64,000 nt of DNA from Candidatus Hydrogenedentota bacterium (GCA_029556545.1 JAKQEQ010000192.1:62001-126000); one strand, 5' to 3'. Positions 1 to 64,000 are shown, counted from the first letter of the stretch. Notes: generated by a model from the letters alone, not told the origin. Numbers and translations: made by a program.

Positions 1-433
1 TCGCGCCGCGGTACACGTCAAGGGTATACGACAAGGTCTGAAACGTGTAGAACGAGATGCCGACAGGCAGGACAATACTGGGCCGCGCCGGGTGGAAGTC
101 GACGCCGACGGCGTTCGTCAGCAGTACGAAGTTGTCAAGCAGGAACCCGCCATACTTGAAGAAACCGAGCAGGCCCAGATTACACAAGAGGCTCACCAGG
201 ACCCACAGCCGCTTCGCGGTCGCGCTCTGGCGGCGGGCAATCCCCTTTGCCGCAAACCAGTCGACAACGGTCGAAATCCAGAGGAGAATAACGAAGGGCG
301 GGTTCCAGGCGGCGTAGAAAACGTAACTGGCGATGAGCAGGTTGAACTTCTTGAAGGACCAGGAAAACGGCAGATAGTGCAGCGCGAGTACGATGAGAAA
401 GAACTGGATAAAGCTCAGCGAATTAAAAAGCAT
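1..433 (-). CDS. MBOAT-family membrane O-acyltransferase (AlgI/DltB-like), N-terminal part
   Basis: This minus-strand gene starts at the ATG ending at 433 and runs off the left edge, so only the first 144 codons are present. The visible protein opens with hydrophobic segments (start MLFNSLSFIQFF) and contains the string VGISFYTFQTLSYT followed by DVYRG, which is characteristic of AlgI/PatA-type MBOAT proteins. Such proteins move acyl (often acetyl) groups to extracytoplasmic polysaccharide. The catalytic His of the family lies further C-terminal and is outside the window. It is divergent from the sugar-epimerase gene at 572, and the 138-bp gap contains a perfect inverted repeat with TATAAT on both strands. 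Which polymer it modifies cannot be told from this fragment; family assignment is confident. Confidence 0.88.
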   Translation of the reverse strand, partial: MLFNSLSFIQFFLIVLALHYLPFSWSFKKFNLLIASYVFYAAWNPPFVILLWISTVVDWFAAKGIARRQSATAKRLWVLVSLLCNLGLLGFFKYGGFLLDNFVLLTNAVGVDFHPARPSIVLPVGISFYTFQTLSYTLDVYRGA

Positions 434-483
434 GCAGCCTCGCCTGCCTTGAATACCGCGTGGCGTCGGGCCCGGGCCTTCGC

Positions 484-522
484 TATAATGCCGCGGGTCG
501 CGTCCGTGCGGGCGGCATTATA
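484..522. promoter_or_regulatory. Perfect 11-bp inverted repeat with a TATAAT on each strand (candidate overlapping divergent promoters)
   Basis: TATAATGCCGC at 484-494 is exactly repeated in reverse complement at 512-522, with a 17-nt spacer. Each arm begins with a perfect -10 hexamer, one reading toward the epimerase gene at 572 and one toward the MBOAT gene starting at 433. On the minus strand TTGTCC at 546-541 lies 18 bp upstream of the -10, giving a plausible promoter. I see no convincing -35 on the plus strand. The same symmetry could serve as an operator. Promoter function is inferred. Confidence 0.45.
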
Positions 523-571
523 AGGACGCGAGCATGGTGCGGACAAGGATGGACGCCAGGGAACGGGACGC

Positions 572-1102
572 TTGAACTTCAAGGCAACAGGACTGCCAGG
601 CGCTTTCGTCATCGAGCCCGAATGTATCGAGGACGAGCGGGGCTTCTTCGCGCGCGTGTACTGCGAACGCGAGTTCGCGGCGCACGGGTTATCTCTCCGC
701 TGGGTCCAGTGCAACGTCTCGTATAATCGTTTGCGCGGCACGTTGCGCGGCATGCACTTCCAGGCGCCGCCGCACGAAGAAGACAAGCTCATCCGTTGCA
801 CGCGCGGCGCGATTTGGGATGTCATCATCGATCTGCGAGCGGATTCCCCGGCGTACAAGCGCCATATCGGCGTCGAGCTTTCGGCGGAAAATCGGTGCAT
901 GGTTTATGCGCCGAAAGGCTTCGCGCACGGCTTCCTAACGTTGACCGACGACTCGGAAGTCTTCTATCAAATGAGCGCGTTTTATGAGGCGGGCGCGGGC
1001 CGGGGTTATCGCTATGACGATCTGGCCTTCGGCATCGACTGGCCGGCGCCGGTGGTGATAATCTCCGAACGGGATCGAAGTTACCCTGATTTCAAGGGAT
1101 AG
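572..1102 (+). CDS. rfbC: dTDP-4-dehydrorhamnose 3,5-epimerase-like protein (RmlC family)
   Basis: The 176-aa protein matches the usual length of RmlC (about 180 aa). RmlC epimerises C3 and C5 of dTDP-4-keto-6-deoxyglucose on the way to dTDP-rhamnose. The core TLRGMHFQ...EDKLIRCTRGAIWDVIIDLR holds the expected catalytic His (in GMH) and Lys (in DKL), and a Tyr in EVFYQMS fits the second catalytic position. Both upstream ATGs (534, 549) are out of frame, so TTG at 572 is the best start, although its Shine-Dalgarno is weak. The neighbours are an SDR six bases downstream and a DUF4910 protein. No rmlA, rmlB or rmlD is in the window, so the true substrate may be another NDP-4-keto sugar. Confidence 0.85.
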   Translation: MNFKATGLPGAFVIEPECIEDERGFFARVYCEREFAAHGLSLRWVQCNVSYNRLRGTLRGMHFQAPPHEEDKLIRCTRGAIWDVIIDLRADSPAYKRHIGVELSAENRCMVYAPKGFAHGFLTLTDDSEVFYQMSAFYEAGAGRGYRYDDLAFGIDWPAPVVIISERDRSYPDFKG

Positions 1103-1108
1103 CGTTTC

Positions 1109-1840
1109 ATGCGGGAACTGCGGGAAAAAGTGGCGTTGGTCACCGGGGCCAGCAGCGGCATCGGGGCGGCCATCGCGGTCGAACTGGCGGCGCAGGGCGC
1201 GCACTTGGCGCTGGTGGGGCGCGATCAAGAGCGGCTGAATGCGGTGGCCGCGCGCGCGACCGCGCACGGAGTATCGGTAAAGATACACATTGCCGATCTT
1301 GATCGGGAAGAAGACTTGAACAGCCTCAAAGCCGCGGTGGACGATGACTTTGGCCGCCTCGACATTCTGGTGCACAGCGCGGGCGTATTTGAACATGGCC
1401 TGGTCGAGGACATGCCCGCCGAGTCGCTCCTACGGCAGTTTCGGGTCAATACGCTGGCCCCGTATGCGCTTACCCATCTCTTCCTGCCGGTTATCCGCCG
1501 CAGGCGCGGCCAAATCGTGTTCGTCAACTCGCGGGCGGGGCTGGTCGCGCCGCCCACGCTGACGCAGTATGCCGCGACCAAACACGCGCTGCGCGCCATC
1601 GCCGACGGGCTGCGCGAGGAGGTCTCCCGAGACGGGGTCCGCGTGCTAAGCGTATACCCCGGCAAGACGGCGACGCCCCTCCAGCAGCGCATCCAGGAGG
1701 CCGCCGGGAACAAGTACGACCCAAGTCTATTTCCGCAACCCGAGGACGTTGCGCGGCTGGTCGTGTCCGCGTTGACGCTACCCGCCAACGCCGAAATGAC
1801 CGACGTGATCGTGCGGCCGCAACAAGAGCCGTACCAGTAG
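1109..1840 (+). CDS. Short-chain dehydrogenase/reductase (SDR), classical type
   Basis: A cytosolic NAD(P)-dependent oxidoreductase of 243 aa. The Rossmann nucleotide-binding motif TGASSGIG is at residues 13-20, the structural NAG-like motif is HSAG, and the catalytic YxxxK is present as YAATK with an upstream Ser in VNSRAG. It starts six bases after the epimerase gene, with AAGGGA as a ribosome binding site, so the two are probably co-transcribed. The substrate is not predictable from sequence; beside an RmlC-type epimerase a role in sugar or surface-glycan chemistry is a reasonable inference. Family membership is certain. Confidence 0.9.
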   Translation: MRELREKVALVTGASSGIGAAIAVELAAQGAHLALVGRDQERLNAVAARATAHGVSVKIHIADLDREEDLNSLKAAVDDDFGRLDILVHSAGVFEHGLVEDMPAESLLRQFRVNTLAPYALTHLFLPVIRRRRGQIVFVNSRAGLVAPPTLTQYAATKHALRAIADGLREEVSRDGVRVLSVYPGKTATPLQQRIQEAAGNKYDPSLFPQPEDVARLVVSALTLPANAEMTDVIVRPQQEPYQ

Positions 1841-1906
1841 GGCCGTGCGCCGCGCGCGTAGCGCGAGGGAAGGGACGCAAAGGACGAAAAGGACCTGAGG
1901 GCTCCC

Positions 1907-1953
1907 GACCTTCGAAGGGAAGACTCGGCGGTGGGAGACCGGGCACAACAAGG
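1907..1953 (+). repeat. Dispersed intergenic repeat, family B (diverged copy)
   Basis: The stretch GACCTTCGAAGGGAAGACT... ending in GGGAGACCGGGCACAACAAG resembles copies at 16302, 22106 and 46365. Those share a block GACCTTCGGTCGAGGCCGTGG and a block AGGAGACCGGCCACAACA. This copy is the most diverged. It sits in the 127-bp gap just before the DUF4910 gene. Its function is unknown. Confidence 0.5.
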
Positions 1954-1967
1954 GAAGTATCGGGGAC

Positions 1968-3317
1968 ATGCGAATCGGTGAATTGAGCGCGAATCAGGAC
2001 ATCAAGAGTCTGGGCGGGGAACTTCACCGCCTTGTCGAGGACTGGTTTCCCATCTGCCGCAGCATCACGGGCGAGGGCTTGCGCGAGCAGTTGCGGCGCA
2101 TCGGCGCGGCGATCCCGGTTACGATGCATGAGGTCCCCTCCGGCACGCAGCTCTTCGATTGGACCACCCCGAAGGAGTGGAATATCCGCGACGCCTACGT
2201 CATGGACGAGGCCGGCAATCGCGTGGTGGATTTTCAAGCGCACAACCTGCATGTGCTGGGATATAGCGTCCCAATCAAGCGGGCCATGAGCCTCGAAGAA
2301 CTCAAGCAGCATTGCTTCACGCTGCCGGACCACGCCGACTGGATTCCCTATCGCACCTCGTACTACAAGGAGCAGTGGGGATTTTGTCTGACACAGCGTC
2401 AACTCGATACGCTGCCGGATGGGACGTATGAAGTCTGTATTGACAGCAGGCTCGCGGACGGCGCGCTTACTTACGGCGAGTGTGTGATCCCGGGCGCCGA
2501 GGAAGCGGAGTTCCTGATCTCCGCGCACGCCTGCCATCCCTCGCTCGCCAACGACAACCTATCCGCGCTCGCTGTGGCGACCCGGATCGCCAGTGCGCTT
2601 CAGCGCGTCGCGCGGCGCTATACGTATCGCTTCCTCTTCGCGCCGGGCGCGATAGGCGCCATCGCGTGGCTCGCCCGGAATGAAGACGTCGCGCGGCGCA
2701 TCCGCCACGGGCTAATACTGGCGTGTCTCGGCGATTCGGGACCATCGAGCTACAAGAGAAGCCGCCGGGGCAATTCCGCAATCGACGCCTGCGCGACCTA
2801 CGTGCTCGAACAATCCGGGCACCCGCATGAAATCATGGATTTCACGCCCTACGGCTACGACGAGCGCCAATACTGCAGCCCCGGTTTCAACCTGCCCGTC
2901 GGCTGCTTCATGCGGACGCCGCCGGGCCGATATGCCGAGTATCACAGCAGCGCGGACAACCTCGAATTCGTGAAACCGGCGGCGCTGGCGGACTCGTTCG
3001 TGAAACTGGCGCGGATCATCGAGGTGATCGAAAACGACGGCGTGTACCGCAATCTGAACCCGAAATGCGAACCGCAGCTTGGGAAGCGCGGCCTGTACAC
3101 GGCCATCGGCGGAAGAACGGACACCAAAGCCCTCGAGATGGCCATGCTGTGGGTGCTCAACTTCTCAGATGGCGACCATTCCCTCCTTGATATCGCGCGA
3201 AGGTCGCGCCTGGATTTCGGGAACCTGCGCGCCGCGGCGGACGCGCTCCTCGATGCGCGATTGCTCGAACCGGCGCCCGCACCGGACTCGACGGGGTCAC
3301 AAGAGCGTCGCAACTAA
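1968..3317 (+). CDS. DUF4910 / aminopeptidase-like zinc protein with C-terminal winged helix
   Basis: A 449-aa protein of the DUF4910/DUF2172 family, whose fold resembles M28 zinc aminopeptidases and which carries a small HTH-like domain at the C terminus. Family hallmarks visible here are the N-terminal FPICRSITGEG, the metal-site block SAHACHPSLANDNLS, and a late block DERQYCSPG...YAEYHSSADN. The protein has no signal peptide and is probably cytosolic. These genes typically lie in nucleotide-sugar or polysaccharide clusters, which fits the epimerase and SDR upstream. Its reaction is not established. The ATG at 1968 follows GGGAAG-tatcgggg. The last four bases overlap the convergent gene. 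Confidence 0.82.
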   Translation: MRIGELSANQDIKSLGGELHRLVEDWFPICRSITGEGLREQLRRIGAAIPVTMHEVPSGTQLFDWTTPKEWNIRDAYVMDEAGNRVVDFQAHNLHVLGYSVPIKRAMSLEELKQHCFTLPDHADWIPYRTSYYKEQWGFCLTQRQLDTLPDGTYEVCIDSRLADGALTYGECVIPGAEEAEFLISAHACHPSLANDNLSALAVATRIASALQRVARRYTYRFLFAPGAIGAIAWLARNEDVARRIRHGLILACLGDSGPSSYKRSRRGNSAIDACATYVLEQSGHPHEIMDFTPYGYDERQYCSPGFNLPVGCFMRTPPGRYAEYHSSADNLEFVKPAALADSFVKLARIIEVIENDGVYRNLNPKCEPQLGKRGLYTAIGGRTDTKALEMAMLWVLNFSDGDHSLLDIARRSRLDFGNLRAAADALLDARLLEPAPAPDSTGSQERRN

Positions 3318-4117
3318 TCCCCGTTGCGCGCGGAAGAGGGACCGGGTCTCCATTCGTAGACATTGCGGGCCGCGCCGCCCCAACGCGACGTGTTGCCTCC
3401 GATGCGGAAAACAAACTGAACGCCGCAGTCTCCGCAGGTGTATCTGCGATCCCGGCGCGCGCCGCCTGTGGCGAGTATATCCGCGGCGCCTCCCGTCACA
3501 TCCACGAGAAGGTCCAGGTCGGCCGGGACGCCGCAATAGGGACATTCGAGTTCATCCTGCCGTCCCCAAACCAGCCAGGAAGCAGGCATGCCGAGGCGAT
3601 CCCCTTCGCCGCGCGCCTGCCGCTTGACGTATGCGCCGATCAGGAGGGCCAGGATGATAAGCAGCGCGAGCCCGACGAGGGGCAGGCCGAGTTGCAGCGC
3701 CTTGCTGAGGTTGCCGGCCCGGGGCAACACGCCATAAAAGTAGACGACCGCGAAGAATGCCACGAGTAGCGCGCCCGCAATGACGTAGGAGAGAAATCCG
3801 GGCTTCTTCTCGTCCTCGGCGAGGCCGATGCCGCGCGACGCCGCCTGCGATGGCGGCATGGGACCTGGCGTGTTCCCGCGTCTCGGTCGAGCCGCCGGCG
3901 GCGGCGAAGCCGGGAAGGGCTTAGGCACGTCCCGCGATGGGGTCCGCGCGACGCCGCGCGGCTGGGGCGCCGGAGATTCCGTCGCGTCGGGAACAGGCAT
4001 GGCCAAGGACGGGATGGCAATGCGCCCGCCGCACTTCTTGCATGCGCCGACCTGGCCCGCGAAACGTTCGGGGACGCGCAAGGACTGCTTACAATTGGGG
4101 CAGACAACGGTCAACAT
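3314..4117 (-). CDS. Zinc-ribbon, two-helix membrane protein of unknown function
   Basis: A 267-aa protein. It begins with a zinc ribbon (CPNC at residues 6-9, CKKC about 18 residues later), then has a Pro/Arg-rich linker of about 65 residues. Two adjacent transmembrane helices follow (about residues 112-130 and 142-162). The C-terminal domain has two further CxxC pairs (CPYC, CGDC). This layout, an MJ0042-like finger tethered to the membrane, is common in planctomycete-type genomes, but I know no assigned function. The gene is convergent with and overlaps the DUF4910 gene by four bases. The N-terminal finger probably lies in the cytosol. Confidence 0.8.
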   Translation of the reverse strand: MLTVVCPNCKQSLRVPERFAGQVGACKKCGGRIAIPSLAMPVPDATESPAPQPRGVARTPSRDVPKPFPASPPPAARPRRGNTPGPMPPSQAASRGIGLAEDEKKPGFLSYVIAGALLVAFFAVVYFYGVLPRAGNLSKALQLGLPLVGLALLIILALLIGAYVKRQARGEGDRLGMPASWLVWGRQDELECPYCGVPADLDLLVDVTGGAADILATGGARRDRRYTCGDCGVQFVFRIGGNTSRWGGAARNVYEWRPGPSSARNGD

Positions 4118-4191
4118 GCGGCGGCGCCTTCAACTGGGATTTGGTCATGAGGCACATCTTAGCGGATTCACGCTTGGAAACGACAGTACGC

Positions 4192-4232
4192 GGACGATGG
4201 GTCGGGTGGACGGTATAGACGGTATGGACAGA
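4192..4232. repeat. Degenerate tandem repeat of a (T)ATGGAC-type motif
   Basis: The spacer before cbiM contains GGACGATGGG, GGTGGACGGTATAGAC and GGTATGGACAGAG: near-repeats of an 8-10-bp unit around GTATGGAC. Similar degenerate arrays occur at 32032-32056, 32955-32988, 55798-55838 and 61311-61340. All lie between genes. No function is known to me. Confidence 0.45.
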
Positions 4233-4327
4233 GCCGGTGGTGTAATGTTTGTGGCGTTCAGGTTGGGGGAGCGGCTGCGGCGATGGTATCATCGTGCGAT
4301 TTCGAGGACAGCGCTGAAGGAAGAGGC

Positions 4328-4960
4328 ATGCACATTGCTGAAGGCATATTGACGCCCCCGGTTCTTGTGGCGGGGGGACTGGTCGCCGCGGCGGGAGTAG
4401 CCGTCGGACTGCGGAGGATGGACCTCGAGGCCGTTCCGCGTGTCGCGGTGCTTTCGTCCGCGTTGTTCGTGGCCTCGCTGATTCAAGCGCCGGTCGGGCC
4501 GGCGAGCGTTCATCTCGTGCTAATCGGACTGGCCGGGGTGGTTCTGGGCTGGGCAGCGTTCCCCGCATTTCTGGTGGCGTTACTGTTGCAGTGCATCTTC
4601 TTCGGATTCGGCGGAATCGCGGTACTGGGGGTCAATACGGCGAACATGGCCATACCGGCCGTGGTCTGCCATTACGTGTTCCGGTTGACGAGGCCGAGGC
4701 GGCGAGAGGCTATGGGGTTTGTGGGCGGCTTCATCGCGGGGGCGCTGGGCATCGTGCTGGGCGCGCTGTTGGTGAGTCTCACGTTGATGACCACGGGCCG
4801 CGCGTTCACCGCCGCCGCGACGGTGATATTCAGTGCGCACCTGCCGGTGGCCGCCATCGAGGGCGTGGTGACCGGCTGGGCGGTGGCATTGCTGTGCAAG
4901 GTGCGTCCCGAGGTCTTGTCCCCCGTGCGGCCCGCGGAAAGGAACCCGTCCGTTGCGTAG
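4328..4960 (+). CDS. cbiM: Energy-coupling factor Co2+/Ni2+ transporter substrate-binding membrane subunit (CbiM/NikM)
   Basis: This is the S component of a group-I ECF importer, an integral membrane protein of 210 aa. The start is set at the ATG giving MHIAEG, because in CbiM/NikM the free N-terminus and His2 coordinate the metal; AGGAAGAGG lies just upstream. The in-frame upstream ATG at 4283 would bury this motif. The rest is a series of hydrophobic helices with the family block AFPAFLVALLLQC...GVNTANMAIPAV. It heads a tight operon with the NikL-like, CbiQ and CbiO genes. Sequence alone does not separate cobalt from nickel. I see no cobalamin or NiCo riboswitch upstream. Confidence 0.9.
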   Translation: MHIAEGILTPPVLVAGGLVAAAGVAVGLRRMDLEAVPRVAVLSSALFVASLIQAPVGPASVHLVLIGLAGVVLGWAAFPAFLVALLLQCIFFGFGGIAVLGVNTANMAIPAVVCHYVFRLTRPRRREAMGFVGGFIAGALGIVLGALLVSLTLMTTGRAFTAAATVIFSAHLPVAAIEGVVTGWAVALLCKVRPEVLSPVRPAERNPSVA

Positions 4961-5495
4961 TCCCGGTCATTGCCTCTTCGTCGTTTGCACGTGCGCGCTG
5001 GCTAGTTCTCCGGCGCTCGCGCATAAGTTGAATATTATCGCCCAGACCGACGGCGAGCGCATCGTCGGGTCGGTCTATTATTCCGGCGGGCACGGCGCGG
5101 CGGGCATCCCGGTGCACGTGCTCGGCCCCGACGGCGCGTCGCTCGGTGAAATCGTCACGGACAAGGACGGCGGCTTCGCATTCACGCCGCAGGCCGACTT
5201 CGACCACACGTTTGTGTGCGAATCGGATGACGGTCATGGCGCGGAATACACGATTCGTGCCGCGGAACTGCCGGCAGCGATGCTGAGACCAAGTACGAGT
5301 ACGAGTGCGAGTACGAGCATAAGCGCCGACATCGAGCGGGCGGTTGCGCGGCAGTTGCAGCCGCTGCGCGACGACCTCGCTCGCGTCGAGGACCGCGCGC
5401 GCGTCCGGGATGTCGTCGGGGGCATCGGCTATATCGTCGGGTTGATGGGGATCGTCTCCTATTTCAAAGCGCGCGCGCGATTGAAAGGCAACTGA
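4953..5495 (+). CDS. NikL/CbiL-like accessory subunit of the Co/Ni ECF transporter
   Basis: A 180-aa protein with an N-terminal signal sequence ending near AHKLN and a carboxypeptidase-regulatory-like beta domain (GSVYYSGGHGAAGIPVHV, TDKDGGFAF). Residues 112-122 are a Ser/Thr/Ala run encoded by a six-base microsatellite. The C-terminal transmembrane helix is GGIGYIVGLMGIVSYF. This architecture matches NikL-type proteins, which replace or supplement CbiN in many nickel/cobalt ECF systems. The TTG start at 4953 overlaps the end of cbiM by eight bases. It is probably anchored in the inner membrane with its beta domain in the periplasm, perhaps delivering or gating metal. Confidence 0.75.
   Translation: MRSPGHCLFVVCTCALASSPALAHKLNIIAQTDGERIVGSVYYSGGHGAAGIPVHVLGPDGASLGEIVTDKDGGFAFTPQADFDHTFVCESDDGHGAEYTIRAAELPAAMLRPSTSTSASTSISADIERAVARQLQPLRDDLARVEDRARVRDVVGGIGYIVGLMGIVSYFKARARLKGN
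5292..5318 (+). repeat. In-frame six-base microsatellite within the NikL-like gene
   Basis: About four and a half copies of AGTACG/AGTGCG (GAGTAC phase) encode an STSTSASTS stretch between the beta domain and the helical C-terminus. Copy-number change would keep the frame because the unit is two codons long. A related array (CTCGTT)n lies at 8279-8306. Confidence 0.7.
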
Positions 5496-5496
5496 A

Positions 5497-6240
5497 GTGA
5501 TCATCGCGCCGTTTTCGATGGGCGACTCGCCGGTGCATCGGCTTGATCCCCGGGTTCGCGTTGTGGCCTCGACGGCCTTTGCCGTGGCGGTCGCGCTTAC
5601 GCGCGCACCCGGCCCCGCTACGCTTGCGATCGCCGCGGGATGCGCCCTGCTCGTTATCGCGCGTCTGGCGCCGGGGCCGTTACTGCTGCGTTTCGCGCGG
5701 CTTAACGTCTTTCTTGCGTTGCTCGCGGTGTTACTTGCGGCGGCGGCGCCCGGAGACGCTTTGTGGGCATTGGGGCCGGTGACGTTCACGGAGACGGGCG
5801 CACGTATGGCGCTACTGATCGCCCTCAAGGCGAACGCCATTGTTGCCGCGTTAACGGCCCTCCTGGCCACGACGGACGCCTCGGAACTCGGGCACGCGCT
5901 GTGGCGGCTGCGCGTGCCGCCCAAGCTGACGTACCTGTTCCTATTCACGGTGCGCTACCTCGACGTGCTCCATCGCGAATTCGGCCGCCTGCGCGCCGCC
6001 ATAGCCGCGCGCGCGTTCCACGTGCGCTGCGACCGCCACACGTTGCGGACGCTCGGCTACCTGGTCGGCATGTTGCTCGTGCGCGCGTTCGACCGTTCCG
6101 AACGCGTCCACGAGGCGATGTTGTGCCGCGGTTTTTCCGGCAAGTTTCCGGTGATGGCGGTCTACCGGCTCGGAGGCGGCGACGCGGTCTTCGGGTTGGT
6201 CTGGAGCGTGATTGTGGTCGCAATACTGGTCTGGAGGTGA
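5497..6240 (+). CDS. cbiQ: ECF transporter transmembrane (T) subunit CbiQ
   Basis: A 247-aa membrane protein that couples the ATPase to the CbiM subunit. It has several hydrophobic segments and ends in the coupling region of CbiQ proteins. There, a helix with ...RAAIAARAF and the signature RSERVHEAMLCRGF contact the ATPase Q-helix and Walker regions. GTG at 5497 follows the previous stop by one base, so translation is probably coupled. The ATPase gene follows two bases downstream. Assignment rests on both motif and operon position. Confidence 0.92.
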   Translation: MIIAPFSMGDSPVHRLDPRVRVVASTAFAVAVALTRAPGPATLAIAAGCALLVIARLAPGPLLLRFARLNVFLALLAVLLAAAAPGDALWALGPVTFTETGARMALLIALKANAIVAALTALLATTDASELGHALWRLRVPPKLTYLFLFTVRYLDVLHREFGRLRAAIAARAFHVRCDRHTLRTLGYLVGMLLVRAFDRSERVHEAMLCRGFSGKFPVMAVYRLGGGDAVFGLVWSVIVVAILVWR

Positions 6241-6241
6241 C

Positions 6242-6895
6242 GTGGACGCGCCGCTCATTGTCCTGGAAGACGTCTGCTTCGCATACGACGCGGAGCGGCC
6301 CGTGCTGCGCGGCGTCGACTTCCGCCTCGAGCGGGGCCGGCGGATTGGATTGACCGGCGCGAACGGCAGCGGCAAATCGACGTTCCTCAAGCTGATAGTC
6401 GGGCTGTTGCGCCCCACCCGAGGCCGCGTATGCGTACTCGGGGAAGAACGCCGTGTCGAACGCGAATTCCTCCCCGTGCGGCAGCGGGTCGGTTTCCTCT
6501 TTCAAGACCCCGACGATCAACTCTTCTGCCCGACCGTCGAGGAGGATGTAGCCTTTGGGCCACTGAACCAAGGCAGACCGCCCGCGGAGGTGCGGGAACT
6601 GGTCACGGATGCGCTCGCCGTGGTGGGGCTCGAAGGGTTCGAGCACCGAATCACCTATCGCTTGTCCGGCGGCGAGAAGCGGCTGGTCGCGCTGGCGGGC
6701 GTACTCGCGATGCGTCCGGAAATCCTCTTGCTGGATGAGCCGGTCGCCGGACTCGACGAAGCGGCCCAGGCGCGTATCACGGCCACCTTGTGCGGCCTGC
6801 GCCACGAGATGATTATCGTTTCGCACGACCAGCAATTCCTAGACGCCACCGCCACCACGACGCTCCACATCCGGGATGGGCGCGTCCAGGCATAG
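6242..6895 (+). CDS. cbiO: ECF transporter ATP-binding protein CbiO
   Basis: The ABC ATPase (217 aa) that powers cobalt/nickel uptake. Walker A is GANGSGKST, the Q-loop is FLFQDPDDQLF, the ABC signature is LSGGEKR, Walker B is ILLLDEP with D-loop AGLDE, and the switch His is in IVSHD. I place the start at GTG 6242, directly after GGAGGTGA overlapping the cbiQ stop; an in-frame ATG at 6212 lies inside cbiQ and lacks a ribosome site. Only one ATPase gene is present, so the complex would use a CbiO homodimer. It is the last gene of the operon. Confidence 0.93.
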   Translation: MDAPLIVLEDVCFAYDAERPVLRGVDFRLERGRRIGLTGANGSGKSTFLKLIVGLLRPTRGRVCVLGEERRVEREFLPVRQRVGFLFQDPDDQLFCPTVEEDVAFGPLNQGRPPAEVRELVTDALAVVGLEGFEHRITYRLSGGEKRLVALAGVLAMRPEILLLDEPVAGLDEAAQARITATLCGLRHEMIIVSHDQQFLDATATTTLHIRDGRVQA

Positions 6896-7064
6896 AAACG
6901 CGCCATCCTCCCGCGCAGGTATCGAGAACACGATGCCCCGACTCCTGTAACGAACGCTGTCCTCGGGTGTATTTGAGACCAACAGCAGTGGGCCAAGGCC
7001 GCCTTCAGGCTGCGCGGGCGGGCTCCGCGCGCACCAGGGGGGCCGCAGCGGAAGGAATATCATC

Positions 7065-8264
7065 GTGCATAAGGGTGAAGGGGTTTCCTCTACTTCAGAC
7101 GGCGGTTTTTCGGGGGTTGGGGCACTGCTCCGACTACTGTACTTGGCCGTATTCCGCAGCAGGGGCACCGCGGCCCGCTACACGCTCAAGCGATTCTGCA
7201 TCATGGTGTTCTTCCTGCCGCTGTTTCTGATCTTGCAGGGGATAAACCGGCTCGCGCTGCTTCTCGATAACGTGTTCTTTCCGGGCTATCGCAAGGTCGA
7301 GATCAAGGACCCCGTCTTTATTGTGGGCATCCACCGCAGCGGCACCACGTATTTCCACCATTTGCTCAACGAGGATAAAGAGACTTTCACGTCTTTCATG
7401 CTCTGGGAACTGTTGTTCGCGCCCTCCATTCTGCAACGCAAGTTCTGGTTCGCCGTCGGGGCCGTGGACCGGTTCCTGGGCGGGTTCGGAAGCAAATTGC
7501 TGATCGCGATCGAGGACCGCGTGCTGCGCGACCTGCGCACGATCCACCAGACGGGTCTCTTCCAGCCGGAAGAGGACGAACTGATTCTCGTGCCCATATT
7601 CGCGTCGATGTTCCTGCTGCTGCCGTTCCCGTTTCCGGATCGGCTGTGGCCGCTTACACGCTTCGATGCGGACGTGCCGTTGGCGGAGCAGGACCGGATT
7701 ATGGCCTTCTACCGGCGTTGCGTGCAGCGGCATCTCTACGTTCACGGTCCGAACAAGCGCTTCCTGTCGAAAAACCCGCAATTCAGCGCGAAGATCGAGG
7801 CTATCCGGCGCACGTTCCCCGATGCGCGCGTGGTCTGCAACGTGCGCAAGCCCTACGAGGCGATCCCTTCGTTCCTGAGCCTGATTTCGTTTCACTGGAA
7901 CACCTTCGACAACGACCCGCAGGGCGACCGCCTGCGCGAGATGCTCCTCGACATGACGGATTTCTTCTATCGCCATCCCATCGAGCGGCTCCCGCGCTGG
8001 CCCAAGCATCAGCACGCTTTCCTGAAGTACGACGACCTCATCGCCGACCCGCGCCGGGCGGTCCTCAGTCTCTACGACCGCCTTGAAATCCCAATCACGC
8101 CGGCCTTCGACGCCTATCTCCTGACCCAGGAACAGCGGATGCGGAGCTTCAAGAGCCGACACCGCTACTCGCTCGAACAATGGGGGCTTACGCCGGAGCG
8201 CATTCAGACCGAGTTCGGCGACGTTTTCGAGTACTTCGGCTTCAGCACCGAGCACGCGGCGTAG
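7065..8264 (+). CDS. Sulfotransferase family protein
   Basis: A 399-aa protein with the PAPS 5'-phosphosulfate loop GIHRSGTTYFHHLL (about residues 88-101) and a 3'-phosphate-binding segment VVCNVRKPYEAIPSFLSL, as in sulfotransferase_3 family members. Two hydrophobic stretches near residues 20-70 suggest an N-terminal membrane association. The acceptor is unknown; such bacterial enzymes sulfate glycans, lipids or peptides. GTG 7065 is preceded by GGAAGGAA at a good distance. It stands alone between the ECF operon and the efflux operon and ends before a small hairpin. The family call is firm; whether sulfonation is the real activity is less sure. Confidence 0.82.
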   Translation: MHKGEGVSSTSDGGFSGVGALLRLLYLAVFRSRGTAARYTLKRFCIMVFFLPLFLILQGINRLALLLDNVFFPGYRKVEIKDPVFIVGIHRSGTTYFHHLLNEDKETFTSFMLWELLFAPSILQRKFWFAVGAVDRFLGGFGSKLLIAIEDRVLRDLRTIHQTGLFQPEEDELILVPIFASMFLLLPFPFPDRLWPLTRFDADVPLAEQDRIMAFYRRCVQRHLYVHGPNKRFLSKNPQFSAKIEAIRRTFPDARVVCNVRKPYEAIPSFLSLISFHWNTFDNDPQGDRLREMLLDMTDFFYRHPIERLPRWPKHQHAFLKYDDLIADPRRAVLSLYDRLEIPITPAFDAYLLTQEQRMRSFKSRHRYSLEQWGLTPERIQTEFGDVFEYFGFSTEHAA

Positions 8265-8278
8265 CGCACACACTCCCA

Positions 8279-8306
8279 CTCGTTCTCGTTCTCGTTCTCG
8301 TTCTCG
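8279..8306 (+). repeat. (CTCGTT)n hexanucleotide microsatellite
   Basis: Four to five consecutive copies of CTCGTT directly downstream of the sulfotransferase stop. The unit is close in composition to the GAGTAC repeat inside the NikL-like gene when read on the other strand (GTACTC versus GTTCTC). Confidence 0.75.
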
Positions 8307-8325
8307 TCCATTTCGAGAAATGGAC
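8306..8325 (+). terminator. Small perfect hairpin downstream of the sulfotransferase gene
   Basis: GTCCATTT-CGAG-AAATGGAC forms an 8-bp stem with a four-base loop 41 bp after the stop codon. There is no T-run after it, so intrinsic termination is doubtful. It may simply be a processing or stability hairpin, or a diverged copy of the TATGGAC repeats. Confidence 0.3.
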
Positions 8326-8682
8326 GATACGGACCTCCGGCCGCCTCAAGCGGCGGCGTTGCACTTCGGCCCGTGATTGAGTATCGTGTCTACCGCGATG
8401 AGGCATTGGCGTCGCTACAGCGCGCCCGGATTCATCGAGGCGGTGGTTCTAGCCGGGGCGCACTTCTGTTTCAAAGCGCGCGCCGTTCGTGGTTTGCACC
8501 CTGCGGCCGATGGAACCAGCGGGCGTGGACGGTGTTCTACCGGACGCAGTCCGGTTCGCTGTGCCATGACGGCTGTCGACACGCGGATCGAACATCGAGA
8601 ATATCGGTAGTACTGGATGCGAATAAGGCTCTTGCCAGCGGAACAGGACGCTTCGCCAAGCAAGCAGGGGGGGCCGTCTTTC

Positions 8683-10365
8683 ATGCCTGTTCGTGGTTGG
8701 CCGCGCTTCCTCCCCCGGCGGCTCGCGCGCCTCTTGATCCTTCTCGCGTACTTCTGCATCGTCTTGACCTCGTGCTTGCGGCTGAGACCCGAAAACCGCG
8801 ACCCGACCTCGACTTTGCCCGACCTCGACGCATTCACTCTGTACGATGAGAGCGCGCCTGCACCGGACCGCTGGTGGACGGTCTTCGATTCGGAGGAACT
8901 TTCGACAATTGTCAAAGCCGCGCTCGAGGGCAACCTCACGCTTCAGCAGATTTACGCGCGGCTCACGCAGGCGGAGGCGCTGGCGAGACAGGCCGGCGCG
9001 CTCCGGTGGCCAAACCTGGACGTCACGGGCGACATTGCGACGACGCGCCGGCGCGTCGACACGGGTAAGTCACCGTCCGCAGACCTCGGAACTGTCGCGC
9101 GCGACTTGAACGCCTTGAATACCGCGGTTTTCGGCCCGGCCGGCGCGGCAGCCGGCGCATACGGCGCGCTGCAATCCATTGCGTCACGTCTGCAAGCGGC
9201 GAATGCGCTTCTCGAAGAGCCGCCGCCGCCCGCCGTGACCGCCACGACGCATTCCTATCGCTTCGGCGTGTCAAGCGGTTTCGAGGCGGACCTCTGGGGC
9301 CGGGTCCGCGCGCGGCACGAGGCGGCCTTGCTGGACCTCGAGGCGTCCCGCGAGGATGTGTACGCCGCGATGCTCAGTCTGTCCGGCGCGGTGGTGCGGC
9401 AATGGTTGGCCATCACGGCGCAACGGCAGGAACTGGAACTGATCGCCAGGCAGCGGGAATTGAACCAGACAACGCTTGAGTTGATAGAACTCCGGTATCG
9501 GAACGGTCTGGCGACGGCGTTGGACGTGTTTCAGCAACGTCAGATTGTCGCGCAGACGGAATCGCTCGTCCCGCTGATCGAGTCGGGGTTGCAGGCGGCG
9601 CGGCACGAACTGGCGGTTCTGCTCGGGAGAACGCCGCAGACGGACCTGGCGTTGGCGGCGGGCGCATTGCCCGCCGTGGGACCGTTGCCGGAGCCGGGGC
9701 TGCCCGCGGAGTTACTGGCGCGCCGGCCCGACGTGCGCGCGGCGGGCCTTCAGTTGCGAAGTGCCGACTGGCGCGTGGCGGCGGCGCGCGCCGATCGGCT
9801 GCCGGACCTGCGGCTCACCGCGGGCGCCAGCTACGGCGCGGACACCTGGACGCTGATATTCGACAATTGGATGGCAACGCTCGCTGGAAGCCTGACCGGG
9901 CCGGTTTTCGACGCGGGCCGCCGCAAGGCCGAGGTCGCGCGGATGCGCGCGGCAGCCGAAGAACGCCTCGCCGCCTATCGCGATCGCGTACTGCAAAGCG
10001 TGAAAGAGGTCGAGAACGCGCTGTTGCGCGAGACGAAGCAGGTCGCGTATATCGAGGCGTTGCGGCGCGAACTCGACGCCATTCGCGCGGTCCACGAGCA
10101 GGCGCGCGATCGGTATCGGAAAGGGTTGAATGATTATCTGCCCGTGCTCGCGGCGTTAACGCAGGCGCAGGCGCTCGAGCGGCGGCTGGTCCAGGCGGAG
10201 TACGATCGACTTGATCAGCGCGCCCGGTTATGTGTGGCCTTGGGTGGCGCCTGGATGGAAGAGGAATTGAAGGGATCGGGGCTGAGGGACCAGGGACCAG
10301 GGATTGGCGATCAGGTTCGGGCGGCAGTGCCCATCACGGGCGGGAGCGAAATCGACCATGACTAA
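8683..10365 (+). CDS. Outer-membrane efflux lipoprotein, TolC/NodT family
   Basis: The outer-membrane channel of an RND tripartite pump, 560 aa. I start at the ATG at 8683, which gives a 31-residue lipoprotein signal ending in LTSC; an in-frame ATG at 8617 has no ribosome site. Two OEP domains follow, with the repeated Leu/Ala-rich helices typical of TolC (for example ...ALEGNLTLQQIYARLTQAEALARQAG and the second-half LLARRPDVRAAGLQLRSAD). The last 25-30 residues (RDQGPGIGDQ) are encoded by a GGGACCA simple repeat and look appended. Its 3' end overlaps the adaptor gene by eight bases. Confidence 0.9.
   Translation: MPVRGWPRFLPRRLARLLILLAYFCIVLTSCLRLRPENRDPTSTLPDLDAFTLYDESAPAPDRWWTVFDSEELSTIVKAALEGNLTLQQIYARLTQAEALARQAGALRWPNLDVTGDIATTRRRVDTGKSPSADLGTVARDLNALNTAVFGPAGAAAGAYGALQSIASRLQAANALLEEPPPPAVTATTHSYRFGVSSGFEADLWGRVRARHEAALLDLEASREDVYAAMLSLSGAVVRQWLAITAQRQELELIARQRELNQTTLELIELRYRNGLATALDVFQQRQIVAQTESLVPLIESGLQAARHELAVLLGRTPQTDLALAAGALPAVGPLPEPGLPAELLARRPDVRAAGLQLRSADWRVAAARADRLPDLRLTAGASYGADTWTLIFDNWMATLAGSLTGPVFDAGRRKAEVARMRAAAEERLAAYRDRVLQSVKEVENALLRETKQVAYIEALRRELDAIRAVHEQARDRYRKGLNDYLPVLAALTQAQALERRLVQAEYDRLDQRARLCVALGGAWMEEELKGSGLRDQGPGIGDQVRAAVPITGGSEIDHD
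10284..10306 (+). repeat. GGGACCA simple repeat at the 3' end of the efflux-channel gene
   Basis: GAGGGACCAGGGACCAGGG lies inside the last codons of the TolC-like gene. The same heptamer recurs at 14755-14772 (end of the RND gene) and 16236-16245. Confidence 0.7.
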
Positions 10366-11599
10366 TAGCGAGGGAGACGGTACTGCAGCGCGGGCACGGA
10401 AACCGCGCCTGTCGCGTGTCTGGCGCGTTATGGGCGGGTTGTTCCGGTTTGCGTTGGTCATCGTCATACTTGTTTCAAGTGGGGCGGTGGCCTATCACTG
10501 GATGTCGAACCCGCCGACCACTGAACGCCGGCCGCCGGCGCCGCGCGCACACCTGGTCGAGGTAATCCCCGTTCGGGTGGGCCCGGAGCGCGTCGTGGTG
10601 CGCGCCATGGGCACCGTGACGCCCTCGAAGCGCATCCAGATTGCGGCCCAAGTGTCGGGAAAAATAGTGGATGTCAGCCTGAATTTCGAACGAGGCGGCC
10701 GCTTCGCCGCGGGCGAGGAGATACTGCAGATCGAGCGGGCGGATTACGAACTCGCCGTGAAGCAACAGGAAGCGAACCTGACCAAAGCCGAGGCGGATGT
10801 GCAGTTGGAGATGGGCCAGCAGGCCGTGGCACGGCGCGAATACGAGTTGCTGGGCGAGGCGGCGGCGGAAGAGGAAGTGCCCCTGCTGCTGCGCGAACCG
10901 CAATTGGCCGCGAAGGAGGCCGCCGTTGCCGTCGCGAGAGCCGCGCTTGAAAGAGCCCGCCTCGACCTGGAGCGCACGACCGTCTATGCGCCGTTCCACG
11001 CCATCGTGCTGGAACGCCCGGTGAATCTCGGTTCCCACGTGGCCCCGAGCACGCCTCTGGCGACCTTGGCAAGCGCGGATGCCTGCTGGGTCGAGACCTC
11101 GCTGCCGGTCGACGAACTGCAGTGGATTGACGTCCCCCACATTAACGGAACGGGAGGCGCGGCGGTGCGAATCTACCAGGAGGCGGCGTGGGGCGCGGAA
11201 GCGTTTCGTGAGGGCGCGGTCGAGCGGCTGCTTGGGGACCTCGAGCCGAAGGGCCGCATGGCGCGATTGTTGGTGCGCGTCGACGACCCGCTCGACCTCG
11301 GGACAAGCGACGCGGCGCGGCATTCCCTGTTGCTCGGTTCGTTCGTACGGGTCGAGATTGAAGCCAGAGAACTGGCGGGCGTGGCACGCGTGCCGCGCTC
11401 GGCGCTTCACGATGGCGCGGCGGTCTGGATAATGGCGCCGGACAGCACGCTGGATATTCGACCGGTGAATATCGCGTGGAGCGGCAGGGACGACGTTCTC
11501 GTGATTGACGACCTGGCCGACGGGGAACTTCTGATCACAAGCACGCTGGCAACGCCGGTCCTAGGGATGGCGCTGCGCACGGCGGAGGGACCGTCGTGA
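10358..11599 (+). CDS. RND efflux periplasmic adaptor (membrane fusion protein, HlyD/AcrA family)
   Basis: A 413-aa adaptor linking the inner-membrane RND transporter to the TolC-like channel. The ATG at 10358 is chosen because the longer frame to 10304 reads through the upstream gene and has no ribosome site. An N-terminal anchor helix (VWRVMGGLFRFALVIVILVSSGAVAY) is followed by a biotinyl-lipoyl half-motif (IQIAAQVSGKIVDVSLNFERG), a long alpha-hairpin (residues about 135-215), the second lipoyl half (TTVYAPFHAIVLERPVNLG) and a beta-barrel. It overlaps the upstream gene by eight bases and the downstream transporter by four (GTGA), so the three proteins are translationally coupled. Confidence 0.93.
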   Translation: MTNSEGDGTAARARKPRLSRVWRVMGGLFRFALVIVILVSSGAVAYHWMSNPPTTERRPPAPRAHLVEVIPVRVGPERVVVRAMGTVTPSKRIQIAAQVSGKIVDVSLNFERGGRFAAGEEILQIERADYELAVKQQEANLTKAEADVQLEMGQQAVARREYELLGEAAAEEEVPLLLREPQLAAKEAAVAVARAALERARLDLERTTVYAPFHAIVLERPVNLGSHVAPSTPLATLASADACWVETSLPVDELQWIDVPHINGTGGAAVRIYQEAAWGAEAFREGAVERLLGDLEPKGRMARLLVRVDDPLDLGTSDAARHSLLLGSFVRVEIEARELAGVARVPRSALHDGAAVWIMAPDSTLDIRPVNIAWSGRDDVLVIDDLADGELLITSTLATPVLGMALRTAEGPS

Positions 11600-14500
11600 A
11601 GACGGATGCCCCCTCCCTCCCTTCCGATCGTGGCCCCATCGCGTGGATGGCGGGCCACAGTGTCGCCGCGAACCTCGTTATGCTCGTCTGCGTGGTCGGC
11701 GGTTTTCTCTCTCTTCGCAACATGAAGCAAGAAGTCTTTCCCGACGTTGCGCTCGATACAGTGTCCGTGACGGTGGCCTATCCCGGGGCCAGCCCCGAGG
11801 AAGTGGAAAGCGGCATCCTGCTTGCCATCGAGGAATCCGTGCGCGGCCTCGAGGGCGTCTACGAAGTCGTCTCCGTCGCCCGTGAAGGGGTGGGTATGGT
11901 CACGGTCGAGTTACTGCTCGGCGCGGACGTGCAGCGGCTGGCGCAGGAAATCAAGAGCGAGGTGGACCGGATTGTCACGTTTCCGGAGGAGGCGGAGGAG
12001 CCCGAGGTGCGCATCGATCAGCACCGGCGCAATGTCTTGACGGTCGCGTTGTACGGCGATGCCCCGGACACCGTGCTGCACCGGCTTGGCGAGGACTTGC
12101 GCGATGACCTGCTGCAATCGCCGGACATTACCCAGGTCGACCTGCAAGGCGTGCCCCCCCTGGAAATCAGCATCGAAGTCGCACAGGATCAATTGCGGCG
12201 CTACGGCCTGACGCTGGGCGACGTGGCCGCGCGCTTGCTCAACGCGGCGGCGGACATTCCCGGCGGCGGCCTGCGCACCCGGGCCGGCGAGGTCCTCGTC
12301 CGCTTGCGGGAACGCCGGGACTACGGCCGCCAGTTCGCCACGCTGCCCATCGTGACCACGGCGGACGGCAGCGAGGTGCTCTTGCGCGATATTACGACGA
12401 TCGACGACAGCTTCGCGGAAACGGACCGCTACGCAAAGTACAACGGCAAACGCGCTGTCCTGCTGGACGTCTACCGCGTCGGGGACGAAACCCCCATCCA
12501 AGTGGCCGACGCCGTTCGTGCGCAATTGGCGGCGTTCGCGCCGCACCTGCCGCCCGGTATCGCGACCGACATCCACAGCGACCGATCGGATACTTACCGC
12601 CAGCGCGTGATGCTGCTGCTGAAGAACGGCGGCATCGGACTCTGCCTTATCCTTGTCGTGCTCGGCCTCTTTCTCGAGGCGCGGCTGGCTTTCTGGGTAA
12701 TGATGGGCATGGTCATCTCGTTCCTGGGTGCGTTTCTGTTCCTACCATCCACGAACGTCACCATCAACATGATGTCCTTGTTCGCCTTCATCATCGCATT
12801 AGGCATTGTCGTTGACAACGCGATCGTCGTCGGGGAAAACGTCTATCAGTACCACCAGCGGGGAATGCCATTCCTTGCGGCGGCGATTCACGGCGCCCGC
12901 GAGGTGGCCACGCCGGTCACGTATAGTATCCTCACCAATATCGCCACCTTCGTACCGCTCTATTTTATTCCCGGAACCATAGGCAAGACCTACAAGATGG
13001 TTCCGATAGTTGTGTGCCTTGTCTTCATTCTTTCGCTGCTCGAGAGCCTCTTCGTCCTGCCCTCGCAGCTGGGCCATCAGCAGGAACGCGCGCGGCGCGG
13101 CCTGACCGGCTGGCTTCACAGAGGACAACAGGGATTCAGCCGCGCGTTCGCGCACTGGGTCAGTAACCGTTATGGTCCTTTTCTGCTGTTCATGCTGCGC
13201 CATCGCTATCTCACCGTCGCGACGGCGGTCGGTCTGCTCACGATCATGATGGCCTACCCGCTTAGCGGGCGTATGGGCTTCCAACTCTTTCCCATCGTCG
13301 AGTCGGATTACGCCGACGCGCAACTCGTGCTGCCCTATGGCGCGCCGGTTGAACGAACCGAAGCCATAATTGAGCGACTCGAAGACCGAGCACGGCGCGT
13401 ATGCGCGGAAGGCGCTCACCCGGAACTCATCAAGGCCATTGTCACCGACGTCGGCTTGACCGGCAGCCACACCGGCCGCGTCCGCGTTGAACTGGCCCCT
13501 CCGGAAATTCGCAATGCCATCATGGGGACCGAAGCATTTACGCGGCGGTGGCGCGACGTTGTGGGCGAAGTCCCCGGCGTAGAAACACTGCGGTTCGCCT
13601 CGGACTCGGGCGGCCCCGGCGGCCGGGGCCGGCCCATTGCGGTCGAACTCAGTCATCGCGACATGGACGTGCTGGAACAATCAAGCACGGAATTGGCGGA
13701 AATACTGGCGACCTACCCCGGCGTCGAGGACATTGACGACGGCTTCCAGCCGGGCAAGCCGCAGTTGGACTTCACCATCAAGCCCGAGGGCCAGAGTCTG
13801 GGCCTTTCGGCCCGGGAAATCGCGCGGCAGGTGCGGCACGCCTTCTACGGCGCGGAAGTGCTGCGCCAGCAGCGCGGACGGAATGAACTCAAGATCATGG
13901 TTCGCCTTCCCCGCGCGGACCGTTCGACCGAGCAGACGATCCACGACCTCTTGATTCGCACGCCGGACGGCGCGTACGTGCCGTTCCGCGAGGTCGCTGC
14001 CATCGAGCGAGGCCGAGCTTTCACCACCATCGACCGCCGCAACGGCCAACGCGTCGTCCAGGTCTCCGCGGACATTACGCCCCGGGCCAAGGCGGGTGAG
14101 GTGTTGGCCGACCTCCGAAACAACGTTCTGCCGGGACTGATGCGCAACCACCCCGGACTCGCCTATAGCTTCGAGGGCCATCAGGCGGATATCCGGGAGA
14201 GCATGGCCAGTCTCCGGGTAACGTTCGTCATTGCATTACTTGTCGTATACGCGCTGTTGGCCATTCCGTTCCGCAGCTATACCCAGCCCTTCGTCGTCAT
14301 GCTCAGCATCCCCTTCGGCATCGTCGGCGCATTTCTCGGCCATCTGATTATGGGCTACGATCTCTGTATCCCGAGCATGTTCGGCATCGTGGCCTTATCC
14401 GGCGTCGTGATAAACGGATCACTGGTCATGATCGATTTCGCGAATCGGCGCAGGCAAGCCGACGGCCTCTCGCATCACGACGCCATTCACGCGGCGGCGG

Positions 14501-14790
14501 TGCAGCGGTTCCGTCCCATCTTGTTGACCACGTTGACCACCTTCGGCGGCCTCGCGCCCATGATCTTCGAAACCTCGCGACAGGCGCGTTTCCTTATCCC
14601 GATGGCCTTGTCCCTCGGTTACGGCATCCTCTTCGCCACGTTCATCACTCTGGTTATCGTGCCGTCGCTGTACTTGGTCATCGAGGATATCCGCGACGGC
14701 GTCGGACGGGTCTGGCGGGCGGCCGCATCCCATTTCGAGGAACCGGAGAAGGTTGGGACCAGGGACCAGGGACTAGAGACTAGAGACTAG
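11596..14790 (+). CDS. RND-family efflux transporter, inner-membrane permease (HAE1/AcrB-like)
   Basis: A 1064-aa permease, the usual length. It has an N-terminal helix, two large periplasmic loops and two six-helix bundles. The helix-4 proton-relay motif reads GIVVDNAIVVGEN: the first Asp of the AcrB Asp-Asp pair is kept and the second is Asn, a variant common in other RND clades. Substrates cannot be predicted. GTG at 11596 overlaps the adaptor stop as GTGA. The last dozen residues (GTRDQGLETRD) are encoded by a simple repeat that runs on past the stop, suggesting the original stop was lost into repeat DNA. No regulator gene is adjacent. Confidence 0.93.
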   Translation: MKTDAPSLPSDRGPIAWMAGHSVAANLVMLVCVVGGFLSLRNMKQEVFPDVALDTVSVTVAYPGASPEEVESGILLAIEESVRGLEGVYEVVSVAREGVGMVTVELLLGADVQRLAQEIKSEVDRIVTFPEEAEEPEVRIDQHRRNVLTVALYGDAPDTVLHRLGEDLRDDLLQSPDITQVDLQGVPPLEISIEVAQDQLRRYGLTLGDVAARLLNAAADIPGGGLRTRAGEVLVRLRERRDYGRQFATLPIVTTADGSEVLLRDITTIDDSFAETDRYAKYNGKRAVLLDVYRVGDETPIQVADAVRAQLAAFAPHLPPGIATDIHSDRSDTYRQRVMLLLKNGGIGLCLILVVLGLFLEARLAFWVMMGMVISFLGAFLFLPSTNVTINMMSLFAFIIALGIVVDNAIVVGENVYQYHQRGMPFLAAAIHGAREVATPVTYSILTNIATFVPLYFIPGTIGKTYKMVPIVVCLVFILSLLESLFVLPSQLGHQQERARRGLTGWLHRGQQGFSRAFAHWVSNRYGPFLLFMLRHRYLTVATAVGLLTIMMAYPLSGRMGFQLFPIVESDYADAQLVLPYGAPVERTEAIIERLEDRARRVCAEGAHPELIKAIVTDVGLTGSHTGRVRVELAPPEIRNAIMGTEAFTRRWRDVVGEVPGVETLRFASDSGGPGGRGRPIAVELSHRDMDVLEQSSTELAEILATYPGVEDIDDGFQPGKPQLDFTIKPEGQSLGLSAREIARQVRHAFYGAEVLRQQRGRNELKIMVRLPRADRSTEQTIHDLLIRTPDGAYVPFREVAAIERGRAFTTIDRRNGQRVVQVSADITPRAKAGEVLADLRNNVLPGLMRNHPGLAYSFEGHQADIRESMASLRVTFVIALLVVYALLAIPFRSYTQPFVVMLSIPFGIVGAFLGHLIMGYDLCIPSMFGIVALSGVVINGSLVMIDFANRRRQADGLSHHDAIHAAAVQRFRPILLTTLTTFGGLAPMIFETSRQARFLIPMALSLGYGILFATFITLVIVPSLYLVIEDIRDGVGRVWRAAASHFEEPEKVGTRDQGLETRD

Positions 14791-14798
14791 GGACTAGA
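14755..14798 (+). repeat. GGGACCA / GGGACTAGA simple repeat spanning the RND stop codon
   Basis: Two copies of GGGACCA followed by several copies of GACTAGA extend from inside the last codons of the RND permease to eight bases beyond its stop. The array supplies the terminal residues of the protein. Confidence 0.75.
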
Positions 14799-14929
14799 TA
14801 AGTATATTACACCTCTACTGGTACTACTAACTGTAATCGAGCCCGCGCGGTGGAGTTTGTCGCGGGCGGGGACGCTGTAGTAAGGTTTTGCCCACTGCTT
14901 GCGGATTTGCCGCGATAGGAGCGCATGGA

Positions 14930-16204
14930 ATGACCAAGAAAGACAAGGTATCCCGCCGTGATTTCATGAGGGGCGCCGCCGCCGCGGCGGGCGCCTTCAT
15001 GATCGTGCCGCGCCACGTGCTGGGCGGCGCGCTGTTCACCGCGCCAAGCGAGCGCCCGACGCGCGCGGTGATCGGCGTGGGCGGCATGGGCAAGGGCCAC
15101 ATGGCTTATACCGGCGCGGGCAAACTGCTCGCGGTGTGCGATGTGGATGAAGGGCATTTGAACGAGGCCGTGGCCGCCGCCGGGAAGGATGTCAAGGGGT
15201 ACAAGGACTTTCGCGAGGTCTTGGCGCGGCGGGATATCGATATCGTGCACATCGCCACGCCGCCCCATTGGCACGGCCTAATTGCTGCCGCCGCCGCCGA
15301 AGCCGGCAAGGACATCTGGTGTGAAAAGCCGATGACGCGCACCATCGGCGAGGGGACCAAGGTGGTCGAGGCGGTGCAGCGGCACGGGCGTATCTTCCGC
15401 CTGAACACGTGGTTTCGGTTCAAGGACGATTTCTACGGCTTCGGCAGCACGGTCCACCCGATCAAGAAACTCGTGGACAGTGGCATGCTCGGGTGGCCGC
15501 TCAAGGTTTTCGTCGGCGAGGGAACCGGCTTCAACTTCAAGTTCTACTGGGTCGGCAAGCAGGACCTCACGCCCGAGCCGGTCCCGCCGGAACTTGATTA
15601 TGATTTCTGGCTCGGCCCCGCGCCCTACAAGCCCTACCATCCACACCGCGTCCACGGCACGTTCCGCGGGTATTGGGATTACGACGGCGGCGGCCTCGGC
15701 GATATGGGCCAACACTATCTGGACCCGGTCCAGTATTTCCTGCGGAAAGACGACACGAGCCCCGTCGAGATCGAGGTGGACGCGCCGCAGCAGCACCCGG
15801 ACGCCTGCGGGACGTGGCGGCGCATCGTGCTGCGGTATGAGAACGGTTGCGAGGTCATCCTCGATGGCGAGGGTAAGGATCGGAACACGCCCTATCTCGA
15901 AGGTCCCGAGGGAAAGCTGTATCGCGGGTTCAAGTCGGACATCCCGAACATCGAGAAGAAGCTCGCGCAATGCGCCGACCCGGAACCGCAAGTGACGGAT
16001 TTCTTAGAGGCTGTCAAACAGCGCAAGAAATTCTCTTTGAACGAAGCGAACGGTCACCGCTCGTGTACGATGGTCAATCTCGCGAAGTGCGCCGTCCAGT
16101 TGGGCCGCAGCCTGCGTTTCGACCCGGTGGCGCAACGGTTCATCGACGACGAAGCCGCGAACCGGCTGATCGACCAGCCCATGCGTGCGCCGTGGCGGAT
16201 GTGA
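14930..16204 (+). CDS. Tat-exported Gfo/Idh/MocA-family oxidoreductase
   Basis: A 424-aa NAD(P)-dependent sugar or cyclitol dehydrogenase-like protein. The start at 14930 gives a Tat signal with SRRDFMRG and follows AGGAG; an in-frame ATG at 14888 would only add residues before the signal. The Rossmann motif is GVGGMGKGHM, and the family EKP motif is present as WCEKPMTR (about residue 137). The C-terminal GFO_IDH_MocA_C domain includes DMGQHYLDPV. Secreted members of this family are abundant in PVC and Hydrogenedentota-like genomes and probably act on unusual sugars in the periplasm. It stands alone; the substrate is unknown. Confidence 0.9.
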   Translation: MTKKDKVSRRDFMRGAAAAAGAFMIVPRHVLGGALFTAPSERPTRAVIGVGGMGKGHMAYTGAGKLLAVCDVDEGHLNEAVAAAGKDVKGYKDFREVLARRDIDIVHIATPPHWHGLIAAAAAEAGKDIWCEKPMTRTIGEGTKVVEAVQRHGRIFRLNTWFRFKDDFYGFGSTVHPIKKLVDSGMLGWPLKVFVGEGTGFNFKFYWVGKQDLTPEPVPPELDYDFWLGPAPYKPYHPHRVHGTFRGYWDYDGGGLGDMGQHYLDPVQYFLRKDDTSPVEIEVDAPQQHPDACGTWRRIVLRYENGCEVILDGEGKDRNTPYLEGPEGKLYRGFKSDIPNIEKKLAQCADPEPQVTDFLEAVKQRKKFSLNEANGHRSCTMVNLAKCAVQLGRSLRFDPVAQRFIDDEAANRLIDQPMRAPWRM

Positions 16205-16208
16205 GGAG

Positions 16209-16245
16209 GGTTTAGGGTTTAAGGTTTAGGGTTTAGGGACCAGGG
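16209..16245 (+). repeat. TTTAGGG-type heptamer array followed by GGGACCAGGG
   Basis: About four near-copies of GGGTTTA (one with an extra A) directly follow the oxidoreductase stop and end in GGGACCAGGG, the same unit seen at 10284 and 14755. It resembles telomere-like heptamers only by chance of composition. Confidence 0.75.
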
Positions 16246-16301
16246 TACTGCGGATTGCGGAACTCTGTGGGCTCCGTAGCTCTGAGGTGTGGGTTCTAGT
16301 G

Positions 16302-16388
16302 ACCTTCGGTCGAGGCCGTGGCGCGGTCCCAGTTTTCGTCACGCGCGGCGCGTGACTCCGGCGGGCAAGCAGGAGAGCGGCTACAATG
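16302..16388 (+). repeat. Dispersed intergenic repeat, family B
   Basis: ACCTTCGGTCGAGGCCGTGG, then GCGCGGTCCCAG, a variable centre with the palindrome TCACGCGCGGCGCGTGA, and GGGCAAGCAGGAGAGCGGC. The copy at 46365-46440 has the same blocks in the same order and spacing with a different centre. It lies between the oxidoreductase and the HEPN gene. Confidence 0.7.
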
Positions 16389-16423
16389 GAATTCGCGTGC
16401 CTTGACGCACTTTCCTGCTCTGC

Positions 16424-16831
16424 CTACGATGCCTCATCTTCAGTCAACACCGACCGCGGCCACGCAACGGTCGCGTTCGCCCAACCGAGTAAGCGGGACA
16501 CATCGAGTGATTCCGGCAAACCCCATTCCTCGACTTCATAGCGAAACAGGGTCCCAAAGGGCGTGAGATAGAACAGATCATCAGAGTCCGGTGGTAATGG
16601 CAAGTCCGCCTGAAACACGAGCTTAATTAGCGCCGCTATATCATGGGTAAACGGGTAACGAACGCCCTGTCGCATCAGCACCGATTTCAGCGATTTCTCC
16701 ACGGCCTGCTGCGCGTGGAAACCAATGTTCCATATGGAGGCTGCGGGACTGTTGGCGAGGCACGAAGCGGCATAGCGGTCTTCGTCCGCCTTCCGGAGCA
16801 GGCGCAGCGCTTGGACCCTCATCTCATCCAT
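16424..16831 (-). CDS. HEPN-domain protein, probable toxin of a HEPN/MNT pair
   Basis: A 135-aa all-helical protein of the HEPN (PF05168-type) family. A helix with FHAQQAVEKSLKSVLM is followed by the signature R-x4-H in GVRYPFTHD, the proposed ribonuclease centre. In well-studied HepT toxins the motif continues as HxY, and the Tyr is AMPylated by the partner; here that place is Ile, so silencing may work differently. The gene is the second of a two-gene minus-strand operon and overlaps the nucleotidyltransferase gene by eight bases. It may instead be a small-molecule-binding HEPN protein rather than a toxin. Confidence 0.82.
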   Translation of the reverse strand: MDEMRVQALRLLRKADEDRYAASCLANSPAASIWNIGFHAQQAVEKSLKSVLMRQGVRYPFTHDIAALIKLVFQADLPLPPDSDDLFYLTPFGTLFRYEVEEWGLPESLDVSRLLGWANATVAWPRSVLTEDEAS

Positions 16832-17144
16832 ACACGCGCCCGCCGGTAGCCGCTTCGAACGCGAGCGTGTTGGGTATGCCCTCGCATCGCCGAAATTGGG
16901 CCTCGTCCGTCACGACGAGGTCCACCGGCTGCACGTCATCTCCGAAGACCGCCTCCACCGCTTTTCGGAGCCGGAATATCTCCGCGAACCGGTCCTTGAT
17001 TGCGGGCTCGACCACAAGAAAATCCAAGTCGCTGTCCGGGCGGGCCGTCCCCCTGGCGCATGACCCGAACAGGATCACGCGTGAACCTCGGGGGGCGGCG
17101 TCGAGCAACGCCTTCGCCGCCGCATCCGCAATATCGCCATTCAT
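16824..17144 (-). CDS. Minimal nucleotidyltransferase (MNT), partner of the HEPN protein
   Basis: A 106-aa protein with the Pol-beta nucleotidyltransferase motif GSCARGTARPDSDLDFLVV (both metal-binding Asp of the SDLD block) and a third acidic position in QPVDLVV. In MNT/HEPN pairs this enzyme AMPylates or otherwise neutralises the HEPN toxin. The start is the ATG ending at 17144, eight bases from a strong TTGGAGG. A much longer open frame continues upstream to 19748, but it is antisense to the GH2 gene and is not coding. It is the first gene of the pair and is divergent from the glycosidase. Confidence 0.87.
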   Translation of the reverse strand: MNGDIADAAAKALLDAAPRGSRVILFGSCARGTARPDSDLDFLVVEPAIKDRFAEIFRLRKAVEAVFGDDVQPVDLVVTDEAQFRRCEGIPNTLAFEAATGGRVYG

Positions 17145-17270
17145 CTTCCGTACCTCCAAGTGTTCTATCGTACCCTTGCGGATGGCGCGTTTTCCAAGGC
17201 GCGTTTTCCGCTTCGGATGCGTGCTGTGGTACTCTTTCCGCGCTGTTAATCGGAATTCGAGGGAAGCAAC

Positions 17271-19994
17271 ATGATTATGAACGTTTTGCGCCGGTTTCTT
17301 CCGGTCCTGGTTGGTTGCGCGGTATCGCAAGTCGGATACGGAGCGGACCTGCCCGCGCGCGTCCCGCTGGCGGCGGGCTGGCACCTGCAATCGGGCGGCG
17401 CGGTGGCCGCGCCGGATGAGCGGGTAGCCGCGCCGGGCTTCGACGTGGCGAACTGGTACACGACGGACGTGCCGCGAACGGTCCTCGCGGCGCTCGTGGA
17501 CAACGGGGTCTACCCCGACCCGTATTACGGCCTGAATCTCAAGCGGATTCCCGGCTATCGCGACGACTCGCTTCTTGCGATTCCGAAGGACAGCCCGTTT
17601 CGCGGCGCATGGTGGTATCGCGCGGAGTTCACGGTTCCCGCCGAATACGCAGGCCGTTACGTCACGCTGCATCTGGACGGGATCAACTACCGGGCGGATG
17701 TGTGGCTGAACGGCGAGCGTATCGCAACGGAGCGGGACGTGGTGGGAATGTTCCGCCGGTTCTCGTTTCCCGTCGGCAAGAGGCTGCGCTTCGACGCGCC
17801 CAACGTGCTCGCCCTGAAGGTGACGGGGCCGGGCCAGCTCGAAGACCGCGATTACAAGACCAAGCAGATCGAGGCCACGACCGGCTGGGACGACCATAAC
17901 CCCTGGCCGCCGGACCTCAACGCGGGCGTCTGGGAAGACGTCTACTTGAAGGTCCACGGCCCGATCACCGTGGCGCATCCGTACATCGAGACGGATCTCG
18001 AGCTGCCGTCGCTCGCGACGGCGCGGCTGACGGCGTCGGCCTATGTCACGAATCATGCGGAAGAGCCGGTGTACGGGGAATTGAAGGTGGCCATCGGGGA
18101 CATCACGGCGCTTGCGGAAGTGGCGCTCGGCCCGGGCGAGACGCGGGAGATCGTGCTCACGCCGGAGACGCACCCGGCGCTCGTGCTCGAGAGACCGCGC
18201 ATCTGGTGGCCGGTGCATCTCGGCACGCCGGAACTCTATGACGCGGCATTCTCCGTGAAGGTCAACGGCGTGGTTTCGGACCACGCGGACGTGAGCTTCG
18301 GCGTGCGCGAGGTCAACACATACATGAACGAGGAAGACTGGCGGGTCTATGAGATCAACGGGCGGCGTGTGCTCATCCGGGGCGGGGCCTGGATGACGGC
18401 GGACATGCTGCTGCGCCTGACGCCGGACCGATACGAGGCACTGGTGCGCTACGCGCGCGACGCGGGCATGAACATGCTGCGGTCCGAGGGCTTCTCGATC
18501 CGCGAGACGAACGAGTTCTACGACCTGTGCGACCGCTACGGCGTTATGGTGACCCAGCAGATTTTCGGCAGGAGCATCCCGGATGAGAAGCTGGCGCTGG
18601 CCTGCATCGACGACATGATGCTGCGCATTCGACCCCACGCGAGCCTGGTCCATTTTCTCGGCCATGACGAAACCTATCCCACGGAAAGCCTCGACGCCGG
18701 GTATCAGGAGCTTATCGCGCGCCACCGCCTGCGCCGCACCTACCAGCCGCACTCGGGCACGTTCTACGTGCCGGAACGATCCCGCACCGGCGGCACGCGC
18801 ACCGGCACGCGCGAACTGTGGACCTACGCCTCGCCCGAACACTATTACCGCCGCACCTTCGATGGCGCGTGGGGTTTCGCGCAGTCCGGCGGCATCGGCG
18901 GCATCGTGGCGCATCAGGACAGCATCCCCGCCATGATGCCCGAGGACCAGCTGTGGCCCGCGCTCGATACGGAGGCGTGGTCGTTCCACAGCGTAACCCA
19001 GGGCGGCGAGTACTTCGACGCCTTCCGCGAACGCATGAACGCAGCCTATGGCGCGCCCGCGGACCTCGATGATTTCTGCCGGAAGGCGTATGCGATGAAT
19101 TACAACGGCGCGCGGGGGATGTTCGAGGCTTACGCACGCAACAAGTACAAGGCCTCGGGCATCACGACGTGGAAGTACAACACGGCGTGGCCGGCCGCGA
19201 TTTCGTGGCAGTACGTGGATTGGTATCTCCGGCCCACGGCGGCCTACTTCGGCGCGAAGAAAGCCTGCGAGCCAGTCCACGCGCAGTTCGCCTACGACGA
19301 TCGCGGGGTCTGGGTCGTGAACACGCACGGTAGGCCGTACACCGGGCTGACGGTCGAAGCGAAGGTATACGGTTTCGCGAGCGTGGCGGCGAATTCGAGT
19401 CGGCGCACGAACGAGGGGGTTGTTCCCGTTTTTCATAACAAAGCAACGGTGGACGTCGATGCGGACGGCAAGACGCTCGCATTTACGATCCCGGGCCCGG
19501 AAGGCTTTAGCGAGACCCATTTTCTGAAGCTCGAATTGCGGGACACGGCTGGCGCGCTGGTGTCGAATAATTTCTACTGGCTTTCGACGACACCGGACAT
19601 CCCCGGCACGAACGGCCATAACTTGAAGGGCATCTTCTGGACCAAGCCGAAGTCGCGCGCCGTCTTTACGCGGCTGAACGATCTGCCGCCCGCGACGGTG
19701 CGGGCCACGTGGCGCGTCGCGTCCGAAGGCGGCATGGCGAGCGGACACGTAACAATCGAGAACACGAGCGCGGTGCTAGCGTTTCTCGTGCAACTTGACG
19801 TCGTCGCCGGTGAGGGCGGCACATCTATCGCGCCCGCGTACTGGTCGGACAACTACTTCAGTCTGCTGCCGGGAGAGCGCCGCGAGGTTGCGGTCGAGGC
19901 GTCGGCCTCCGCGCTCCGCGCGACGCAGCCTATCCTGCGGGTACGCGGCTGGAACGTTCCCGAGGCGACGCATGCGGTTCAGGCACGGGAATGA
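17271..19994 (+). CDS. Secreted glycoside hydrolase family 2 protein (exo-glucosaminidase/mannosidase type), nucleophile Glu not found
   Basis: A 907-aa protein with a signal peptide (MNVLRRFLPVLVGCAVSQVGYG). The GH2 sandwich (RGAWWYRAEFTVP, NYRADVWLNGERIA), the Ig-like domain and a TIM barrel (NGRRVLIRGGAWMTADMLLR) follow, then two C-terminal beta domains, as in CsxA-type enzymes. The general acid is plausibly Asp466 in LGHDETYP. Where CsxA relatives have FNSE with the nucleophile Glu, this protein reads GFAQSGG (Ser539), 73 residues after the Asp, close to the 72 in CsxA. It may be inactive or use another residue. Six bases separate it from the antiporter gene. Confidence 0.85.
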   Translation: MIMNVLRRFLPVLVGCAVSQVGYGADLPARVPLAAGWHLQSGGAVAAPDERVAAPGFDVANWYTTDVPRTVLAALVDNGVYPDPYYGLNLKRIPGYRDDSLLAIPKDSPFRGAWWYRAEFTVPAEYAGRYVTLHLDGINYRADVWLNGERIATERDVVGMFRRFSFPVGKRLRFDAPNVLALKVTGPGQLEDRDYKTKQIEATTGWDDHNPWPPDLNAGVWEDVYLKVHGPITVAHPYIETDLELPSLATARLTASAYVTNHAEEPVYGELKVAIGDITALAEVALGPGETREIVLTPETHPALVLERPRIWWPVHLGTPELYDAAFSVKVNGVVSDHADVSFGVREVNTYMNEEDWRVYEINGRRVLIRGGAWMTADMLLRLTPDRYEALVRYARDAGMNMLRSEGFSIRETNEFYDLCDRYGVMVTQQIFGRSIPDEKLALACIDDMMLRIRPHASLVHFLGHDETYPTESLDAGYQELIARHRLRRTYQPHSGTFYVPERSRTGGTRTGTRELWTYASPEHYYRRTFDGAWGFAQSGGIGGIVAHQDSIPAMMPEDQLWPALDTEAWSFHSVTQGGEYFDAFRERMNAAYGAPADLDDFCRKAYAMNYNGARGMFEAYARNKYKASGITTWKYNTAWPAAISWQYVDWYLRPTAAYFGAKKACEPVHAQFAYDDRGVWVVNTHGRPYTGLTVEAKVYGFASVAANSSRRTNEGVVPVFHNKATVDVDADGKTLAFTIPGPEGFSETHFLKLELRDTAGALVSNNFYWLSTTPDIPGTNGHNLKGIFWTKPKSRAVFTRLNDLPPATVRATWRVASEGGMASGHVTIENTSAVLAFLVQLDVVAGEGGTSIAPAYWSDNYFSLLPGERREVAVEASASALRATQPILRVRGWNVPEATHAVQARE

Positions 19995-20000
19995 TCGGCA

Positions 20001-22019
20001 ATGACTGAAACCGCATTGCTGCAAGAAGGCGTCGCCATTTTCGGTATCGCCTTGCTTGTAGGCTGGGTGTTTCGCCGGTTAAAGGCACCCACGATTCTCG
20101 GCTTCCTGTTCGCGGGCCTCTTGATAGGCCCCAACACGCTCGGTTGGATATCCGAGGAAGGCGTGGCGCGCTTCGCCGAACTCGGTCTGGTGCTGCTCCT
20201 GTTCAGTATCGGGATCGAGTTGTCGGCGGCGACCATGTTCCGCACGGGCTCGCGCATCCTGCTGTCGAGCATCGGCCAGGTTGTCGGCACGGTGCTTCTC
20301 GCGTTTCCCGTCTTCTGGGCCATCGGTTTCGCGCCCGGCGCGGCGCTCGTGCTCGGGGCGGCGGTCGCGCCCAGCAGTTCCCCCATCGCGCTGAAGCAGT
20401 TGAGCGACCGTGGCGAAGCGGGCACATCCATCGGCGGCGTTCTGACCGGCATGCAATTGCTGCAGGACATGTGCGTCATCCTGTTCATGGTCTTTCTGCC
20501 GCTCTTCGCGCAAGGCGATGGCTCGCGGCCAACCATGTCGATATACGCTATCCCGGCGTTGGTGCTCTTCGGGGCGCTGCTTCCCGTCGGTCGGGTGGTG
20601 CTGCCACGCATCATCGACGTGTTCGTCCGCTTCGGCGGGCGCGAACTGTTGGCGCTTTTCGCCGTACTCATGGCGCTCGGCGGCGCTTGGCTCGCGTCGC
20701 TGACGGGCTGGCCGGTGGCGTTGGGCGCGTGCATCGCCGGGCTGGTTCTGGCCAGCGCCGACGTGCGCCATCAGGTACTCGCCGAAATCACACCGCTGCG
20801 GGATATTTTCAACGCCCTTTTCTTCGTGTCGATGGGCATGTTGGTGGATACGACGCTATTCATCACGCACCTGCACTGGTTTTGTCTTGCGGTCGCGGCC
20901 ACCGTCTTGCTGAAGCCCGCCGTGGCCGCGATCTCCGTGGTCGCCACCGGGTGGCCGTCGCGCGTCGGCATCCACGTCGGTATCGGGCTGTGCACGGTGA
21001 GCGAGGTGGGGTACGTGCTCGCACACGAGGCCATGCGGCTCGGCCTGATTTCCGGGGAGTGGCTCGACGTATTCACCACCTACATCGTGGGCACGATGAT
21101 GGTCGGGGCGGCCGCTTTTCCCGCAGCGGGCACGATTTCGCGCGTCCTGTCGGCGCGCATCAGGCGCGCCGCGGAAGGCACGGAGCCGTCCGACACGCGG
21201 GCCGACGAGGCGCCTCAGGGGCACGTTATTCTCGTGGGCTGCGGGCAGAACGGCGAAACGTTGGCGCGCGTACTGAAATCGACCCGGATTCCGTTCCTAC
21301 TGATTGATATCAATCCCAGCCGCATTCGGCAGGCGCAGACCGACCATATGCCCGGACTTGTGGGCGACGCGACGCGCATGTCCATTCTCGAACACGCGGG
21401 TCTGGCGGAAGCGCGCGCGCTCGTCGTCGCCATCAATGATCCCGAGTCCACGCGGCGCATCGTCGCGCAGGCGCGGTCGCGGCGCGCGGACCTCTATATC
21501 ATCGCGCGAACGCGGGCGGTCCAGGAGATCGACCGCCTCACCACCTTGGGCGCGAACCTGGTGGTCTCGACCAATTTCGAGGCGTCCATCGAGATTTTCG
21601 CGCGGGTGCTGCGCGAATTCGGCATCCCCGGCAACATTGTCGAGGCGCAAATCGCCTCGGCGCGCGCGAAGGGTTATGGCCTGTTGCGCGGCGAGCAGGG
21701 CGGGCGCATCGCCTACATGGACGAATTGCTCAAGGTGCTTCAGACCACCGTCATCCAGAGCATCTTCCTCGCGGAGGCAAGCCCCGCCGCGCGCCAGACC
21801 ATCGCCGCGCTCAACCTGCGCGCGCGCACCGGCGTAACCATCATCGCCGTCGTGCGCGACGGCAAACCGACGACGAATCCGCCCGCCGCCTTTCGTCTCG
21901 AATCGGGCGATGTCCTTGTGCTGGTCGGCGCGCACGCGGAACTCGATGAGGCACGTAAATTGTTGGAAGTTGCCCCCGCGACGGAGGAACAAGCCCCTCC
22001 GGACGATGTCGTCCCGTAA
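20001..22019 (+). CDS. Kef/CPA2-type cation:proton antiporter with RCK (TrkA-N and TrkA-C) domains
   Basis: A 672-aa monovalent cation/proton antiporter. About 13 transmembrane helices (residues 1-385) include LLLFSIGIEL, APSSSPIALKQL and the LLQD segment that carries a conserved Asp. A cytosolic Rossmann RCK domain follows (HVILVGCGQNGETLARVL, then DINPSRI and GDATRMSILEHA). The last 90 residues form a TrkA-C domain. Such proteins move K+ or Na+ against H+ and are gated by nucleotides or thiols bound to RCK. It directly follows the GH2 gene, though a functional link is unlikely. Only the ion specificity is uncertain. Confidence 0.92.
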   Translation: MTETALLQEGVAIFGIALLVGWVFRRLKAPTILGFLFAGLLIGPNTLGWISEEGVARFAELGLVLLLFSIGIELSAATMFRTGSRILLSSIGQVVGTVLLAFPVFWAIGFAPGAALVLGAAVAPSSSPIALKQLSDRGEAGTSIGGVLTGMQLLQDMCVILFMVFLPLFAQGDGSRPTMSIYAIPALVLFGALLPVGRVVLPRIIDVFVRFGGRELLALFAVLMALGGAWLASLTGWPVALGACIAGLVLASADVRHQVLAEITPLRDIFNALFFVSMGMLVDTTLFITHLHWFCLAVAATVLLKPAVAAISVVATGWPSRVGIHVGIGLCTVSEVGYVLAHEAMRLGLISGEWLDVFTTYIVGTMMVGAAAFPAAGTISRVLSARIRRAAEGTEPSDTRADEAPQGHVILVGCGQNGETLARVLKSTRIPFLLIDINPSRIRQAQTDHMPGLVGDATRMSILEHAGLAEARALVVAINDPESTRRIVAQARSRRADLYIIARTRAVQEIDRLTTLGANLVVSTNFEASIEIFARVLREFGIPGNIVEAQIASARAKGYGLLRGEQGGRIAYMDELLKVLQTTVIQSIFLAEASPAARQTIAALNLRARTGVTIIAVVRDGKPTTNPPAAFRLESGDVLVLVGAHAELDEARKLLEVAPATEEQAPPDDVVP

Positions 22020-22060
22020 CTCTGGCGTGTTCTCGTGGCCTCGATCACGGACGTCCTCTT

Positions 22061-22093
22061 TCCTCGCCCCAAAGGAGAGGGTCGGAGTGAGGG
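22061..22093 (+). repeat. Palindromic 'CCTCGCCCC...GAGAGGGTCGG.GTGAGGG' repeat
   Basis: One of several copies of a widespread intergenic palindrome (others at 22158-22192, 48083-48121, 54369-54459). It lies just downstream of the antiporter gene. Confidence 0.65.
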
Positions 22094-22105
22094 CTTAAAA
22101 GGGGA

Positions 22106-22152
22106 GACCTTCGGTCGGGACGGTGGCGCGGTCAGGAGACCGGCCACAACAA
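22106..22152 (+). repeat. Dispersed intergenic repeat, family B (short form)
   Basis: GACCTTCGGTCGGGACGGTGGCGCGGTC is followed directly by AGGAGACCGGCCACAACAAG. Compared with the copies at 16302 and 46365 the middle about 35 bases are missing, so the two conserved blocks are adjacent. It is flanked on both sides by GAGAGGG-type palindromes. Confidence 0.65.
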
Positions 22153-22157
22153 GCTTA

Positions 22158-22192
22158 CTCCCTCTCCCCGAGGGAGAGGGTCGGGGTGAGGG
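22158..22192 (+). repeat. Palindromic 'CCCTCTCCCC-GAGGGAGAGGG' repeat
   Basis: CTCCCTCTCCCCGAGGGAGAGGG with the tail TCGGGGTGAGGG. It is a near-perfect hairpin between the convergent antiporter and O-antigen genes and might also act as a bidirectional transcription barrier. Confidence 0.65.
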
Positions 22193-22238
22193 TTCCAGAA
22201 CACGGACGAGACGCCCTCACCGTGAAGCGCCGCCGGCG

Positions 22239-25139
22239 TTAGAAGGGCAACCCAAGGCGGATACGTTCATCTTGGATGGCCAAGGCGCGTTTACGGTGGA
22301 CCTTGCTCTCTTCGACGTAGCGTTTGCCTTTTTCCGCGCGGCCATCTGCAATCAGGAGATTGCCGTACGATTCAAGAGCGTTAGCAAGGTCCCAATGGGT
22401 TCCCGGCGAGGCTTCCGGCCGGAAACGCTGCGCCATGCGGAACTGCTCGATGCCTTGTTCGAAGAAGCTGTCGCGCGCCTCGGCCGAGGCCGCGTATCCT
22501 TGGTGCCAGAGCCCCAGACCGTATCGCGTTCTGAATTCGGCGCGCCGCGGGCTGCGGGCCACGGCCTGCTCGGCCCACTTGGTATATTCGAGCATATATC
22601 GCCGGCAGCGGTTCATCTCCTCGCCGCCGAAGGTCACTTTGACCAGCATGTCGTACCAATCGAGAATGTGCGCGGCGAGTTCCGGTCGATGCGGAAACAT
22701 GCGGTCCAGTCTTTCGAGTTCCCGAATCCAGACTTCCGCCGCGTCCGTCGCGGTGTGCATCGCGGCCCACGGCTTCTTATCGAACCATATCCAGGTATCG
22801 CGTTGCAGCGGATCGCCGGGCAGCAGCCGACGCCACCCCCCGCCCGGCGTTCGTGTCGCCAAAGTCCCGAATCGTTCGAGGGTCTGGCGAATTTCTTCAA
22901 GTGCGGCGCGCTTTTCGAGCCCCGGCTGCAGCAACGAGAGCACATTGGGCAGCGGCGCGCCCGGGGCCCGTTTCGCGGGCTGCGTTCCCTCGCGCCGGGC
23001 CTGTTCACGGGCCATGCCGTACTCGAACAATTCGGTGAGGCACACCCTCCCGGTATCTAGATGGCGATTCAGCCGGTCCTGACTGGCTACATTGATCCAG
23101 TTCCCGCTGATTGCGCGATGCTGCCGATAGGCGCGCAGGCTCATGCCCGCGACAAGAGCTCCGCCGACCAGCAGCGCGAGCACGAGCACCTGGTGCGCGG
23201 TCCGCGAATCGCCGCGTTGCGTTTCAGGTTCCGCAGCGGCGGCCCATGCGTAGAACAGGCCGGAGACCAGGTAAATGTAGAACACGAGCGAAGTGTTGTA
23301 GAAATTGAAATCCACCAGGGCGTGGATCAGAAACGCCAGCGGACCGGCGTACAGCCCCGCGAGCATCCACCGCGTCGCCGCGTGCCGCTCACGCAGGAGC
23401 CGTCGCACTCCCCATATCGTGAAATAACCCCAGAATGCCGTGAACGCGAGAAAACCGAAGACGCCTGTCTCACACAACGCCTGCAAATAGTCATTGTGTG
23501 CCGTCTGTACGTCGCCCGCGTCCACCGTCTGATACGTCGGGTAGGCCACGCCGAAATTGCCCCAGCCGACGCCCGTGAACAGGTTGTCCGCCGCCATGCG
23601 CAAGCCCACTTTCCAGTACGTGCCGCGCAACGCGAACGAGGCCGGGTCCAGCATGTCCTTCATCGTGAGATTCGCGCCTTGTTCGAGCAGTTCCCGATGC
23701 GGCGCGGGCAGTTCCGGCTGTGCGGCGGCTGTCACCTCGCCGGTATTCGCCTCGGGCGATCCGCCTTCCTGCGCGACCGCCGCAATGCCGAAGCCCGACG
23801 CAACAGCCAAGGCACAGGCGACCACACTTAAGGCCGCAGCCGCGCGCGCCATGGAACCGGCCCAGCGCGGCCCACGCCACGCGGTCCATAAGATGACCGC
23901 AGTCGCGATTGTCACCAGAATCAGCGCGAGCATGGCGCCGCGCGAGAAGGTCAACACGAGCCCAATGGTTTGCGCCACCACGAGGCAGAGGAAGAAATAA
24001 GCGGCGAGACCGTGCATCGCGGGCCGGATGCCCCGCGCGACGGCGTAGCGGTACGCCACAAAGCCATGCACCACACCCACCAGCACCGCACCGCCGAAGG
24101 CCAGGCCGAACATGAACGCTATGTCCATCTGGATGAATGCGAGCATGACGTACAGCCCGGTGAGGTAGAGGCTGATAAGCAGGGCAATAACTAGGACGAC
24201 AAGTGCGAACCGGAACGCGGCCACGCGCGAGGGCGTGCCCGTTTGCGCTCGCGCCTCCTCGTTATGACGCAGGATACCGTGCAGCGCCGCGCCGATGCTC
24301 AACGGAATGCCGAGGATCAGAAACGCGCCCAGGGCGTTCGGGAAGAGCATGGTACCGAAGGCGCGGTTGATATTCAGTCGCCGCAGCAATTCGGGCGTCG
24401 GCTCGGTGACGCCGAAGAACTGGTACAAGATGCGCGGGTCTTGCAGTATCTGCTGGCGGGTATATTCGAACACGAATTTGTACTGGATGAAGGCGTAGAC
24501 GGCGTGGCACAGTTCGCCCGCGACGAACCCGCCGATCACGACCGCTATGGCCCCGCGCGATCGCAGAGCGTTTGTGGCAAGCAGGAACAGCGCCAGAAAT
24601 CCCGACCACTGCACGATGCGGTGATACGTGGTATCGAACTGGTAACTTGCGAAGGAGGTCATCACACCGATTATGAGATACCCCCCCAGCAGGGCAAGCG
24701 GGACGCCGAACCGGATGCGCCCGCCGCGCATAAGCACGCGCACGCCCCATAAGACAAAAAGGAACAGTATCGAGCACGTGAAGTAGGCCTCATCGCCGGG
24801 ATACGTCAACCCGTCGAGCCAATGCCGAAGAAACGCGAGCACCGCCAAGCCGAAAGCGGGATGGACCGCGCCCGAACCCGCCACCATTACAAGGCACCCG
24901 CCCACAACCAGGGCACCGGTGTCCACGCGCGCGAGCAGCGCGGACCCGGGGAAGTAGAATTTCAGCAGCAGCGCAAGAAAAACCATGATCGCGAGCGCGC
25001 CGATTGCGCTCAAGGCCACGTACAGCGCACGCGGCGAGGGAAAGTCCGCGCCCAAGCCAAGTTCCGCGACGGCGGGCATCGGCGTTTCAGGGACGTTGTT
25101 GGAAGGCGCGGCCCGCGGCCCGCCGCGTTTACGATTCAC
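22239..25139 (-). CDS. O-antigen polymerase/ligase-like membrane protein (Wzy/WaaL family) with C-terminal helical-repeat domain
   Basis: A 966-aa protein. About 12-14 transmembrane helices include the Wzy_C loop with GVGWGNFGVAYPTYQTV and AHNDYLQALCETGVFG, as in O-antigen ligases and polymerases. Roughly 250 hydrophilic helical C-terminal residues resemble TPR units. The start is GTG at 25139: GGGGAGG lies nine bases before it and it overlaps the upstream stop as GTGA. A longer frame to 25811 overlaps the upstream gene and is spurious. It would polymerise or transfer lipid-linked glycan in the inner membrane, following the WecA-like and GT4 steps encoded upstream. Polymerase versus ligase cannot be decided. 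Confidence 0.87.
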   Translation of the reverse strand: MNRKRGGPRAAPSNNVPETPMPAVAELGLGADFPSPRALYVALSAIGALAIMVFLALLLKFYFPGSALLARVDTGALVVGGCLVMVAGSGAVHPAFGLAVLAFLRHWLDGLTYPGDEAYFTCSILFLFVLWGVRVLMRGGRIRFGVPLALLGGYLIIGVMTSFASYQFDTTYHRIVQWSGFLALFLLATNALRSRGAIAVVIGGFVAGELCHAVYAFIQYKFVFEYTRQQILQDPRILYQFFGVTEPTPELLRRLNINRAFGTMLFPNALGAFLILGIPLSIGAALHGILRHNEEARAQTGTPSRVAAFRFALVVLVIALLISLYLTGLYVMLAFIQMDIAFMFGLAFGGAVLVGVVHGFVAYRYAVARGIRPAMHGLAAYFFLCLVVAQTIGLVLTFSRGAMLALILVTIATAVILWTAWRGPRWAGSMARAAAALSVVACALAVASGFGIAAVAQEGGSPEANTGEVTAAAQPELPAPHRELLEQGANLTMKDMLDPASFALRGTYWKVGLRMAADNLFTGVGWGNFGVAYPTYQTVDAGDVQTAHNDYLQALCETGVFGFLAFTAFWGYFTIWGVRRLLRERHAATRWMLAGLYAGPLAFLIHALVDFNFYNTSLVFYIYLVSGLFYAWAAAAEPETQRGDSRTAHQVLVLALLVGGALVAGMSLRAYRQHRAISGNWINVASQDRLNRHLDTGRVCLTELFEYGMAREQARREGTQPAKRAPGAPLPNVLSLLQPGLEKRAALEEIRQTLERFGTLATRTPGGGWRRLLPGDPLQRDTWIWFDKKPWAAMHTATDAAEVWIRELERLDRMFPHRPELAAHILDWYDMLVKVTFGGEEMNRCRRYMLEYTKWAEQAVARSPRRAEFRTRYGLGLWHQGYAASAEARDSFFEQGIEQFRMAQRFRPEASPGTHWDLANALESYGNLLIADGRAEKGKRYVEESKVHRKRALAIQDERIRLGLPF

Positions 25140-26269
25140 TGACGGTTGCCTCCCCGGTTCTTGCCCGCATTCATCAACAGGACGATAAGCAGAAACACGC
25201 CGATTGTCTGGCCAAGAATAATGAGCGTGCCCGACATCGTGGTGGTCGGAAGCAGCGCGCCGCCCAGGCCGACGACGGCGGCCACGAGTAGGATGAACTC
25301 GACGGCCTGACGTGTCGTCATGCCGAGATCGACGAGCCGGTGCGAGAAATGGCGTTTGTCGCCTAGCATGATGGACTGCCCGCCCCGCCAGCGCAGATAC
25401 ATGACGCTGAACGTGTCGAATAGCGGCACGCTCAATGCCACGAGCGGGGCCGTTACCGCGATTCGCGACGAGGTGGTCTCGACGTGGAAGGTGCCGACCA
25501 CCGCGACGGTGGCGAGCATAAAGCCGCTGAACAACGCGCCGGCGTCGCCCATGAAAATCCGCGCCGGGTTCAGGTTGTGGTAGAGGAAGCCGCCCATCGC
25601 CCCGGCGAAGACGACCAAGAGCAGCCGCACGAATTCCTGCTCCGTTTCGTGACTCTGGACGGCCAGGAAGAACGAACAGGCGGCGATAACCGATACGCCG
25701 CCGCACAGGCCGTCCATGTTGTCGAGCAGGTTGAGCGAGTTCGTCATGAATACGATCCACGTGATTGTGACCGCCGCCGAGAGCCACGCGGCAATCGGTC
25801 CGGGCAACCACGGACTGTCCACAAAGAACAGCTTAATCGAGATGCCGCACCAGACAAGCAGGCCCGCCGCCACCAACTGGCCCGCCAATTTCGCCCACGG
25901 CGACAAGCGCCGCACGTCGTCCCAGAGCCCCAGCGCGAAAATGAGCAGGCCGCCGCCCGCGATGCCCGCCAGCTTCGTTCGATGGCCTTCGCCCAGCGAA
26001 AGGCGCAGGTTCTCTTCGAGCCAACCCAGGCTGTAACGCTCCATCACGAGCAACGCGCACACATGAATCAGCAAGAACCCGTAAAAGGTGATAACCACGG
26101 CCACGCCGCCGAGCAGCGGGATCGGGGCAACATGTATTTTCCGCGCGCCCGGATGGTCCACGATGTTCCGCCGCAGCGCGAAACGACGCACCGCCTCCGT
26201 CAGTCCCAGCGCGACCAGAAATGACAATCCCAGCGCGTAGGCGTAAACCAGGTATTGATTGGCAATCAT
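25136..26269 (-). CDS. Polyprenyl-phosphate sugar-1-phosphate transferase (MraY/WecA family)
   Basis: A 377-aa integral membrane protein of the GT4-like MraY/WecA superfamily, which starts lipid-linked glycan synthesis by moving a sugar-1-phosphate to undecaprenyl phosphate. Visible motifs are the cytosolic Asp pair in GLWDDVRRLSPW, NLLDNMDGLCGG, FMGDAGALFSGF, and DKRHFSHRLVDLG near the C-terminus. The start ATG at 26269 (MIANQYLVY) is used because the open frame to 26452 runs through repeat DNA. Its stop overlaps the next gene (GTGA). MraY itself is unlikely, since no cell-wall genes surround it; WecA-like activity in surface polysaccharide synthesis fits the cluster. Confidence 0.88.
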   Translation of the reverse strand: MIANQYLVYAYALGLSFLVALGLTEAVRRFALRRNIVDHPGARKIHVAPIPLLGGVAVVITFYGFLLIHVCALLVMERYSLGWLEENLRLSLGEGHRTKLAGIAGGGLLIFALGLWDDVRRLSPWAKLAGQLVAAGLLVWCGISIKLFFVDSPWLPGPIAAWLSAAVTITWIVFMTNSLNLLDNMDGLCGGVSVIAACSFFLAVQSHETEQEFVRLLLVVFAGAMGGFLYHNLNPARIFMGDAGALFSGFMLATVAVVGTFHVETTSSRIAVTAPLVALSVPLFDTFSVMYLRWRGGQSIMLGDKRHFSHRLVDLGMTTRQAVEFILLVAAVVGLGGALLPTTTMSGTLIILGQTIGVFLLIVLLMNAGKNRGGNRQ

Positions 26270-26292
26270 CCCAAGTTCCGTAAGCAACTGCC

Positions 26293-26376
26293 GTGGCATG
26301 GGCGTCCCGCCCATGATGTACCCGGGCAAGACGCTTTGCCGCATGATTTCAATCACGGGCAAGATGCCCGTGCCAC
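26293..26376. repeat. Paired REP-like palindromes (GTGGCAYGGGC...GCCCRTG), copy A
   Basis: A 23-bp palindrome with central GTCCC (26293-26315) faces a second one with central AAGAT (26354-26376), in opposite orientation. The pair fills the gap between the WecA-like start and the GT4 end. The second unit is also read as the last codons and stop region of the GT4 gene. Related pairs are at 48058-48149 and 51578-51632. Confidence 0.8.
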
Positions 26377-27464
26377 ACTTCCTGAAACAGCGCGAATTCG
26401 GCGCGCGCCGCCGTCTCCGCGTGGAACTCGCGGCGCACCCGCTCCGCGGCATAAGCGCCCATCCGCTCGCGGCGCGCCGAGTCCTCGAGCAGTGCGTTGA
26501 CGGCCTCCGCCAGGGCCTCCGGGTCGCGCGGCGATACGTTCAGGCCCGTCAGCCCGTCAAGGTTCGCGTATTCTACCCCGGTGCCCAGGCGCGTGGCCAC
26601 CACGGGCTTGCCGCAGGCGTGCGCCTCGAGGATCGAAATGCCGAACGCTTCGCTCCGCTCGACGGAGGGAAAGACGAACACGGCGCAGCCGTGCAGGTGC
26701 GCGACAAGGTCCTCGTGCGACAGTTCGCCGGGAAACGCTATGTCCGCGCCGAGTTCCCGCGCCAGCGCCATGCTCGCCGCGCGCTCGGCGCCGTCCCCCG
26801 CGATCACCACCTTCGCGCGGATGGCCCGCGCCGCGCGCACGAGGTATGGCAGGCCCTTGTAGTAGCGGTGTCGCCCCGAGAACAGCACGTAATCGCCGCC
26901 GTAGCGCGCGCGCAGCGTTTCCACGCGCCCAGGGTCCGGCGCGGCGAATTCCTCCGGCAAGATCCCCAACGGCGCGACGCGGCAGCGCTCGCGCAGTTCG
27001 CCGAGAATGGGCGAAGATTCGATGTACGCCTGCGAGGTGGGGATGATCACGGCGGCGTGGCGCAGGAAATGCATCAGGACCGGGCGATACACCCGCATCG
27101 CACGCGCCTGCCGCACCACGTCACTGTGATAACGCACCACAAGCCGCCCGCGCGGGCGAGCCAGCAGCCAGCTCAACTCCGCGGTGGGATTCGGTACGTG
27201 GATCACGACAACATCCGCCCGCATCCGCCGCAGATGCCACGGGAACGTCGGCGAGATCGGCGCGCTCTGGAACCGCCCCCATTCGCCCGCCTCCGTCACG
27301 CGCGTCCCGTCACGTTCGACGACTCGCGTGCGCGGCGTCCGGCTACACACCAGCGCCTCGACTTCCGCCCATTGCCGCTGAAAACGGCACATCAGCCCGA
27401 TGTGCCGCTCCATGCCCCCGGCGATCGGGGGATAGAAATCCTTGTATACGTGCAAGATCTTCAT
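26349..27464 (-). CDS. Glycosyltransferase family 4 (GT-B fold)
   Basis: A 371-aa cytosolic glycosyltransferase. It opens MKILHVYKDFYPPIAGGMERH, with the glycine loop of GT-B donors' partners. The C-terminal half has FSGRHRYYKGLPYLV, the sugar-nucleotide-binding stretch HGCAVFVFPS and the EX7E-type block SEAFGISILEAHACGKPVVAT. I take the ATG ending at 27464; an ATG eight codons earlier is also possible, and neither has a strong ribosome site. The last residues (HGHLARD) come from a REP palindrome. It is the first gene of the minus-strand polysaccharide cluster. The sugar it transfers is unknown. Confidence 0.9.
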   Translation of the reverse strand: MKILHVYKDFYPPIAGGMERHIGLMCRFQRQWAEVEALVCSRTPRTRVVERDGTRVTEAGEWGRFQSAPISPTFPWHLRRMRADVVVIHVPNPTAELSWLLARPRGRLVVRYHSDVVRQARAMRVYRPVLMHFLRHAAVIIPTSQAYIESSPILGELRERCRVAPLGILPEEFAAPDPGRVETLRARYGGDYVLFSGRHRYYKGLPYLVRAARAIRAKVVIAGDGAERAASMALARELGADIAFPGELSHEDLVAHLHGCAVFVFPSVERSEAFGISILEAHACGKPVVATRLGTGVEYANLDGLTGLNVSPRDPEALAEAVNALLEDSARRERMGAYAAERVRREFHAETAARAEFALFQEVWHGHLARD

Positions 27465-27682
27465 GATCACGCGGGAGAGTTCGGACATCGTCTGACCGCC
27501 GACACCCTAACACGCGCTTGTCCGTGTTTCCAAGACGGGCTACGCTGATGCCCCCGTCCCTTCCGTCCATACCCATTTCGTTCATTCCCTTGGACCCTTG
27601 CCTTCTCGCCGCTGACCTGCCAGAATCCCCGGAAACCAGAACTGCCAGTCAGCCCAAAGGCTTCAACAGGGAGAGTCTCGCC

Positions 27683-28657
27683 ATGAGAATAGTCGCATCA
27701 TTGATCATTCTGGCCGGTTGCGTCGTCGCACCTGCCGCCGAGGATCTCCGCGTCGGCATGATCGGTCTCGACACGTCGCACGTGATCGCCTTCACGCAAT
27801 TGCTGAACGACCCCGGACACCCGAAACATGTGCCCGGCGCGAAGGTGGTCGCCGCATACAAGGGCGGGAGCCCGGATCTGGAGGCGAGCGCCACGCGCGT
27901 CGACGGCTACACCGAGCAATTGCAGCGCGATTTCGGAGTGCGGATCGTCGACACCATCGAGGAGTTATGCACACTGGTCGACGCGATCATGCTCGAAAGC
28001 GTGGACGGCCGACCCCACCTCGAACAGGTCAAGCCCGTCTTCGCGGCGGGACTCCCGGTCTTCATCGACAAGCCGCTCGCCGGCTCGCTCCGCGACGCCC
28101 TCGCCATCGCCCGCCTCGCGAAGGAACACGATGTGCCGTGGTTCAGTTGCTCTTCCTACCGCTACTACGAGTCCCTCGTGACGCTCCTGAAACAAGACGT
28201 GGGTGAAATCCGCGGCGCGGTCTCGTGGGGACCCTGCCACCTCGAACCGCATCACCCGGACCTCTTCTGGTACGGCGTACATCCGACCGAGGCCCTGTAC
28301 ACCGTACTCGGGCGTGGCTGTGAGACGGTCGTGCGCACCGCGACCGCCGACACCGACGTGATCACGGGCACGTGGAGCGGCGGGCGCGTCGGCACGCTGA
28401 TCGGCTTGCGCAACCAGGCCACGCCGAACAAGGTCGTTGTCTTCGGGGCCAAGGCCGTTGCCGCGCAGGAAGGCGGCGGCGACTATGCGCCCATGATCCG
28501 CGAAGTCGTCCAATTCTTTCAGACCCGCGTCGCTCCCATCGCCCCCGAGGAAACCATCGAACTGTTTGCGTTCATGGAGGCCGCCGACGAGAGCAAACGC
28601 ATGGGCGGCGCGCCCGTGAGTATCCAGGAAGTTATGGAGAAGGCCGCGGCCGAGTGA
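27683..28657 (+). CDS. Exported Gfo/Idh/MocA-family oxidoreductase
   Basis: A 324-aa protein with a signal peptide (MRIVASLIILAGCVVAPAAE) and the N-terminal Rossmann domain of this family (VGMIGLDTSHV). Position 4 of the usual GxGxxG is altered to GLDTSH, as in a subgroup that may not bind NAD normally. The FIDKPL block matches the EKP motif region, with Asp for Glu. The ATG at 27683 follows GGGAGAG; the frame extends to 27518 without a ribosome site. Export plus the altered motif suggest a specialised role, perhaps sugar binding, but no substrate can be named. It stands alone, with a convergent gene one base after its stop. Confidence 0.8.
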   Translation: MRIVASLIILAGCVVAPAAEDLRVGMIGLDTSHVIAFTQLLNDPGHPKHVPGAKVVAAYKGGSPDLEASATRVDGYTEQLQRDFGVRIVDTIEELCTLVDAIMLESVDGRPHLEQVKPVFAAGLPVFIDKPLAGSLRDALAIARLAKEHDVPWFSCSSYRYYESLVTLLKQDVGEIRGAVSWGPCHLEPHHPDLFWYGVHPTEALYTVLGRGCETVVRTATADTDVITGTWSGGRVGTLIGLRNQATPNKVVVFGAKAVAAQEGGGDYAPMIREVVQFFQTRVAPIAPEETIELFAFMEAADESKRMGGAPVSIQEVMEKAAAE

Positions 28658-28658
28658 T

Positions 28659-29105
28659 TCAAACCGCCGCGCGTTTCCGACGCGCGGCCGCGCCGCAGGA
28701 TCGGCAATTGCCGCAGGACTTGATTTCTTCCGTCAGCAAGTCCACCGAAATGCGGGCGTGAATCACGGTGTCCCCGTCTTCAAACGCGATTTCCGCCGCC
28801 GCGCATACCTCTCCGGGGCCGCCCGAGGCGCGCCCCGTCAAGACTTCGAGGGCCGATTGCAGCGCGATCAGGTGCTTGAGCGCGAGAAACTCCTCGAGCG
28901 GTTCCGTAATCCGGTGTTCGGCCAGGAGTTGGACCGGCGAAAGTTCGAGAATCGCATCCACGGTGCGCCCGCCGAGCGTGTCCAGCAGCAGCGTATCCGC
29001 GCCCACGCCCCGGCCGCAGGTCCGCTTGATGAAGCGATAGGACTTGAGGCGGTCCTCGAGATCCACGACGACGTGGATGAGTTCTGTCACATCACGGCAT
29101 GGCAT
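28659..29105 (-). CDS. Unknown protein with Cys-rich C-terminus, end of the Nfu/PhhB gene set
   Basis: I do not recognise this 148-aa protein. It has a Cys in FIKRTCGRGVG (about residue 30), a helical middle with EFLALKHLIALQSALEVLTG, and ends in KSCGNCRSCGAAARRKR, a C-x2-C-x2-C cluster that could bind Fe-S or zinc. Its length and the single early Cys recall small Fe-S scaffolds, but I cannot align it to IscU convincingly. It overlaps the PhhB gene by 14 bases and is last in a four-gene minus-strand set headed by an Nfu-type scaffold, so a metallocluster-related job is a weak inference. An internal GTG at 29090 is an alternative start. Confidence 0.65.
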   Translation of the reverse strand: MPCRDVTELIHVVVDLEDRLKSYRFIKRTCGRGVGADTLLLDTLGGRTVDAILELSPVQLLAEHRITEPLEEFLALKHLIALQSALEVLTGRASGGPGEVCAAAEIAFEDGDTVIHARISVDLLTEEIKSCGNCRSCGAAARRKRAAV

Positions 29106-29460
29106 AAGGAGCGTAGGCTTCCTCGGTCTTCGCCGCGAATATGAAGTCGCTCTCGGTCAGACCATTGATCTTGTGGGTCCACACAGTAACCGTGACATTT
29201 CCCCACGCCAAAAGAATGTCGGGATGGTGGTTCTGTTCCTCGGCAATGGCGCCGACGGCGTTTGTGAAGGCCAGCGCCCCCGCAAAATCGGGGAACTTGA
29301 AACGCTTCTCGATGTGGTGGTCGTCAATGAGCGCCCAGCCGCTGTCCAACTCGCGGTGCAGCCGCAACAGGGGTTCGCCCTTCAACGGCGAGATCCCGCC
29401 GCGACACGGAACGCAGCGCCGCCGGGCCAAGTTACTATGATCTTCTTGCGTCATTTCCAT
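29092..29460 (-). CDS. phhB: Pterin-4-alpha-carbinolamine dehydratase (PhhB/DCoH)
   Basis: A 122-aa enzyme that dehydrates 4a-hydroxytetrahydropterin, normally for recycling tetrahydrobiopterin cofactor, and that may also act in molybdopterin metabolism. The C-terminal signature EEQNHHPDILLAWGNVTVTVWTHKINGLTESD contains the catalytic His-His pair and the later His. The N-terminus has CVPCRGG, the usual CxxC of bacterial PhhB. I use the ATG ending at 29460; another two codons later (29454) and one at 29478 are possible, none with a clear ribosome site. No aromatic amino-acid hydroxylase is present in the window. Confidence 0.92.
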   Translation of the reverse strand: MEMTQEDHSNLARRRCVPCRGGISPLKGEPLLRLHRELDSGWALIDDHHIEKRFKFPDFAGALAFTNAVGAIAEEQNHHPDILLAWGNVTVTVWTHKINGLTESDFIFAAKTEEAYAPYAMP

Positions 29461-29470
29461 AACCGCCTGA

Positions 29471-29815
29471 TTATACATCGAATACGCGTTCGGGGCGGGC
29501 GTGCCAGATATTGAGGTCGGACGCCGCGTCCAACGATACGGCGCCCAGCCGCACGGTGTAAGGCGTTTCTCCCGCGCAATGATACGTGGCATCAACGCCC
29601 TCGATATCCCAACGGCCCTCCTCGGGTCCCACAAGGACCGGGCTGTGCGGGAAGCTTTCCGGACTGCCTGTGACCTCGAGCGTCTCTCCGGGGCCCGCGC
29701 CGCCCTCGACTTCGTCGAAATCGAGTGTAAACCCGTTAATGCCGTATTGCGGCGTGCCGCTCAAGCCGTGCTCGCCCGTGCGAATGCGCAACGTGAAGGA
29801 ATTCAATTTCGGCAT
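29471..29815 (-). CDS. Hypothetical protein, 114 aa
   Basis: I do not recognise it. The sequence is mostly beta-strand-like, with conserved-looking blocks SGTPQYGINGFTLDFDEVEGG, WDIEGVDATYHCAGETPYTVRLGAV and NIWHARPERVFDV, no signal peptide and no membrane helix. The codon pattern, and its position six bases after the Nfu gene and ten bases before the PhhB start, make it a real gene in one operon with them. A role linked to Fe-S or pterin metabolism is possible only by association. Confidence 0.72.
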   Translation of the reverse strand: MPKLNSFTLRIRTGEHGLSGTPQYGINGFTLDFDEVEGGAGPGETLEVTGSPESFPHSPVLVGPEEGRWDIEGVDATYHCAGETPYTVRLGAVSLDAASDLNIWHARPERVFDV

Positions 29816-29821
29816 GGCGCG

Positions 29822-30607
29822 CTATCCCTTTTCCGCCGGCAGGTCTTTGAAGTACGGGTTCGTACCCGCCGCGTGGTCGGTCTCGTCCAACACCGCGCCG
29901 AGGCGCGGCACGGCCTCGCGAAAGGCCTGTTCGACGCCCTGCCGCAAGGTCACGCTCGACATGGCGCACCCCTGGCAGCCGCCGCCCATAGTGATGTAGA
30001 CCGTGTTGCCCTCGACCCGATTCAAGGTAATGTGTCCCGAGTGTGCGGCGATGCCGGGGTTGATCTCCTGCTCGATGATCCGTTCGAGGGTCCAGCGAAT
30101 TTCGTCTTCCGACGGTATCTCGGCCATGACCTCGGGCAGGATGGCCGCCTTGCCGCCGCTCAAGTGCTCCCGGATAGCCCGGCCCGCCTCGCGCGCGAAG
30201 GCCTCCCACGCCGCCTCGTCCCGTCGTTCGCCCCACACCGTGACGGTCATGTGATGGATCCTCACGTGGTCGATGTCGCCCAGATCGAATAGCGCGGCGG
30301 CCAGCGGTGCATAGGCATAGGCCGTGTCGCGGTCCGGACATACAAACGAATGTCCTTCGAGCACGGGCCGGTCCACCAGTAATGTGCAGGTGTCTCCCGC
30401 GCGGCCAAGCCGCGCCTTGATGCGAATCTCGGCAGGGGCGGCGCCGCCCGTTTCGTCCTCCACCATGAGAACCGGCGCCTCGATCACGCGCCGCGGCGGC
30501 GCGTCATCCGCTTCCTCGGACCATACGGGCTCCGGTTCCGCGGCGAGCGCGCGGCCCTGTTCATCGCCTTCCGTCCTGCGGAAGACCTTGGAAAACCATG
30601 CCGGCAC
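29822..30607 (-). CDS. Nfu/NifU-type iron-sulfur scaffold or carrier protein
   Basis: A 261-aa protein. After about 55 variable residues comes an Nfu_N domain (LVDRPVLEGHSFVCPD, LAAALFDLGDIDHVRI, MTVTVWGER), then a NifU C-terminal domain with the cluster-binding CxxC in GGGCQGCAMSSVTLRQGVE. Nfu proteins carry 4Fe-4S clusters to target enzymes in the cytosol. The start is GTG at 30607, because AAGGAGG is exactly nine bases upstream; a longer frame to 30658 has no such site. It leads a four-gene minus-strand set (unknown, PhhB, Cys-tailed protein) with gaps of at most ten bases. The C-terminal tail after the NifU domain is about 30 residues. Confidence 0.88.
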   Translation of the reverse strand: MPAWFSKVFRRTEGDEQGRALAAEPEPVWSEEADDAPPRRVIEAPVLMVEDETGGAAPAEIRIKARLGRAGDTCTLLVDRPVLEGHSFVCPDRDTAYAYAPLAAALFDLGDIDHVRIHHMTVTVWGERRDEAAWEAFAREAGRAIREHLSGGKAAILPEVMAEIPSEDEIRWTLERIIEQEINPGIAAHSGHITLNRVEGNTVYITMGGGCQGCAMSSVTLRQGVEQAFREAVPRLGAVLDETDHAAGTNPYFKDLPAEKG

Positions 30608-30616
30608 GGATGCTAT

Positions 30617-30623
30617 CCTCCTT
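30617..30623 (-). promoter_or_regulatory. Shine-Dalgarno AAGGAGG deciding the Nfu start
   Basis: On the minus strand AAGGAGG is nine bases before GTG 30607. This places the Nfu start 17 codons inside the longest open frame. Confidence 0.75.
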
Positions 30624-30708
30624 CGGGTGTGCTTGGATATGTCTCGATCTTGGAACACCCGGCCGAATGCGAATTCATCCCCGCCCCCAAGCTATCTGCA
30701 GGCCGCCC

Positions 30709-31941
30709 CTACGCGAGGTCGCGTTTACTCAAGAGTTCCAGCAACATCTCTACCGCCTTCGCCGCGAATTGCGGGTCGTTGATGTTGCAGTCCAGCTCGA
30801 TACAGGGAATCTCGGGACGAAGATGCGCCTTGAGGGCGTCAATGAGGGCCTGGTCCGCCTCGCGGTCGCAAAAGGGCTGACCGTCGCCGTCGAGAATCGA
30901 CACGCCCCGCAGCGGAATCAAGAACGCCACTGGTCCGCACGCGGCGTTGGCCTTTTCCGCGAAGACCTCCCCCATACGTTGGTTTTCCTCGATATTCGTG
31001 CGCATTAAGGTAACGGACGGGTTCCATTCGTACAGCAGCCGCCCGGCGTCGCGGTAACGTTGCGGCACCGTCGCTATGCCGCCGAAATTCGCCATATCGA
31101 CGCAGCCGGGCACGATAAGATGGGGCACGCCGCGCCTGCCCGGCGCGCTGAGCCGGTCCGGCCCCGCCGAGAAGACGCCGCCGCATACCTCGTCCGCCCA
31201 TTCCGTCGTCGTGATATCGAGCACGCCGTCCACCAGCCCTTCGTCCACGAGCGATTCCATGATGCGCCCGCCCGTGCCCGTGGCGTGGAACACGAGTACT
31301 TCGTAGCCCTGCTCCTCGAGCAGCTTCGCGCACGCATTCACGCACTCGGTCGTATTGCCAAACATGCTTGCCGTGACGATGGGCTTGTCGTCGCGCGACT
31401 CGGGCGGCTCGACCGCCGTCATGCCGCAAACCGCGCCCGCCGCGCGGGCCAGAATTACCCGCGAGATCCGGTTGATCCCGGCCACGTCCACGATGGACGG
31501 CATCATGACGACGTCCTTCGTCCCGACATAGGCCGACACGTCGCCGGACGCCGCGGTCGAGACCAGCACCTTCGGCACCCCCAGCGGGAGCGCGCGCATC
31601 GCCGCCGCGATGACGCTCGAACCGCCCGTCCCGCCCATGCCGATGATCCCGTCGAAGCGCCCGGCGTCGTATAACCGCCGCACCACGACGGGCGCGCCCG
31701 CCGCCATGACCTTCATCGCCTCGCCCCGGTCCTTGCTTTCCCGCAACGCGACCGCGGACTTGCCGCCGGCCTCCGCGACCTCCCCCGCTTCGATATCGAC
31801 CGGGAATAAGTCCGTCGTGCCCAGGACGCCTGTATTGAGCGTCACAACGTTACACCCGTGCGCGATCACCTGCTCGCGCAGAAAGGCGTACTCCGGCCCC
31901 TTGGTGTCAAACGCGCCGATGATGAGCACCGTCTTCGGCAT
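30709..31941 (-). CDS. Tm-1-like ATP-binding domain protein (UPF0261)
   Basis: A 410-aa cytosolic protein of the UPF0261/Tm-1 family. The N-terminal ATP-binding half begins TVLIIGAFDTKGPEYAFLR and has GIIGMGGTGGSSVIAAAMRALP. The TIM-barrel-like C-terminal half has VLVFHATGTGGRIMESL, LDITTTEWADEVCGGV and PGCVDMANFGG. Plant Tm-1 inhibits a tobamovirus replicase; bacterial members have no firmly known reaction. The ATG at 31941 follows AGGAGG; upstream frame to 32016 is discarded. It is monocistronic and divergent from the DNA glycosylase gene. Confidence 0.9.
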   Translation of the reverse strand: MPKTVLIIGAFDTKGPEYAFLREQVIAHGCNVVTLNTGVLGTTDLFPVDIEAGEVAEAGGKSAVALRESKDRGEAMKVMAAGAPVVVRRLYDAGRFDGIIGMGGTGGSSVIAAAMRALPLGVPKVLVSTAASGDVSAYVGTKDVVMMPSIVDVAGINRISRVILARAAGAVCGMTAVEPPESRDDKPIVTASMFGNTTECVNACAKLLEEQGYEVLVFHATGTGGRIMESLVDEGLVDGVLDITTTEWADEVCGGVFSAGPDRLSAPGRRGVPHLIVPGCVDMANFGGIATVPQRYRDAGRLLYEWNPSVTLMRTNIEENQRMGEVFAEKANAACGPVAFLIPLRGVSILDGDGQPFCDREADQALIDALKAHLRPEIPCIELDCNINDPQFAAKAVEMLLELLSKRDLA

Positions 31942-32145
31942 GGCTGCGCCTCCTGGTATGGTTTGCCGACGTTTCCGGCCCCGTTGCAGCCTAACAGAGC
32001 CGCGCGGGGGCGTCAACGCACGAACGCCATTGACATGATGGACGACATAGACAGGTCAAGTCTGAGCGTCCGCCCACGGCTGACTGGCGCGGCCCGCGCG
32101 AGTTTCGGCAGAATCCAGGCGTATTGGTGTTATGAGGCGTTGCTG

Positions 32146-32922
32146 ATGGCTGAAGGGCATACGATTCACCGCATTGCGCGCGACCACAACCGCTGGTTGG
32201 CCGGTCGGGCGCTACGCGCCAGTTCGCCGCAGGGACGGTTCCGCGCGGAGGCCGCGCGCCTCGACGGCGATACGCTCGAACGCGCGGAGGCTTACGGCAA
32301 GAACCTCTTTCACGTCTGGCGGGGCGGGGCGATTTGCCATGTACATCTTGGTATGGCCGGGCGATTCACGCTCGCGAAGGCGCCCGCGCGGTCCGCGACC
32401 GATCAGGTCCGGCTCCGGCTCGAAAGCGCGGGCCACGTAGCCGAACTGCGCGGCCCGATGCGCTGCGCGCTGATTACCGAGAAGCAGCGGCGGGGTATCA
32501 TCGCGAAACTGGGACCGGACGTCTTGCGCGACGACGCCGACCCGAACCCGGCGTGGGAGCGTATTCGGAGGACGCGAAAGGCTGTGGGCGCGCTGCTGCT
32601 CGATCAGGGGGTCATCGCGGGCGTCGGCAACATCTACCGTTGCGAGGCGCTGTTCCTGACGGGCGTCGCGCCGGAGCGTCCGGGCGATGCGCTGCAGCGC
32701 GAGGAGTTCGACGCGCTGTGGGTGCTGCTGCGCCGTCTCATGCGCATCGGCGTGCGCCGGAATCGTATTCTCACCCTCGCGGCGTTGGAACCGGAAAGAG
32801 CAAGTCACGACTTTCGCTTCTACGTATATAAGCGCCCGGCGTGCCTTCGCTGCGGCCACAGCGTCCGCGTATCGACCCTCGCCGGACGTACAGTCTACGC
32901 GTGCCCCGAGTGTCAGCGGTAA
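32146..32922 (+). CDS. Fpg/Nei-family DNA glycosylase with Ala at the N-terminal catalytic position
   Basis: A 258-aa base-excision-repair enzyme closest in layout to actinobacterial Nei2-type proteins, which open MPEGHTIHR. Here the start is MAEGHTIHRIARDH: Glu3 is kept, but the catalytic Pro2 is Ala (codon gct). The Lys of YGKNLFHVW and the helix-two-turn-helix (GALLLDQGVIAGVGNIYRCEALF) are intact. The C-terminal zinc finger CLRC-x16-CPEC includes the lesion-contacting Arg in GRTVYA. After Met removal Ala could still offer an alpha-amine, as Val does in NEIL3. The start follows GAGG at 10 bases; upstream frame to 31858 is ignored. It is divergent from the Tm-1-like gene. Confidence 0.87.
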   Translation: MAEGHTIHRIARDHNRWLAGRALRASSPQGRFRAEAARLDGDTLERAEAYGKNLFHVWRGGAICHVHLGMAGRFTLAKAPARSATDQVRLRLESAGHVAELRGPMRCALITEKQRRGIIAKLGPDVLRDDADPNPAWERIRRTRKAVGALLLDQGVIAGVGNIYRCEALFLTGVAPERPGDALQREEFDALWVLLRRLMRIGVRRNRILTLAALEPERASHDFRFYVYKRPACLRCGHSVRVSTLAGRTVYACPECQR

Positions 32923-33010
32923 ACAGCCGCCCGGTCGGACGAGACGTCGCGGAAATAGGGCGTATGCGCCCCATAGGACCCATACGGAGACTATCGCCCG
33001 CGGATCAAGA

Positions 33011-34432
33011 TCACCGGGGCGGAGTGGTCGCGAAGAAGCCGACCTCGCCTTCGCGGATAAGAATCGCGACGGGTCCGGGAACGGTTTCGCGAGCGTAAAG
33101 GCCGCGCTGCGCCACCCGGAAGGAGGCGTCCGGATGAACACAGGTGCGCACAACGATGCGGTTGACGGCCCGCTTCCGGGACCCCTCGCGCATCTCCCGC
33201 ATCTGCGCTTCGATGCCGTGAGACTTTTGTTCCGCCTCACACAGCTTCTGATGGAGCACAGCCAACGTCTGTCGCGATTGCGCCGAGAGGCGGTGTTCCT
33301 GGCCGGTCAGCGGATCGAGCCTCGCGTGGACCTTGTGGAGCGTGCCGCGCAATGCGGCGAGTTCCGTCTCCTTTGCCTGGATCCGCGCCGGAAGCGTATA
33401 GTCTTCGCCGCTTGCCAGCAGCGTGGGAATACCCGCATCGCTTCCCGCGTGAGCCGTGTCAATGCCGCTGAGCGCCTGAATTTCACCGGCGACAATGCGG
33501 CCATGAGGCACCTTCACCGCGCCGCGCGTGCGCACCACGGCATTGTTGATCTCGCGCTCAACCACCACGTCGCCCATCGCCTCAACCGTGGCGTTCAGGA
33601 TGAATTTTGCATGCACCGCCCCGGCGATGCGCAGCAGACTGCCCGCGCCGCCGGTGATGCCGCCATGCACTGTGAGTGATCCGCCGGCCTCGACGTGAGC
33701 GTCCTCGATGTACCCTCGAACTTCAATGTCCCCCTTCGCCTCGACGCGGGATCCCGCCTCGATGTTCTCTTCCACCAGGAGCGCCCCGGGATGCCGGACG
33801 TTGCCGGTCCCAAGGCCGACGCTGCCGTGCACCGTAAACACCTCATCCACAGAGAGCGCGTCGTCCTCCAGCCGGATGCGCCCGGCGCACAGGGAGTAGA
33901 ACGCCTGTTCGTCGGCGTCGAAACGAACGTTATCGCCCGCCCGCAGGGATACCGGGCGCGGGTTTTCGGCGGGAATCGGCTCGCCGAAAAGGTTAACGCC
34001 GTCCACACCGGGTTTTCCCGGGATGACGCGCGCCAGCAGGTCGCCTTCCGCGACGGACCGGTGCGCCGTCCGCTCGCGGTAGTCGATCGCCCCCGTTTCG
34101 GGGTTGGCGGAAAATCCCTCCTTGAAGAACTCTCGCGCCCACGCGACCGATGCATCCTCGGGGGGAATTGGCGGCGTACCCTCGAGGATCGGCATGTCGC
34201 GGAGTTCGCCGCCTGCCTCGGCCGCGGCGCGGAAGCGCTGTTCCGCCGCCATGAGACCGATAGGGTCGACGACGCCCGCCCGTTCGAGGGCTTCGAGCAG
34301 CATCGGAACCACCGCGTTCGGCCCCTCGGGAGGCACCACGCAGTCCACCAACGCTCTGAGGTTCCCTTCGGCAAGATGCAATCGGAGAGCGTAGGAAGTG
34401 TCGCATGCGCTCGTCATCGATTCAGCATTCAT
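33011..34432 (-). CDS. FapA-family (DUF342) polymer-forming-like protein
   Basis: A 473-aa protein. The N-terminal region (residues 1-85) precedes a DUF342/FapA core with RVIPGKPGVDGVNLFGEPIP and a right-handed beta-helix of short repeats (VHGSVGLGTGNV, IEAGSRVEAKGDIEVRGYIEDA, AMGDVVVEREINNAVVRTRGAVKV). A charged coiled coil (about 345-425) and a small C-terminal domain end it. Family members occur widely and have been linked to surface sensing or flagellar regulation, but no single role is known. The start has GAGGAGG ahead of it. It is monocistronic, with a candidate sigma-70 promoter at 34598-34627 in the AT-rich gap upstream. Confidence 0.85.
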   Translation of the reverse strand: MNAESMTSACDTSYALRLHLAEGNLRALVDCVVPPEGPNAVVPMLLEALERAGVVDPIGLMAAEQRFRAAAEAGGELRDMPILEGTPPIPPEDASVAWAREFFKEGFSANPETGAIDYRERTAHRSVAEGDLLARVIPGKPGVDGVNLFGEPIPAENPRPVSLRAGDNVRFDADEQAFYSLCAGRIRLEDDALSVDEVFTVHGSVGLGTGNVRHPGALLVEENIEAGSRVEAKGDIEVRGYIEDAHVEAGGSLTVHGGITGGAGSLLRIAGAVHAKFILNATVEAMGDVVVEREINNAVVRTRGAVKVPHGRIVAGEIQALSGIDTAHAGSDAGIPTLLASGEDYTLPARIQAKETELAALRGTLHKVHARLDPLTGQEHRLSAQSRQTLAVLHQKLCEAEQKSHGIEAQMREMREGSRKRAVNRIVVRTCVHPDASFRVAQRGLYARETVPGPVAILIREGEVGFFATTPPR

Positions 34433-34765
34433 GGCAACCTCCTCGACCGCAAGCCCTTGCCCCCAGGGGCGCCGTCAGTAGTCGTGCCGCTGTTGCATCC
34501 GACAAGTTGCGGTTGCTAGCTAAAAGCCCGCGTTATCCGCATATATCGCCACTTATCCCAGGAATCCCAAACGGAACGCTTAATCCGCGCAGCCCATATT
34601 ATAACACTAAATCATCGTTTAGCACAAGAAGTATTAAATCCTGACAGCTTAATCCGGGGTCCTGCAGTTTTATCCAGGGCCGAAAACTGATATTTCCTAC
34701 GAAAACTCGGGTATATCACGCTTATCAGGGCAAGCACTGAGACGGCGCGGCGAGCCGCCGCGTGG
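34433..34765. other. 333-bp AT-richer intergenic region with a promoter and repeated GCTTAATCC motif
   Basis: The gap between the FapA and lyase-like genes (both on the minus strand) is the most AT-rich stretch in the window. It contains a candidate promoter for fapA, two copies of GCTTAATCCGSG (near 34578 and 34646), a CTAAA-N6-TTTAG inverted repeat near 34608, and a GC hairpin CGCGGCG-agc-CGCCGCG near 34744-34760 just after the lyase-like gene. I see no coding sequence or structured RNA that I can name. Confidence 0.6.
34598..34627 (-). promoter_or_regulatory. Candidate sigma-70 promoter for the FapA-family gene
   Basis: On the minus strand TTGTGC (34627-34622) and a perfect TATAAT (34603-34598) are separated by 18 bases. 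This is about 165 bases upstream of the fapA start. Confidence 0.5.
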
Positions 34766-35926
34766 TCACGGTTGCGGCAGGCTCTCCCAGGCCGGGAGTT
34801 CCACAAGTAGGATATCAGCGGTGCCGAATCGGCTCGAATTGAAGACGATGCTTTGGCTGTCGGGGGTGAACGAGGCGTGCGGATGGGTCTTCAGCCCCCC
34901 GCCCTCGTGCCCATGGGTCAGGAGGCGGCGTTCGTGTGTCTGTGCGTCAATCAGCCACAGATTTCGGTCGAAATCGTCGCCGAGTATCCAGCGTTTGTCC
35001 GGGCTTCCGTGCGTATGCCACGCTGGATATTGCGTTACGACGGTATGCGCGCCATCGAGGTCCGCCATTAAGATGCCGTGCTCCAGTTCCCGGTGTTCGT
35101 CGTCATAGGGCCATACCGTGAAGAGGACACGGTCGCCGCCCCACCAGAGCTCGTGGGTCACCCACTGTCGGCTCGGGGAAACGTACAGCGGCCGGTGGGT
35201 CCGCCGCGCGGCGTCCAGGAGCCATGTGCGCTGGTCGGCGTAGCCGCCCGTCTCGTGGCAGAACATGACCAGATCGGCCCGAGCCGGGTTTGCCTGGACG
35301 TGCCCGACCGGGAAATCGACTTCCGCGAGGGTGTCCCACGCGCCGGACTTCAGATTCAGGCCGATGATTCCCCAGCGCTTGTCCACTTCGAACACCGCGC
35401 CGGTGTAAAGGACGGCCTCCTTCGCGTCCACGGACAACATACCTTGCGTGCGCTGTACCGACTCCGGCAACGACGCGATACGTTGGGGCGCGGCGTCGCC
35501 CGCGAACAAGGCCCGCAGCGGGGCCGTATACACGTCCCGCCCGCTAAGCCAAAACACATCCGCGCCCCGATGCGTAAGGGTGAAGTCCCCGCCTTTGCCG
35601 TCCGGCAACAAGGGCCGCACCTTCCCAGTACTCGTCTCGAGGACATGCGGCGTCATCGTGCCCGAGGTTCGGTCCGAGTGGAACACAAGCAGTCCCATGT
35701 CCGGCGACCACATCGGGTGGGTCTGATACACCACGTCGTCCCGCTGCGGCCCGGAGGTGAGACGATACACGCGCGCGCGGGTCTTCTCGTCCGTGTAGTG
35801 CTCGAAATGATCGAGGCCGACGTGACTCATGCCTTTGGGCCAATCCCCTCCCGTCGCCCGCATCGCAAATCCTCCCGCCGCGCACGCGCCCAGGAAGCCG
35901 CGCCGCGACCATAATGATTTTCGCAT
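34766..35926 (-). CDS. Oligogalacturonate-lyase-like (PL22-type) seven-bladed beta-propeller protein, exported
   Basis: A 386-aa protein with a Tat-like signal (SRRGFLGACAAGGF). The propeller repeats include HPMWSPDMGLLVFHSDR, GHVQANPARADLVMFCHE and THPHASFTPDSQSIVFNSSR. Oligogalacturonide lyases of family PL22 have this fold and bind Mn with His/Gln residues; the HPHASFTPD block fits one of these metal positions. It could instead be a TolB-like binding propeller. It lies 27 bases downstream of the GHMP kinase gene on the same strand, so a role in handling uronic-acid oligosaccharides is plausible. The signal peptide indicates a periplasmic or surface location. Confidence 0.75.
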   Translation of the reverse strand: MRKSLWSRRGFLGACAAGGFAMRATGGDWPKGMSHVGLDHFEHYTDEKTRARVYRLTSGPQRDDVVYQTHPMWSPDMGLLVFHSDRTSGTMTPHVLETSTGKVRPLLPDGKGGDFTLTHRGADVFWLSGRDVYTAPLRALFAGDAAPQRIASLPESVQRTQGMLSVDAKEAVLYTGAVFEVDKRWGIIGLNLKSGAWDTLAEVDFPVGHVQANPARADLVMFCHETGGYADQRTWLLDAARRTHRPLYVSPSRQWVTHELWWGGDRVLFTVWPYDDEHRELEHGILMADLDGAHTVVTQYPAWHTHGSPDKRWILGDDFDRNLWLIDAQTHERRLLTHGHEGGGLKTHPHASFTPDSQSIVFNSSRFGTADILLVELPAWESLPQP

Positions 35927-35953
35927 CCGATCACGCTCCCGTTCGACACCCCG

Positions 35954-37621
35954 CTACAGGGTGAGTTCGCCCGCGGCGGCCACCGCCGCATTCACCACGA
36001 CCGCCGCGTCCGCCTCGTCGTCGCTCAGCGGCGTAGCCAGTCCCGCCGCGCGCGCGTAGTTCGCCGACGCGAGACACGCCCGCACCCGCGCCGCAACCCC
36101 GTCCGCGCCTTCCGCTCGACACAACGCCACCACCGAGCCCGCTATGCCCGCCCCGGTCAACGACGCGCCCAATGCGCCGCCGGCAAGGGCGGCGTCCACG
36201 AGGGCGTCAAGCGCCGGGCTACTCGCGCCGTAGTCGCCCGGGCATTCCGCGAGAGGCACGGCGGCGGCGGCCCAACTGTCGAGTATGGAGTCACCGACCT
36301 CCCGCGAGAACGGCCTGCCCTCCCGCGTAACGACCCGGTCGCCGTCATGCCCGATGCTCATCAGCCTTCCCGCGGCAACGTAGTCTCCGCGCACGAGCAG
36401 GTCGAAGAATACGCGCGCCCGATCCGATTCCGCCAAGGCGAACAGGAGCGGCCCACGCAGCGGCACGCCACGCGGCCGCTCCGCGGCGTCCATCATGCCG
36501 AAATACCGCGAGAACGCCGCGTCGAATTCGTTCGGGTCGCACTGCATGCGAAGCGTTCCCAAGTCCACTTCGAGAGGAATGCCGCGCAACGCCTCGTAGA
36601 CCGCCGCGGGGCCGCCCAACCGCTCGGGCGTGATGCGCGCCAGCCGGTCCAGGCTCTCGACGAACGCGGCGTCATGCCCCCGCCGCCGCAGTTCGCGGCG
36701 AAAGATATAGAGGGCCAGGGAATACGCAAATCGGTTGCGTGTATAGTCCGCCAGCGCGGCCCCGCTCAAGTTGCGGCGTGTGTGCGAGTGGATGACGAGG
36801 ACGCGCACGTCGTCGGGGAAGGCCATGCGGCGGATGCCGGAGAGATCGAGGTCCTCGGAGTGCAAGGTGGCGTTGATGAGTTCGTTGCGTCCGCCGAGGA
36901 TCATCGCGCCCTGATCGCTTGTCCCGGTGCGTGCGCCGGTGTACCACTCGGCATCTCGCACCGCGAGGATAAGCGCCTCGGGGCCCATCGCCATGCCGTT
37001 GAGGCCTAACACGCCGAGCAGGATGGCCGTTGCGAGCGCGTGGGAAGAACTGAGCGCCGCGCCGCGCGGGATGTCGCTCCCGACGCACGCGCACACGCCG
37101 CACAACGGTTCACAGCCGGCTTCGTATTGCGCACGCAGGACCGCCCCGCGAAGGTAGTTCTCCCAAGAGCCCTTGCGGGAATCGACCAGCGCCCGGACCT
37201 CAGGCAACGTGATGTAGTCGGCCCAAGGCCGCCCCCATGCGGCCTCGCGTACCGCCCCGGCCAGGGACACCCCCGCCTCGTCGAATTCCGGCTCGATATT
37301 CGTGAACGTACAAGTCCCCTCGGGCATCGGCCCGGCAACGACGACAGTCTCGCGCTGATGCGTCATGAGGTTGAGATAACCGCCATGGGTGTCCACGTGC
37401 ATGCCGCGCAGATTGATGCGTGCCGGGGCGCGAAAGACGCGGACGGGCTGGTCTCCGAAGCGCGCGACAAATGCGCACAGCGTGCGCAGCAACAAGTCCA
37501 AGCGATCATCGAGCACACTCGCCACGTCGCCGTAGGTTCGGGTCAATGCGCGCCGTGTATCGCTGTCCGGTTCGGTCAGACGCCGCATCCACGCGCTCGC
37601 ACATAGCCGGTCACCCTGCAT
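35954..37621 (-). CDS. GHMP kinase, galactokinase-like, long form
   Basis: A 555-aa sugar kinase, longer than ordinary galactokinase (about 380-400 aa). Motif 1 is APARINLRGMHVDTHGGYLN (galactokinases have GEHTDYNGG; the Asp is kept, the Glu is replaced by Gly-Met). The ATP-binding motif 2 is DIPRGAALSSSHALATA and motif 3 is GASLTGAGIAGSVVAL. The N-terminal 60 residues and two insertions account for the extra length. It probably phosphorylates the anomeric carbon of a hexose or uronic acid. It sits between the VWA operon and the lyase-like gene, with 68- and 27-base gaps. Confidence 0.85.
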   Translation of the reverse strand: MQGDRLCASAWMRRLTEPDSDTRRALTRTYGDVASVLDDRLDLLLRTLCAFVARFGDQPVRVFRAPARINLRGMHVDTHGGYLNLMTHQRETVVVAGPMPEGTCTFTNIEPEFDEAGVSLAGAVREAAWGRPWADYITLPEVRALVDSRKGSWENYLRGAVLRAQYEAGCEPLCGVCACVGSDIPRGAALSSSHALATAILLGVLGLNGMAMGPEALILAVRDAEWYTGARTGTSDQGAMILGGRNELINATLHSEDLDLSGIRRMAFPDDVRVLVIHSHTRRNLSGAALADYTRNRFAYSLALYIFRRELRRRGHDAAFVESLDRLARITPERLGGPAAVYEALRGIPLEVDLGTLRMQCDPNEFDAAFSRYFGMMDAAERPRGVPLRGPLLFALAESDRARVFFDLLVRGDYVAAGRLMSIGHDGDRVVTREGRPFSREVGDSILDSWAAAAVPLAECPGDYGASSPALDALVDAALAGGALGASLTGAGIAGSVVALCRAEGADGVAARVRACLASANYARAAGLATPLSDDEADAAVVVNAAVAAAGELTL

Positions 37622-37689
37622 TATCCGAGAGTTCTCCGTGGTAGGCGCACGATCTCTCTAAACGCCCGAGCGCCTCCAGACGCGCGCGC

Positions 37690-39465
37690 CTACTCAGTGT
37701 AGCTGGTCTGGAATCCGTATTGCGCGCTGAGTTCGTGAAGTTGCCGCAGCATTTCGGGTTGCTCGCCGACGCGCGAGATTTCGCCGATAATGTCGTAGCC
37801 CTTCGCGAAGGCCCAACTCCGCGCGATCTCGCGGTCGGCCCCGCGCGCCTTGCTCAGGTCGGCCCGAAAGATCACTTCCTTGCGCTTCTCCCCCGCCGTT
37901 CCGACGAGGCGCATAACAAACTCGCGGTCCCGCGCGGGGTCATAGCGACCGTAGACCGTCACGCCTCGGCCCCGGTAGAAATCAGGGATCGCCTTTGGGA
38001 ACACCATCGTTTCGTCGATGCGTCCGTAATCGGCCCGCGGGTCGAGCAGGAGCGGTTCCTCGATGCGCGCCAAGAAACGCGGCAGTTCGGCGGGAATCTG
38101 TTCGAGATTATCGATGACATGGGATTCGCCCCGGTTACGATAAGCGAGCAAGTCGAGAAGATAGCGGTTCACCGTGCGGCCGCCGCCAAAGGCGAAGATA
38201 GTGTTGCGCCGGTTGTCCGCCGTGAGCGCGTTGATGATGGCGCGGCTGTCGCGCATGCCCGTGGTGGGCCGGCCGTCGGAGATAAGGACAATGATGCCCG
38301 GCGCGCCGGGGCGCGGGGTGTTCCGGATCACCGATTGCATCGCCTGGAAGACGTCTGTTTTTCCGCTCGATTGCTGGCCGCGAAGAAACTCGGCCGCGGC
38401 GGCAGTGTTTTCGCGCGTGGCGGGCACGTGCGCGGGCCGGAAGAACGTCGGTGTATCGCGAAAGAGAACGATGTTGAAGTTGTCCTCAGGGCGGAGTGTG
38501 CCGATGACCTCGGAAAGCCCCCGCGCGGACAGGTCGAGTTTGCGCTGGCTGATGCTGCTCGATGCGTCGAGCACGAAAGTGATGTCTCGGGACAGGGGCG
38601 CGATGGCCGCGCCGTGCCTCGGTGCGATACGCAAGCGGAAGAAACCGAGCCGATCACCCGGCGACTGATAAACGTCAAGGCCGATATCGAGCATGTCGTC
38701 CAGGAACTCGTATTGCGTCTGTCGCTGCCTGCGGACCGCCTCGACCACCGGCGCGGTTTCGATGACCACTTCGCGCGGAACCGGAGCGGGCGCGGGCGTC
38801 TGGGCCTTCGCCGCTTGCGGCATCGGCAGTTCCTCTCGCGGCGGCGCCTGGGCTTCCGGCGCCGGTTGCGGTGCCTCACCCGGCGCCGGCACGCTGCGCG
38901 CCAGCAGACTACGCGCACCGGACGGGAGTTGCAGCGGCGGCACGTCTCTTGCCGCGGCAAGGTCCCGCAAGACGGGCATGGCGTCGTCGTCAATCACCGT
39001 GACGGGGCTCGGCCGCACGACGCGGCGCGGCGTTTGCAGTTCCCGCCGCGCGGCTTCCTGGCCGATTTCGACGATCCGCGCGTCCATCTTGCGTAAGAGC
39101 GCGGCGTCGGGTTCGAGGGCGTGATCGCGCGTCACGGCGTCCGAGGCCAAGCGCGCATCGAGGTCGGGCGTGGGCGCGGGCGGCCGGTCGCCGCCGCCAT
39201 CGAACACGAGCGACTCGCTGGCGCCAGTCACGAGGTCGCGGATTTCGCCGGGGCGGGAGGTCAGGCGAGTAGCGGACCGCTCGAATACGGGCGTTGCTTC
39301 GGGGGAAATGTCATGGAATCGCACGGGATAGCGGCGGCGCAAGTCCTCGACAGCGGCATTGACGCGCAGCAGCGTAATTCGGGGCGCGGCGTAGTACCAG
39401 AACACGAAATGCGCCGCGAGCGATACCAGCACGCAAAAGGCCAGTATGGCGCGGCGGCTGACCAT
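37690..39465 (-). CDS. TonB/TolA-like anchored von Willebrand factor A protein, last gene of the ExbB-ExbD-TPR operon
   Basis: A 591-aa protein. Residues 6-25 form one transmembrane helix containing Ser15-Leu-Ala-Ala-His19. TonB (Ser16/His20) and TolA carry the same Ser-x3-His, which is needed to contact ExbB/ExbD or TolQ/TolR. A long periplasmic stalk follows, with a proline/alanine-rich segment at about 191-230. A VWA domain with the MIDAS motif DASSS (Asp300, Ser302, Ser304) and VLISDGRPTTGM comes next, then about 180 C-terminal residues. No TonB C-terminal domain is present. It starts four bases after the TPR gene. I infer that proton motive force is used to move a metal-dependent adhesion domain; the ligand is unknown. 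Confidence 0.85.
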   Translation of the reverse strand: MVSRRAILAFCVLVSLAAHFVFWYYAAPRITLLRVNAAVEDLRRRYPVRFHDISPEATPVFERSATRLTSRPGEIRDLVTGASESLVFDGGGDRPPAPTPDLDARLASDAVTRDHALEPDAALLRKMDARIVEIGQEAARRELQTPRRVVRPSPVTVIDDDAMPVLRDLAAARDVPPLQLPSGARSLLARSVPAPGEAPQPAPEAQAPPREELPMPQAAKAQTPAPAPVPREVVIETAPVVEAVRRQRQTQYEFLDDMLDIGLDVYQSPGDRLGFFRLRIAPRHGAAIAPLSRDITFVLDASSSISQRKLDLSARGLSEVIGTLRPEDNFNIVLFRDTPTFFRPAHVPATRENTAAAAEFLRGQQSSGKTDVFQAMQSVIRNTPRPGAPGIIVLISDGRPTTGMRDSRAIINALTADNRRNTIFAFGGGRTVNRYLLDLLAYRNRGESHVIDNLEQIPAELPRFLARIEEPLLLDPRADYGRIDETMVFPKAIPDFYRGRGVTVYGRYDPARDREFVMRLVGTAGEKRKEVIFRADLSKARGADREIARSWAFAKGYDIIGEISRVGEQPEMLRQLHELSAQYGFQTSYTE

Positions 39466-39469
39466 GACA

Positions 39470-41800
39470 TCAGGTCTCCCCGAGCGCGGCCAAGGCCTCG
39501 CGCGCCTGTGCCGCCTGCGGTTGTTCCGGGTAATCGGCGATTAGCTCTTCGTAGGTGCGTTTCGCCTGATCGGGACGGCCCAGCTTGTCAAAGAGCCGCG
39601 CCGCGCGCAACAGCGCCTCCGGCGACAGTTCGGCATGGAGGAACAAGATCGCCACGCGCATATAGTTGCGGGCCGCGCGCTCGAAGTCTTCGCGCGCCTC
39701 GTGGATTTCCGCCACGCGGAAGCACGCCCGCGCCGCGACGTCGCCGCTGTTCGCGTTGCTCGCCTCTTCGTAGCGCTTCAGCGCCTCGTCCGCGTCCCCT
39801 TTCTTCTCGTACAGCGCCGCCATGCGGTAACGCGCTTCGACCGCCGCGCCGCTCTTCGGCGCTTCCTTCTCGACGCGCTGATATAGCGCGAGCGCCCCGG
39901 CCGCGTCGCCGTCGCGTTCCTGACACTCCGCCAGACGGAAGACAATGCGCTCGGGGTTCGGATACTCCGGCGCTTTATCGAGCAGCGCGCGGAAGGCGCG
40001 CGCGGCACGTGCCCACAGTTCCTGTTCGTAGTGGCGCTCGCCCAGCCATGCGTAAGCCTTCTCGTTCAAGGCCGCATCCGGGTATTCGGCAATGAGCCGA
40101 TCGAACAATTCCGCGGCGCGGTCGTAGTCCTTGTTCTCGTAGTAGGCCACGGCGAGACCGCGCAACGCCTGCCCGGCCAGCGGCCCCTCCGGGGCCTTGT
40201 CGAGCGCCGCCTGATAGAGTTCGATAGCCCGGAGCGGGTCGCCTTCCTGGCGCATGACGCAGTCGGCCACGCGATAAGCCGCTTCGGCGGCGCGCGGGGT
40301 GTCGCCGTATTTTTCGAGCAGCTTGCGAAATGTTGCTTCACTCGCGGAGTAATCCTTCATGTTGTAGTACGTGATGGCCAGTCGATAGAGGGCGTCTTGC
40401 TCGATGACGGGATCGGCGGCGTTTTCAAGCAGCTTGCGATACTTGTCCACGGCGTCCTGGAAAGACCGCGCGGAGAACTGCGCGTCGCCGGCGCGCAGCA
40501 TGGCCTCCATCGTGAGGGGGTGGTCCGGGTATCGGCGCACGAATTCCTCGAACATTGCGGCGGCCTGGTCGGCCAGCCCGAGTTGTTCGAGGCATTCGCC
40601 CGACTTGTAGAGCGCCTCGGGGCCGTAATCGCTGTCGGGGTATTTCTCGGCAACCAGCCGAAACTCCTGGTGCGCGTCCTCGTAATTCCCCTCGGCCACG
40701 AGCAGGGTACCCAGCAGGAACGCGGCGTCGCCGACCAGCGGAGACTCCTTGTGGTCGCGAAGGAACGCCATGGTTTCCGCCTTCGCCTCGACGGCGCGCC
40801 CGCTCAAATGCAGAACCCACGCCGCCTTGTAACGCGCGCGCGCGGCGAATTCAGAATCCGCGCCTTCGCCCGCGACGCGACGATACAGCGCCAGCGCCTC
40901 GTCGTAGCGCCGCTGCTGCTGGAAGGCGTTCGCGCGCAGGTACAGCAGCCCCGACGCATAGGGGGTGTCCGGGTTCGCGTCGAGGAAGCGCGCCGCCGCG
41001 ACTTCAGCCTCCGCGAGTTTCCCGGCGTGGTACAGCGCCCAGGCATAGCCATAGTCGGCCCGCCGCGCATACGGCGAATCCGGGAACTCCTTCTTCAGTT
41101 GCTCGTAGGCCCCTACGGCGGCGCTGAACCAGCCGAGCTTATCATAGATTTCGGCGGCGCGAAAGCGCGCCTCCATGCGGAGCGCCTCCTCGGGGGCATG
41201 CTGCGCGGCCTCCGAGAACGCCACCGCCGCGTTTTCGAGGTCGCCGCGGCCCAGGTGCACATAGGCGAGCTGGTATTGCGCGTAGGGCGCGAGCGCGTCG
41301 CCCGGGAATCGTTCGGCCACCGCCGCGAGGGCGCGCAACGCGTCGTCGTACTGTCGATTATCGAGCCGCGCGCGACCGAGGAAATAAAGGGCGCGGACGC
41401 ACAGATCGGGGGGTGCGTCCGGCCCGGTCAAGGGCTCAAACGCGTGGACCGCTTCCTCGTGCCGTTGTAGCAGGTAGAGCGCCTCGCCCCGGCGCTGCGC
41501 CGCGCGCAGCCGGTCCGGGAACTCGAGTTCCGGCGGCATCACCCGTTCGAAGGCGGCAATCGCCTTTTCGTATTGCTCGCTGGCGAAGGCCGCCTCGCCC
41601 AGGCGATACCACGCCGTCGGACCGTAGGACCCCGTCGGGTAATCGTGGAGATACTTCTCGTATTCCTCGACGGCCTCGGCGAAGAACCCGCGCTGGAACA
41701 GGCCGTCGGCGAATTCCATCCGCGTCTGTTCCGGCGTCTGGGCAGCCGCGGCACAACACAGGCACAGCACGACCATGCCATATGAGAAGGACTGCTTCAC
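39470..41800 (-). CDS. Large periplasmic tetratricopeptide-repeat protein (YbgF/CpoB- or BamD-like repeats)
   Basis: A 776-aa protein with a signal peptide (SFSYGMVVLCLCCAAAAQ) and about 18-20 TPR units filling the rest. Most are of the outer-membrane type, with spacing like YGPEALYKSGECLEQLG...A...FEEFVRRYPDHP. GTG at 41800 is chosen because it overlaps the ExbD stop as GTGA and gives the signal peptide; the frame to 41872 lies in exbD. TolQRA systems have a smaller periplasmic TPR protein (CpoB/YbgF). This one probably plays a comparable bridging role between the ExbBD-driven protein and outer-membrane or wall partners. Confidence 0.88.
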   Translation of the reverse strand: MKQSFSYGMVVLCLCCAAAAQTPEQTRMEFADGLFQRGFFAEAVEEYEKYLHDYPTGSYGPTAWYRLGEAAFASEQYEKAIAAFERVMPPELEFPDRLRAAQRRGEALYLLQRHEEAVHAFEPLTGPDAPPDLCVRALYFLGRARLDNRQYDDALRALAAVAERFPGDALAPYAQYQLAYVHLGRGDLENAAVAFSEAAQHAPEEALRMEARFRAAEIYDKLGWFSAAVGAYEQLKKEFPDSPYARRADYGYAWALYHAGKLAEAEVAAARFLDANPDTPYASGLLYLRANAFQQQRRYDEALALYRRVAGEGADSEFAARARYKAAWVLHLSGRAVEAKAETMAFLRDHKESPLVGDAAFLLGTLLVAEGNYEDAHQEFRLVAEKYPDSDYGPEALYKSGECLEQLGLADQAAAMFEEFVRRYPDHPLTMEAMLRAGDAQFSARSFQDAVDKYRKLLENAADPVIEQDALYRLAITYYNMKDYSASEATFRKLLEKYGDTPRAAEAAYRVADCVMRQEGDPLRAIELYQAALDKAPEGPLAGQALRGLAVAYYENKDYDRAAELFDRLIAEYPDAALNEKAYAWLGERHYEQELWARAARAFRALLDKAPEYPNPERIVFRLAECQERDGDAAGALALYQRVEKEAPKSGAAVEARYRMAALYEKKGDADEALKRYEEASNANSGDVAARACFRVAEIHEAREDFERAARNYMRVAILFLHAELSPEALLRAARLFDKLGRPDQAKRTYEELIADYPEQPQAAQAREALAALGET

Positions 41801-42261
41801 GGCGTTTGCCGGCGCTCCTCTTCGGGTTTCAACGCCGCGAACGCGACGTCTTGGATGTCCACCTTGCTGCATGCATCAAGCACTTCGATGGCCCGGCCGA
41901 GCGTCGCCTTCCGGTCGCCCCGGATGATAACCGACCCGCCAGGGAAGTACTTGGCGACGCGTTCGAGCAGCGACTGCAGCGCCGCGACGTCCATCACCCG
42001 CTCGTTGACGACGATGTCGAGCGTCTTGCCGTCCACCACGCGGGCATCCTCGGGCCGCAGCAGGTTGATGATAATCTCGCCGGGCATCCGCTCGCTGGCG
42101 ACGGCGGAGTCCGCCGTGGGTAGATCGACGTCGATTTCGCTTTCGAGGTGGGCGTAGACCGCCGTCCACATGAAGAAGACAAGGGTCAGAAAGATAATGT
42201 CGATGAGCGGCGCCATCGGGATGGCGTCGGCTTCCTCGTTAGGTCGGCGTCCGAACTTCAT
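41797..42261 (-). CDS. exbD: ExbD/TolR-family proton-channel subunit
   Basis: A 154-aa protein with a short cytosolic N-terminus, one transmembrane helix (APLIDIIFLTLVFFMWTAVYA) and a periplasmic domain. Asp21 in PLID is the proton-carrying residue essential in ExbD, TolR and MotB. The periplasmic part (DGKTLDIVVNERVMDVAALQSLLERVA, GSVIIRGDRKATLGRAIEVLDAC) matches the ExbD/TolR fold. The start overlaps the ExbB stop as ATGA and the stop overlaps the TPR start as GTGA, so the channel and TPR protein are coupled. It energises the Ser-x3-His helix of the VWA protein rather than a TonB, as far as this window shows. Confidence 0.93.
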   Translation of the reverse strand: MKFGRRPNEEADAIPMAPLIDIIFLTLVFFMWTAVYAHLESEIDVDLPTADSAVASERMPGEIIINLLRPEDARVVDGKTLDIVVNERVMDVAALQSLLERVAKYFPGGSVIIRGDRKATLGRAIEVLDACSKVDIQDVAFAALKPEEERRQTP

Positions 42262-43052
42262 GACTCGGGACTCCGCGCCATCAGTTCGACCAGCTCGCTC
42301 GCCTCGGCCTCGACCTCCGCGAGAATCTTCACGACGCGGCCGCGCAGGTAGTAGTAGATGGCCATCGCCGGGATTGCCAGTATCAACCCAGCCGCCGTGG
42401 TGACCATCGCCATCGACACGCTGTAGGCCACCGCGATACCCTTCACCTGCGCGTCGTCGAACGCGATGGTGCTGAACGCCTGCATCATCCCCCACACCGT
42501 GCCGAGCAGCCCGAGCAAGGGCGCGATGGTCGCGATGTTGTTCAGGTACGATATCTTCTGCCACAAGCCCGCCGCGCCGCGCTCGCCCTCACTCTCCATC
42601 GCGTCCTGGATGACGTAGCGGTCGTGCCCCGCCATCTGCAAGCCCGCGCGCAGCACGTTAGCGAGCAGTTCGTCCCGGCCCTCGCACATCTGGTACGCGC
42701 CCCGCAGGTCGCCCGCGCGGACCTGCGCGTGCGCCCGCTTCACCAGCGTCGCGGGCGCTTCACGCCGCGGCGTAACTGTCAGTAGCAGATAGAGCGCCAA
42801 TACCAGGGCGATGAAACCCAACCCGGCGATCACCCACAGGATCGGCCCGCCCTGCCGCACCATCATCTCGAGGGTCAATTGCTGCGCCGGCTGCCGCGTC
42901 CCCGGGATCGGCGGCACAGGGTCCACTGCGGCCGGCGGCGCTTCGATGCCCGCCTCGGGCGCCGCATCCGGCGGCTCTTGCCCCCAGATTTGGGGCGCCA
43001 GAACCAGAGAAGTCAGAAGAATACCGGCAACGAGATGAGATTTGTTGCACAT
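42258..43052 (-). CDS. exbB: MotA/TolQ/ExbB-family proton-channel subunit
   Basis: A 264-aa protein: a signal peptide (MCNKSHLVAGILLTSLVLAPQIWG), a Pro-rich spacer (residues about 25-60), then three transmembrane helices. The family block SYLNNIATIAPLLGLLGTVWGMMQAF is followed by VKGIAVAYSVSMAMVTTAAGLILAIPAM, which carries the conserved Thr residues facing the proton path. With ExbD it forms the inner-membrane motor. The ATG at 43052 gives the signal peptide; a longer frame reaches 43172 without a ribosome site. It is the first gene of the four-gene operon and divergent from the C25 protease gene (276-bp gap). Confidence 0.92.
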   Translation of the reverse strand: MCNKSHLVAGILLTSLVLAPQIWGQEPPDAAPEAGIEAPPAAVDPVPPIPGTRQPAQQLTLEMMVRQGGPILWVIAGLGFIALVLALYLLLTVTPRREAPATLVKRAHAQVRAGDLRGAYQMCEGRDELLANVLRAGLQMAGHDRYVIQDAMESEGERGAAGLWQKISYLNNIATIAPLLGLLGTVWGMMQAFSTIAFDDAQVKGIAVAYSVSMAMVTTAAGLILAIPAMAIYYYLRGRVVKILAEVEAEASELVELMARSPES

Positions 43053-43328
43053 TATGCTTACCTTTCGCAATCTCGAAGGGCGCCTCGAATAGAAGCACTT
43101 CCCATACACAACCGCTCCCTGAGTCCACGCCCCGCATCGCGTATTATTCCCACTATCGGGGCAAAGTTCCACTATATCAACGGCTGCACGGGCGTTCTTC
43201 CAGGAAACAGTACCTCGTCATGGACGGTCGAGCACGTCTCATCGTCATCACTCGGAATAGCGGTGGGTCCGGCGAGTGTTCCATCCTCTGAAGGGTCGGA
43301 AAGGCGTACGGCAAGAAAGGGTTGGTGT

Positions 43329-46259
43329 ATGCAGCGGCATTCGCTCCTGGGGGTATTCTTTGTTTTTTCCACGTTGACGTTGATCTTGTTCGGGGGAACC
43401 GCGAACGCGGTGTATCACAGCGCCGATACTACCACGGATTTTGAAATCGGCCTGACGGAACTGCTTCGGGTGATCCAGTTCTATAACTCGGGCGGTCTTC
43501 ACTGCCAGGAAGGCACGGAGGACGGGTTCGCCCCCGGCCCCGGCGACGAGGGCTGCGCCGGGCACGACAGCGACTACAGCACGCACGACTGGAGCATCAA
43601 CCTTACTGAGCTATTGCGTTTGATACAAATGTACAACGCGCGGGTCTACGGGTATGACCCGACATCCGAAGACGGCTACGCGCCTGTTTTCGACCCAGAG
43701 GACCCCACCGGCACCGTCGTGGGGCAGGTGGACGCGCTGCGCGGTTACCTCGAAGGCGAGGCGGCGGCCCTGCTGCTGCCGGCGGTGCAGAAGCTGCTTC
43801 TGGACCTGCTGGCGGAGGTCGAGATCCAACTGGTGAACGACGAACTCTGCAACGCAGCGGACACGCTCGACGAATTCCTGGATACGGTGCAGTCGGAACG
43901 CCCGGCGGGCGGCGTCAAGGCGGCCAGCCCGACCATGGGCGCGTTCGACACCCTGTATGCGGACGCGCGCGCGCTTCAATACGACGCGATCGTGGCGAGG
44001 CTGGAAACCAATCCGTGCCCCGGCCGCGAGCGTTGGGGCAAGGGCGGCGACGTCGAGGATCCGGAAGGCGACGCGCAGAGCCTTTCCACGAAGTTTGATT
44101 TCGGCGCGCTGCGCTTCTCGAGCATCAAGGCGGGCGACGGCTCGGTCTATATAGGACTGCTCCTGCCCGCCGTGCAGAAGAATTCGAGCACGCCGGGGAC
44201 GCCGGACATCCCGGTGGTACGCCGCCTCTTCGCGGCGCCGCCGGGCGCGTTTGTGACGGTGGAGTGCAGGACGACCACGGCGGAGACCATTCGATTAAAC
44301 GTGATGCCGAATCAGCCGGACCCGGTGGACCAGGACCCCGACGACCCGCCGTATCCAGATCGGGAACTCTTCGCCGACCATCCGTTCACGCTCGATGAAA
44401 CCGTGTACGGGACCGACGCCAAGTTCCCGCCGGACCCGTGCCGCATCTTTCCGCTGGGACGAAGCCGGGACCTCGAGATATACCAGATCGAGGCGTTTGC
44501 CGGGCAATACAACCCCGTATCGGGCGAACTGGTCCTCTTTGCGGACTTGTCCGTCGATATCCAGTTTGCGAATGGCCCGGACGGATTCCTTCCCGAATCG
44601 GCGTTCAACCCCTTCGAGAGCCGGCGAGACCTCTATGTCGGGGCGGTGATTAACGCGGGGATCGTCGAGTCATTCCCGCCGATTATCGGGTTGCCGCCCG
44701 CGTTGATCGGCGAGGAATTGATGATCATGACGCACCCGAACTTCCGGGACGCTGCGGACACGCTCGCGGCCTGGAAGCGGGAGAAGGGCATCGCCACGAA
44801 CGTCTACGAATGCGGCACGGGCTCGGGCATCGCGGGCCGCACCACGGCGGCGGAGATCGACGCCTTTATCGAGAGCCACCACGACACCGCGCTGATAAAG
44901 CCGTCGTATATACTGCTGCTTGGCGACGCGGAGTACATCTCCCCCTTCCTGCGCAACCGCTCGAGCAATGACCCGGAGGAGGACCGCACCATCGGTACGG
45001 ACTGGCCCTACGCGATACGGACCTATCCAGGGCAGGAGTTCCCGACTATCGTGCCGACGTTCGCGGTCGGGCGCATCCCGGTCGATACGCTGGCGCAGGC
45101 CAATGTCGTGGTCAACAAGATCATCGACTACGAGAAGAACCCGCCGGGCAGCATCTTCGCCGACGCGTTCTACAAGAACTTGATGTTCGCCGCGGAGTTC
45201 CAGTGCTGCCTCACGAACGTGGCGCAGGACGGCCGTGCGCAACGTACTTTCACCGAGGCGGCGGAGTTCGTGCGCGCGCCGCTGGCGGCGCAGGGCTATA
45301 CGGTGCAGCGCATCTACCGGGAAACGGTGGACACCGGCTGCGCCTCTTGCGATCCGCCGCGACCCGCCTATACCGGCGATCCCACGCCCCGCCGCTATTA
45401 CGACGGCACGCCGTTACCGGCGTCCATCGGGCCGGGCTCGGGGTTCTCCTGGAACGGCACGACGACTCAGATCACCAGCGCGTGGAACGAAGGCCGCTTC
45501 CTAATTCTCCACCGCGACCATGGTTGGCCGGGCGGCTGGGGCACACCCAGCTTCAACTCGTCGAACGCCGACAGCCTGACCAACGGCGCGCTGTTGCCGG
45601 TGGTGTTCAGCATCAATTGTTCGAGCGGCCTGTTCGACAACGAAGTGTTCCCGGACGAGGGCGCCACGGTCGGCGGCGTGTATTTCGCCGAGCGGCTTCT
45701 GCGCAACGCGAACGGCGGCGCGGTCGGCGTCATCGGCGACACGCGGGTAAGCCCGAGTTGGGCCAATTCCGCACTCACGCGCGGCTTGTTCGACGCCATC
45801 TGGCCGTCGGTCGTGCCGTCGTTCGGCAGCAATACGCCGAAGCGCCGCCTCGGCGACATCCTCAACCACGCCAAGCTCTATCTCGCGACGCAGATCGGCA
45901 CCACCTTCATCGGGTACAGCGAACTGCTGAACGAACTTCTGCTTTACCACGTGCTCGGCGATCCGACGCTCGAAATATGGACCAAGGACCCGAACATCAT
46001 CACGCTGCCGGGCAACCTGATCATTTCGACGGCTTCCAGACTGGGCATCCAGTTCAATTATGCCCAGGTCGGCGCGACCCTGAGCGTCTTCCAGGACTTG
46101 GGTAACGGCCCAATCCCGATAGGCCGGACCGTGGTCGGCGCGGACGGCGGAGCCTTTGTCGAGTTCTTGAACGAACCGAGCGCGGGGTCCATCTTTGTGG
46201 CCGCCAGCATGGATGACGCCGTCGCAGCGTCCTTTGAATTGAACCTCGTTCTCGACTAA
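43329..46259 (+). CDS. Secreted C25 (gingipain-family) cysteine peptidase with tandem LTELLR repeats
   Basis: A 976-aa protein with a signal peptide (residues 1-27). Two tandem modules of about 40 residues follow (32-70 and 80-120), each with (I)xLTELLRxIQxYN then EDGFAP/EDGYAP. They look like dockerin or EF-hand-type repeats. A propeptide-like region and the C25 domain follow, with catalytic His731 in LHRDHGWPGGWG and Cys764 in FSINCSSG. Their 33-residue spacing equals that of gingipain R (His211/Cys244). The last 80 residues form an Ig-like domain, without a recognisable T9SS sorting tail. The ATG at 43329 follows AAGAAAGGG. Substrates are unknown; it is divergent from the ExbB operon. Confidence 0.87.
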   Translation: MQRHSLLGVFFVFSTLTLILFGGTANAVYHSADTTTDFEIGLTELLRVIQFYNSGGLHCQEGTEDGFAPGPGDEGCAGHDSDYSTHDWSINLTELLRLIQMYNARVYGYDPTSEDGYAPVFDPEDPTGTVVGQVDALRGYLEGEAAALLLPAVQKLLLDLLAEVEIQLVNDELCNAADTLDEFLDTVQSERPAGGVKAASPTMGAFDTLYADARALQYDAIVARLETNPCPGRERWGKGGDVEDPEGDAQSLSTKFDFGALRFSSIKAGDGSVYIGLLLPAVQKNSSTPGTPDIPVVRRLFAAPPGAFVTVECRTTTAETIRLNVMPNQPDPVDQDPDDPPYPDRELFADHPFTLDETVYGTDAKFPPDPCRIFPLGRSRDLEIYQIEAFAGQYNPVSGELVLFADLSVDIQFANGPDGFLPESAFNPFESRRDLYVGAVINAGIVESFPPIIGLPPALIGEELMIMTHPNFRDAADTLAAWKREKGIATNVYECGTGSGIAGRTTAAEIDAFIESHHDTALIKPSYILLLGDAEYISPFLRNRSSNDPEEDRTIGTDWPYAIRTYPGQEFPTIVPTFAVGRIPVDTLAQANVVVNKIIDYEKNPPGSIFADAFYKNLMFAAEFQCCLTNVAQDGRAQRTFTEAAEFVRAPLAAQGYTVQRIYRETVDTGCASCDPPRPAYTGDPTPRRYYDGTPLPASIGPGSGFSWNGTTTQITSAWNEGRFLILHRDHGWPGGWGTPSFNSSNADSLTNGALLPVVFSINCSSGLFDNEVFPDEGATVGGVYFAERLLRNANGGAVGVIGDTRVSPSWANSALTRGLFDAIWPSVVPSFGSNTPKRRLGDILNHAKLYLATQIGTTFIGYSELLNELLLYHVLGDPTLEIWTKDPNIITLPGNLIISTASRLGIQFNYAQVGATLSVFQDLGNGPIPIGRTVVGADGGAFVEFLNEPSAGSIFVAASMDDAVAASFELNLVLD

Positions 46260-46283
46260 TCGCCGTGACGGCTGCGTGGATAT

Positions 46284-46320
46284 CCCCGGCGCGGACGCGT
46301 CCGATGCGCCCGCGCCGGGG
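46284..46320 (+). terminator. Candidate terminator hairpin after the C25 peptidase gene
   Basis: CCCCGGCGCG (46284-46293) pairs perfectly with CGCGCCGGGG (46311-46320); the 17-base loop contains the small palindrome GGACGCGTCC. TCCATTTTC follows. It is 25 bases after the stop. Confidence 0.45.
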
Positions 46321-46364
46321 TCCATTTTCGCGGCGGTGTCGGGCGCGGGCGGCGGTGGAAGACT

Positions 46365-46440
46365 GCGGTCGAGGCCGTGGCGCGGTCCCAGCCTTCGCGA
46401 AACGCTTCGGCAGGCAAGCAGGAGACCGGCCACAACAGGG
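46365..46440 (+). repeat. Dispersed intergenic repeat, family B
   Basis: GCGGTCGAGGCCGTGGCGCGGTCC, a short variable centre, then GGCAAGCAGGAGACCGGCC and ACAACAGGG. This is the best match to the copy at 16302-16388. Confidence 0.7.
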
Positions 46441-46988
46441 GTGGTGGGCTCATCGCAGAGACGCGGAGAGCACGGAGGCAACGTGGAGACTGTGTTCAGA
46501 GGCGAAAGCGGCGGTGGTGGTTGTAGCGCAGGCGTCTTGTCTTTCCGTCATTCCCGCGCAAGCCGGAATCCAGTACGTCAACCCTGCGAGTCTTCTGGTT
46601 TCCCGCTTGCGCGGGAATGACGGGGGAAGACCGGCGACAATGCGAGCCCCGAAGGGGCGGCAACAGGATAGCCCAGGGCAACGCCCTGGGAACACGGGTA
46701 CGGTAGATTGCAGAGCCCTGAAAGGGCGTAACACGGGGGTGAAGGTTCGCCAGACAAGGCCGTCGCGGCAGGATGTTACGCCCTTACAGGGCTACTTGTC
46801 GGGGTGCATGTTTTCCCAGGGCGTTGCCCTGGGCTGTTATGTATCGGGCCTTCGGCCCGCAAGCCGCGCTCCCGCCTGCGTCTCGCCCCGCCCGGCTGAG
46901 CTGGGGCGTCCCGCCCCACGGTATCGGGGGCAAGATGCCCCCGCTTCCATGCTCCCGCGGGGAGAGGGAGGAAAACTCCGCTTCAGGT

Positions 46989-48038
46989 TCAGCCTTCTTC
47001 GTAGCCGGTTTCGTACATGGCGACGATGTTCTCGGGCGGGGTGAGGGCCTGGATGTTGTGGCAGGGGCATAGCATGTAGCCGCCGCCCGCGCCGAGTATC
47101 TCGATATTCTCGACGACCTCGCGGCGCACGTCTTCCACGCTTCCGAAGGGCAGGGTCTGCTGGTTGTCCACCGCGCCGTGGAAGATGAGCCGGTCACCGA
47201 AGTCGCGCTTGAGGGCGGCGCGGTCCATGCCGGCGCAGCGCCATTGAATGGGGTTGAGGATTTGCGTCCCGGCGTCGATGAGGTCGGGGATAATCTCGCG
47301 GACGGCGCCGTCGCTGTGGGTAAAGACGAAGGACCCGTGCTGACGGGTGAGTTCCATCATGCGCCGCATGCGCGGCAGGAGGAATTCGCGGATGTGATCC
47401 TTCGAGAAGAGCAGGTTTTCCTGGCCGCCGAGGTCTTCGGCGACGTAGGTGATCGAGACCGCGCCCGGAATAGTCTCGAAGATGCGCAGCGTGTTCTGGT
47501 ACGCCAGTTCGAAGAGCACGTCGAGGCAGTGGTGAACCATTTCGGGATTGACGACGAGGTCCATGTACGCCTGCTCGTCGCCGCGAAGCGCTGCGTATTG
47601 CAGAAACGGTTCCGAGCCGCCGCCGCGTATGATTCGATACTCCTTGCCCGCGATTTCGCCGGGAAGATGGGCGTAATCCCACCAGTCCGCCGAGGGCCAC
47701 GTGTAATTGGCCTTGATTTCCTCGACGGTATTGTAGGCGGCGAGCGGAGCGTTCATGCGTTCGGAGTATACGCCCGTGCCGTAGGCGACGGTCTTGAACC
47801 GCACGCCGAAGATGTCCTCGTTGTCGGGGGTCGGCGGTCCGACATAGCGGCCCATTACGGTCAATGGCAGATCGATGTGCAGCCGTTCGCAGGCCGTGTC
47901 GAAGTCGCATCCCAGGTGGCGGCACAGATTCTCGGTCGCCTCCGGCGTCGCCCAGTAGTCCATGGGGATGCGATCCGGCTGTCGGCGTTGCATCACGGCG
48001 AGCCAACGCTCGCGGCCCGTCATCGTCTCTTGTCGCAT
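46989..48038 (-). CDS. Uroporphyrinogen decarboxylase-like (URO-D) methyltransferase-type protein
   Basis: A 349-aa TIM-barrel protein of the URO-D superfamily. It carries the late block FHGAVDNQQTLPFGSVEDVRREVVENIEILG, then GGGYMLCPCHNIQALTPPENI, typical of the corrinoid-methyltransferase branch (MtaA/MtbA/CmuA-like) rather than of HemE. A His in FTHSDGAVREI and the Cys of CPCH are candidates for zinc ligands. The cellular substrate is unknown. It is followed downstream only by the repeat island and preceded 53 bases upstream by a second URO-D gene, with REP palindromes between. Start at the ATG ending at 48038; a second ATG five codons in is possible. Confidence 0.88.
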   Translation of the reverse strand: MRQETMTGRERWLAVMQRRQPDRIPMDYWATPEATENLCRHLGCDFDTACERLHIDLPLTVMGRYVGPPTPDNEDIFGVRFKTVAYGTGVYSERMNAPLAAYNTVEEIKANYTWPSADWWDYAHLPGEIAGKEYRIIRGGGSEPFLQYAALRGDEQAYMDLVVNPEMVHHCLDVLFELAYQNTLRIFETIPGAVSITYVAEDLGGQENLLFSKDHIREFLLPRMRRMMELTRQHGSFVFTHSDGAVREIIPDLIDAGTQILNPIQWRCAGMDRAALKRDFGDRLIFHGAVDNQQTLPFGSVEDVRREVVENIEILGAGGGYMLCPCHNIQALTPPENIVAMYETGYEEG

Positions 48039-48057
48039 GGTCAGTGCTCCAGATTAC

Positions 48058-48149
48058 GTGGCACGGGCGTCCCGCCCGTGATCAGGAACCCTCACCCCAA
48101 CCCTTTCCCTTGGGGAAAGGGAATTTCACGGGCAAGATGCCCGTGCCAC
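48058..48149. repeat. Paired REP-like palindromes, copy B, with an inner GGGAAAGGG palindrome
   Basis: GTGGCACGGGCGTCCCGCCCGTG (48058-48080) and the oppositely oriented unit with centre AAGAT (48127-48149) flank a CCCTCACCCC...CTTGGGGAAAGGG palindrome (48083-48121). The right unit and inner palindrome are inside the coding frame of the URO-D gene ending at 48092 and encode its last residues (HGHLAREIPFPQGKGLG). Confidence 0.8.
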
Positions 48150-49174
48150 GCGGCCGCCAACGCGTCGCGGATAAGACAGCCCTCGCCGGGACAGAACGCC
48201 GCGATGTTCGCCTCGGGGGTGCCCGGCGGCACTTCGCAGCCCGGCATGAGTCCGAAGCGCACGTCGCCGCCTGCGGCGATATCCTCGCGCGCGTGGCGGG
48301 CCACATCCTCGGGCGTGCCCATTTTCAGGACCGCCGCCGGGTCGAAGTGGCCGAACAGCGTGGTCTCGGGGCCGAGCACGTCCCGCGCGCGGCGCAAATC
48401 GACCATCCAGTCGATATCGACGACATCCGCGCCGGTTTCGCGGATTGCGGGCAACAGGTGGGCGATGTTGCCGCAGATGTGGAGGCGGACCTTCGCGCCG
48501 GCGCCGTGGATGCCCGCGTACAGTTTTTGGTGCCAAGGCAGGATGTGCTCGCGGAACATGTCGAGGCTCACCAGGCTCGACGCGGCGTCACCCACGCCGA
48601 TCATATCCGCGCCCGCCGCGATTTGCGCGCGGGACCACGCAATCGCGTTGTCCATCGTTATGGCGCAGACGTCGTGGAAGCATTGCGGCTCGGTAAGCAG
48701 GTCGGTCATGGCCGCTTCGAGGGTGCGCAGGGTGCAGTACTCGGCCAGCGGCCCCTCGACCCAGCCCAGGATCGAGATGTCGCCGCCGCGCTCGGCGTGG
48801 AACCGCTCGACGGCGCGGACGCGGTCGGTCATGCGCGGGGCGTCCTCGATGGGGATGCGGCGCAGCTTGCGGATGTCGTCGTAGTCCTTGAGCAGCGGTT
48901 CGCGGCAGCGGCACACCCCGTCGTCCACGAAGAAGACCTCCGCGCCGTAGTCCGCCGTCTCGCGGTGCGGGTCGCTGAGCGTCGTCAACTGGTCGATTGC
49001 GAATCGTTCCTGCACCCGCAGCAGGCTGTCCGTCAGCGCGATATGGTCCTGCTGGAAGCGGCCGTATGTGTAGCCCGCGTACTCGGCGGCCCACGCCATG
49101 AAGATGGGCACGACGGGGACACGGTCCGTCGCTTCGCCCGCCATGCATCGGTAAAGGCGTTCCTTGCTGTTCAT
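48092..49174 (-). CDS. URO-D family methyltransferase-type protein with a repeat-encoded C-terminus
   Basis: A 360-aa URO-D superfamily protein. The zinc-site pattern of MtbA-like methyltransferases is visible: HIC in VRLHICGNIAHLLP (His-x-Cys) and a later Cys in LMPGCEVPPGTPEANI. It probably transfers a methyl group to or from a corrinoid or thiol. The natural end of the family is near AFCPGEGCLIRDAL; the last ~17 residues are translated from a REP palindrome and a GGGAAAGGG repeat. Start at the ATG ending at 49174, with GGGAG upstream. It lies 12 bases downstream of the cupin gene and is probably co-transcribed with it. Confidence 0.88.
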   Translation of the reverse strand: MNSKERLYRCMAGEATDRVPVVPIFMAWAAEYAGYTYGRFQQDHIALTDSLLRVQERFAIDQLTTLSDPHRETADYGAEVFFVDDGVCRCREPLLKDYDDIRKLRRIPIEDAPRMTDRVRAVERFHAERGGDISILGWVEGPLAEYCTLRTLEAAMTDLLTEPQCFHDVCAITMDNAIAWSRAQIAAGADMIGVGDAASSLVSLDMFREHILPWHQKLYAGIHGAGAKVRLHICGNIAHLLPAIRETGADVVDIDWMVDLRRARDVLGPETTLFGHFDPAAVLKMGTPEDVARHAREDIAAGGDVRFGLMPGCEVPPGTPEANIAAFCPGEGCLIRDALAAAWHGHLAREIPFPQGKGLG

Positions 49175-49186
49175 AGGCTCCCCCGA

Positions 49187-49549
49187 TCAGTCGCCGTCGC
49201 GGTGCACGGTCTCCGGCGAGAAGGCCGGCACACACACCGCCACGTATTCCGCGCCCTCGGGCGTACTGTATTGTACCCACTCCCCCTTCGCGGCAATAAC
49301 CGCCTCGCCCGCGCGCACTTCGAGCGTCGTTCCGTCCTCGGCGCGCACGGCCAGCACGCCGCGCAACACGAGCGAGTATTCGTCGAACTCGGGACGTTGG
49401 CCGGGCTCGACCCAGCCGGGCGGACTGATCATGCGCGCGACGCTGATCGCGTCCGTGCCGGTGTTTACGCGCCCGATATGCTCGTGAATCATCTTCGGCC
49501 TGTTGCCCGCCGCTTGAATCGAGGCGGGGCTCGGAATATGGCGCGGCAT
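49187..49549 (-). CDS. Small single-domain cupin protein
   Basis: A 120-aa cupin. The first half has a motif like G-x5-P-x-H-x... in reduced form (PPGWVEPGQRPEFDEYSLVLRG, where Glu/Asp replace some metal-binding His). The second half is the barrel strand GEAVIAAKGEWVQYSTPEGAEYVAVCVPAF. Such proteins often bind metals and act on, or sense, small sugars or acids. It is the first gene of a minus-strand run with two URO-D proteins, and it is divergent from the sugar isomerase gene at 49691. The enzymatic role is unknown. Confidence 0.82.
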   Translation of the reverse strand: MPRHIPSPASIQAAGNRPKMIHEHIGRVNTGTDAISVARMISPPGWVEPGQRPEFDEYSLVLRGVLAVRAEDGTTLEVRAGEAVIAAKGEWVQYSTPEGAEYVAVCVPAFSPETVHRDGD

Positions 49550-49690
49550 GGCGCGGTCTCCGCAGTTGCGTGTGCGTTACGGTGCAACACGATAGGAAAA
49601 CCCCTATAATGAATCAACTCGCCGCCCTCCGGCGCGAAGAAGCGGAAGCGCGCCTCGAAGGGCGCACTACATACACAAGGAGATTGCATC

Positions 49691-50503
49691 ATGCGACGCG
49701 GACTATCAAGACGGGACTTTCTTCGGACCACCGCGGCCGCGGCCGCCGCCGCGGGTCTTGCGCACGGCGCCCCGGCGCAAGCGCCCGGGTTGCGGCTGGG
49801 CGCGCAGAGCTACAGCTTCCGCAAGTTCAGCTTCGAGGACTCGATTGTGCAACTGAAGAAGCTGGACCTGAGCATCATGGAATTCTGCTCCGTCCATTTC
49901 CCGCCGGAGAAGGACCATCCCGAGTTCGGCAAGGTGCAACAGACGTTGCTCGAAGCGGGCGTGACGGTCCCCTGCTACGGCGTCGAGGGCTTCGGCCGGG
50001 ACAAGGAAGCGAACCGGCGGAAGTTCGAGTTCGCAAAGGCGTTCGGCATCGAGGTCCTCACGGCGGACGTCGAGCCAAGCGCGTTTGACGACGTCGAGGC
50101 GCTCTGCGAGGAGTTCAAGGTCAAGATCGCCATTCACAATCACGGACCGCGGGCGCGGTACGACAAAGTCGAGGACACGCTAAAGGCCGTGGCGGGCCGC
50201 ACGCCGCTCATCGGCGCGTGCGTGGATACCGGGCACGCAATTCGCTCGGCAGAGAAGCCCCACGAGGTGATCGAGGCGCTGGGATCGCGCGTGATTTCGC
50301 TTCATCTCAAGGACTGGATACACGGCGGCGAGGAGCAAATTCTCGGCGAGGGCGAGATGGACCTCGGGGCCGTGGCGAAGGCGCTCAAGGCCCTCGAATT
50401 CAACGGCGTCGCCGTCTTCGAGTACGAGAACGAACCGGAGAATCCCGTGCCGGACATGGCCAAGGGTCTGGCCAACTGGCGCGCGGCCTGGGACGCGGCA
50501 TAG
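49691..50503 (+). CDS. Tat-exported sugar phosphate isomerase/epimerase-like protein (AP-endonuclease 2 family)
   Basis: A 270-aa TIM-barrel protein of the xylose-isomerase-like/AP_endonuc_2 family. The Tat signal SRRDFLRTTAAAAAAAGLAHG is followed by barrel motifs with metal-ligand candidates: Glu in IMEFCSVHFPP, His-x-His in IAIHNHGPRARY, Asp-x-x-His in CVDTGHAI, HLKDW, and a late Glu in VFEYENEPE. AAGGAG precedes the ATG. Exported members are typical of planctomycete- and Hydrogenedentota-type genomes and may isomerise free sugars or cyclitols in the periplasm. It heads a plus-strand run with the ROK kinase and a third URO-D protein. Confidence 0.87.
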   Translation: MRRGLSRRDFLRTTAAAAAAAGLAHGAPAQAPGLRLGAQSYSFRKFSFEDSIVQLKKLDLSIMEFCSVHFPPEKDHPEFGKVQQTLLEAGVTVPCYGVEGFGRDKEANRRKFEFAKAFGIEVLTADVEPSAFDDVEALCEEFKVKIAIHNHGPRARYDKVEDTLKAVAGRTPLIGACVDTGHAIRSAEKPHEVIEALGSRVISLHLKDWIHGGEEQILGEGEMDLGAVAKALKALEFNGVAVFEYENEPENPVPDMAKGLANWRAAWDAA

Positions 50504-50507
50504 CGTT

Positions 50508-50560
50508 TGTAGTGCGCCCTTCAGGGTGCAAGATGCGGGCTGAAGCCCGCACGCTGAACA
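50508..50560. repeat. Palindromic repeat with GCGGGCTGAAGCCCGC core
   Basis: GTAGTGCGCCCTTCAGGGTGC followed by GCGGGCTGAAGCCCGC. A related pair (GCAGCCTGAAGGCTGC, with GTAGTAC and CTACAAAC flanks) occurs at 62894-62986. It lies between the isomerase and ROK genes. Confidence 0.65.
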
Positions 50561-50566
50561 GAGGGC

Positions 50567-51571
50567 ATGGAGGCGAACAAACGGATGGGTGAACTGCTGT
50601 CGAAGGGCGATCTCGTCGTTGGGTTGGACATCGGGGCCACGAAGATGATGGCCGTCGTGTTCAACAACAAGTTCGAGGCGCTGGGGCAATGCCGCAAGCG
50701 CAGCCGCAAGAACGGCCAGACGGCGGAAGACCGAATCCGGCAGATTATCCGGGAAGCCCTCGACGCGGTGGGCAGCCCGCCCATTCGCGGCATCGGCGTC
50801 GGTTCGCCCGGTCCGCTCGACCCGAAGACCGGCATCATCATCGACACGCCGAACCTGGGCTGGAAAAACTTCCCCCTCGGCGACACGCTCTCGAAGGAGT
50901 TCGGCGTCCCCGTCGTCGTGGACAACGACGTAAACGTCGGCACCTATGGCGAGTGGCGCTTCGGCGACATCAGCGAGTGTGAAGACGTGGTCGGCGTCTT
51001 CCCCGGCACGGGGATCGGCGGCGGCATCATCATCAACAGGAAACTGCTCCACGGTTTCTCCGGCGCGGCGGGCGAGATCGGGCACATGACGCTCGAGGTC
51101 GACGGCCCGTACTGCGGCTGCGGCAAGCGGGGCTGCCTCGAGGCGCTGGCGTCGCGGATCGCGATTGCCAAGGAAGTCGCGGCGCTTGCCGCGCGCGAGG
51201 ACGCGCCCTACGTCAAGGCCAACTGCGGCACGGACATCGAGAACATGCGCAGCGGCGCGATTGCGAAGGCCATCGAGAACGGCGAGAAGATGGTCGAGGG
51301 CGTCGTCCGCAGGGCGGCGTACTACGTCGGCATCGCCGTCGCGAACCTGATCAACATCCTGAGTCCCGAGGCCGTCGTGCTCGGCGGCGGCCTCGTCGAG
51401 GCCATGCCTGACCTCTACCTCGAGGAAGTCAACCGCGCGGTCAAGGAACACGCCATGCCGTTCCTCCGCAAGGGCGTGCGGATCGTCCCCGCGAAACTCG
51501 GCGACAACGCCGTCGTCCTCGGGGCCGCCCACCTCATCGCCAAGCGCCTGCGCGCCCAGAGCAAGGCGTGA
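50567..51571 (+). CDS. ROK-family sugar kinase (glucokinase-like)
   Basis: A 334-aa cytosolic kinase. The phosphate-binding loop is VGLDIGATKMMAVVF, the second phosphate loop is GVFPGTGIGGGIIINRKLLHG, and the ROK signature with zinc ligands is EIGHMTLEVDGPYCGCGKRGCLEALAS. The catalytic Asp is in VDNDVNVGTYGEW. ROK kinases phosphorylate glucose, N-acetylglucosamine, N-acetylmannosamine or fructose at C6. Start codons at 50567 and 50585 are both possible; neither has a strong ribosome site. Its position after the isomerase supports a carbohydrate catabolic operon, although the isomerase is exported and the kinase is not. Confidence 0.9.
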   Translation: MEANKRMGELLSKGDLVVGLDIGATKMMAVVFNNKFEALGQCRKRSRKNGQTAEDRIRQIIREALDAVGSPPIRGIGVGSPGPLDPKTGIIIDTPNLGWKNFPLGDTLSKEFGVPVVVDNDVNVGTYGEWRFGDISECEDVVGVFPGTGIGGGIIINRKLLHGFSGAAGEIGHMTLEVDGPYCGCGKRGCLEALASRIAIAKEVAALAAREDAPYVKANCGTDIENMRSGAIAKAIENGEKMVEGVVRRAAYYVGIAVANLINILSPEAVVLGGGLVEAMPDLYLEEVNRAVKEHAMPFLRKGVRIVPAKLGDNAVVLGAAHLIAKRLRAQSKA

Positions 51572-51577
51572 CACAGC

Positions 51578-51632
51578 GTGGCATGGGCATCTTGCCCATG
51601 TTCCTGAATCACGGGCGGGACGCCCGTGCCAC
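51578..51632. repeat. Paired REP-like palindromes, copy C
   Basis: A unit with centre ATCTT (51578-51600) is followed nine bases later by the oppositely oriented unit with centre GGGAC (51610-51632). It is the tightest of the three pairs and falls exactly between the ROK stop and the next gene's start. Confidence 0.8.
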
Positions 51633-51647
51633 GGCGTGAGAGAGTGC

Positions 51648-52721
51648 ATGCACTACAAGGAAGACTGGCGGCGCGCGCAGGAGGTTTTCGCGGCGTGGTG
51701 GCGCCGCGAACTGGACTACCCCGTGGTCCAAGTCTTCAGCCCGCGCGCGGGCATCGCGCCCGACGCCGGATGGGACGCTTGGGCCTTCCTGAAGCACCGC
51801 GATAATCCGCAGGTGGTAATCGATCAGTTCGAGGCCTATTGCGCCGGAACCTTCTTTGGCGGCGAGGCCTTCCCCAACATGTTCATGAATCTCGGGCCGG
51901 GCGTGCTTGCCGCGTACTTCAGCGGCTACCTGCATTTCGACGCCGCCGCGGCCACGTCTTGGTTCGAGCAGCCGCGCCCCTGGGACGCGGTCGAGGCGCT
52001 GTCTTTCCGCGAAGATAACCCATGGTGGCGGTACACGCGTGAGATTACGGAGCTTGCCTGCGATGCGGCCCGCGACAGGTTCCTCGTGTCGATGACGGAC
52101 GTCGGCGGCGCGGCGGACGTGCTCGCCTCGCTGCGCGGCACGGAGGCGCTCCTCGAGGACATGCTCGTCGCCCCCGACGGCGTACACGCCATGCTCGACC
52201 GCATCGACGGCGCGTGGTCCCGCGTCTACAATGATCTCGACGCCATTATCGGGCGCGCCCAGCGCGGCACGACCGCATGGATGGGGCTGTGGTGTCCGGG
52301 ACGCTGGTACCCGCTCCAGTGCGATTATGCCGCCATGATCTCGCCGGACATGTTCCGCGAATTCGTGGCCCCGTCCCTTGTGCGGGAGCGCCGCGCCCTG
52401 GACCACGCCCTCTACCACTGGGACGGGCCGGGCCAACTACCCCATCTCGACGCATTGCTCGACATCCCGGAACTCGACGGCATCCAGTGGGTGCCGGGCG
52501 ACGGCAACCCACCCTGCGACGCGCCCCGATGGTTCCCCCTGTACAAACGCATCCTCGACGCGGACAAGCTGCTCGTGCTCCAGATCATCGGCGACCCCGG
52601 CAACGTCCCCGCCATGATAGACGCCCTCCCGAACAAGGGGCGGCTCCTCTTCAGCCTCTGGCTGCCCTCGGAAGACGCCGCGCGCGCCTTCCTGCGCTCG
52701 ATACGCGGGTCAATGACGTAG
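51648..52721 (+). CDS. URO-D superfamily protein of unknown substrate
   Basis: A 357-aa TIM-barrel protein of the URO-D superfamily, from a branch with the block ALYHWDGPGQLPHLDALLDIPELDGIQWVPGDG. It lacks the HxC...C zinc pattern of the corrinoid methyltransferases and the Arg/Asp pattern of true HemE. I therefore cannot name a reaction. The ATG at 51648 (MHYKEDWRR) is used; a GTG four codons upstream lies in REP DNA. It follows the ROK kinase after a REP pair, so it may or may not share its transcript. Two other URO-D proteins are encoded within 6 kb on the other strand. Confidence 0.82.
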   Translation: MHYKEDWRRAQEVFAAWWRRELDYPVVQVFSPRAGIAPDAGWDAWAFLKHRDNPQVVIDQFEAYCAGTFFGGEAFPNMFMNLGPGVLAAYFSGYLHFDAAAATSWFEQPRPWDAVEALSFREDNPWWRYTREITELACDAARDRFLVSMTDVGGAADVLASLRGTEALLEDMLVAPDGVHAMLDRIDGAWSRVYNDLDAIIGRAQRGTTAWMGLWCPGRWYPLQCDYAAMISPDMFREFVAPSLVRERRALDHALYHWDGPGQLPHLDALLDIPELDGIQWVPGDGNPPCDAPRWFPLYKRILDADKLLVLQIIGDPGNVPAMIDALPNKGRLLFSLWLPSEDAARAFLRSIRGSMT

Positions 52722-52807
52722 CAACCAAGATCGCAGTTGGCACGACGATACTCGCCCCCGCAAGATTCTTAGTTGGCTTGAGAGGGAGCCCCCGATCACC
52801 TGCGCGC

Positions 52808-54343
52808 CTATGGCGCGGCCCACGCGGGAAATTCGGCCAAGTCGATGCCGAATACGAGCCTGCCGAGGGTCAGAATCGCGGCGGTCAGCGCTATTGCGCA
52901 CACGAGAATCAGGATACCGCCCACGTGGACCATCGTCGGCACGGTCAGGCGGCGCGTGCCAAAGACAATGGCGTTAGGCGGGGTCGCCACGGGGAGCATG
53001 AACGCGAATGAGCAGGCGAAGGTGGTCGGGATCATAAGCAGGAGCGGATGGAGGCGCAGTCCGATGGCAAGCGTGCCGACGATGGGGAGCAGCACCTGCG
53101 CGGTGGCGGAGTTCGACGTGAACTCGGTAAGCAGCGCCGCGATAAGGCACACCATGAGCACCATACCCGCGGGATTCAGGTCCGCCAGACCGGCCAGTCG
53201 TTCGCCCACCCATACGGACAGGCCGGACGCCTGGAATCCCGCGGCCAAGGCGAAGCCCCCGCCGAGCAGGAGCACGATGTCCCACGGCAGGTCGCGCGTG
53301 GCTGCCCAATCCATGATTCGTTTTCCGGACTCTCCGCGTGATGGCAACATAAAGAGGATTATGGCCATCGCAATGGCCACGACACCGTCACGGAGGTACT
53401 CGGGATACGGAAACGCACCCGCCCAGCCGGGTATCGAGAGGCCGCCAATCGCGATGCCGGGGCGCGTGAGCCACAACACGGCCATCAGCGCGAAAACGGT
53501 GGCGACAGCCCGCTCCTCGTAATTCATGGGTCCGAGTGCGCGGTACTGGTCGCGGACCACGCCGGGGTCGATATGGAAACGCTCGCGCGACGGACAGAAG
53601 ATCATAACAAGCAGGCCCCACAGCGCCGCCAGCAGGACCAGCGCCAGCGGCGCGCCAAAAAGGAACCACGTCAAGAAGGAGATTTCGGGCGCTTGGGGAA
53701 ACATCTCGGCGAAGATGCGCGTAAACGCGAGATTGGGCGGCGTGCCGATCAAGGTCGCGACCCCGCCGATACTCGCGCTATAGGCAATACCGAGCAAGAG
53801 GCCGACTGCGTAGCGCTTGAACGCGGGATCGTTGTGAGTCTGCTCGAAGCGCACGATCATCGCCATTGCAATCGGCACGATCATCATGGTGGTGGCCGTG
53901 TTCGATATCCACATCGAGAGGAAGAACGTGGGGGCCATGAAGCCGAGCAGCATGCGGCGCGGGTGTACGCCGAAGAATACCAACATGGCGAGGGCGATGC
54001 GCCGGTGCAGGTTCCAGCGCTCCATCGCCAGCGCCACCATGAAGCCGCCAAGGAAAAGGAAGATGACGTCGTTGACGTAGTAAGACGGCGTCTTGTCCGC
54101 GGGCATGACGCCCAACGCGGGAAAAAGCACCAGCGGCAGCAGGGCCGTCACCGCCAGCGGCACCACGCCGGTCAGCCACCAGATCGCCATCCAGACGGTG
54201 ATCGCGGCGGTACGTGTCACCAAGGGCGCACCGGGTTCGAGATCCACGAACAGCATGAGCGCGAGACCGCACGCGGGCGCGCCGAGGAGCAGCGCGGCAT
54301 CGAGCCGCCGGCGCGCGACGGACGCCCGTGCGTCTTCGGTCAT
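52808..54343 (-). CDS. Divalent anion:Na+ symporter (DASS / SLC13 family)
   Basis: A 511-aa inner-membrane carrier. Both SNT-type substrate/sodium motifs of the family are present: SNTATTMM (about residues 147-154) and TSNSATAQ (about 424-431), with IGTPPNLAF following the first repeat and the inverted repeat of helices between. DASS carriers take up dicarboxylates, citrate or sulfate with sodium. The N-terminus is cytosolic, with Arg-rich MTEDARASVARRR. It is monocistronic, flanked by the URO-D gene and a UDP-sugar dehydrogenase relative. The substrate cannot be distinguished by sequence. Confidence 0.92.
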   Translation of the reverse strand: MTEDARASVARRRLDAALLLGAPACGLALMLFVDLEPGAPLVTRTAAITVWMAIWWLTGVVPLAVTALLPLVLFPALGVMPADKTPSYYVNDVIFLFLGGFMVALAMERWNLHRRIALAMLVFFGVHPRRMLLGFMAPTFFLSMWISNTATTMMIVPIAMAMIVRFEQTHNDPAFKRYAVGLLLGIAYSASIGGVATLIGTPPNLAFTRIFAEMFPQAPEISFLTWFLFGAPLALVLLAALWGLLVMIFCPSRERFHIDPGVVRDQYRALGPMNYEERAVATVFALMAVLWLTRPGIAIGGLSIPGWAGAFPYPEYLRDGVVAIAMAIILFMLPSRGESGKRIMDWAATRDLPWDIVLLLGGGFALAAGFQASGLSVWVGERLAGLADLNPAGMVLMVCLIAALLTEFTSNSATAQVLLPIVGTLAIGLRLHPLLLMIPTTFACSFAFMLPVATPPNAIVFGTRRLTVPTMVHVGGILILVCAIALTAAILTLGRLVFGIDLAEFPAWAAP

Positions 54344-54368
54344 GACGTTCTATCCATCGTGAGAATCC

Positions 54369-54459
54369 CTCACCCTGCCCCTCTCCCACAGGGAAAGGGG
54401 CGCGTAAGAAACGCGGCAGGATGCCGCGTCTACCCTGGCCCTCTCCCACGGGGAGAGGG
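54369..54459. repeat. Two CCCTCTCCC-type palindromes with an intervening GCGGCAGGATGCCGC hairpin
   Basis: CCTCACCCTGCCCCTCTCCC-ACAGGGAAAGGGG at 54369-54401, AACGCGGCAGGATGCCGCGTC near 54412-54431 and CCCTCTCCC-ac-GGGGAGAGGG at 54439-54459. The last hairpin lies nine bases beyond the UDP-sugar dehydrogenase stop and could assist termination. Confidence 0.65.
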
Positions 54460-54467
54460 AACTGGGG

Positions 54468-55775
54468 TCACACGGCGGGCCGGCCGACGCTGAAGTACTT
54501 GAACCCCATTTCCCGCATCACCTTCGGCGTATAGATGTTACGCCCGTCGAAAATGACCTTTTCCGCCATGAGCGCCGCCATCCGCTCGTAGTCCGGACGC
54601 CGGAACTCGTTCCACTCCGTGACGATGATCAGCCCGTGCGCGCCCTCAAGCGCTTCATAGTACTTGCGGACACAACGGACGCCGTCCGCGAATCGTTTCT
54701 CGATTTTCGGCGCGGCAACGGGGTCGTAGACGACAATGGACGCCCCCGCGTCACGCAGGCGCTCGATGAGCCGGAGCGCGGGCGCGCCGCGCACGTCGTC
54801 GGTGCGCGGTTTGAAGCTGACGCCCCACAAGGCCAGGCGCTTGCCCGGCAGGGAATCGCCGTAGTGGGACAGAATGCGCGCGAGGAATCGCTCGATTTGC
54901 CGCTCGTTGACGTGGTGAACGGCTTCCAGCAGGTCACAGTCGCACGCGAATGAATTCCCGAAAGCGATGCACGCCCGCAGGTCCTTCGGCAGCCCCGATC
55001 CGCCGAACCCGATGCCGGGAAAGAGGTAGGTCGGCCCGATGCGATCATCCGACGCCACGCCCTCGCGCACGGCGGTGATGTCCGCGCCGCAGGCGTCGCA
55101 GATTTCGGCCAGTTGGTTCATGAGCGAGATACGCGTGGCAAGCATGACGTTGGTGGCGTACTTGGTCATCTCCGCGCTCACGGGGGACATCGCGAGGAAT
55201 GGACGGCCCGTCCGCAGGAACGGCGCATACAGTTCCCGCATGATTTCGCGGACCCGCACCTCGTCGCAGCCCACCACGATCCGGTCCGGGCGCAAGAAGT
55301 CGTCCACGGCGGCGCCTTCGCGAAGGAAATCGGGATTCACCACGATGTCGAAGGCGTGTTCCGTGTTCTCGCGCAGGATGCGCTCGAAGGTCGCCGCCGT
55401 GCCGGGCGGGCAGGTGCTCTTGTTTACGATGATCCGATACCCGGTCATGGCGGCGGCGATCTGGCGCACCGCCTCGCAGATTTCCGCAAGGTCGGCGCTG
55501 CCGTCTTCGTTCGCGGGCGTGCCGACACAAAGAAACACGGGCAGGCAATCGGCCACGGCCTTCTCGAGATCCGTCGTGAAGCTGAGGCGCTCCTCCTCGA
55601 GGTTGCGGACCAGCAGTTCCTCGAGCCCCGGCTCATGAATGGGCAGCCGGCCCTCCTGCAGCATGGCGATGCGATCGACGTTGCGGTCTACACACGCGAC
55701 CTGATGCCCGTGTTCCGCCAACCCGGTTCCCGTGACCAAGCCCTGGTAGCCGGTACCGACAATTGTAATCTTCAT
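54468..55775 (-). CDS. UDP-glucose/GDP-mannose 6-dehydrogenase family protein lacking the catalytic cysteine
   Basis: A 435-aa protein of the Ugd family, which oxidises C6 of an NDP-hexose to the uronic acid in two NAD steps. The NAD motif is GTGYQGLVTGTGLA. Other site residues are retained: KSTCPPGT, Glu153 in DFLREG, Lys/Asn in EMTKYATNVMLATR and Asp265 in PKD. The nucleophile motif, normally GFGGSCFPKD, reads GFGGSGLPKD: Gly261 (codon GGG at 54993-54995) replaces the Cys that forms the thiohemiacetal. The first Glu of PEFLRE is Asp149. The enzyme may stop at the aldehyde stage, use a different chemistry or be inactive. Start ATG at 55775. Confidence 0.87.
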   Translation of the reverse strand: MKITIVGTGYQGLVTGTGLAEHGHQVACVDRNVDRIAMLQEGRLPIHEPGLEELLVRNLEEERLSFTTDLEKAVADCLPVFLCVGTPANEDGSADLAEICEAVRQIAAAMTGYRIIVNKSTCPPGTAATFERILRENTEHAFDIVVNPDFLREGAAVDDFLRPDRIVVGCDEVRVREIMRELYAPFLRTGRPFLAMSPVSAEMTKYATNVMLATRISLMNQLAEICDACGADITAVREGVASDDRIGPTYLFPGIGFGGSGLPKDLRACIAFGNSFACDCDLLEAVHHVNERQIERFLARILSHYGDSLPGKRLALWGVSFKPRTDDVRGAPALRLIERLRDAGASIVVYDPVAAPKIEKRFADGVRCVRKYYEALEGAHGLIIVTEWNEFRRPDYERMAALMAEKVIFDGRNIYTPKVMREMGFKYFSVGRPAV

Positions 55776-55797
55776 TATTTCCCTTCCGCTTCCCCTG

Positions 55798-55838
55798 GGT
55801 TATGGACGTTATGGGCCGTATGGACGAGGTGGACGACC
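55798..55838. repeat. Degenerate tandem repeat of a (T)ATGGAC-type motif
   Basis: GGTTATGGACGTTATGGGCCG then TATGGACGAGGTGGACGAC lies between the dehydrogenase and STAS genes. It is of the same kind as the arrays at 4192 and 61311. Confidence 0.45.
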
Positions 55839-55856
55839 GCATGCGCGCGGCGCGGT

Positions 55857-56279
55857 TCAGGCTTCGGCGGCCGGCTCGCGCCACGTAGCTTCCCGCGCGG
55901 CGACCGCGAGCGCGCGCTCGAACCGCTTCACGCTGGTCTGCGCGTCGTCTTCGCTGAGGACAAAGAGCTTGTCGAGGTTGGTAATCTCGAATATCTCGCG
56001 AATATTGGGCGCCACGGCGCAGATGCGCATTTGGCCCTCGGCCTCCTGGACGATCTTGTTGATGCGCAGGAGTTCCGTCAGCACGGCGCTCGAAAGATAG
56101 TCCACGTGCTCGAAGTTGAGTAACAAATGGATACCCCGGGTCCCTTTGACCCGCTTGAGCACCTGCTTGCCGAACGCAGCGACGTTCAATGCGCTGAGCA
56201 CGCTGGATTGCCGCACGGTGCCCACGGTGATCCGCCCCATGTCCTCGAACGTGACCAATACCCGCTTCTTATCCGCCAT
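55857..56279 (-). CDS. STAS-domain anti-sigma factor antagonist (SpoIIAA/RsbV type)
   Basis: A 140-aa STAS protein. The conserved loop NFEHVDYLSSAVLTELLR contains the Ser-Ser where SpoIIAA and RsbV are phosphorylated, and the following helix/strand layout matches. It acts in a partner-switching cascade: the unphosphorylated protein binds the HATPase kinase and frees its target. The gene lies four bases downstream of that kinase gene, in the same minus-strand operon. No sigma-B-type factor or PP2C phosphatase is in the window, so the target may be elsewhere or be a non-sigma effector. Confidence 0.88.
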   Translation of the reverse strand: MADKKRVLVTFEDMGRITVGTVRQSSVLSALNVAAFGKQVLKRVKGTRGIHLLLNFEHVDYLSSAVLTELLRINKIVQEAEGQMRICAVAPNIREIFEITNLDKLFVLSEDDAQTSVKRFERALAVAAREATWREPAAEA

Positions 56280-56282
56280 TCC

Positions 56283-56732
56283 TTATCCTCCCGCAGCGCA
56301 ATGGCCGCGGCGAAACGCCATTTCCAGGCACTTACACGCCTCGTTGTACTTGATGTACTCCATGTAGTGCCGCATCAAACACACGCCGCGCCCGCCCATA
56401 TGTTCCGCGTCGGGCATGCGCACTTGTTCCGGGTGGAAGCCGCCACCCTCATCGTGGACGCGGATCAGACACCGGTCTCCCGACGAGGCCAACTCGAGGC
56501 GCACCTGCCGCTCGGGGTCGTTCCGATTGCCGTGACGCACCGCGTTAACCAGGGACTCTTCGAGACACAACCGGGCCGGGCCGGCCTGTTCCTGAGCGAG
56601 CCAGCCATCGGCAACAAGCGCGCGCACGGCGCGGTCGAGAGTCCGGTCCATCGCCTCGATCGTGCTGGGAAATTCCTCCGCGAAAAACACCTGGACACCC
56701 TGGGATTCCGGGGCTAAGGCGCGCCCGGACAT
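56283..56732 (-). CDS. Anti-sigma regulatory serine kinase (RsbW/SpoIIAB-like HATPase)
   Basis: A 149-aa GHKL-fold kinase. The N-box is EESLVNAVRHGNRNDP, the G1 box is VHDEGGGFHPEQV, and the G2 region is HMGGRGVCLMRHYMEYI. Such kinases bind a sigma factor or other partner and phosphorylate the STAS protein encoded three bases downstream. The start is placed at the ATG ending at 56732 (MSGRALAPES), because the longer frame to 56879 shows no protein character and the family has short N-termini. The ribosome site is not strong, so the start is uncertain by a few codons. Confidence 0.88.
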   Translation of the reverse strand: MSGRALAPESQGVQVFFAEEFPSTIEAMDRTLDRAVRALVADGWLAQEQAGPARLCLEESLVNAVRHGNRNDPERQVRLELASSGDRCLIRVHDEGGGFHPEQVRMPDAEHMGGRGVCLMRHYMEYIKYNEACKCLEMAFRRGHCAAGG

Positions 56733-56902
56733 CGTGTCACGACAGCAGCCCGGAACTTTCGCGGAAGCTTGTTTCACGCGTGCGTTACCCGATGTCGCGC
56801 CGCCAAACGGCGCAAAAACCGACGCAAACCCCGCGCGGCGCGGGCCTTGCGCACTATTGTCACGTCTAAAGGATAACACACGGACGCAAAAGAAAGCGAA
56901 AC

Positions 56903-56945
56903 ACCGGGCGTTGAACCCCGCGTGGCGCGGGGCTCAACGCCCGGT
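56903..56945 (-). terminator. Rho-independent terminator after the large secreted-protein gene
   Basis: A 19-bp stem (ACCGGGCGTTGA-CCCCGC against its complement, one mismatch) with a five-base loop. On the minus strand it is followed by GTTTCGCTTTCTTTT. It is 40 bases beyond the stop at 56985 and is the clearest intrinsic terminator in the window. Confidence 0.8.
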
Positions 56946-56984
56946 GGTATGCGCGGTATTTCGCGCAGCCTGGCGGGGCGGCGG

Positions 56985-58775
56985 TTACTTGAGGGCTATG
57001 CTCAGGCCGGACTTCTGCCAGGACCCGTTCATTTCCGAAACGATGCGGACTTCGTCGACGGCGGCGGCGACCTGCCCCGCGATCATGCCGGCGTCTGCGG
57101 GAAGGGCGCCGAAGAGGTTGGCCAGCGGCTCGACGACGTCGGTGTAAAGGGAGGTCTTGAGCAGCAGCGCGTTGTAGCGAGGCGTGGCCGGGTCCAGGGC
57201 CGGCTTCAGCGAGGCGAACAGGTCGCTGTGCTTTTCCGCCTTCGAGAGATCGATGATCCGCTTCATTTCGTCGATGCTGTTCGACACGAGGACCATGTCG
57301 CCGAGGTAGGCGATGGACAGGGGCACAGGGATACCCGCCACGATCGAGTTAATCTCGACTTCGTTATGCGTTTCCTCGGGCATGGTCGGCACGAACATCT
57401 GGAGCAGGCCCTTGGTGGCCTCGGGGTTTTCCAGACCGATCATCAGCGTGGCCGAGGGGAAGTCGTCGGCCGCGGCGAGGCCGAGGGTAACTTCGGGCCC
57501 GATCATCTGGAGCACTTGCTTGCCCATGGTAACCCCTTGCGCCATGCGCGCGTCGCCGCCCGACTGGGCCACAATCGTGTCGATGACCATTTCCGAGAGC
57601 ATGGTCTTAATCTCGGGAGTGAGGAACAGGCTGAGGAAGAGCAGCGTGTTCTCGGAGAGCATGGGCGCATAACGCAGCGGTTTGGCCTCGCCGGATTGCG
57701 TCAAGGCCGCCGGATGTACCGCCGTGTCGAGGCGCGACGTGAGCTCGAGGCGGTTGTCGCGCACGCCAAGCGTGACCAGCAGCGGGTCGTGGGCGGCGTC
57801 GCCCTCCCAAAGCGCGGCCATGTTGCCGACCTGCTTCTCGATGAGCGCCTTGGTGGTCGGGTCCTCATTCTGGAACGCGCCGGCCACGGCCATGAGCGCC
57901 GGAAGAAAATCCGCGCCGTAGAACAACAGGGATATTTCATTGGGCGCGATGGCGGGGCACTCGGCAGTGCCGTAGCGCAGGGTTGCCGGCTCCTTCAGCC
58001 GCAGCGCCGTGTTCGCCGCCAGGTCCACCGAATTGCTCAACGCGAGCTTATTCTCGGCGATGAAGTAGTTGAAGTTATCCGCTCCGAGGGACTTCATGGT
58101 CACGTCGCCCGCGGAGACGTTCTCGAAGGCGTCCGGGTCCAGGTCGGCGTACATAACGCCGAGGTCCTTGAGGGTGGTCTCGGCTTTTTCGGCATCGCTG
58201 ACGCCGAGCACGACCGTGAACGCGGGGATAGTCAGCATCTTGTCGAGGGCCTTCTGGAAGGCTTTCGCCTCGTCGAAATCCGACATGGGCGTGGGTTCCG
58301 CGCTTTCTTCCGCGCTTTCAGCGGCTTCCGCGGCCTTGGCGGCCTCGTAGGCCTCGCGTTCGGCGGCCACTTTCGCCTGGATTTCCTCGATGCTCTTGAC
58401 GGTCGGCGCGACGTCCACGAACGCGACGATGGGCGCGTCGAGGTCGAGGCCCAGTTCCTTCCCCAGTTCCGCCAAGTTGTCGGCGTCCAGTCCCAGCTCG
58501 ATGGACGCATCGAGAATCGCTCCGTCCAAGACGTCCTTCGCGCCCAGTTCCGGTGCAATCCGGTCCACGATCGGGAGCAACGTCGCGACGAGGTTGTTGA
58601 GCGGGGGCAGCCCCAGGGCCACCGCCGTCTGTTTCGGCATGCACTGCAGGAACGGCAGGGTCAACGGCGCGTTCTCCTGCGCGGTGGCCGGGACGGCGGC
58701 GAGGGCCATGACGCAGATCGTCAGCGCGCATGCCACCGCGTAAGTCTTTGTACCAATTGATTTTGCAAAAAACAT
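56985..58775 (-). CDS. Large secreted protein of unknown function (DUF3352-like character)
   Basis: A 596-aa protein with a signal peptide (KSIGTKTYAVACALTICVMALAAVPATAQ). The mature part starts LTLPFLQCMPKQTAVALGLPPLNNLV and is rich in Ala, Leu, Glu and Asp. It has an acidic Ala/Glu segment (about 140-175) and repeated alpha/beta segments such as TMPEETHNEVEINSIVAGIPVPLSIAYLGDMVLVSNS. This recalls DUF3352-like exported proteins of planctomycete-type genomes, but I cannot assign it firmly and know no function. The ATG at 58775 follows GAGGAG; a longer frame to 58841 is rejected. It is a single-gene unit closed by a strong terminator. Confidence 0.78.
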   Translation of the reverse strand: MFFAKSIGTKTYAVACALTICVMALAAVPATAQENAPLTLPFLQCMPKQTAVALGLPPLNNLVATLLPIVDRIAPELGAKDVLDGAILDASIELGLDADNLAELGKELGLDLDAPIVAFVDVAPTVKSIEEIQAKVAAEREAYEAAKAAEAAESAEESAEPTPMSDFDEAKAFQKALDKMLTIPAFTVVLGVSDAEKAETTLKDLGVMYADLDPDAFENVSAGDVTMKSLGADNFNYFIAENKLALSNSVDLAANTALRLKEPATLRYGTAECPAIAPNEISLLFYGADFLPALMAVAGAFQNEDPTTKALIEKQVGNMAALWEGDAAHDPLLVTLGVRDNRLELTSRLDTAVHPAALTQSGEAKPLRYAPMLSENTLLFLSLFLTPEIKTMLSEMVIDTIVAQSGGDARMAQGVTMGKQVLQMIGPEVTLGLAAADDFPSATLMIGLENPEATKGLLQMFVPTMPEETHNEVEINSIVAGIPVPLSIAYLGDMVLVSNSIDEMKRIIDLSKAEKHSDLFASLKPALDPATPRYNALLLKTSLYTDVVEPLANLFGALPADAGMIAGQVAAAVDEVRIVSEMNGSWQKSGLSIALK

Positions 58776-58957
58776 ACCCTTCTCCTCTTTGTCTGGTTTC
58801 CAACCGTTGGAATTCGCTGTCACCAAGCAGGCGTTCCGCAAGGAACGTCCCTCGGACTAAAACATCATAATAAAGCGCGCCGCCGGAAAACGGGCACACA
58901 ACACCCTCTAACGCCAACCCGGCTACAACATCAGACCGCGGGGCGCGGATTACAGTT

Positions 58958-59119
58958 TCAGCCCTTGCCGCGCGGGCCGTAATCAGGACACTTGACCGCG
59001 TTCGGCCGTTCGGGCCGCGAGCAGGCCGACGGATGGTCGTAGCGGCAGTGGTCGCACAGGAATTCCGTGGGACAGGTGACACGCAGCCACCATTGCCAAA
59101 GGCGCTCGCGAATCGTCAT
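58958..59119 (-). CDS. Cys-rich mini-protein (53 aa) coupled to the AraC regulator
   Basis: A small protein. Its ATG (59119-59117) overlaps the stop of the AraC gene as ATGA, so it is translated by coupling. The sequence is MTIRERLWQWWLRVTCPTEF, then LCDHCRYDHPSACSRPER and a tail with KCPDYGPRGKG. Five Cys (including CDHC) and two His could bind a metal, and a Trp-rich start could form an amphipathic helix. I recognise no family. Its place downstream of a PocR-domain regulator suggests a regulatory or metal-handling partner. Confidence 0.62.
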   Translation of the reverse strand: MTIRERLWQWWLRVTCPTEFLCDHCRYDHPSACSRPERPNAVKCPDYGPRGKG

Positions 59120-60387
59120 GGTCGTTTCCCGAATTGGTCCCGGTATTCGCTGGGGGTCATGCCCTCGAACTTCTTAAACAACTTGCTGAAGTGACTTTGA
59201 TCCCGGATGCCGACGCTGTGGGCCACCTCGGCGGCGCGCATGCGCGTGCGACGGAGCAGGCTCTTTGCCCGGTCGATGCGCAAGCGGCCCACGTATTCCG
59301 AGTAACTCATCCCGAATTGACGCTTGAGCCGCTTGCTGATGGTCGGAGCCTTGAGGCCGAGCTGTTTCGCCACCTCGGACAACTTGACGCTCTTCGGCAG
59401 CTTCTTGATGACAAGGGCATTGAGTTCCTTGTACGCGAGCCGGTTGTCTGAGGCGGCGCACGCCTCCTTCGCCGTCTTTCTCGACCTGACGCGACGCAAG
59501 ACCCTTACCGCCGCGTCCAACAGTTCGTTGTCCCGATCCTGCCCCTCGATATCGTCGAGAAAGGCGGCAAGCTGCTCCCAAGCCCCGGTAGTATCAAGCA
59601 TCGCATTCTCGGCGGCCTCGAGGGCGGCGGTTACCGCGGCCAATATCCGGGCGCGACGCACGGCGGGCTTGGGCCGTTTGCCCCGGTGCGCCTCGCCGAG
59701 CAGCACTTCGAGCGTGTCGCGCACGAAAGCCATCTGTCCGCCGGCCAGCGCCAAGGCAACTTCGGTGGCCTGGTACGGTACCGGATGGAACTCCTGAACC
59801 CTCCCGCGCCCCACCGGAGCGTCCGGTAACGGGGGAACGACCGGTTCCGGGGCCGATTCCCGGGGCTTGGCCTCCACTTCGAGCCGCCAAAGCCGCTCGA
59901 GTTCCTCGCGCGTCCACTCGACCACGGCATGGACCGCCCCTTCGGGGGCGCGGTGGATATCCGCAAGGTTCGGCGCGTCGACATTGTCGGAGCCCAGACC
60001 TAGGGCGTCGAGCCGTCGCCGGACCCGCGCCTCGAGGCGTTCATCCGCGTCCACGGCGACATAAGGACCGACGGTAAGCACGAAATTCTGGTCCGGGAAC
60101 GCGGGCGCGGCAATACACGTAAATCCCATGTGGCAAACGAAGGGAATGCCGCGCCACTGGCGCAGCGCCGTCATGCCGGCCTCGATTCTGTCCGCACGAC
60201 AGGCGCTCGTGCCCGCCGCCCCCGCATTCACGCGCCTGCATGTGGCGCAGCCGCCCCAATGAACGATGACGGGCCCTTCCTCGTCCCGGGCGAGGTAGTG
60301 CGCGGCGACGGGTGCGCCGGCTGCGCGGGCGGCGCGTTCGAGCAGGCGGCTCACCTCGGGCAGGTGCAGGAAGGCCAGCGGTCTCAC
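59116..60387 (-). CDS. AraC-family regulator with N-terminal PocR sensory domain
   Basis: A 423-aa transcription factor. Residues 1-170 match the PocR domain, with the Cys cluster in HWGGCATCRR and SACRAD and the block VCHMGFTCIAAP. The PocR domain is a PAS-like small-molecule sensor named after the propanediol/cobalamin regulator. A middle helical region (220-310) follows, then two HTH units at the C-terminus (KLSEVAKQLGLKAPTISKRLKRQFG; RRTRMRAAEVAHSVGIRDQSHFSKLFKKFEGMTPSEYR). It overlaps both neighbours by four bases: WalJ upstream and the mini-protein downstream. The ligand is not predictable; hydrocarbon derivatives or corrinoid-linked metabolites are possible. Confidence 0.88.
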   Translation of the reverse strand: MRPLAFLHLPEVSRLLERAARAAGAPVAAHYLARDEEGPVIVHWGGCATCRRVNAGAAGTSACRADRIEAGMTALRQWRGIPFVCHMGFTCIAAPAFPDQNFVLTVGPYVAVDADERLEARVRRRLDALGLGSDNVDAPNLADIHRAPEGAVHAVVEWTREELERLWRLEVEAKPRESAPEPVVPPLPDAPVGRGRVQEFHPVPYQATEVALALAGGQMAFVRDTLEVLLGEAHRGKRPKPAVRRARILAAVTAALEAAENAMLDTTGAWEQLAAFLDDIEGQDRDNELLDAAVRVLRRVRSRKTAKEACAASDNRLAYKELNALVIKKLPKSVKLSEVAKQLGLKAPTISKRLKRQFGMSYSEYVGRLRIDRAKSLLRRTRMRAAEVAHSVGIRDQSHFSKLFKKFEGMTPSEYRDQFGKRP

Positions 60388-61157
60388 GGGTTCACCTCGA
60401 AGAAGGGCGTCGGCCGGTCCTGTTCGGCAAGGTACAACCGGGCCGGATGCCCCCGCAAGACGTTCTCGGCGAGTTCCCGCACGATTTCGGGGGCATTGTT
60501 ATTCTCACTGAGGTGCACGAGCACGACCGTGCTCAATTGATCGTGTATCAGGTCGGCAAGCAGCGAGCACATGTCCTGATTCGAGAGATGGCCGATGCGG
60601 CTGCGGATACGCTGCCGCACCTGCGGGGGATAGTCGCCCGCAAGCAGCCGCCGCGGGCAGTAGTTCGACTCGAGCACTACGGCGTGGGACCCCGCGAGAC
60701 TGCGCCGGACCACGTGCGAGACGTGGCCGAGGTCCGTCGCCAGGCCGAGTTGCGCCCCGTTCCACCGCACCACGTAGTTCACCGGGTCGGCGGCGTCGTG
60801 GGAGACGCTGTAACTGGCCACTTCGAGGTCGCCCACGGAAACGGTGTCGCCCGCCTCGATATGGACGGCGTTCGGAATCCCCAGAAGCGGCGCGGGCAGC
60901 CGGCCATGCGTCCCCGCCGTCAGGTACACGGGCACGCCCGACTGGCGCGTGAGCACGCGCAGGCCGCCCACGTGATCCCCGTGTTCGTGCGTGATGAAGA
61001 CGCCGTCGAGCCCGTCGAGGGATGCGCCGACGGCTTCCGTGCGCAGCCGGAGCTGGCGGTGACTCAGCCCGCAGTCAATGAGGATTTTCGCGCGGGGCGA
61101 CATCACGAGCACCGCGTTGCCGCCGCTGCCGCTGCCGAGAAGACTGAAACGAAGCAC
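60384..61157 (-). CDS. MBL-fold hydrolase, WalJ/YycJ family
   Basis: A 257-aa metallo-beta-lactamase-fold protein. It opens VLRFSLLGSGSGGNAVLV, with the metal motif THEHGDHVGGL, later His in SYSVSHDAADPV, Asp in LATDLGHVSHVV, and ESNYCPRRLLAGDYPP, typical of WalJ/YycJ proteins. WalJ is thought to act as a 5'-exonuclease-like enzyme linked to DNA repair or replication and cell-wall control. GTG at 61157 is chosen for the AGGAAAGG ahead of it; the frame to 62870 is antisense to rpoN and not coding. Its stop overlaps the AraC start (ATGA). It is the first gene of a three-gene operon, divergent from rpoN. Confidence 0.88.
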   Translation of the reverse strand: MLRFSLLGSGSGGNAVLVMSPRAKILIDCGLSHRQLRLRTEAVGASLDGLDGVFITHEHGDHVGGLRVLTRQSGVPVYLTAGTHGRLPAPLLGIPNAVHIEAGDTVSVGDLEVASYSVSHDAADPVNYVVRWNGAQLGLATDLGHVSHVVRRSLAGSHAVVLESNYCPRRLLAGDYPPQVRQRIRSRIGHLSNQDMCSLLADLIHDQLSTVVLVHLSENNNAPEIVRELAENVLRGHPARLYLAEQDRPTPFFEVNP

Positions 61158-61310
61158 CCGGACCGCCTTTCCTGTAGTCCATTGTCGCCCCCCGCTCCTG
61201 AAAGGATAGCCTGTAGCGGATGGTATCGCAAGGGAAGGCGGGGGCCCGGCCCGCCGCGCCTCCGCGCCCGTATCGCATAGCGCCTGGGACTCAAGCTTGC
61301 GCGATATTCT

Positions 61311-61340
61311 GATAGGTCGTATGGGACCTATATGACTTAT
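61311..61340. repeat. Degenerate TATGGGACC/TATATGAC repeat
   Basis: TAGGTCGTATGGGACCTATATGACTT is partly palindromic (AGGTC...GACCT) and sits about 50 bases upstream of the rpoN promoter. It is similar in type to the TATGGAC arrays and could alternatively be an operator. Confidence 0.4.
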
Positions 61341-61388
61341 TTCGTCGCACGACCTGGGCCGTCTGGCTCGCCTCGGGCGCACGCTCGA

Positions 61389-61418
61389 TTGACAGATTTG
61401 AGCCGGTCTCGTTATAAT
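61389..61418 (+). promoter_or_regulatory. Consensus sigma-70 promoter for rpoN
   Basis: TTGACA (61389-61394) and TATAAT (61413-61418), both perfect, are separated by 18 bases. A transcript would begin near 61425, giving a leader of about 27 bases before the ATG at 61452. Confidence 0.85.
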
Positions 61419-61434
61419 GGCATGTAAGTTGCTT

Positions 61435-61442
61435 GGAAGGAG
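61435..61442 (+). promoter_or_regulatory. Shine-Dalgarno GGAAGGAG deciding the rpoN start
   Basis: GGAAGGAG is nine bases before the ATG at 61452. The in-frame TTG at 61446 would lie only three bases from it, too close to be used. Confidence 0.75.
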
Positions 61443-61451
61443 CTTTTGCGC

Positions 61452-62867
61452 ATGATACGTATGGAGCCGAGACTGGTGCAGACCCAGCGCCAGCAACTCG
61501 TGCTGACCCAGAAGATGCAGCAGGCGATCCACATCCTGCAACTGTCGAAGGTCGAGCTTGACCAATACATCCAGCAGGAACTCGAGAGCAACCCCGTCCT
61601 CGAACAGGCCCTGAAGGCGGAGGCGCCGGAACCCGCCGCCGAGGCGTCGGAAGCCGCCGCGGGCGACAACGAGGAGTCCTTTGACCTCGACGAATACCTG
61701 GACCAGTGGGGTTTGGGCCGGAAGGAAGGGGCGGATTTCAGCCGCAACGCGGACCTCGCCAGGCGCCGCGAGTTTTACCAGGACTCGATCACCAAGGAAG
61801 AATCCCTCTCCGCGCACTTGCTGGCCCAACTGCGCATGGCCATCGAGGACCCGCGGGCGCTCTCCATCGGCGAGAGCATAATCGGCGACATCAATGAGAA
61901 GGGCTATTTCGTCGGGAGCCTCGAGGCCATAGCCGCCGATGCACAGGCGCCCCTGGAACAGGTCGAGGAGGCGCTCCGGCTCATCCAAGGTTTCGAGCCG
62001 GCGGGCGTCGGCGCGCGCAACGTCTCCGAGTGCCTGCTGCTTCAAATCGCCGTCGAGTTCCCCGACAACGAGGAGTTGAAGACCCTCGTGAGCGAGCATC
62101 TCGAGGCCCTTGAACGCCGCCAGATTCCCAAGATCGCCAAGGCGATGAAGATATCCCCGGAGCGCGTCGAGGAACTGTACGTCCTGCTGGCGAAGCTGAA
62201 CCCCTGGCCGGGCTATGAATACACCGCGTCGCCGCCCCAGTATATCGCGCCCGACGTCGTAGTCGAGAAGAATGAGGACGAGGAGTACGAGGTCTACCTC
62301 GTGGACGAACGGGCGCCGGGCCTCCGCATCAGCCCGGATTACAGGAAGCTCGCGCGGGACGGCGGCACGCCGAAGGAAACCCGCCAGTACGTGCGCGACC
62401 GCGTCGAGTCCGCGCGGTGGCTTATCCGCAACATCGAACAGCGCCAGCACACCATCCTCCGCGTCGCGAAGGCCATCGTCGAGGTCCAGCGCGAATTCCT
62501 CGACAAAGGCGTCGAGTTCATCAGGCCCCTCACCCTCCAGGAAATCGCCGACAAGGTGGGCATACACGAGGCCACCGTCAGTCGAACGACGCGCGGCAAG
62601 TACATCCAGACGCCGCAGGGGCTTTTCGAACTCAAGTACTTCTTTTCCCCCGGGCTGCGCCGCGACACGGGCGAGGAACAGTCTTCGAAGAGCATCATGT
62701 CGCACATCCGCAAGATCGTCGACACCGAAGACAAGCAACAACCCCTCAGCGACCAGAAAATCGCGGATCTCCTTAAGGCCGAGGGCCTCAACATCGCGCG
62801 CCGCACCGTCACCAAGTACCGCGAAGCGCTCCGTATTCCCGCCGCCTCGATGCGCAAGGCCTATTGA
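61452..62867 (+). CDS. rpoN: RNA polymerase sigma-54 factor
   Basis: A 471-aa sigma-54. Region I is the Gln/Leu-rich N-terminus (LVQTQRQQLVLTQKMQQAIHILQLS) that contacts enhancer-binding ATPases. Region II is the short acidic spacer (55-90). The core-binding domain follows, then the HTH that reads the -12 element (LTLQEIADKVGIHEATVSRTTRGKYIQTPQG) and the C-terminal RpoN box ARRTVTKYRE for the -24 element. It has its own consensus sigma-70 promoter. No hpf, ptsN or enhancer-binding regulator follows, unlike the usual proteobacterial rpoN locus. Sigma-54 often controls nitrogen, transport and exopolysaccharide genes. Confidence 0.97.
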   Translation: MIRMEPRLVQTQRQQLVLTQKMQQAIHILQLSKVELDQYIQQELESNPVLEQALKAEAPEPAAEASEAAAGDNEESFDLDEYLDQWGLGRKEGADFSRNADLARRREFYQDSITKEESLSAHLLAQLRMAIEDPRALSIGESIIGDINEKGYFVGSLEAIAADAQAPLEQVEEALRLIQGFEPAGVGARNVSECLLLQIAVEFPDNEELKTLVSEHLEALERRQIPKIAKAMKISPERVEELYVLLAKLNPWPGYEYTASPPQYIAPDVVVEKNEDEEYEVYLVDERAPGLRISPDYRKLARDGGTPKETRQYVRDRVESARWLIRNIEQRQHTILRVAKAIVEVQREFLDKGVEFIRPLTLQEIADKVGIHEATVSRTTRGKYIQTPQGLFELKYFFSPGLRRDTGEEQSSKSIMSHIRKIVDTEDKQQPLSDQKIADLLKAEGLNIARRTVTKYREALRIPAASMRKAY

Positions 62868-62893
62868 CATCCTCGCTCTTTCGCATCAAGTTC

Positions 62894-62986
62894 GTAGTAC
62901 ACGCTTCAGTGTGTCCCAAACGCAGCCTGAAGGCTGCACTACAAACTCGCGTGTCTTCAAGACAGCCAGAAAGCTGCGCTACAAAC
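62894..62986. repeat. Paired GCAGCCTGAAGGCTGC-type palindromes
   Basis: GTAGTACACGCTTCAGTGTG, then GCAGCCTGAAGGCTGCACTACAAAC, then a second diverged unit with CAGCCAGAAAGCTGCGCTACAAAC. It fills most of the gap between rpoN and the glycosyltransferase and is related to the repeat at 50508-50560. Confidence 0.65.
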
Positions 62987-63025
62987 AATATGCTACACTG
63001 GCCGCGAGGACTTGGTCCGTAAAGC

Positions 63026-64000
63026 ATGGGTGCTGTGGGCGGCATGTCGGAACAAACACTTGGCGAATCGTTGGAAGCGGCGGCGCCCGTTCCGGCGCAT
63101 GGCGAGACGGACGCGCGCCTTTGCGTCGCGATGCTGGGCGCGTTTCCGCCGCAGGCGCAGGGCGTTCAGGACTATTGCCGCGAGATCGCGTTGGCGCTGG
63201 CGCGGCTTTGCGAGGTCCGTGCGCTGGGCTTCAAGCGGATGTATCCGGCGCGGGTGTTTCCGGGCGTGAAGCAAGCCATGGACCCGTCGAAAGCGCCGAT
63301 GATCTCGGAGCACCTCGGCGTCGAACATCGCCTCACGTGGCATAACCCCTTCGGCTGGCTGCGCGCCGGGCTGTTCACGGAGGCGGACGTATTCCACGCG
63401 CAATGGTGGAGCTGGCCGCTGTGGGGCGTTACCTGGACCATCGCCCGGACCATGAAGCTGCGCGGGAAGCCGGTGGTGCTGACGGTACACAACGTGCTGC
63501 CGCACGAGATGGACAAGAATTACCTGCGCGCGACCCGCTCCGTGTGCAACTTGGCGGACCGGGTGCTCGTCCACAGCGAGACGAACCGCGCGCAGTTGCT
63601 CCAATACTACCGGCTTCCAGAAGAAAAAGTCGTGCAAGTTCCGCTCGGACCGTACATGGCGGAAACCGAGAAGGTGGCAAAGGATGCCGCCTGCGCCGCG
63701 CTGGACCTGCCGCCGGACAAGCGGTACATCCTGACTTTCGGCACGATTCGACCGTACAAGGGCGTGGACGACCTGCTGCAAGCGTTATCGATGCTGAGTC
63801 CGGCGTGCGCCGACGTCCGGCTCATCGTCGCCGGCAAGCCGTGGACGGCGTGGGGGCTCTACCAGAGGGTCATTGACGCCAACGCGCTCGCGGACCGGGT
63901 ACACCTCTTTCTCGACTATATCCCGGAAGACCGGCTTCGATACTTTTTCGGCGCGGCGGACTTGATTGCGCTGCCGTATCGGCATTTCGACGCGCAGAGC
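63026..64000 (+). CDS. Glycosyltransferase family 4 (GT-B), C-terminus outside the window
   Basis: The open frame continues through the right edge; 325 codons are visible. After a variable ~30-residue N-terminus comes the GT4 start block LCVAMLGAFPPQAQGVQDYC, then an acceptor-domain segment VVLTVHNVLPHE. The donor-domain strand YILTFGTIRPYKGVDDLLQAL has the Arg and Lys that bind the nucleotide phosphate. FFGAADLIALPYRHFD leads into the usual E-x7-E motif, which lies beyond the edge. ATG 63026 or 63044 are both possible starts; neither has a strong ribosome site. The sugar and acceptor are unknown. Confidence 0.87.
   Translation, partial: MGAVGGMSEQTLGESLEAAAPVPAHGETDARLCVAMLGAFPPQAQGVQDYCREIALALARLCEVRALGFKRMYPARVFPGVKQAMDPSKAPMISEHLGVEHRLTWHNPFGWLRAGLFTEADVFHAQWWSWPLWGVTWTIARTMKLRGKPVVLTVHNVLPHEMDKNYLRATRSVCNLADRVLVHSETNRAQLLQYYRLPEEKVVQVPLGPYMAETEKVAKDAACAALDLPPDKRYILTFGTIRPYKGVDDLLQALSMLSPACADVRLIVAGKPWTAWGLYQRVIDANALADRVHLFLDYIPEDRLRYFFGAADLIALPYRHFDAQS

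Follow-up and report, generated by a model that had tools for sequence, protein, structure and literature searches.

Gene content of the locus

The window, by which we mean the whole 64,000-nucleotide stretch of DNA analysed here, lies within contig 63 of a 6.1 Mb Hydrogenedentota genome. One tight operon on its minus strand (43052-37690) encodes, in this order, an ExbB protein, an ExbD protein, a 20-TPR protein and a VWA protein. As read from the sequence, the ExbB and ExbD genes overlap at an ATGA, the ExbD and TPR genes overlap at a GTGA, and a 4-base gap separates the TPR and VWA genes. This is the arrangement that the first-pass annotation had described, junctions included, and Pfam supports all four members. 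The features lie at the following positions of the window:

42258..43052, minus strand: ExbB/TolQ-like motor subunit, 264 aa (PF01618 MotA_ExbB, E 9.9e-30)
42813..42818, minus strand: Gly79-Phe80 in TM1 of ExbB, equivalent by alignment to E. coli ExbB Ser34-Val35 and TolQ Ser28-Ile29
41797..42261, minus strand: ExbD/TolR-like subunit, 154 aa (PF02472, E 3.4e-20)
42199..42201, minus strand: Asp21 of ExbD, the proton-carrying position
39470..41800, minus strand: periplasmic TPR protein, 776 aa, GTG start, a signal peptide followed by about 20 TPRs
37690..39465, minus strand: predicted VWA transducer, 591 aa (Pfam VWA_3, 2.1e-14)
39379..39456, minus strand: TM helix of the VWA protein, residues 4-29, with Ser15 and His19 (AF2, high confidence)
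39310..39330, minus strand: D-box/motor-box strand YPVRFHD, residues 46-52 (alternating pattern, 52/54 orthologues)
38776..38895, minus strand: Pro-rich stalk segment, residues 191-230 (from sequence; low pLDDT)
37702..38718, minus strand: VWA head module, residues 250-588 (mean pLDDT mostly >90)
38554..38568, minus strand: MIDAS motif D300-x-S302-x-S304
35954..37621, minus strand: GHMP (galactokinase-like) kinase, the next gene after the VWA gene (PF10509, PF08544, PF00288)

In 30 of 43 loci the GHMP kinase gene is the direct neighbour of the VWA gene, in many cases with fewer than 30 bases between the two; it may be a fifth gene of the operon, although a functional link is unproven. Upstream of ExbB, a large divergent ORF (42879-46259, plus strand) looks by eye like a secreted C25-type peptidase.

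Motor subunits and TPR protein

ExbB has a signal-like N-terminus ahead of TM1, matches both TolQ and ExbB structures, and carries two threonines, T185 and T219, that are invariant in 36 orthologues. In ExbD, the Asp21 singled out in the first-pass annotation is confirmed and proves invariant in 34 orthologues. Among the NCBIfam models the two subunits score best to TolQ and TolR, in both cases below the cut-off. For the third gene, the AF2 model (mean pLDDT 92.5) contains 41 helices and bears out the earlier reading of a periplasmic protein of about 20 TPRs, and many Pfam TPR families match it (TPR_16, 4.9e-66).

Architecture of the VWA protein

The N-terminal helix of the VWA protein has the Ser15-x3-His19 spacing initially ascribed to it, but the histidine is not invariant. 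Among 54 orthologues, position 19 is Tyr in 27, His in 26 and Gln in one, and position 15 is Ser in 33, Ala in 11, Thr in nine and Gly in one, so that the conservation of both residues, to which weight had been attached at the outset, extends to just half of the orthologues in the case of His19. Residue 11, a Cys in the window protein, is Ser in most orthologues (48 Ser, six Cys).

The strand at residues 46-52 has a D-box-like pattern, that is, an alternation of hydrophobic and polar residues with prolines after it, located 26-30 residues past position 19. In E. coli TonB, His20 and Val47 are 27 residues apart according to the D-box paper, and the strand of the VWA protein thus lies at the TonB spacing. 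As a control, stalk windows beyond the immediate neighbourhood gave the pattern in at most 4/54 orthologues, versus 52/54 at residues 46-52.

The Pro-rich character of residues 191-230 was confirmed, the segment being of low confidence in the AF2 model. Within the otherwise variable stalk, residues 147-154 (window 39004-39027, minus strand) form a highly conserved RRxxRPSP-like segment, which may be a candidate binding site for the TPR protein. The head is, by its model, an inter-alpha-inhibitor/integrin-like VWA module with a conserved MIDAS; its best Foldseek match is inter-alpha-inhibitor heavy chain 1 (E 3.7e-22). The MIDAS residues named in the first-pass annotation are all present, D300 and S302 being invariant and S304 more than 90% conserved, and T370 and D397 of the MIDAS are likewise invariant among the orthologues.

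Distribution of the operon

VWA orthologues are present in 60 of the 68 genomes of the order. Wherever an orthologous locus extends far enough upstream to tell (41 loci), the gene order ExbB-ExbD-TPR-VWA is kept. Outside the order, the four-gene operon was found at four loci, in a Verrucomicrobia MAG (L171), in a Brocadiia MAG (L172) and in two genomes of another family (L198 and L199), and the VWA protein of all four carries the S-x3-H helix. Since the gene order recurs in all 41 loci and in these four, it is not a product of chance. Scanning contigs with an alignment as the query gave the relatives; a single VWA protein as the query gave none.

TM-anchored VWA proteins with S-x3-H also occur without exbBD in the stretch examined, namely in Lentisphaerae (e.g. 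L175), in a Kiritimatiellota MAG (L177, a short contig) and at L173. The expectation that VWA homologues would not routinely be found apart from exbBD is thus upheld in 41/41 loci but partly contradicted outside the phylum, and given these outgroup proteins, linkage of exbBD and the VWA gene is the rule in Hydrogenedentota but not everywhere. The remaining VWA-containing loci examined mostly encode VIT-VWA proteins, with exbBD not nearby.

Two further observations concern individual loci. Pilin-like (type IV/pseudopilin) genes lie directly 3′ of the motor-VWA operon in L198 (4782-6282, minus strand) and L199 (8658-9344, plus strand). Operons of the Hydrogenedentota type were also met under the public titles Nitrospiraceae (L128) and Rhodothermaeota (L170), which are probably mislabelled MAGs.

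Other ExbBD systems and the cell envelope

A second system (L035, 8502-10686, minus strand) consists of ExbB2, ExbD2 and a TonB-like protein of 276 aa. This protein has S-x3-H but is missed by Pfam TonB_C, and a PDB search with it returned chance matches only; orthologues of the system are found in 64 of the 68 genomes of the order. A third ExbB (L235, 5784-7349, minus strand) has as its neighbour a TonB-like protein of 310 aa, with S-x3-N rather than S-x3-H in its helix, and on another contig there is an ExbD gene with no adjoining ExbB (L034, 9442-9867). TonB_C itself was detected by Pfam in 4/68 genomes of the order and not in the window genome; however, in view of the TonB-like proteins beside the second and third ExbB, this is not a true absence. 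An exclusive TonB or TolA partner encoded elsewhere would have competed with the VWA protein for its motor, but the TonB-like proteins stand next to other ExbB genes, which leaves the ExbBD of the VWA operon without another obvious partner.

No TonB receptor plug domain was detected in the window genome, and 17 of the 68 genomes of the order have one, which argues against an ordinary nutrient-import Ton system. A BamA-type Omp85 in the window genome and OmpA domains in 68/68 genomes of the order point to a diderm envelope. A literature search for Hydrogenedentota together with TonB retrieved no papers.

Co-variation of VWA position 19 with ExbB

On the trees, position 19 of the VWA protein has switched between His and Tyr at least 5-7 times. 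When columns were ranked by how well they track this residue, ExbB79 and ExbB80 came first and second by four measures, out of 1625 variable columns across the four proteins, a pool that includes TPR and VWA-head columns unable to touch residue 19; the ExbB and ExbD columns were ranked before they were compared with contacts in known structures. ExbB79 is Ser with His19 and Gly with Tyr19, and ExbB80 is mostly Val or Ile with His19 and Phe with Tyr19. Both positions align with Ser34/Val35 of E. coli ExbB and with Ser28/Ile29 of TolQ, the latter also in the structure match; the match to the Serratia ExbB structure is three residues off, whereas the TolQ and direct MAFFT alignments agree with each other. 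By cryo-EM, TonB Ser16/His20 contact ExbB Ser34/Trp38, and TolA His22 contacts TolQ Ser28/Ile29/Trp32.

Thinning to <55% identity (18 sequences) left ExbB79 and ExbB80 first and second, and with 13 sequences they ranked third and second. In the second system, which served as a paralogue control, the TonB-like protein has His in 29/29 and its ExbB has Ser in 29/29 readable cases, so that the His/Tyr switch is specific to the VWA system. These two results weigh more than the rank probability of 2.3e-6, which assumes exchangeable columns. Fisher's test gives p = 8.7e-8 for each of the two positions but ignores phylogeny and is not taken as proof, and a tree-based independent-pairs test points in the same direction (3:0 or 2:0 for ExbB80), the 4-5 independent His/Tyr contrasts being too few for significance. 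Exceptions to the pairing of His with Ser are the window's own pair (His19 with Gly79 and Phe80) and three other His orthologues; the His with Gly/Phe seen in the window is an intermediate combination. In all operon-bearing outgroups checked, His goes with Ser and with Val or Ile, which suggests from the sequences that His/Ser/Val is ancestral.

Co-variation of position 19 with the very TM1 positions of ExbB that match the TonB and TolA contacts is strong, if indirect, support for docking of the VWA helix on ExbB, which we consider highly probable. More tentatively, and leaning slightly to the doubtful side, one could suppose that the docking code of a phylum-wide core motor has been rewritten repeatedly (His/Ser/Val to Tyr/Gly/Phe), insulating the VWA machine from the TonB-like paralogues of the same cell, and that the His deemed essential in TonB/TolA-type helices can give way to Tyr provided that ExbB co-adapts. 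In E. coli, His20 of TonB tolerates Asn, which, if right, fits a contact rather than a proton-relay role; the S-x3-N helix found in the third system fits such a role too. Nature's own exchange of His for Tyr, together with the matching ExbB changes, supplies a ready-made compensatory pair for studying helix docking, and for asking whether the His lies in the proton path or serves as a contact only.

Discussion

The operon probably encodes a motor-driven VWA transducer, in which an ExbB-ExbD proton motor serves a protein whose VWA head replaces the C-terminal domain of TonB or TolA. Such a Tol-like motor was the central proposal of the first-pass annotation; the S-x3-H helix, the D-box-like strand, the operon linkage and the co-variation with ExbB speak for it, with the correction that His19 is conserved in half of the orthologues, and the idea had already been published as a prediction. 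In this machine, a Ton/Tol-type motor, presumably of 5:2 stoichiometry, would drive the transducer; the N-terminal VWA helix would dock on TM1 of ExbB as TonB does, as the sequence co-evolution indicates; the D-box strand, to judge by its motif, would engage the periplasmic ExbD dimer; and the partly Pro-rich stalk of about 200 residues would hold the head out across the periplasm. The resemblance of the head to inter-alpha-inhibitor and its conserved MIDAS make it likely that a ligand is bound in a metal-dependent way. The best candidates for the partner at the metal site are the TPR protein of the operon, a ligand in the outer membrane or wall, or both; a ligand of the latter kind is possible but, in our judgement, not quite to be expected. 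Proton flow would then put tension on the bound partner, with a presumed role in envelope integrity or in outer-membrane-linked mechanics.

As to function, our guess is envelope maintenance first and surface mechanics second. In the former case, which is a version of the transducer explanation, the VWA head and the TPR protein would do the job of Pal, TolB and CpoB and stabilise the outer membrane during division. The near-universal presence of the system in the order (60/68), the TPR partner, the OmpA-domain proteins of all 68 genomes and the best, though sub-threshold, NCBIfam scores of ExbB and ExbD to TolQ and TolR would all be accommodated; however, Pal and TolB genes are absent from the operon, OmpA domains are generic, and a VWA fold is found instead of TolA domain III, so that we regard this role as plausible but on balance doubtful. 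That the motor works an adhesin or a gliding apparatus seems unlikely. The co-occurrence of a VWA protein with a TolQR-like motor and the integrin-like head would suit it, as would the suggestion of gliding by Williams-Jones et al. (PMC12204202), and the AglRQS motor (Agl-Glt) of Myxococcus with its VWA adhesin CglB offers a parallel. The VWA head studied here is nevertheless tethered to the inner membrane by a stalk of about 200 residues, belonging to a TM-anchored and predicted motor-docked transducer. CglB, by contrast, is a separate protein of the cell surface, a VWA lipoprotein that goes with the Glt proteins and an adhesin in its own right.

It could also be that the VWA protein plays a passive part, as a scaffold or a chaperone-like factor, and stands in an exbBD operon by chance, uncoupled from the motor. 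The TM-VWA homologues of Lentisphaerae and Kiritimatiellota, which have no exbBD nearby, would be in keeping with this, but E. coli TonB is likewise unlinked to exbBD, and both the D-box pattern and the co-variation at the TonB/TolA contact positions speak for coupling, which makes an uncoupled protein quite improbable. Still more improbable is Ton-like import through a receptor type missed by the Plug model, in which the tip that engages the plug would be the VWA head: ExbBD and the D-box are Ton-like in architecture, yet the head differs from the C-terminal domain of TonB, TonB_C was detected in just the four genomes mentioned above, and the window genome lacks the Plug domain.

A VWA force transducer is not a new idea, and the window locus is a further member of a class predicted by Williams-Jones et al. 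2025 (Mol Biol Evol msaf138, PMC12204202), who described TM-anchored vWA proteins that have an SHLS motif and a motor box and are encoded next to TPR and tolQR genes; the authors built AF3 models of these proteins and put them forward as force transducers. With these transducers (the Tichowtungia family) the window protein shares the Ser-x3-His TM helix (S15/H19), the motor box, a disordered or Pro-rich domain II, a vWA C-terminal domain and the adjoining TPR and tolQR-like genes. It differs in that the window has a single exbD, whereas a pair of tolR-like genes is described for PVC, in its stalk of about 200 rather than about 100 residues, in the Tyr that replaces His in half of its orthologues, and in lacking the Leu-Ser half of the SHLS motif (A26 and I30 in the window protein). 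The comparison with the Tichowtungia protein is by description, the Kiritimatiellota relative found here being L177. Hydrogenedentota are not on the phylum list of that study (PMC12204202); what is new here is the conservation across a whole phylum, the occurrence of single-exbD four-gene operons in other lineages as well, the variant with Tyr, and the support for docking from co-evolution, which does not depend on a predicted structure. The partners usually considered for ExbBD/TolQR-type motors are TonB and TolA. Should VWA transducers prove real, this type of proton motor would pull on a different, integrin-like kind of target across a whole phylum in which TonB-dependent receptors were detected in just a quarter of the genomes.

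Other known systems resemble the locus in part. The E. coli TonB-ExbB-ExbD and TolA-TolQ-TolR complexes share the motor subunits, the docking helix, the D-box and the proton-path Asp and Thr, but here a VWA head replaces the C-terminal domain, a 20-TPR protein is co-encoded, and the genome lacks a plug domain. The second family of Williams-Jones et al., a vWA transpore helix with tolQ only, likewise has a TM-tethered vWA and a TolQ-like protein; it was ruled out, as ExbD is present here and residues 4-29 of the VWA helix contain no Asp. The Bat operon, which has VWA and TPR proteins but no exbBD, was also ruled out by the exbBD genes of the window operon, as the first-pass annotation had argued. 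Finally, the inter-alpha-trypsin inhibitor heavy chain and the TIGR03788 VIT-VWA proteins share the VWA head plus flanking domains, TIGR03788 being the only NCBIfam match of the VWA protein and far below cut-off, but in place of their N-terminal VIT domain the window protein has a TM helix and a stalk.
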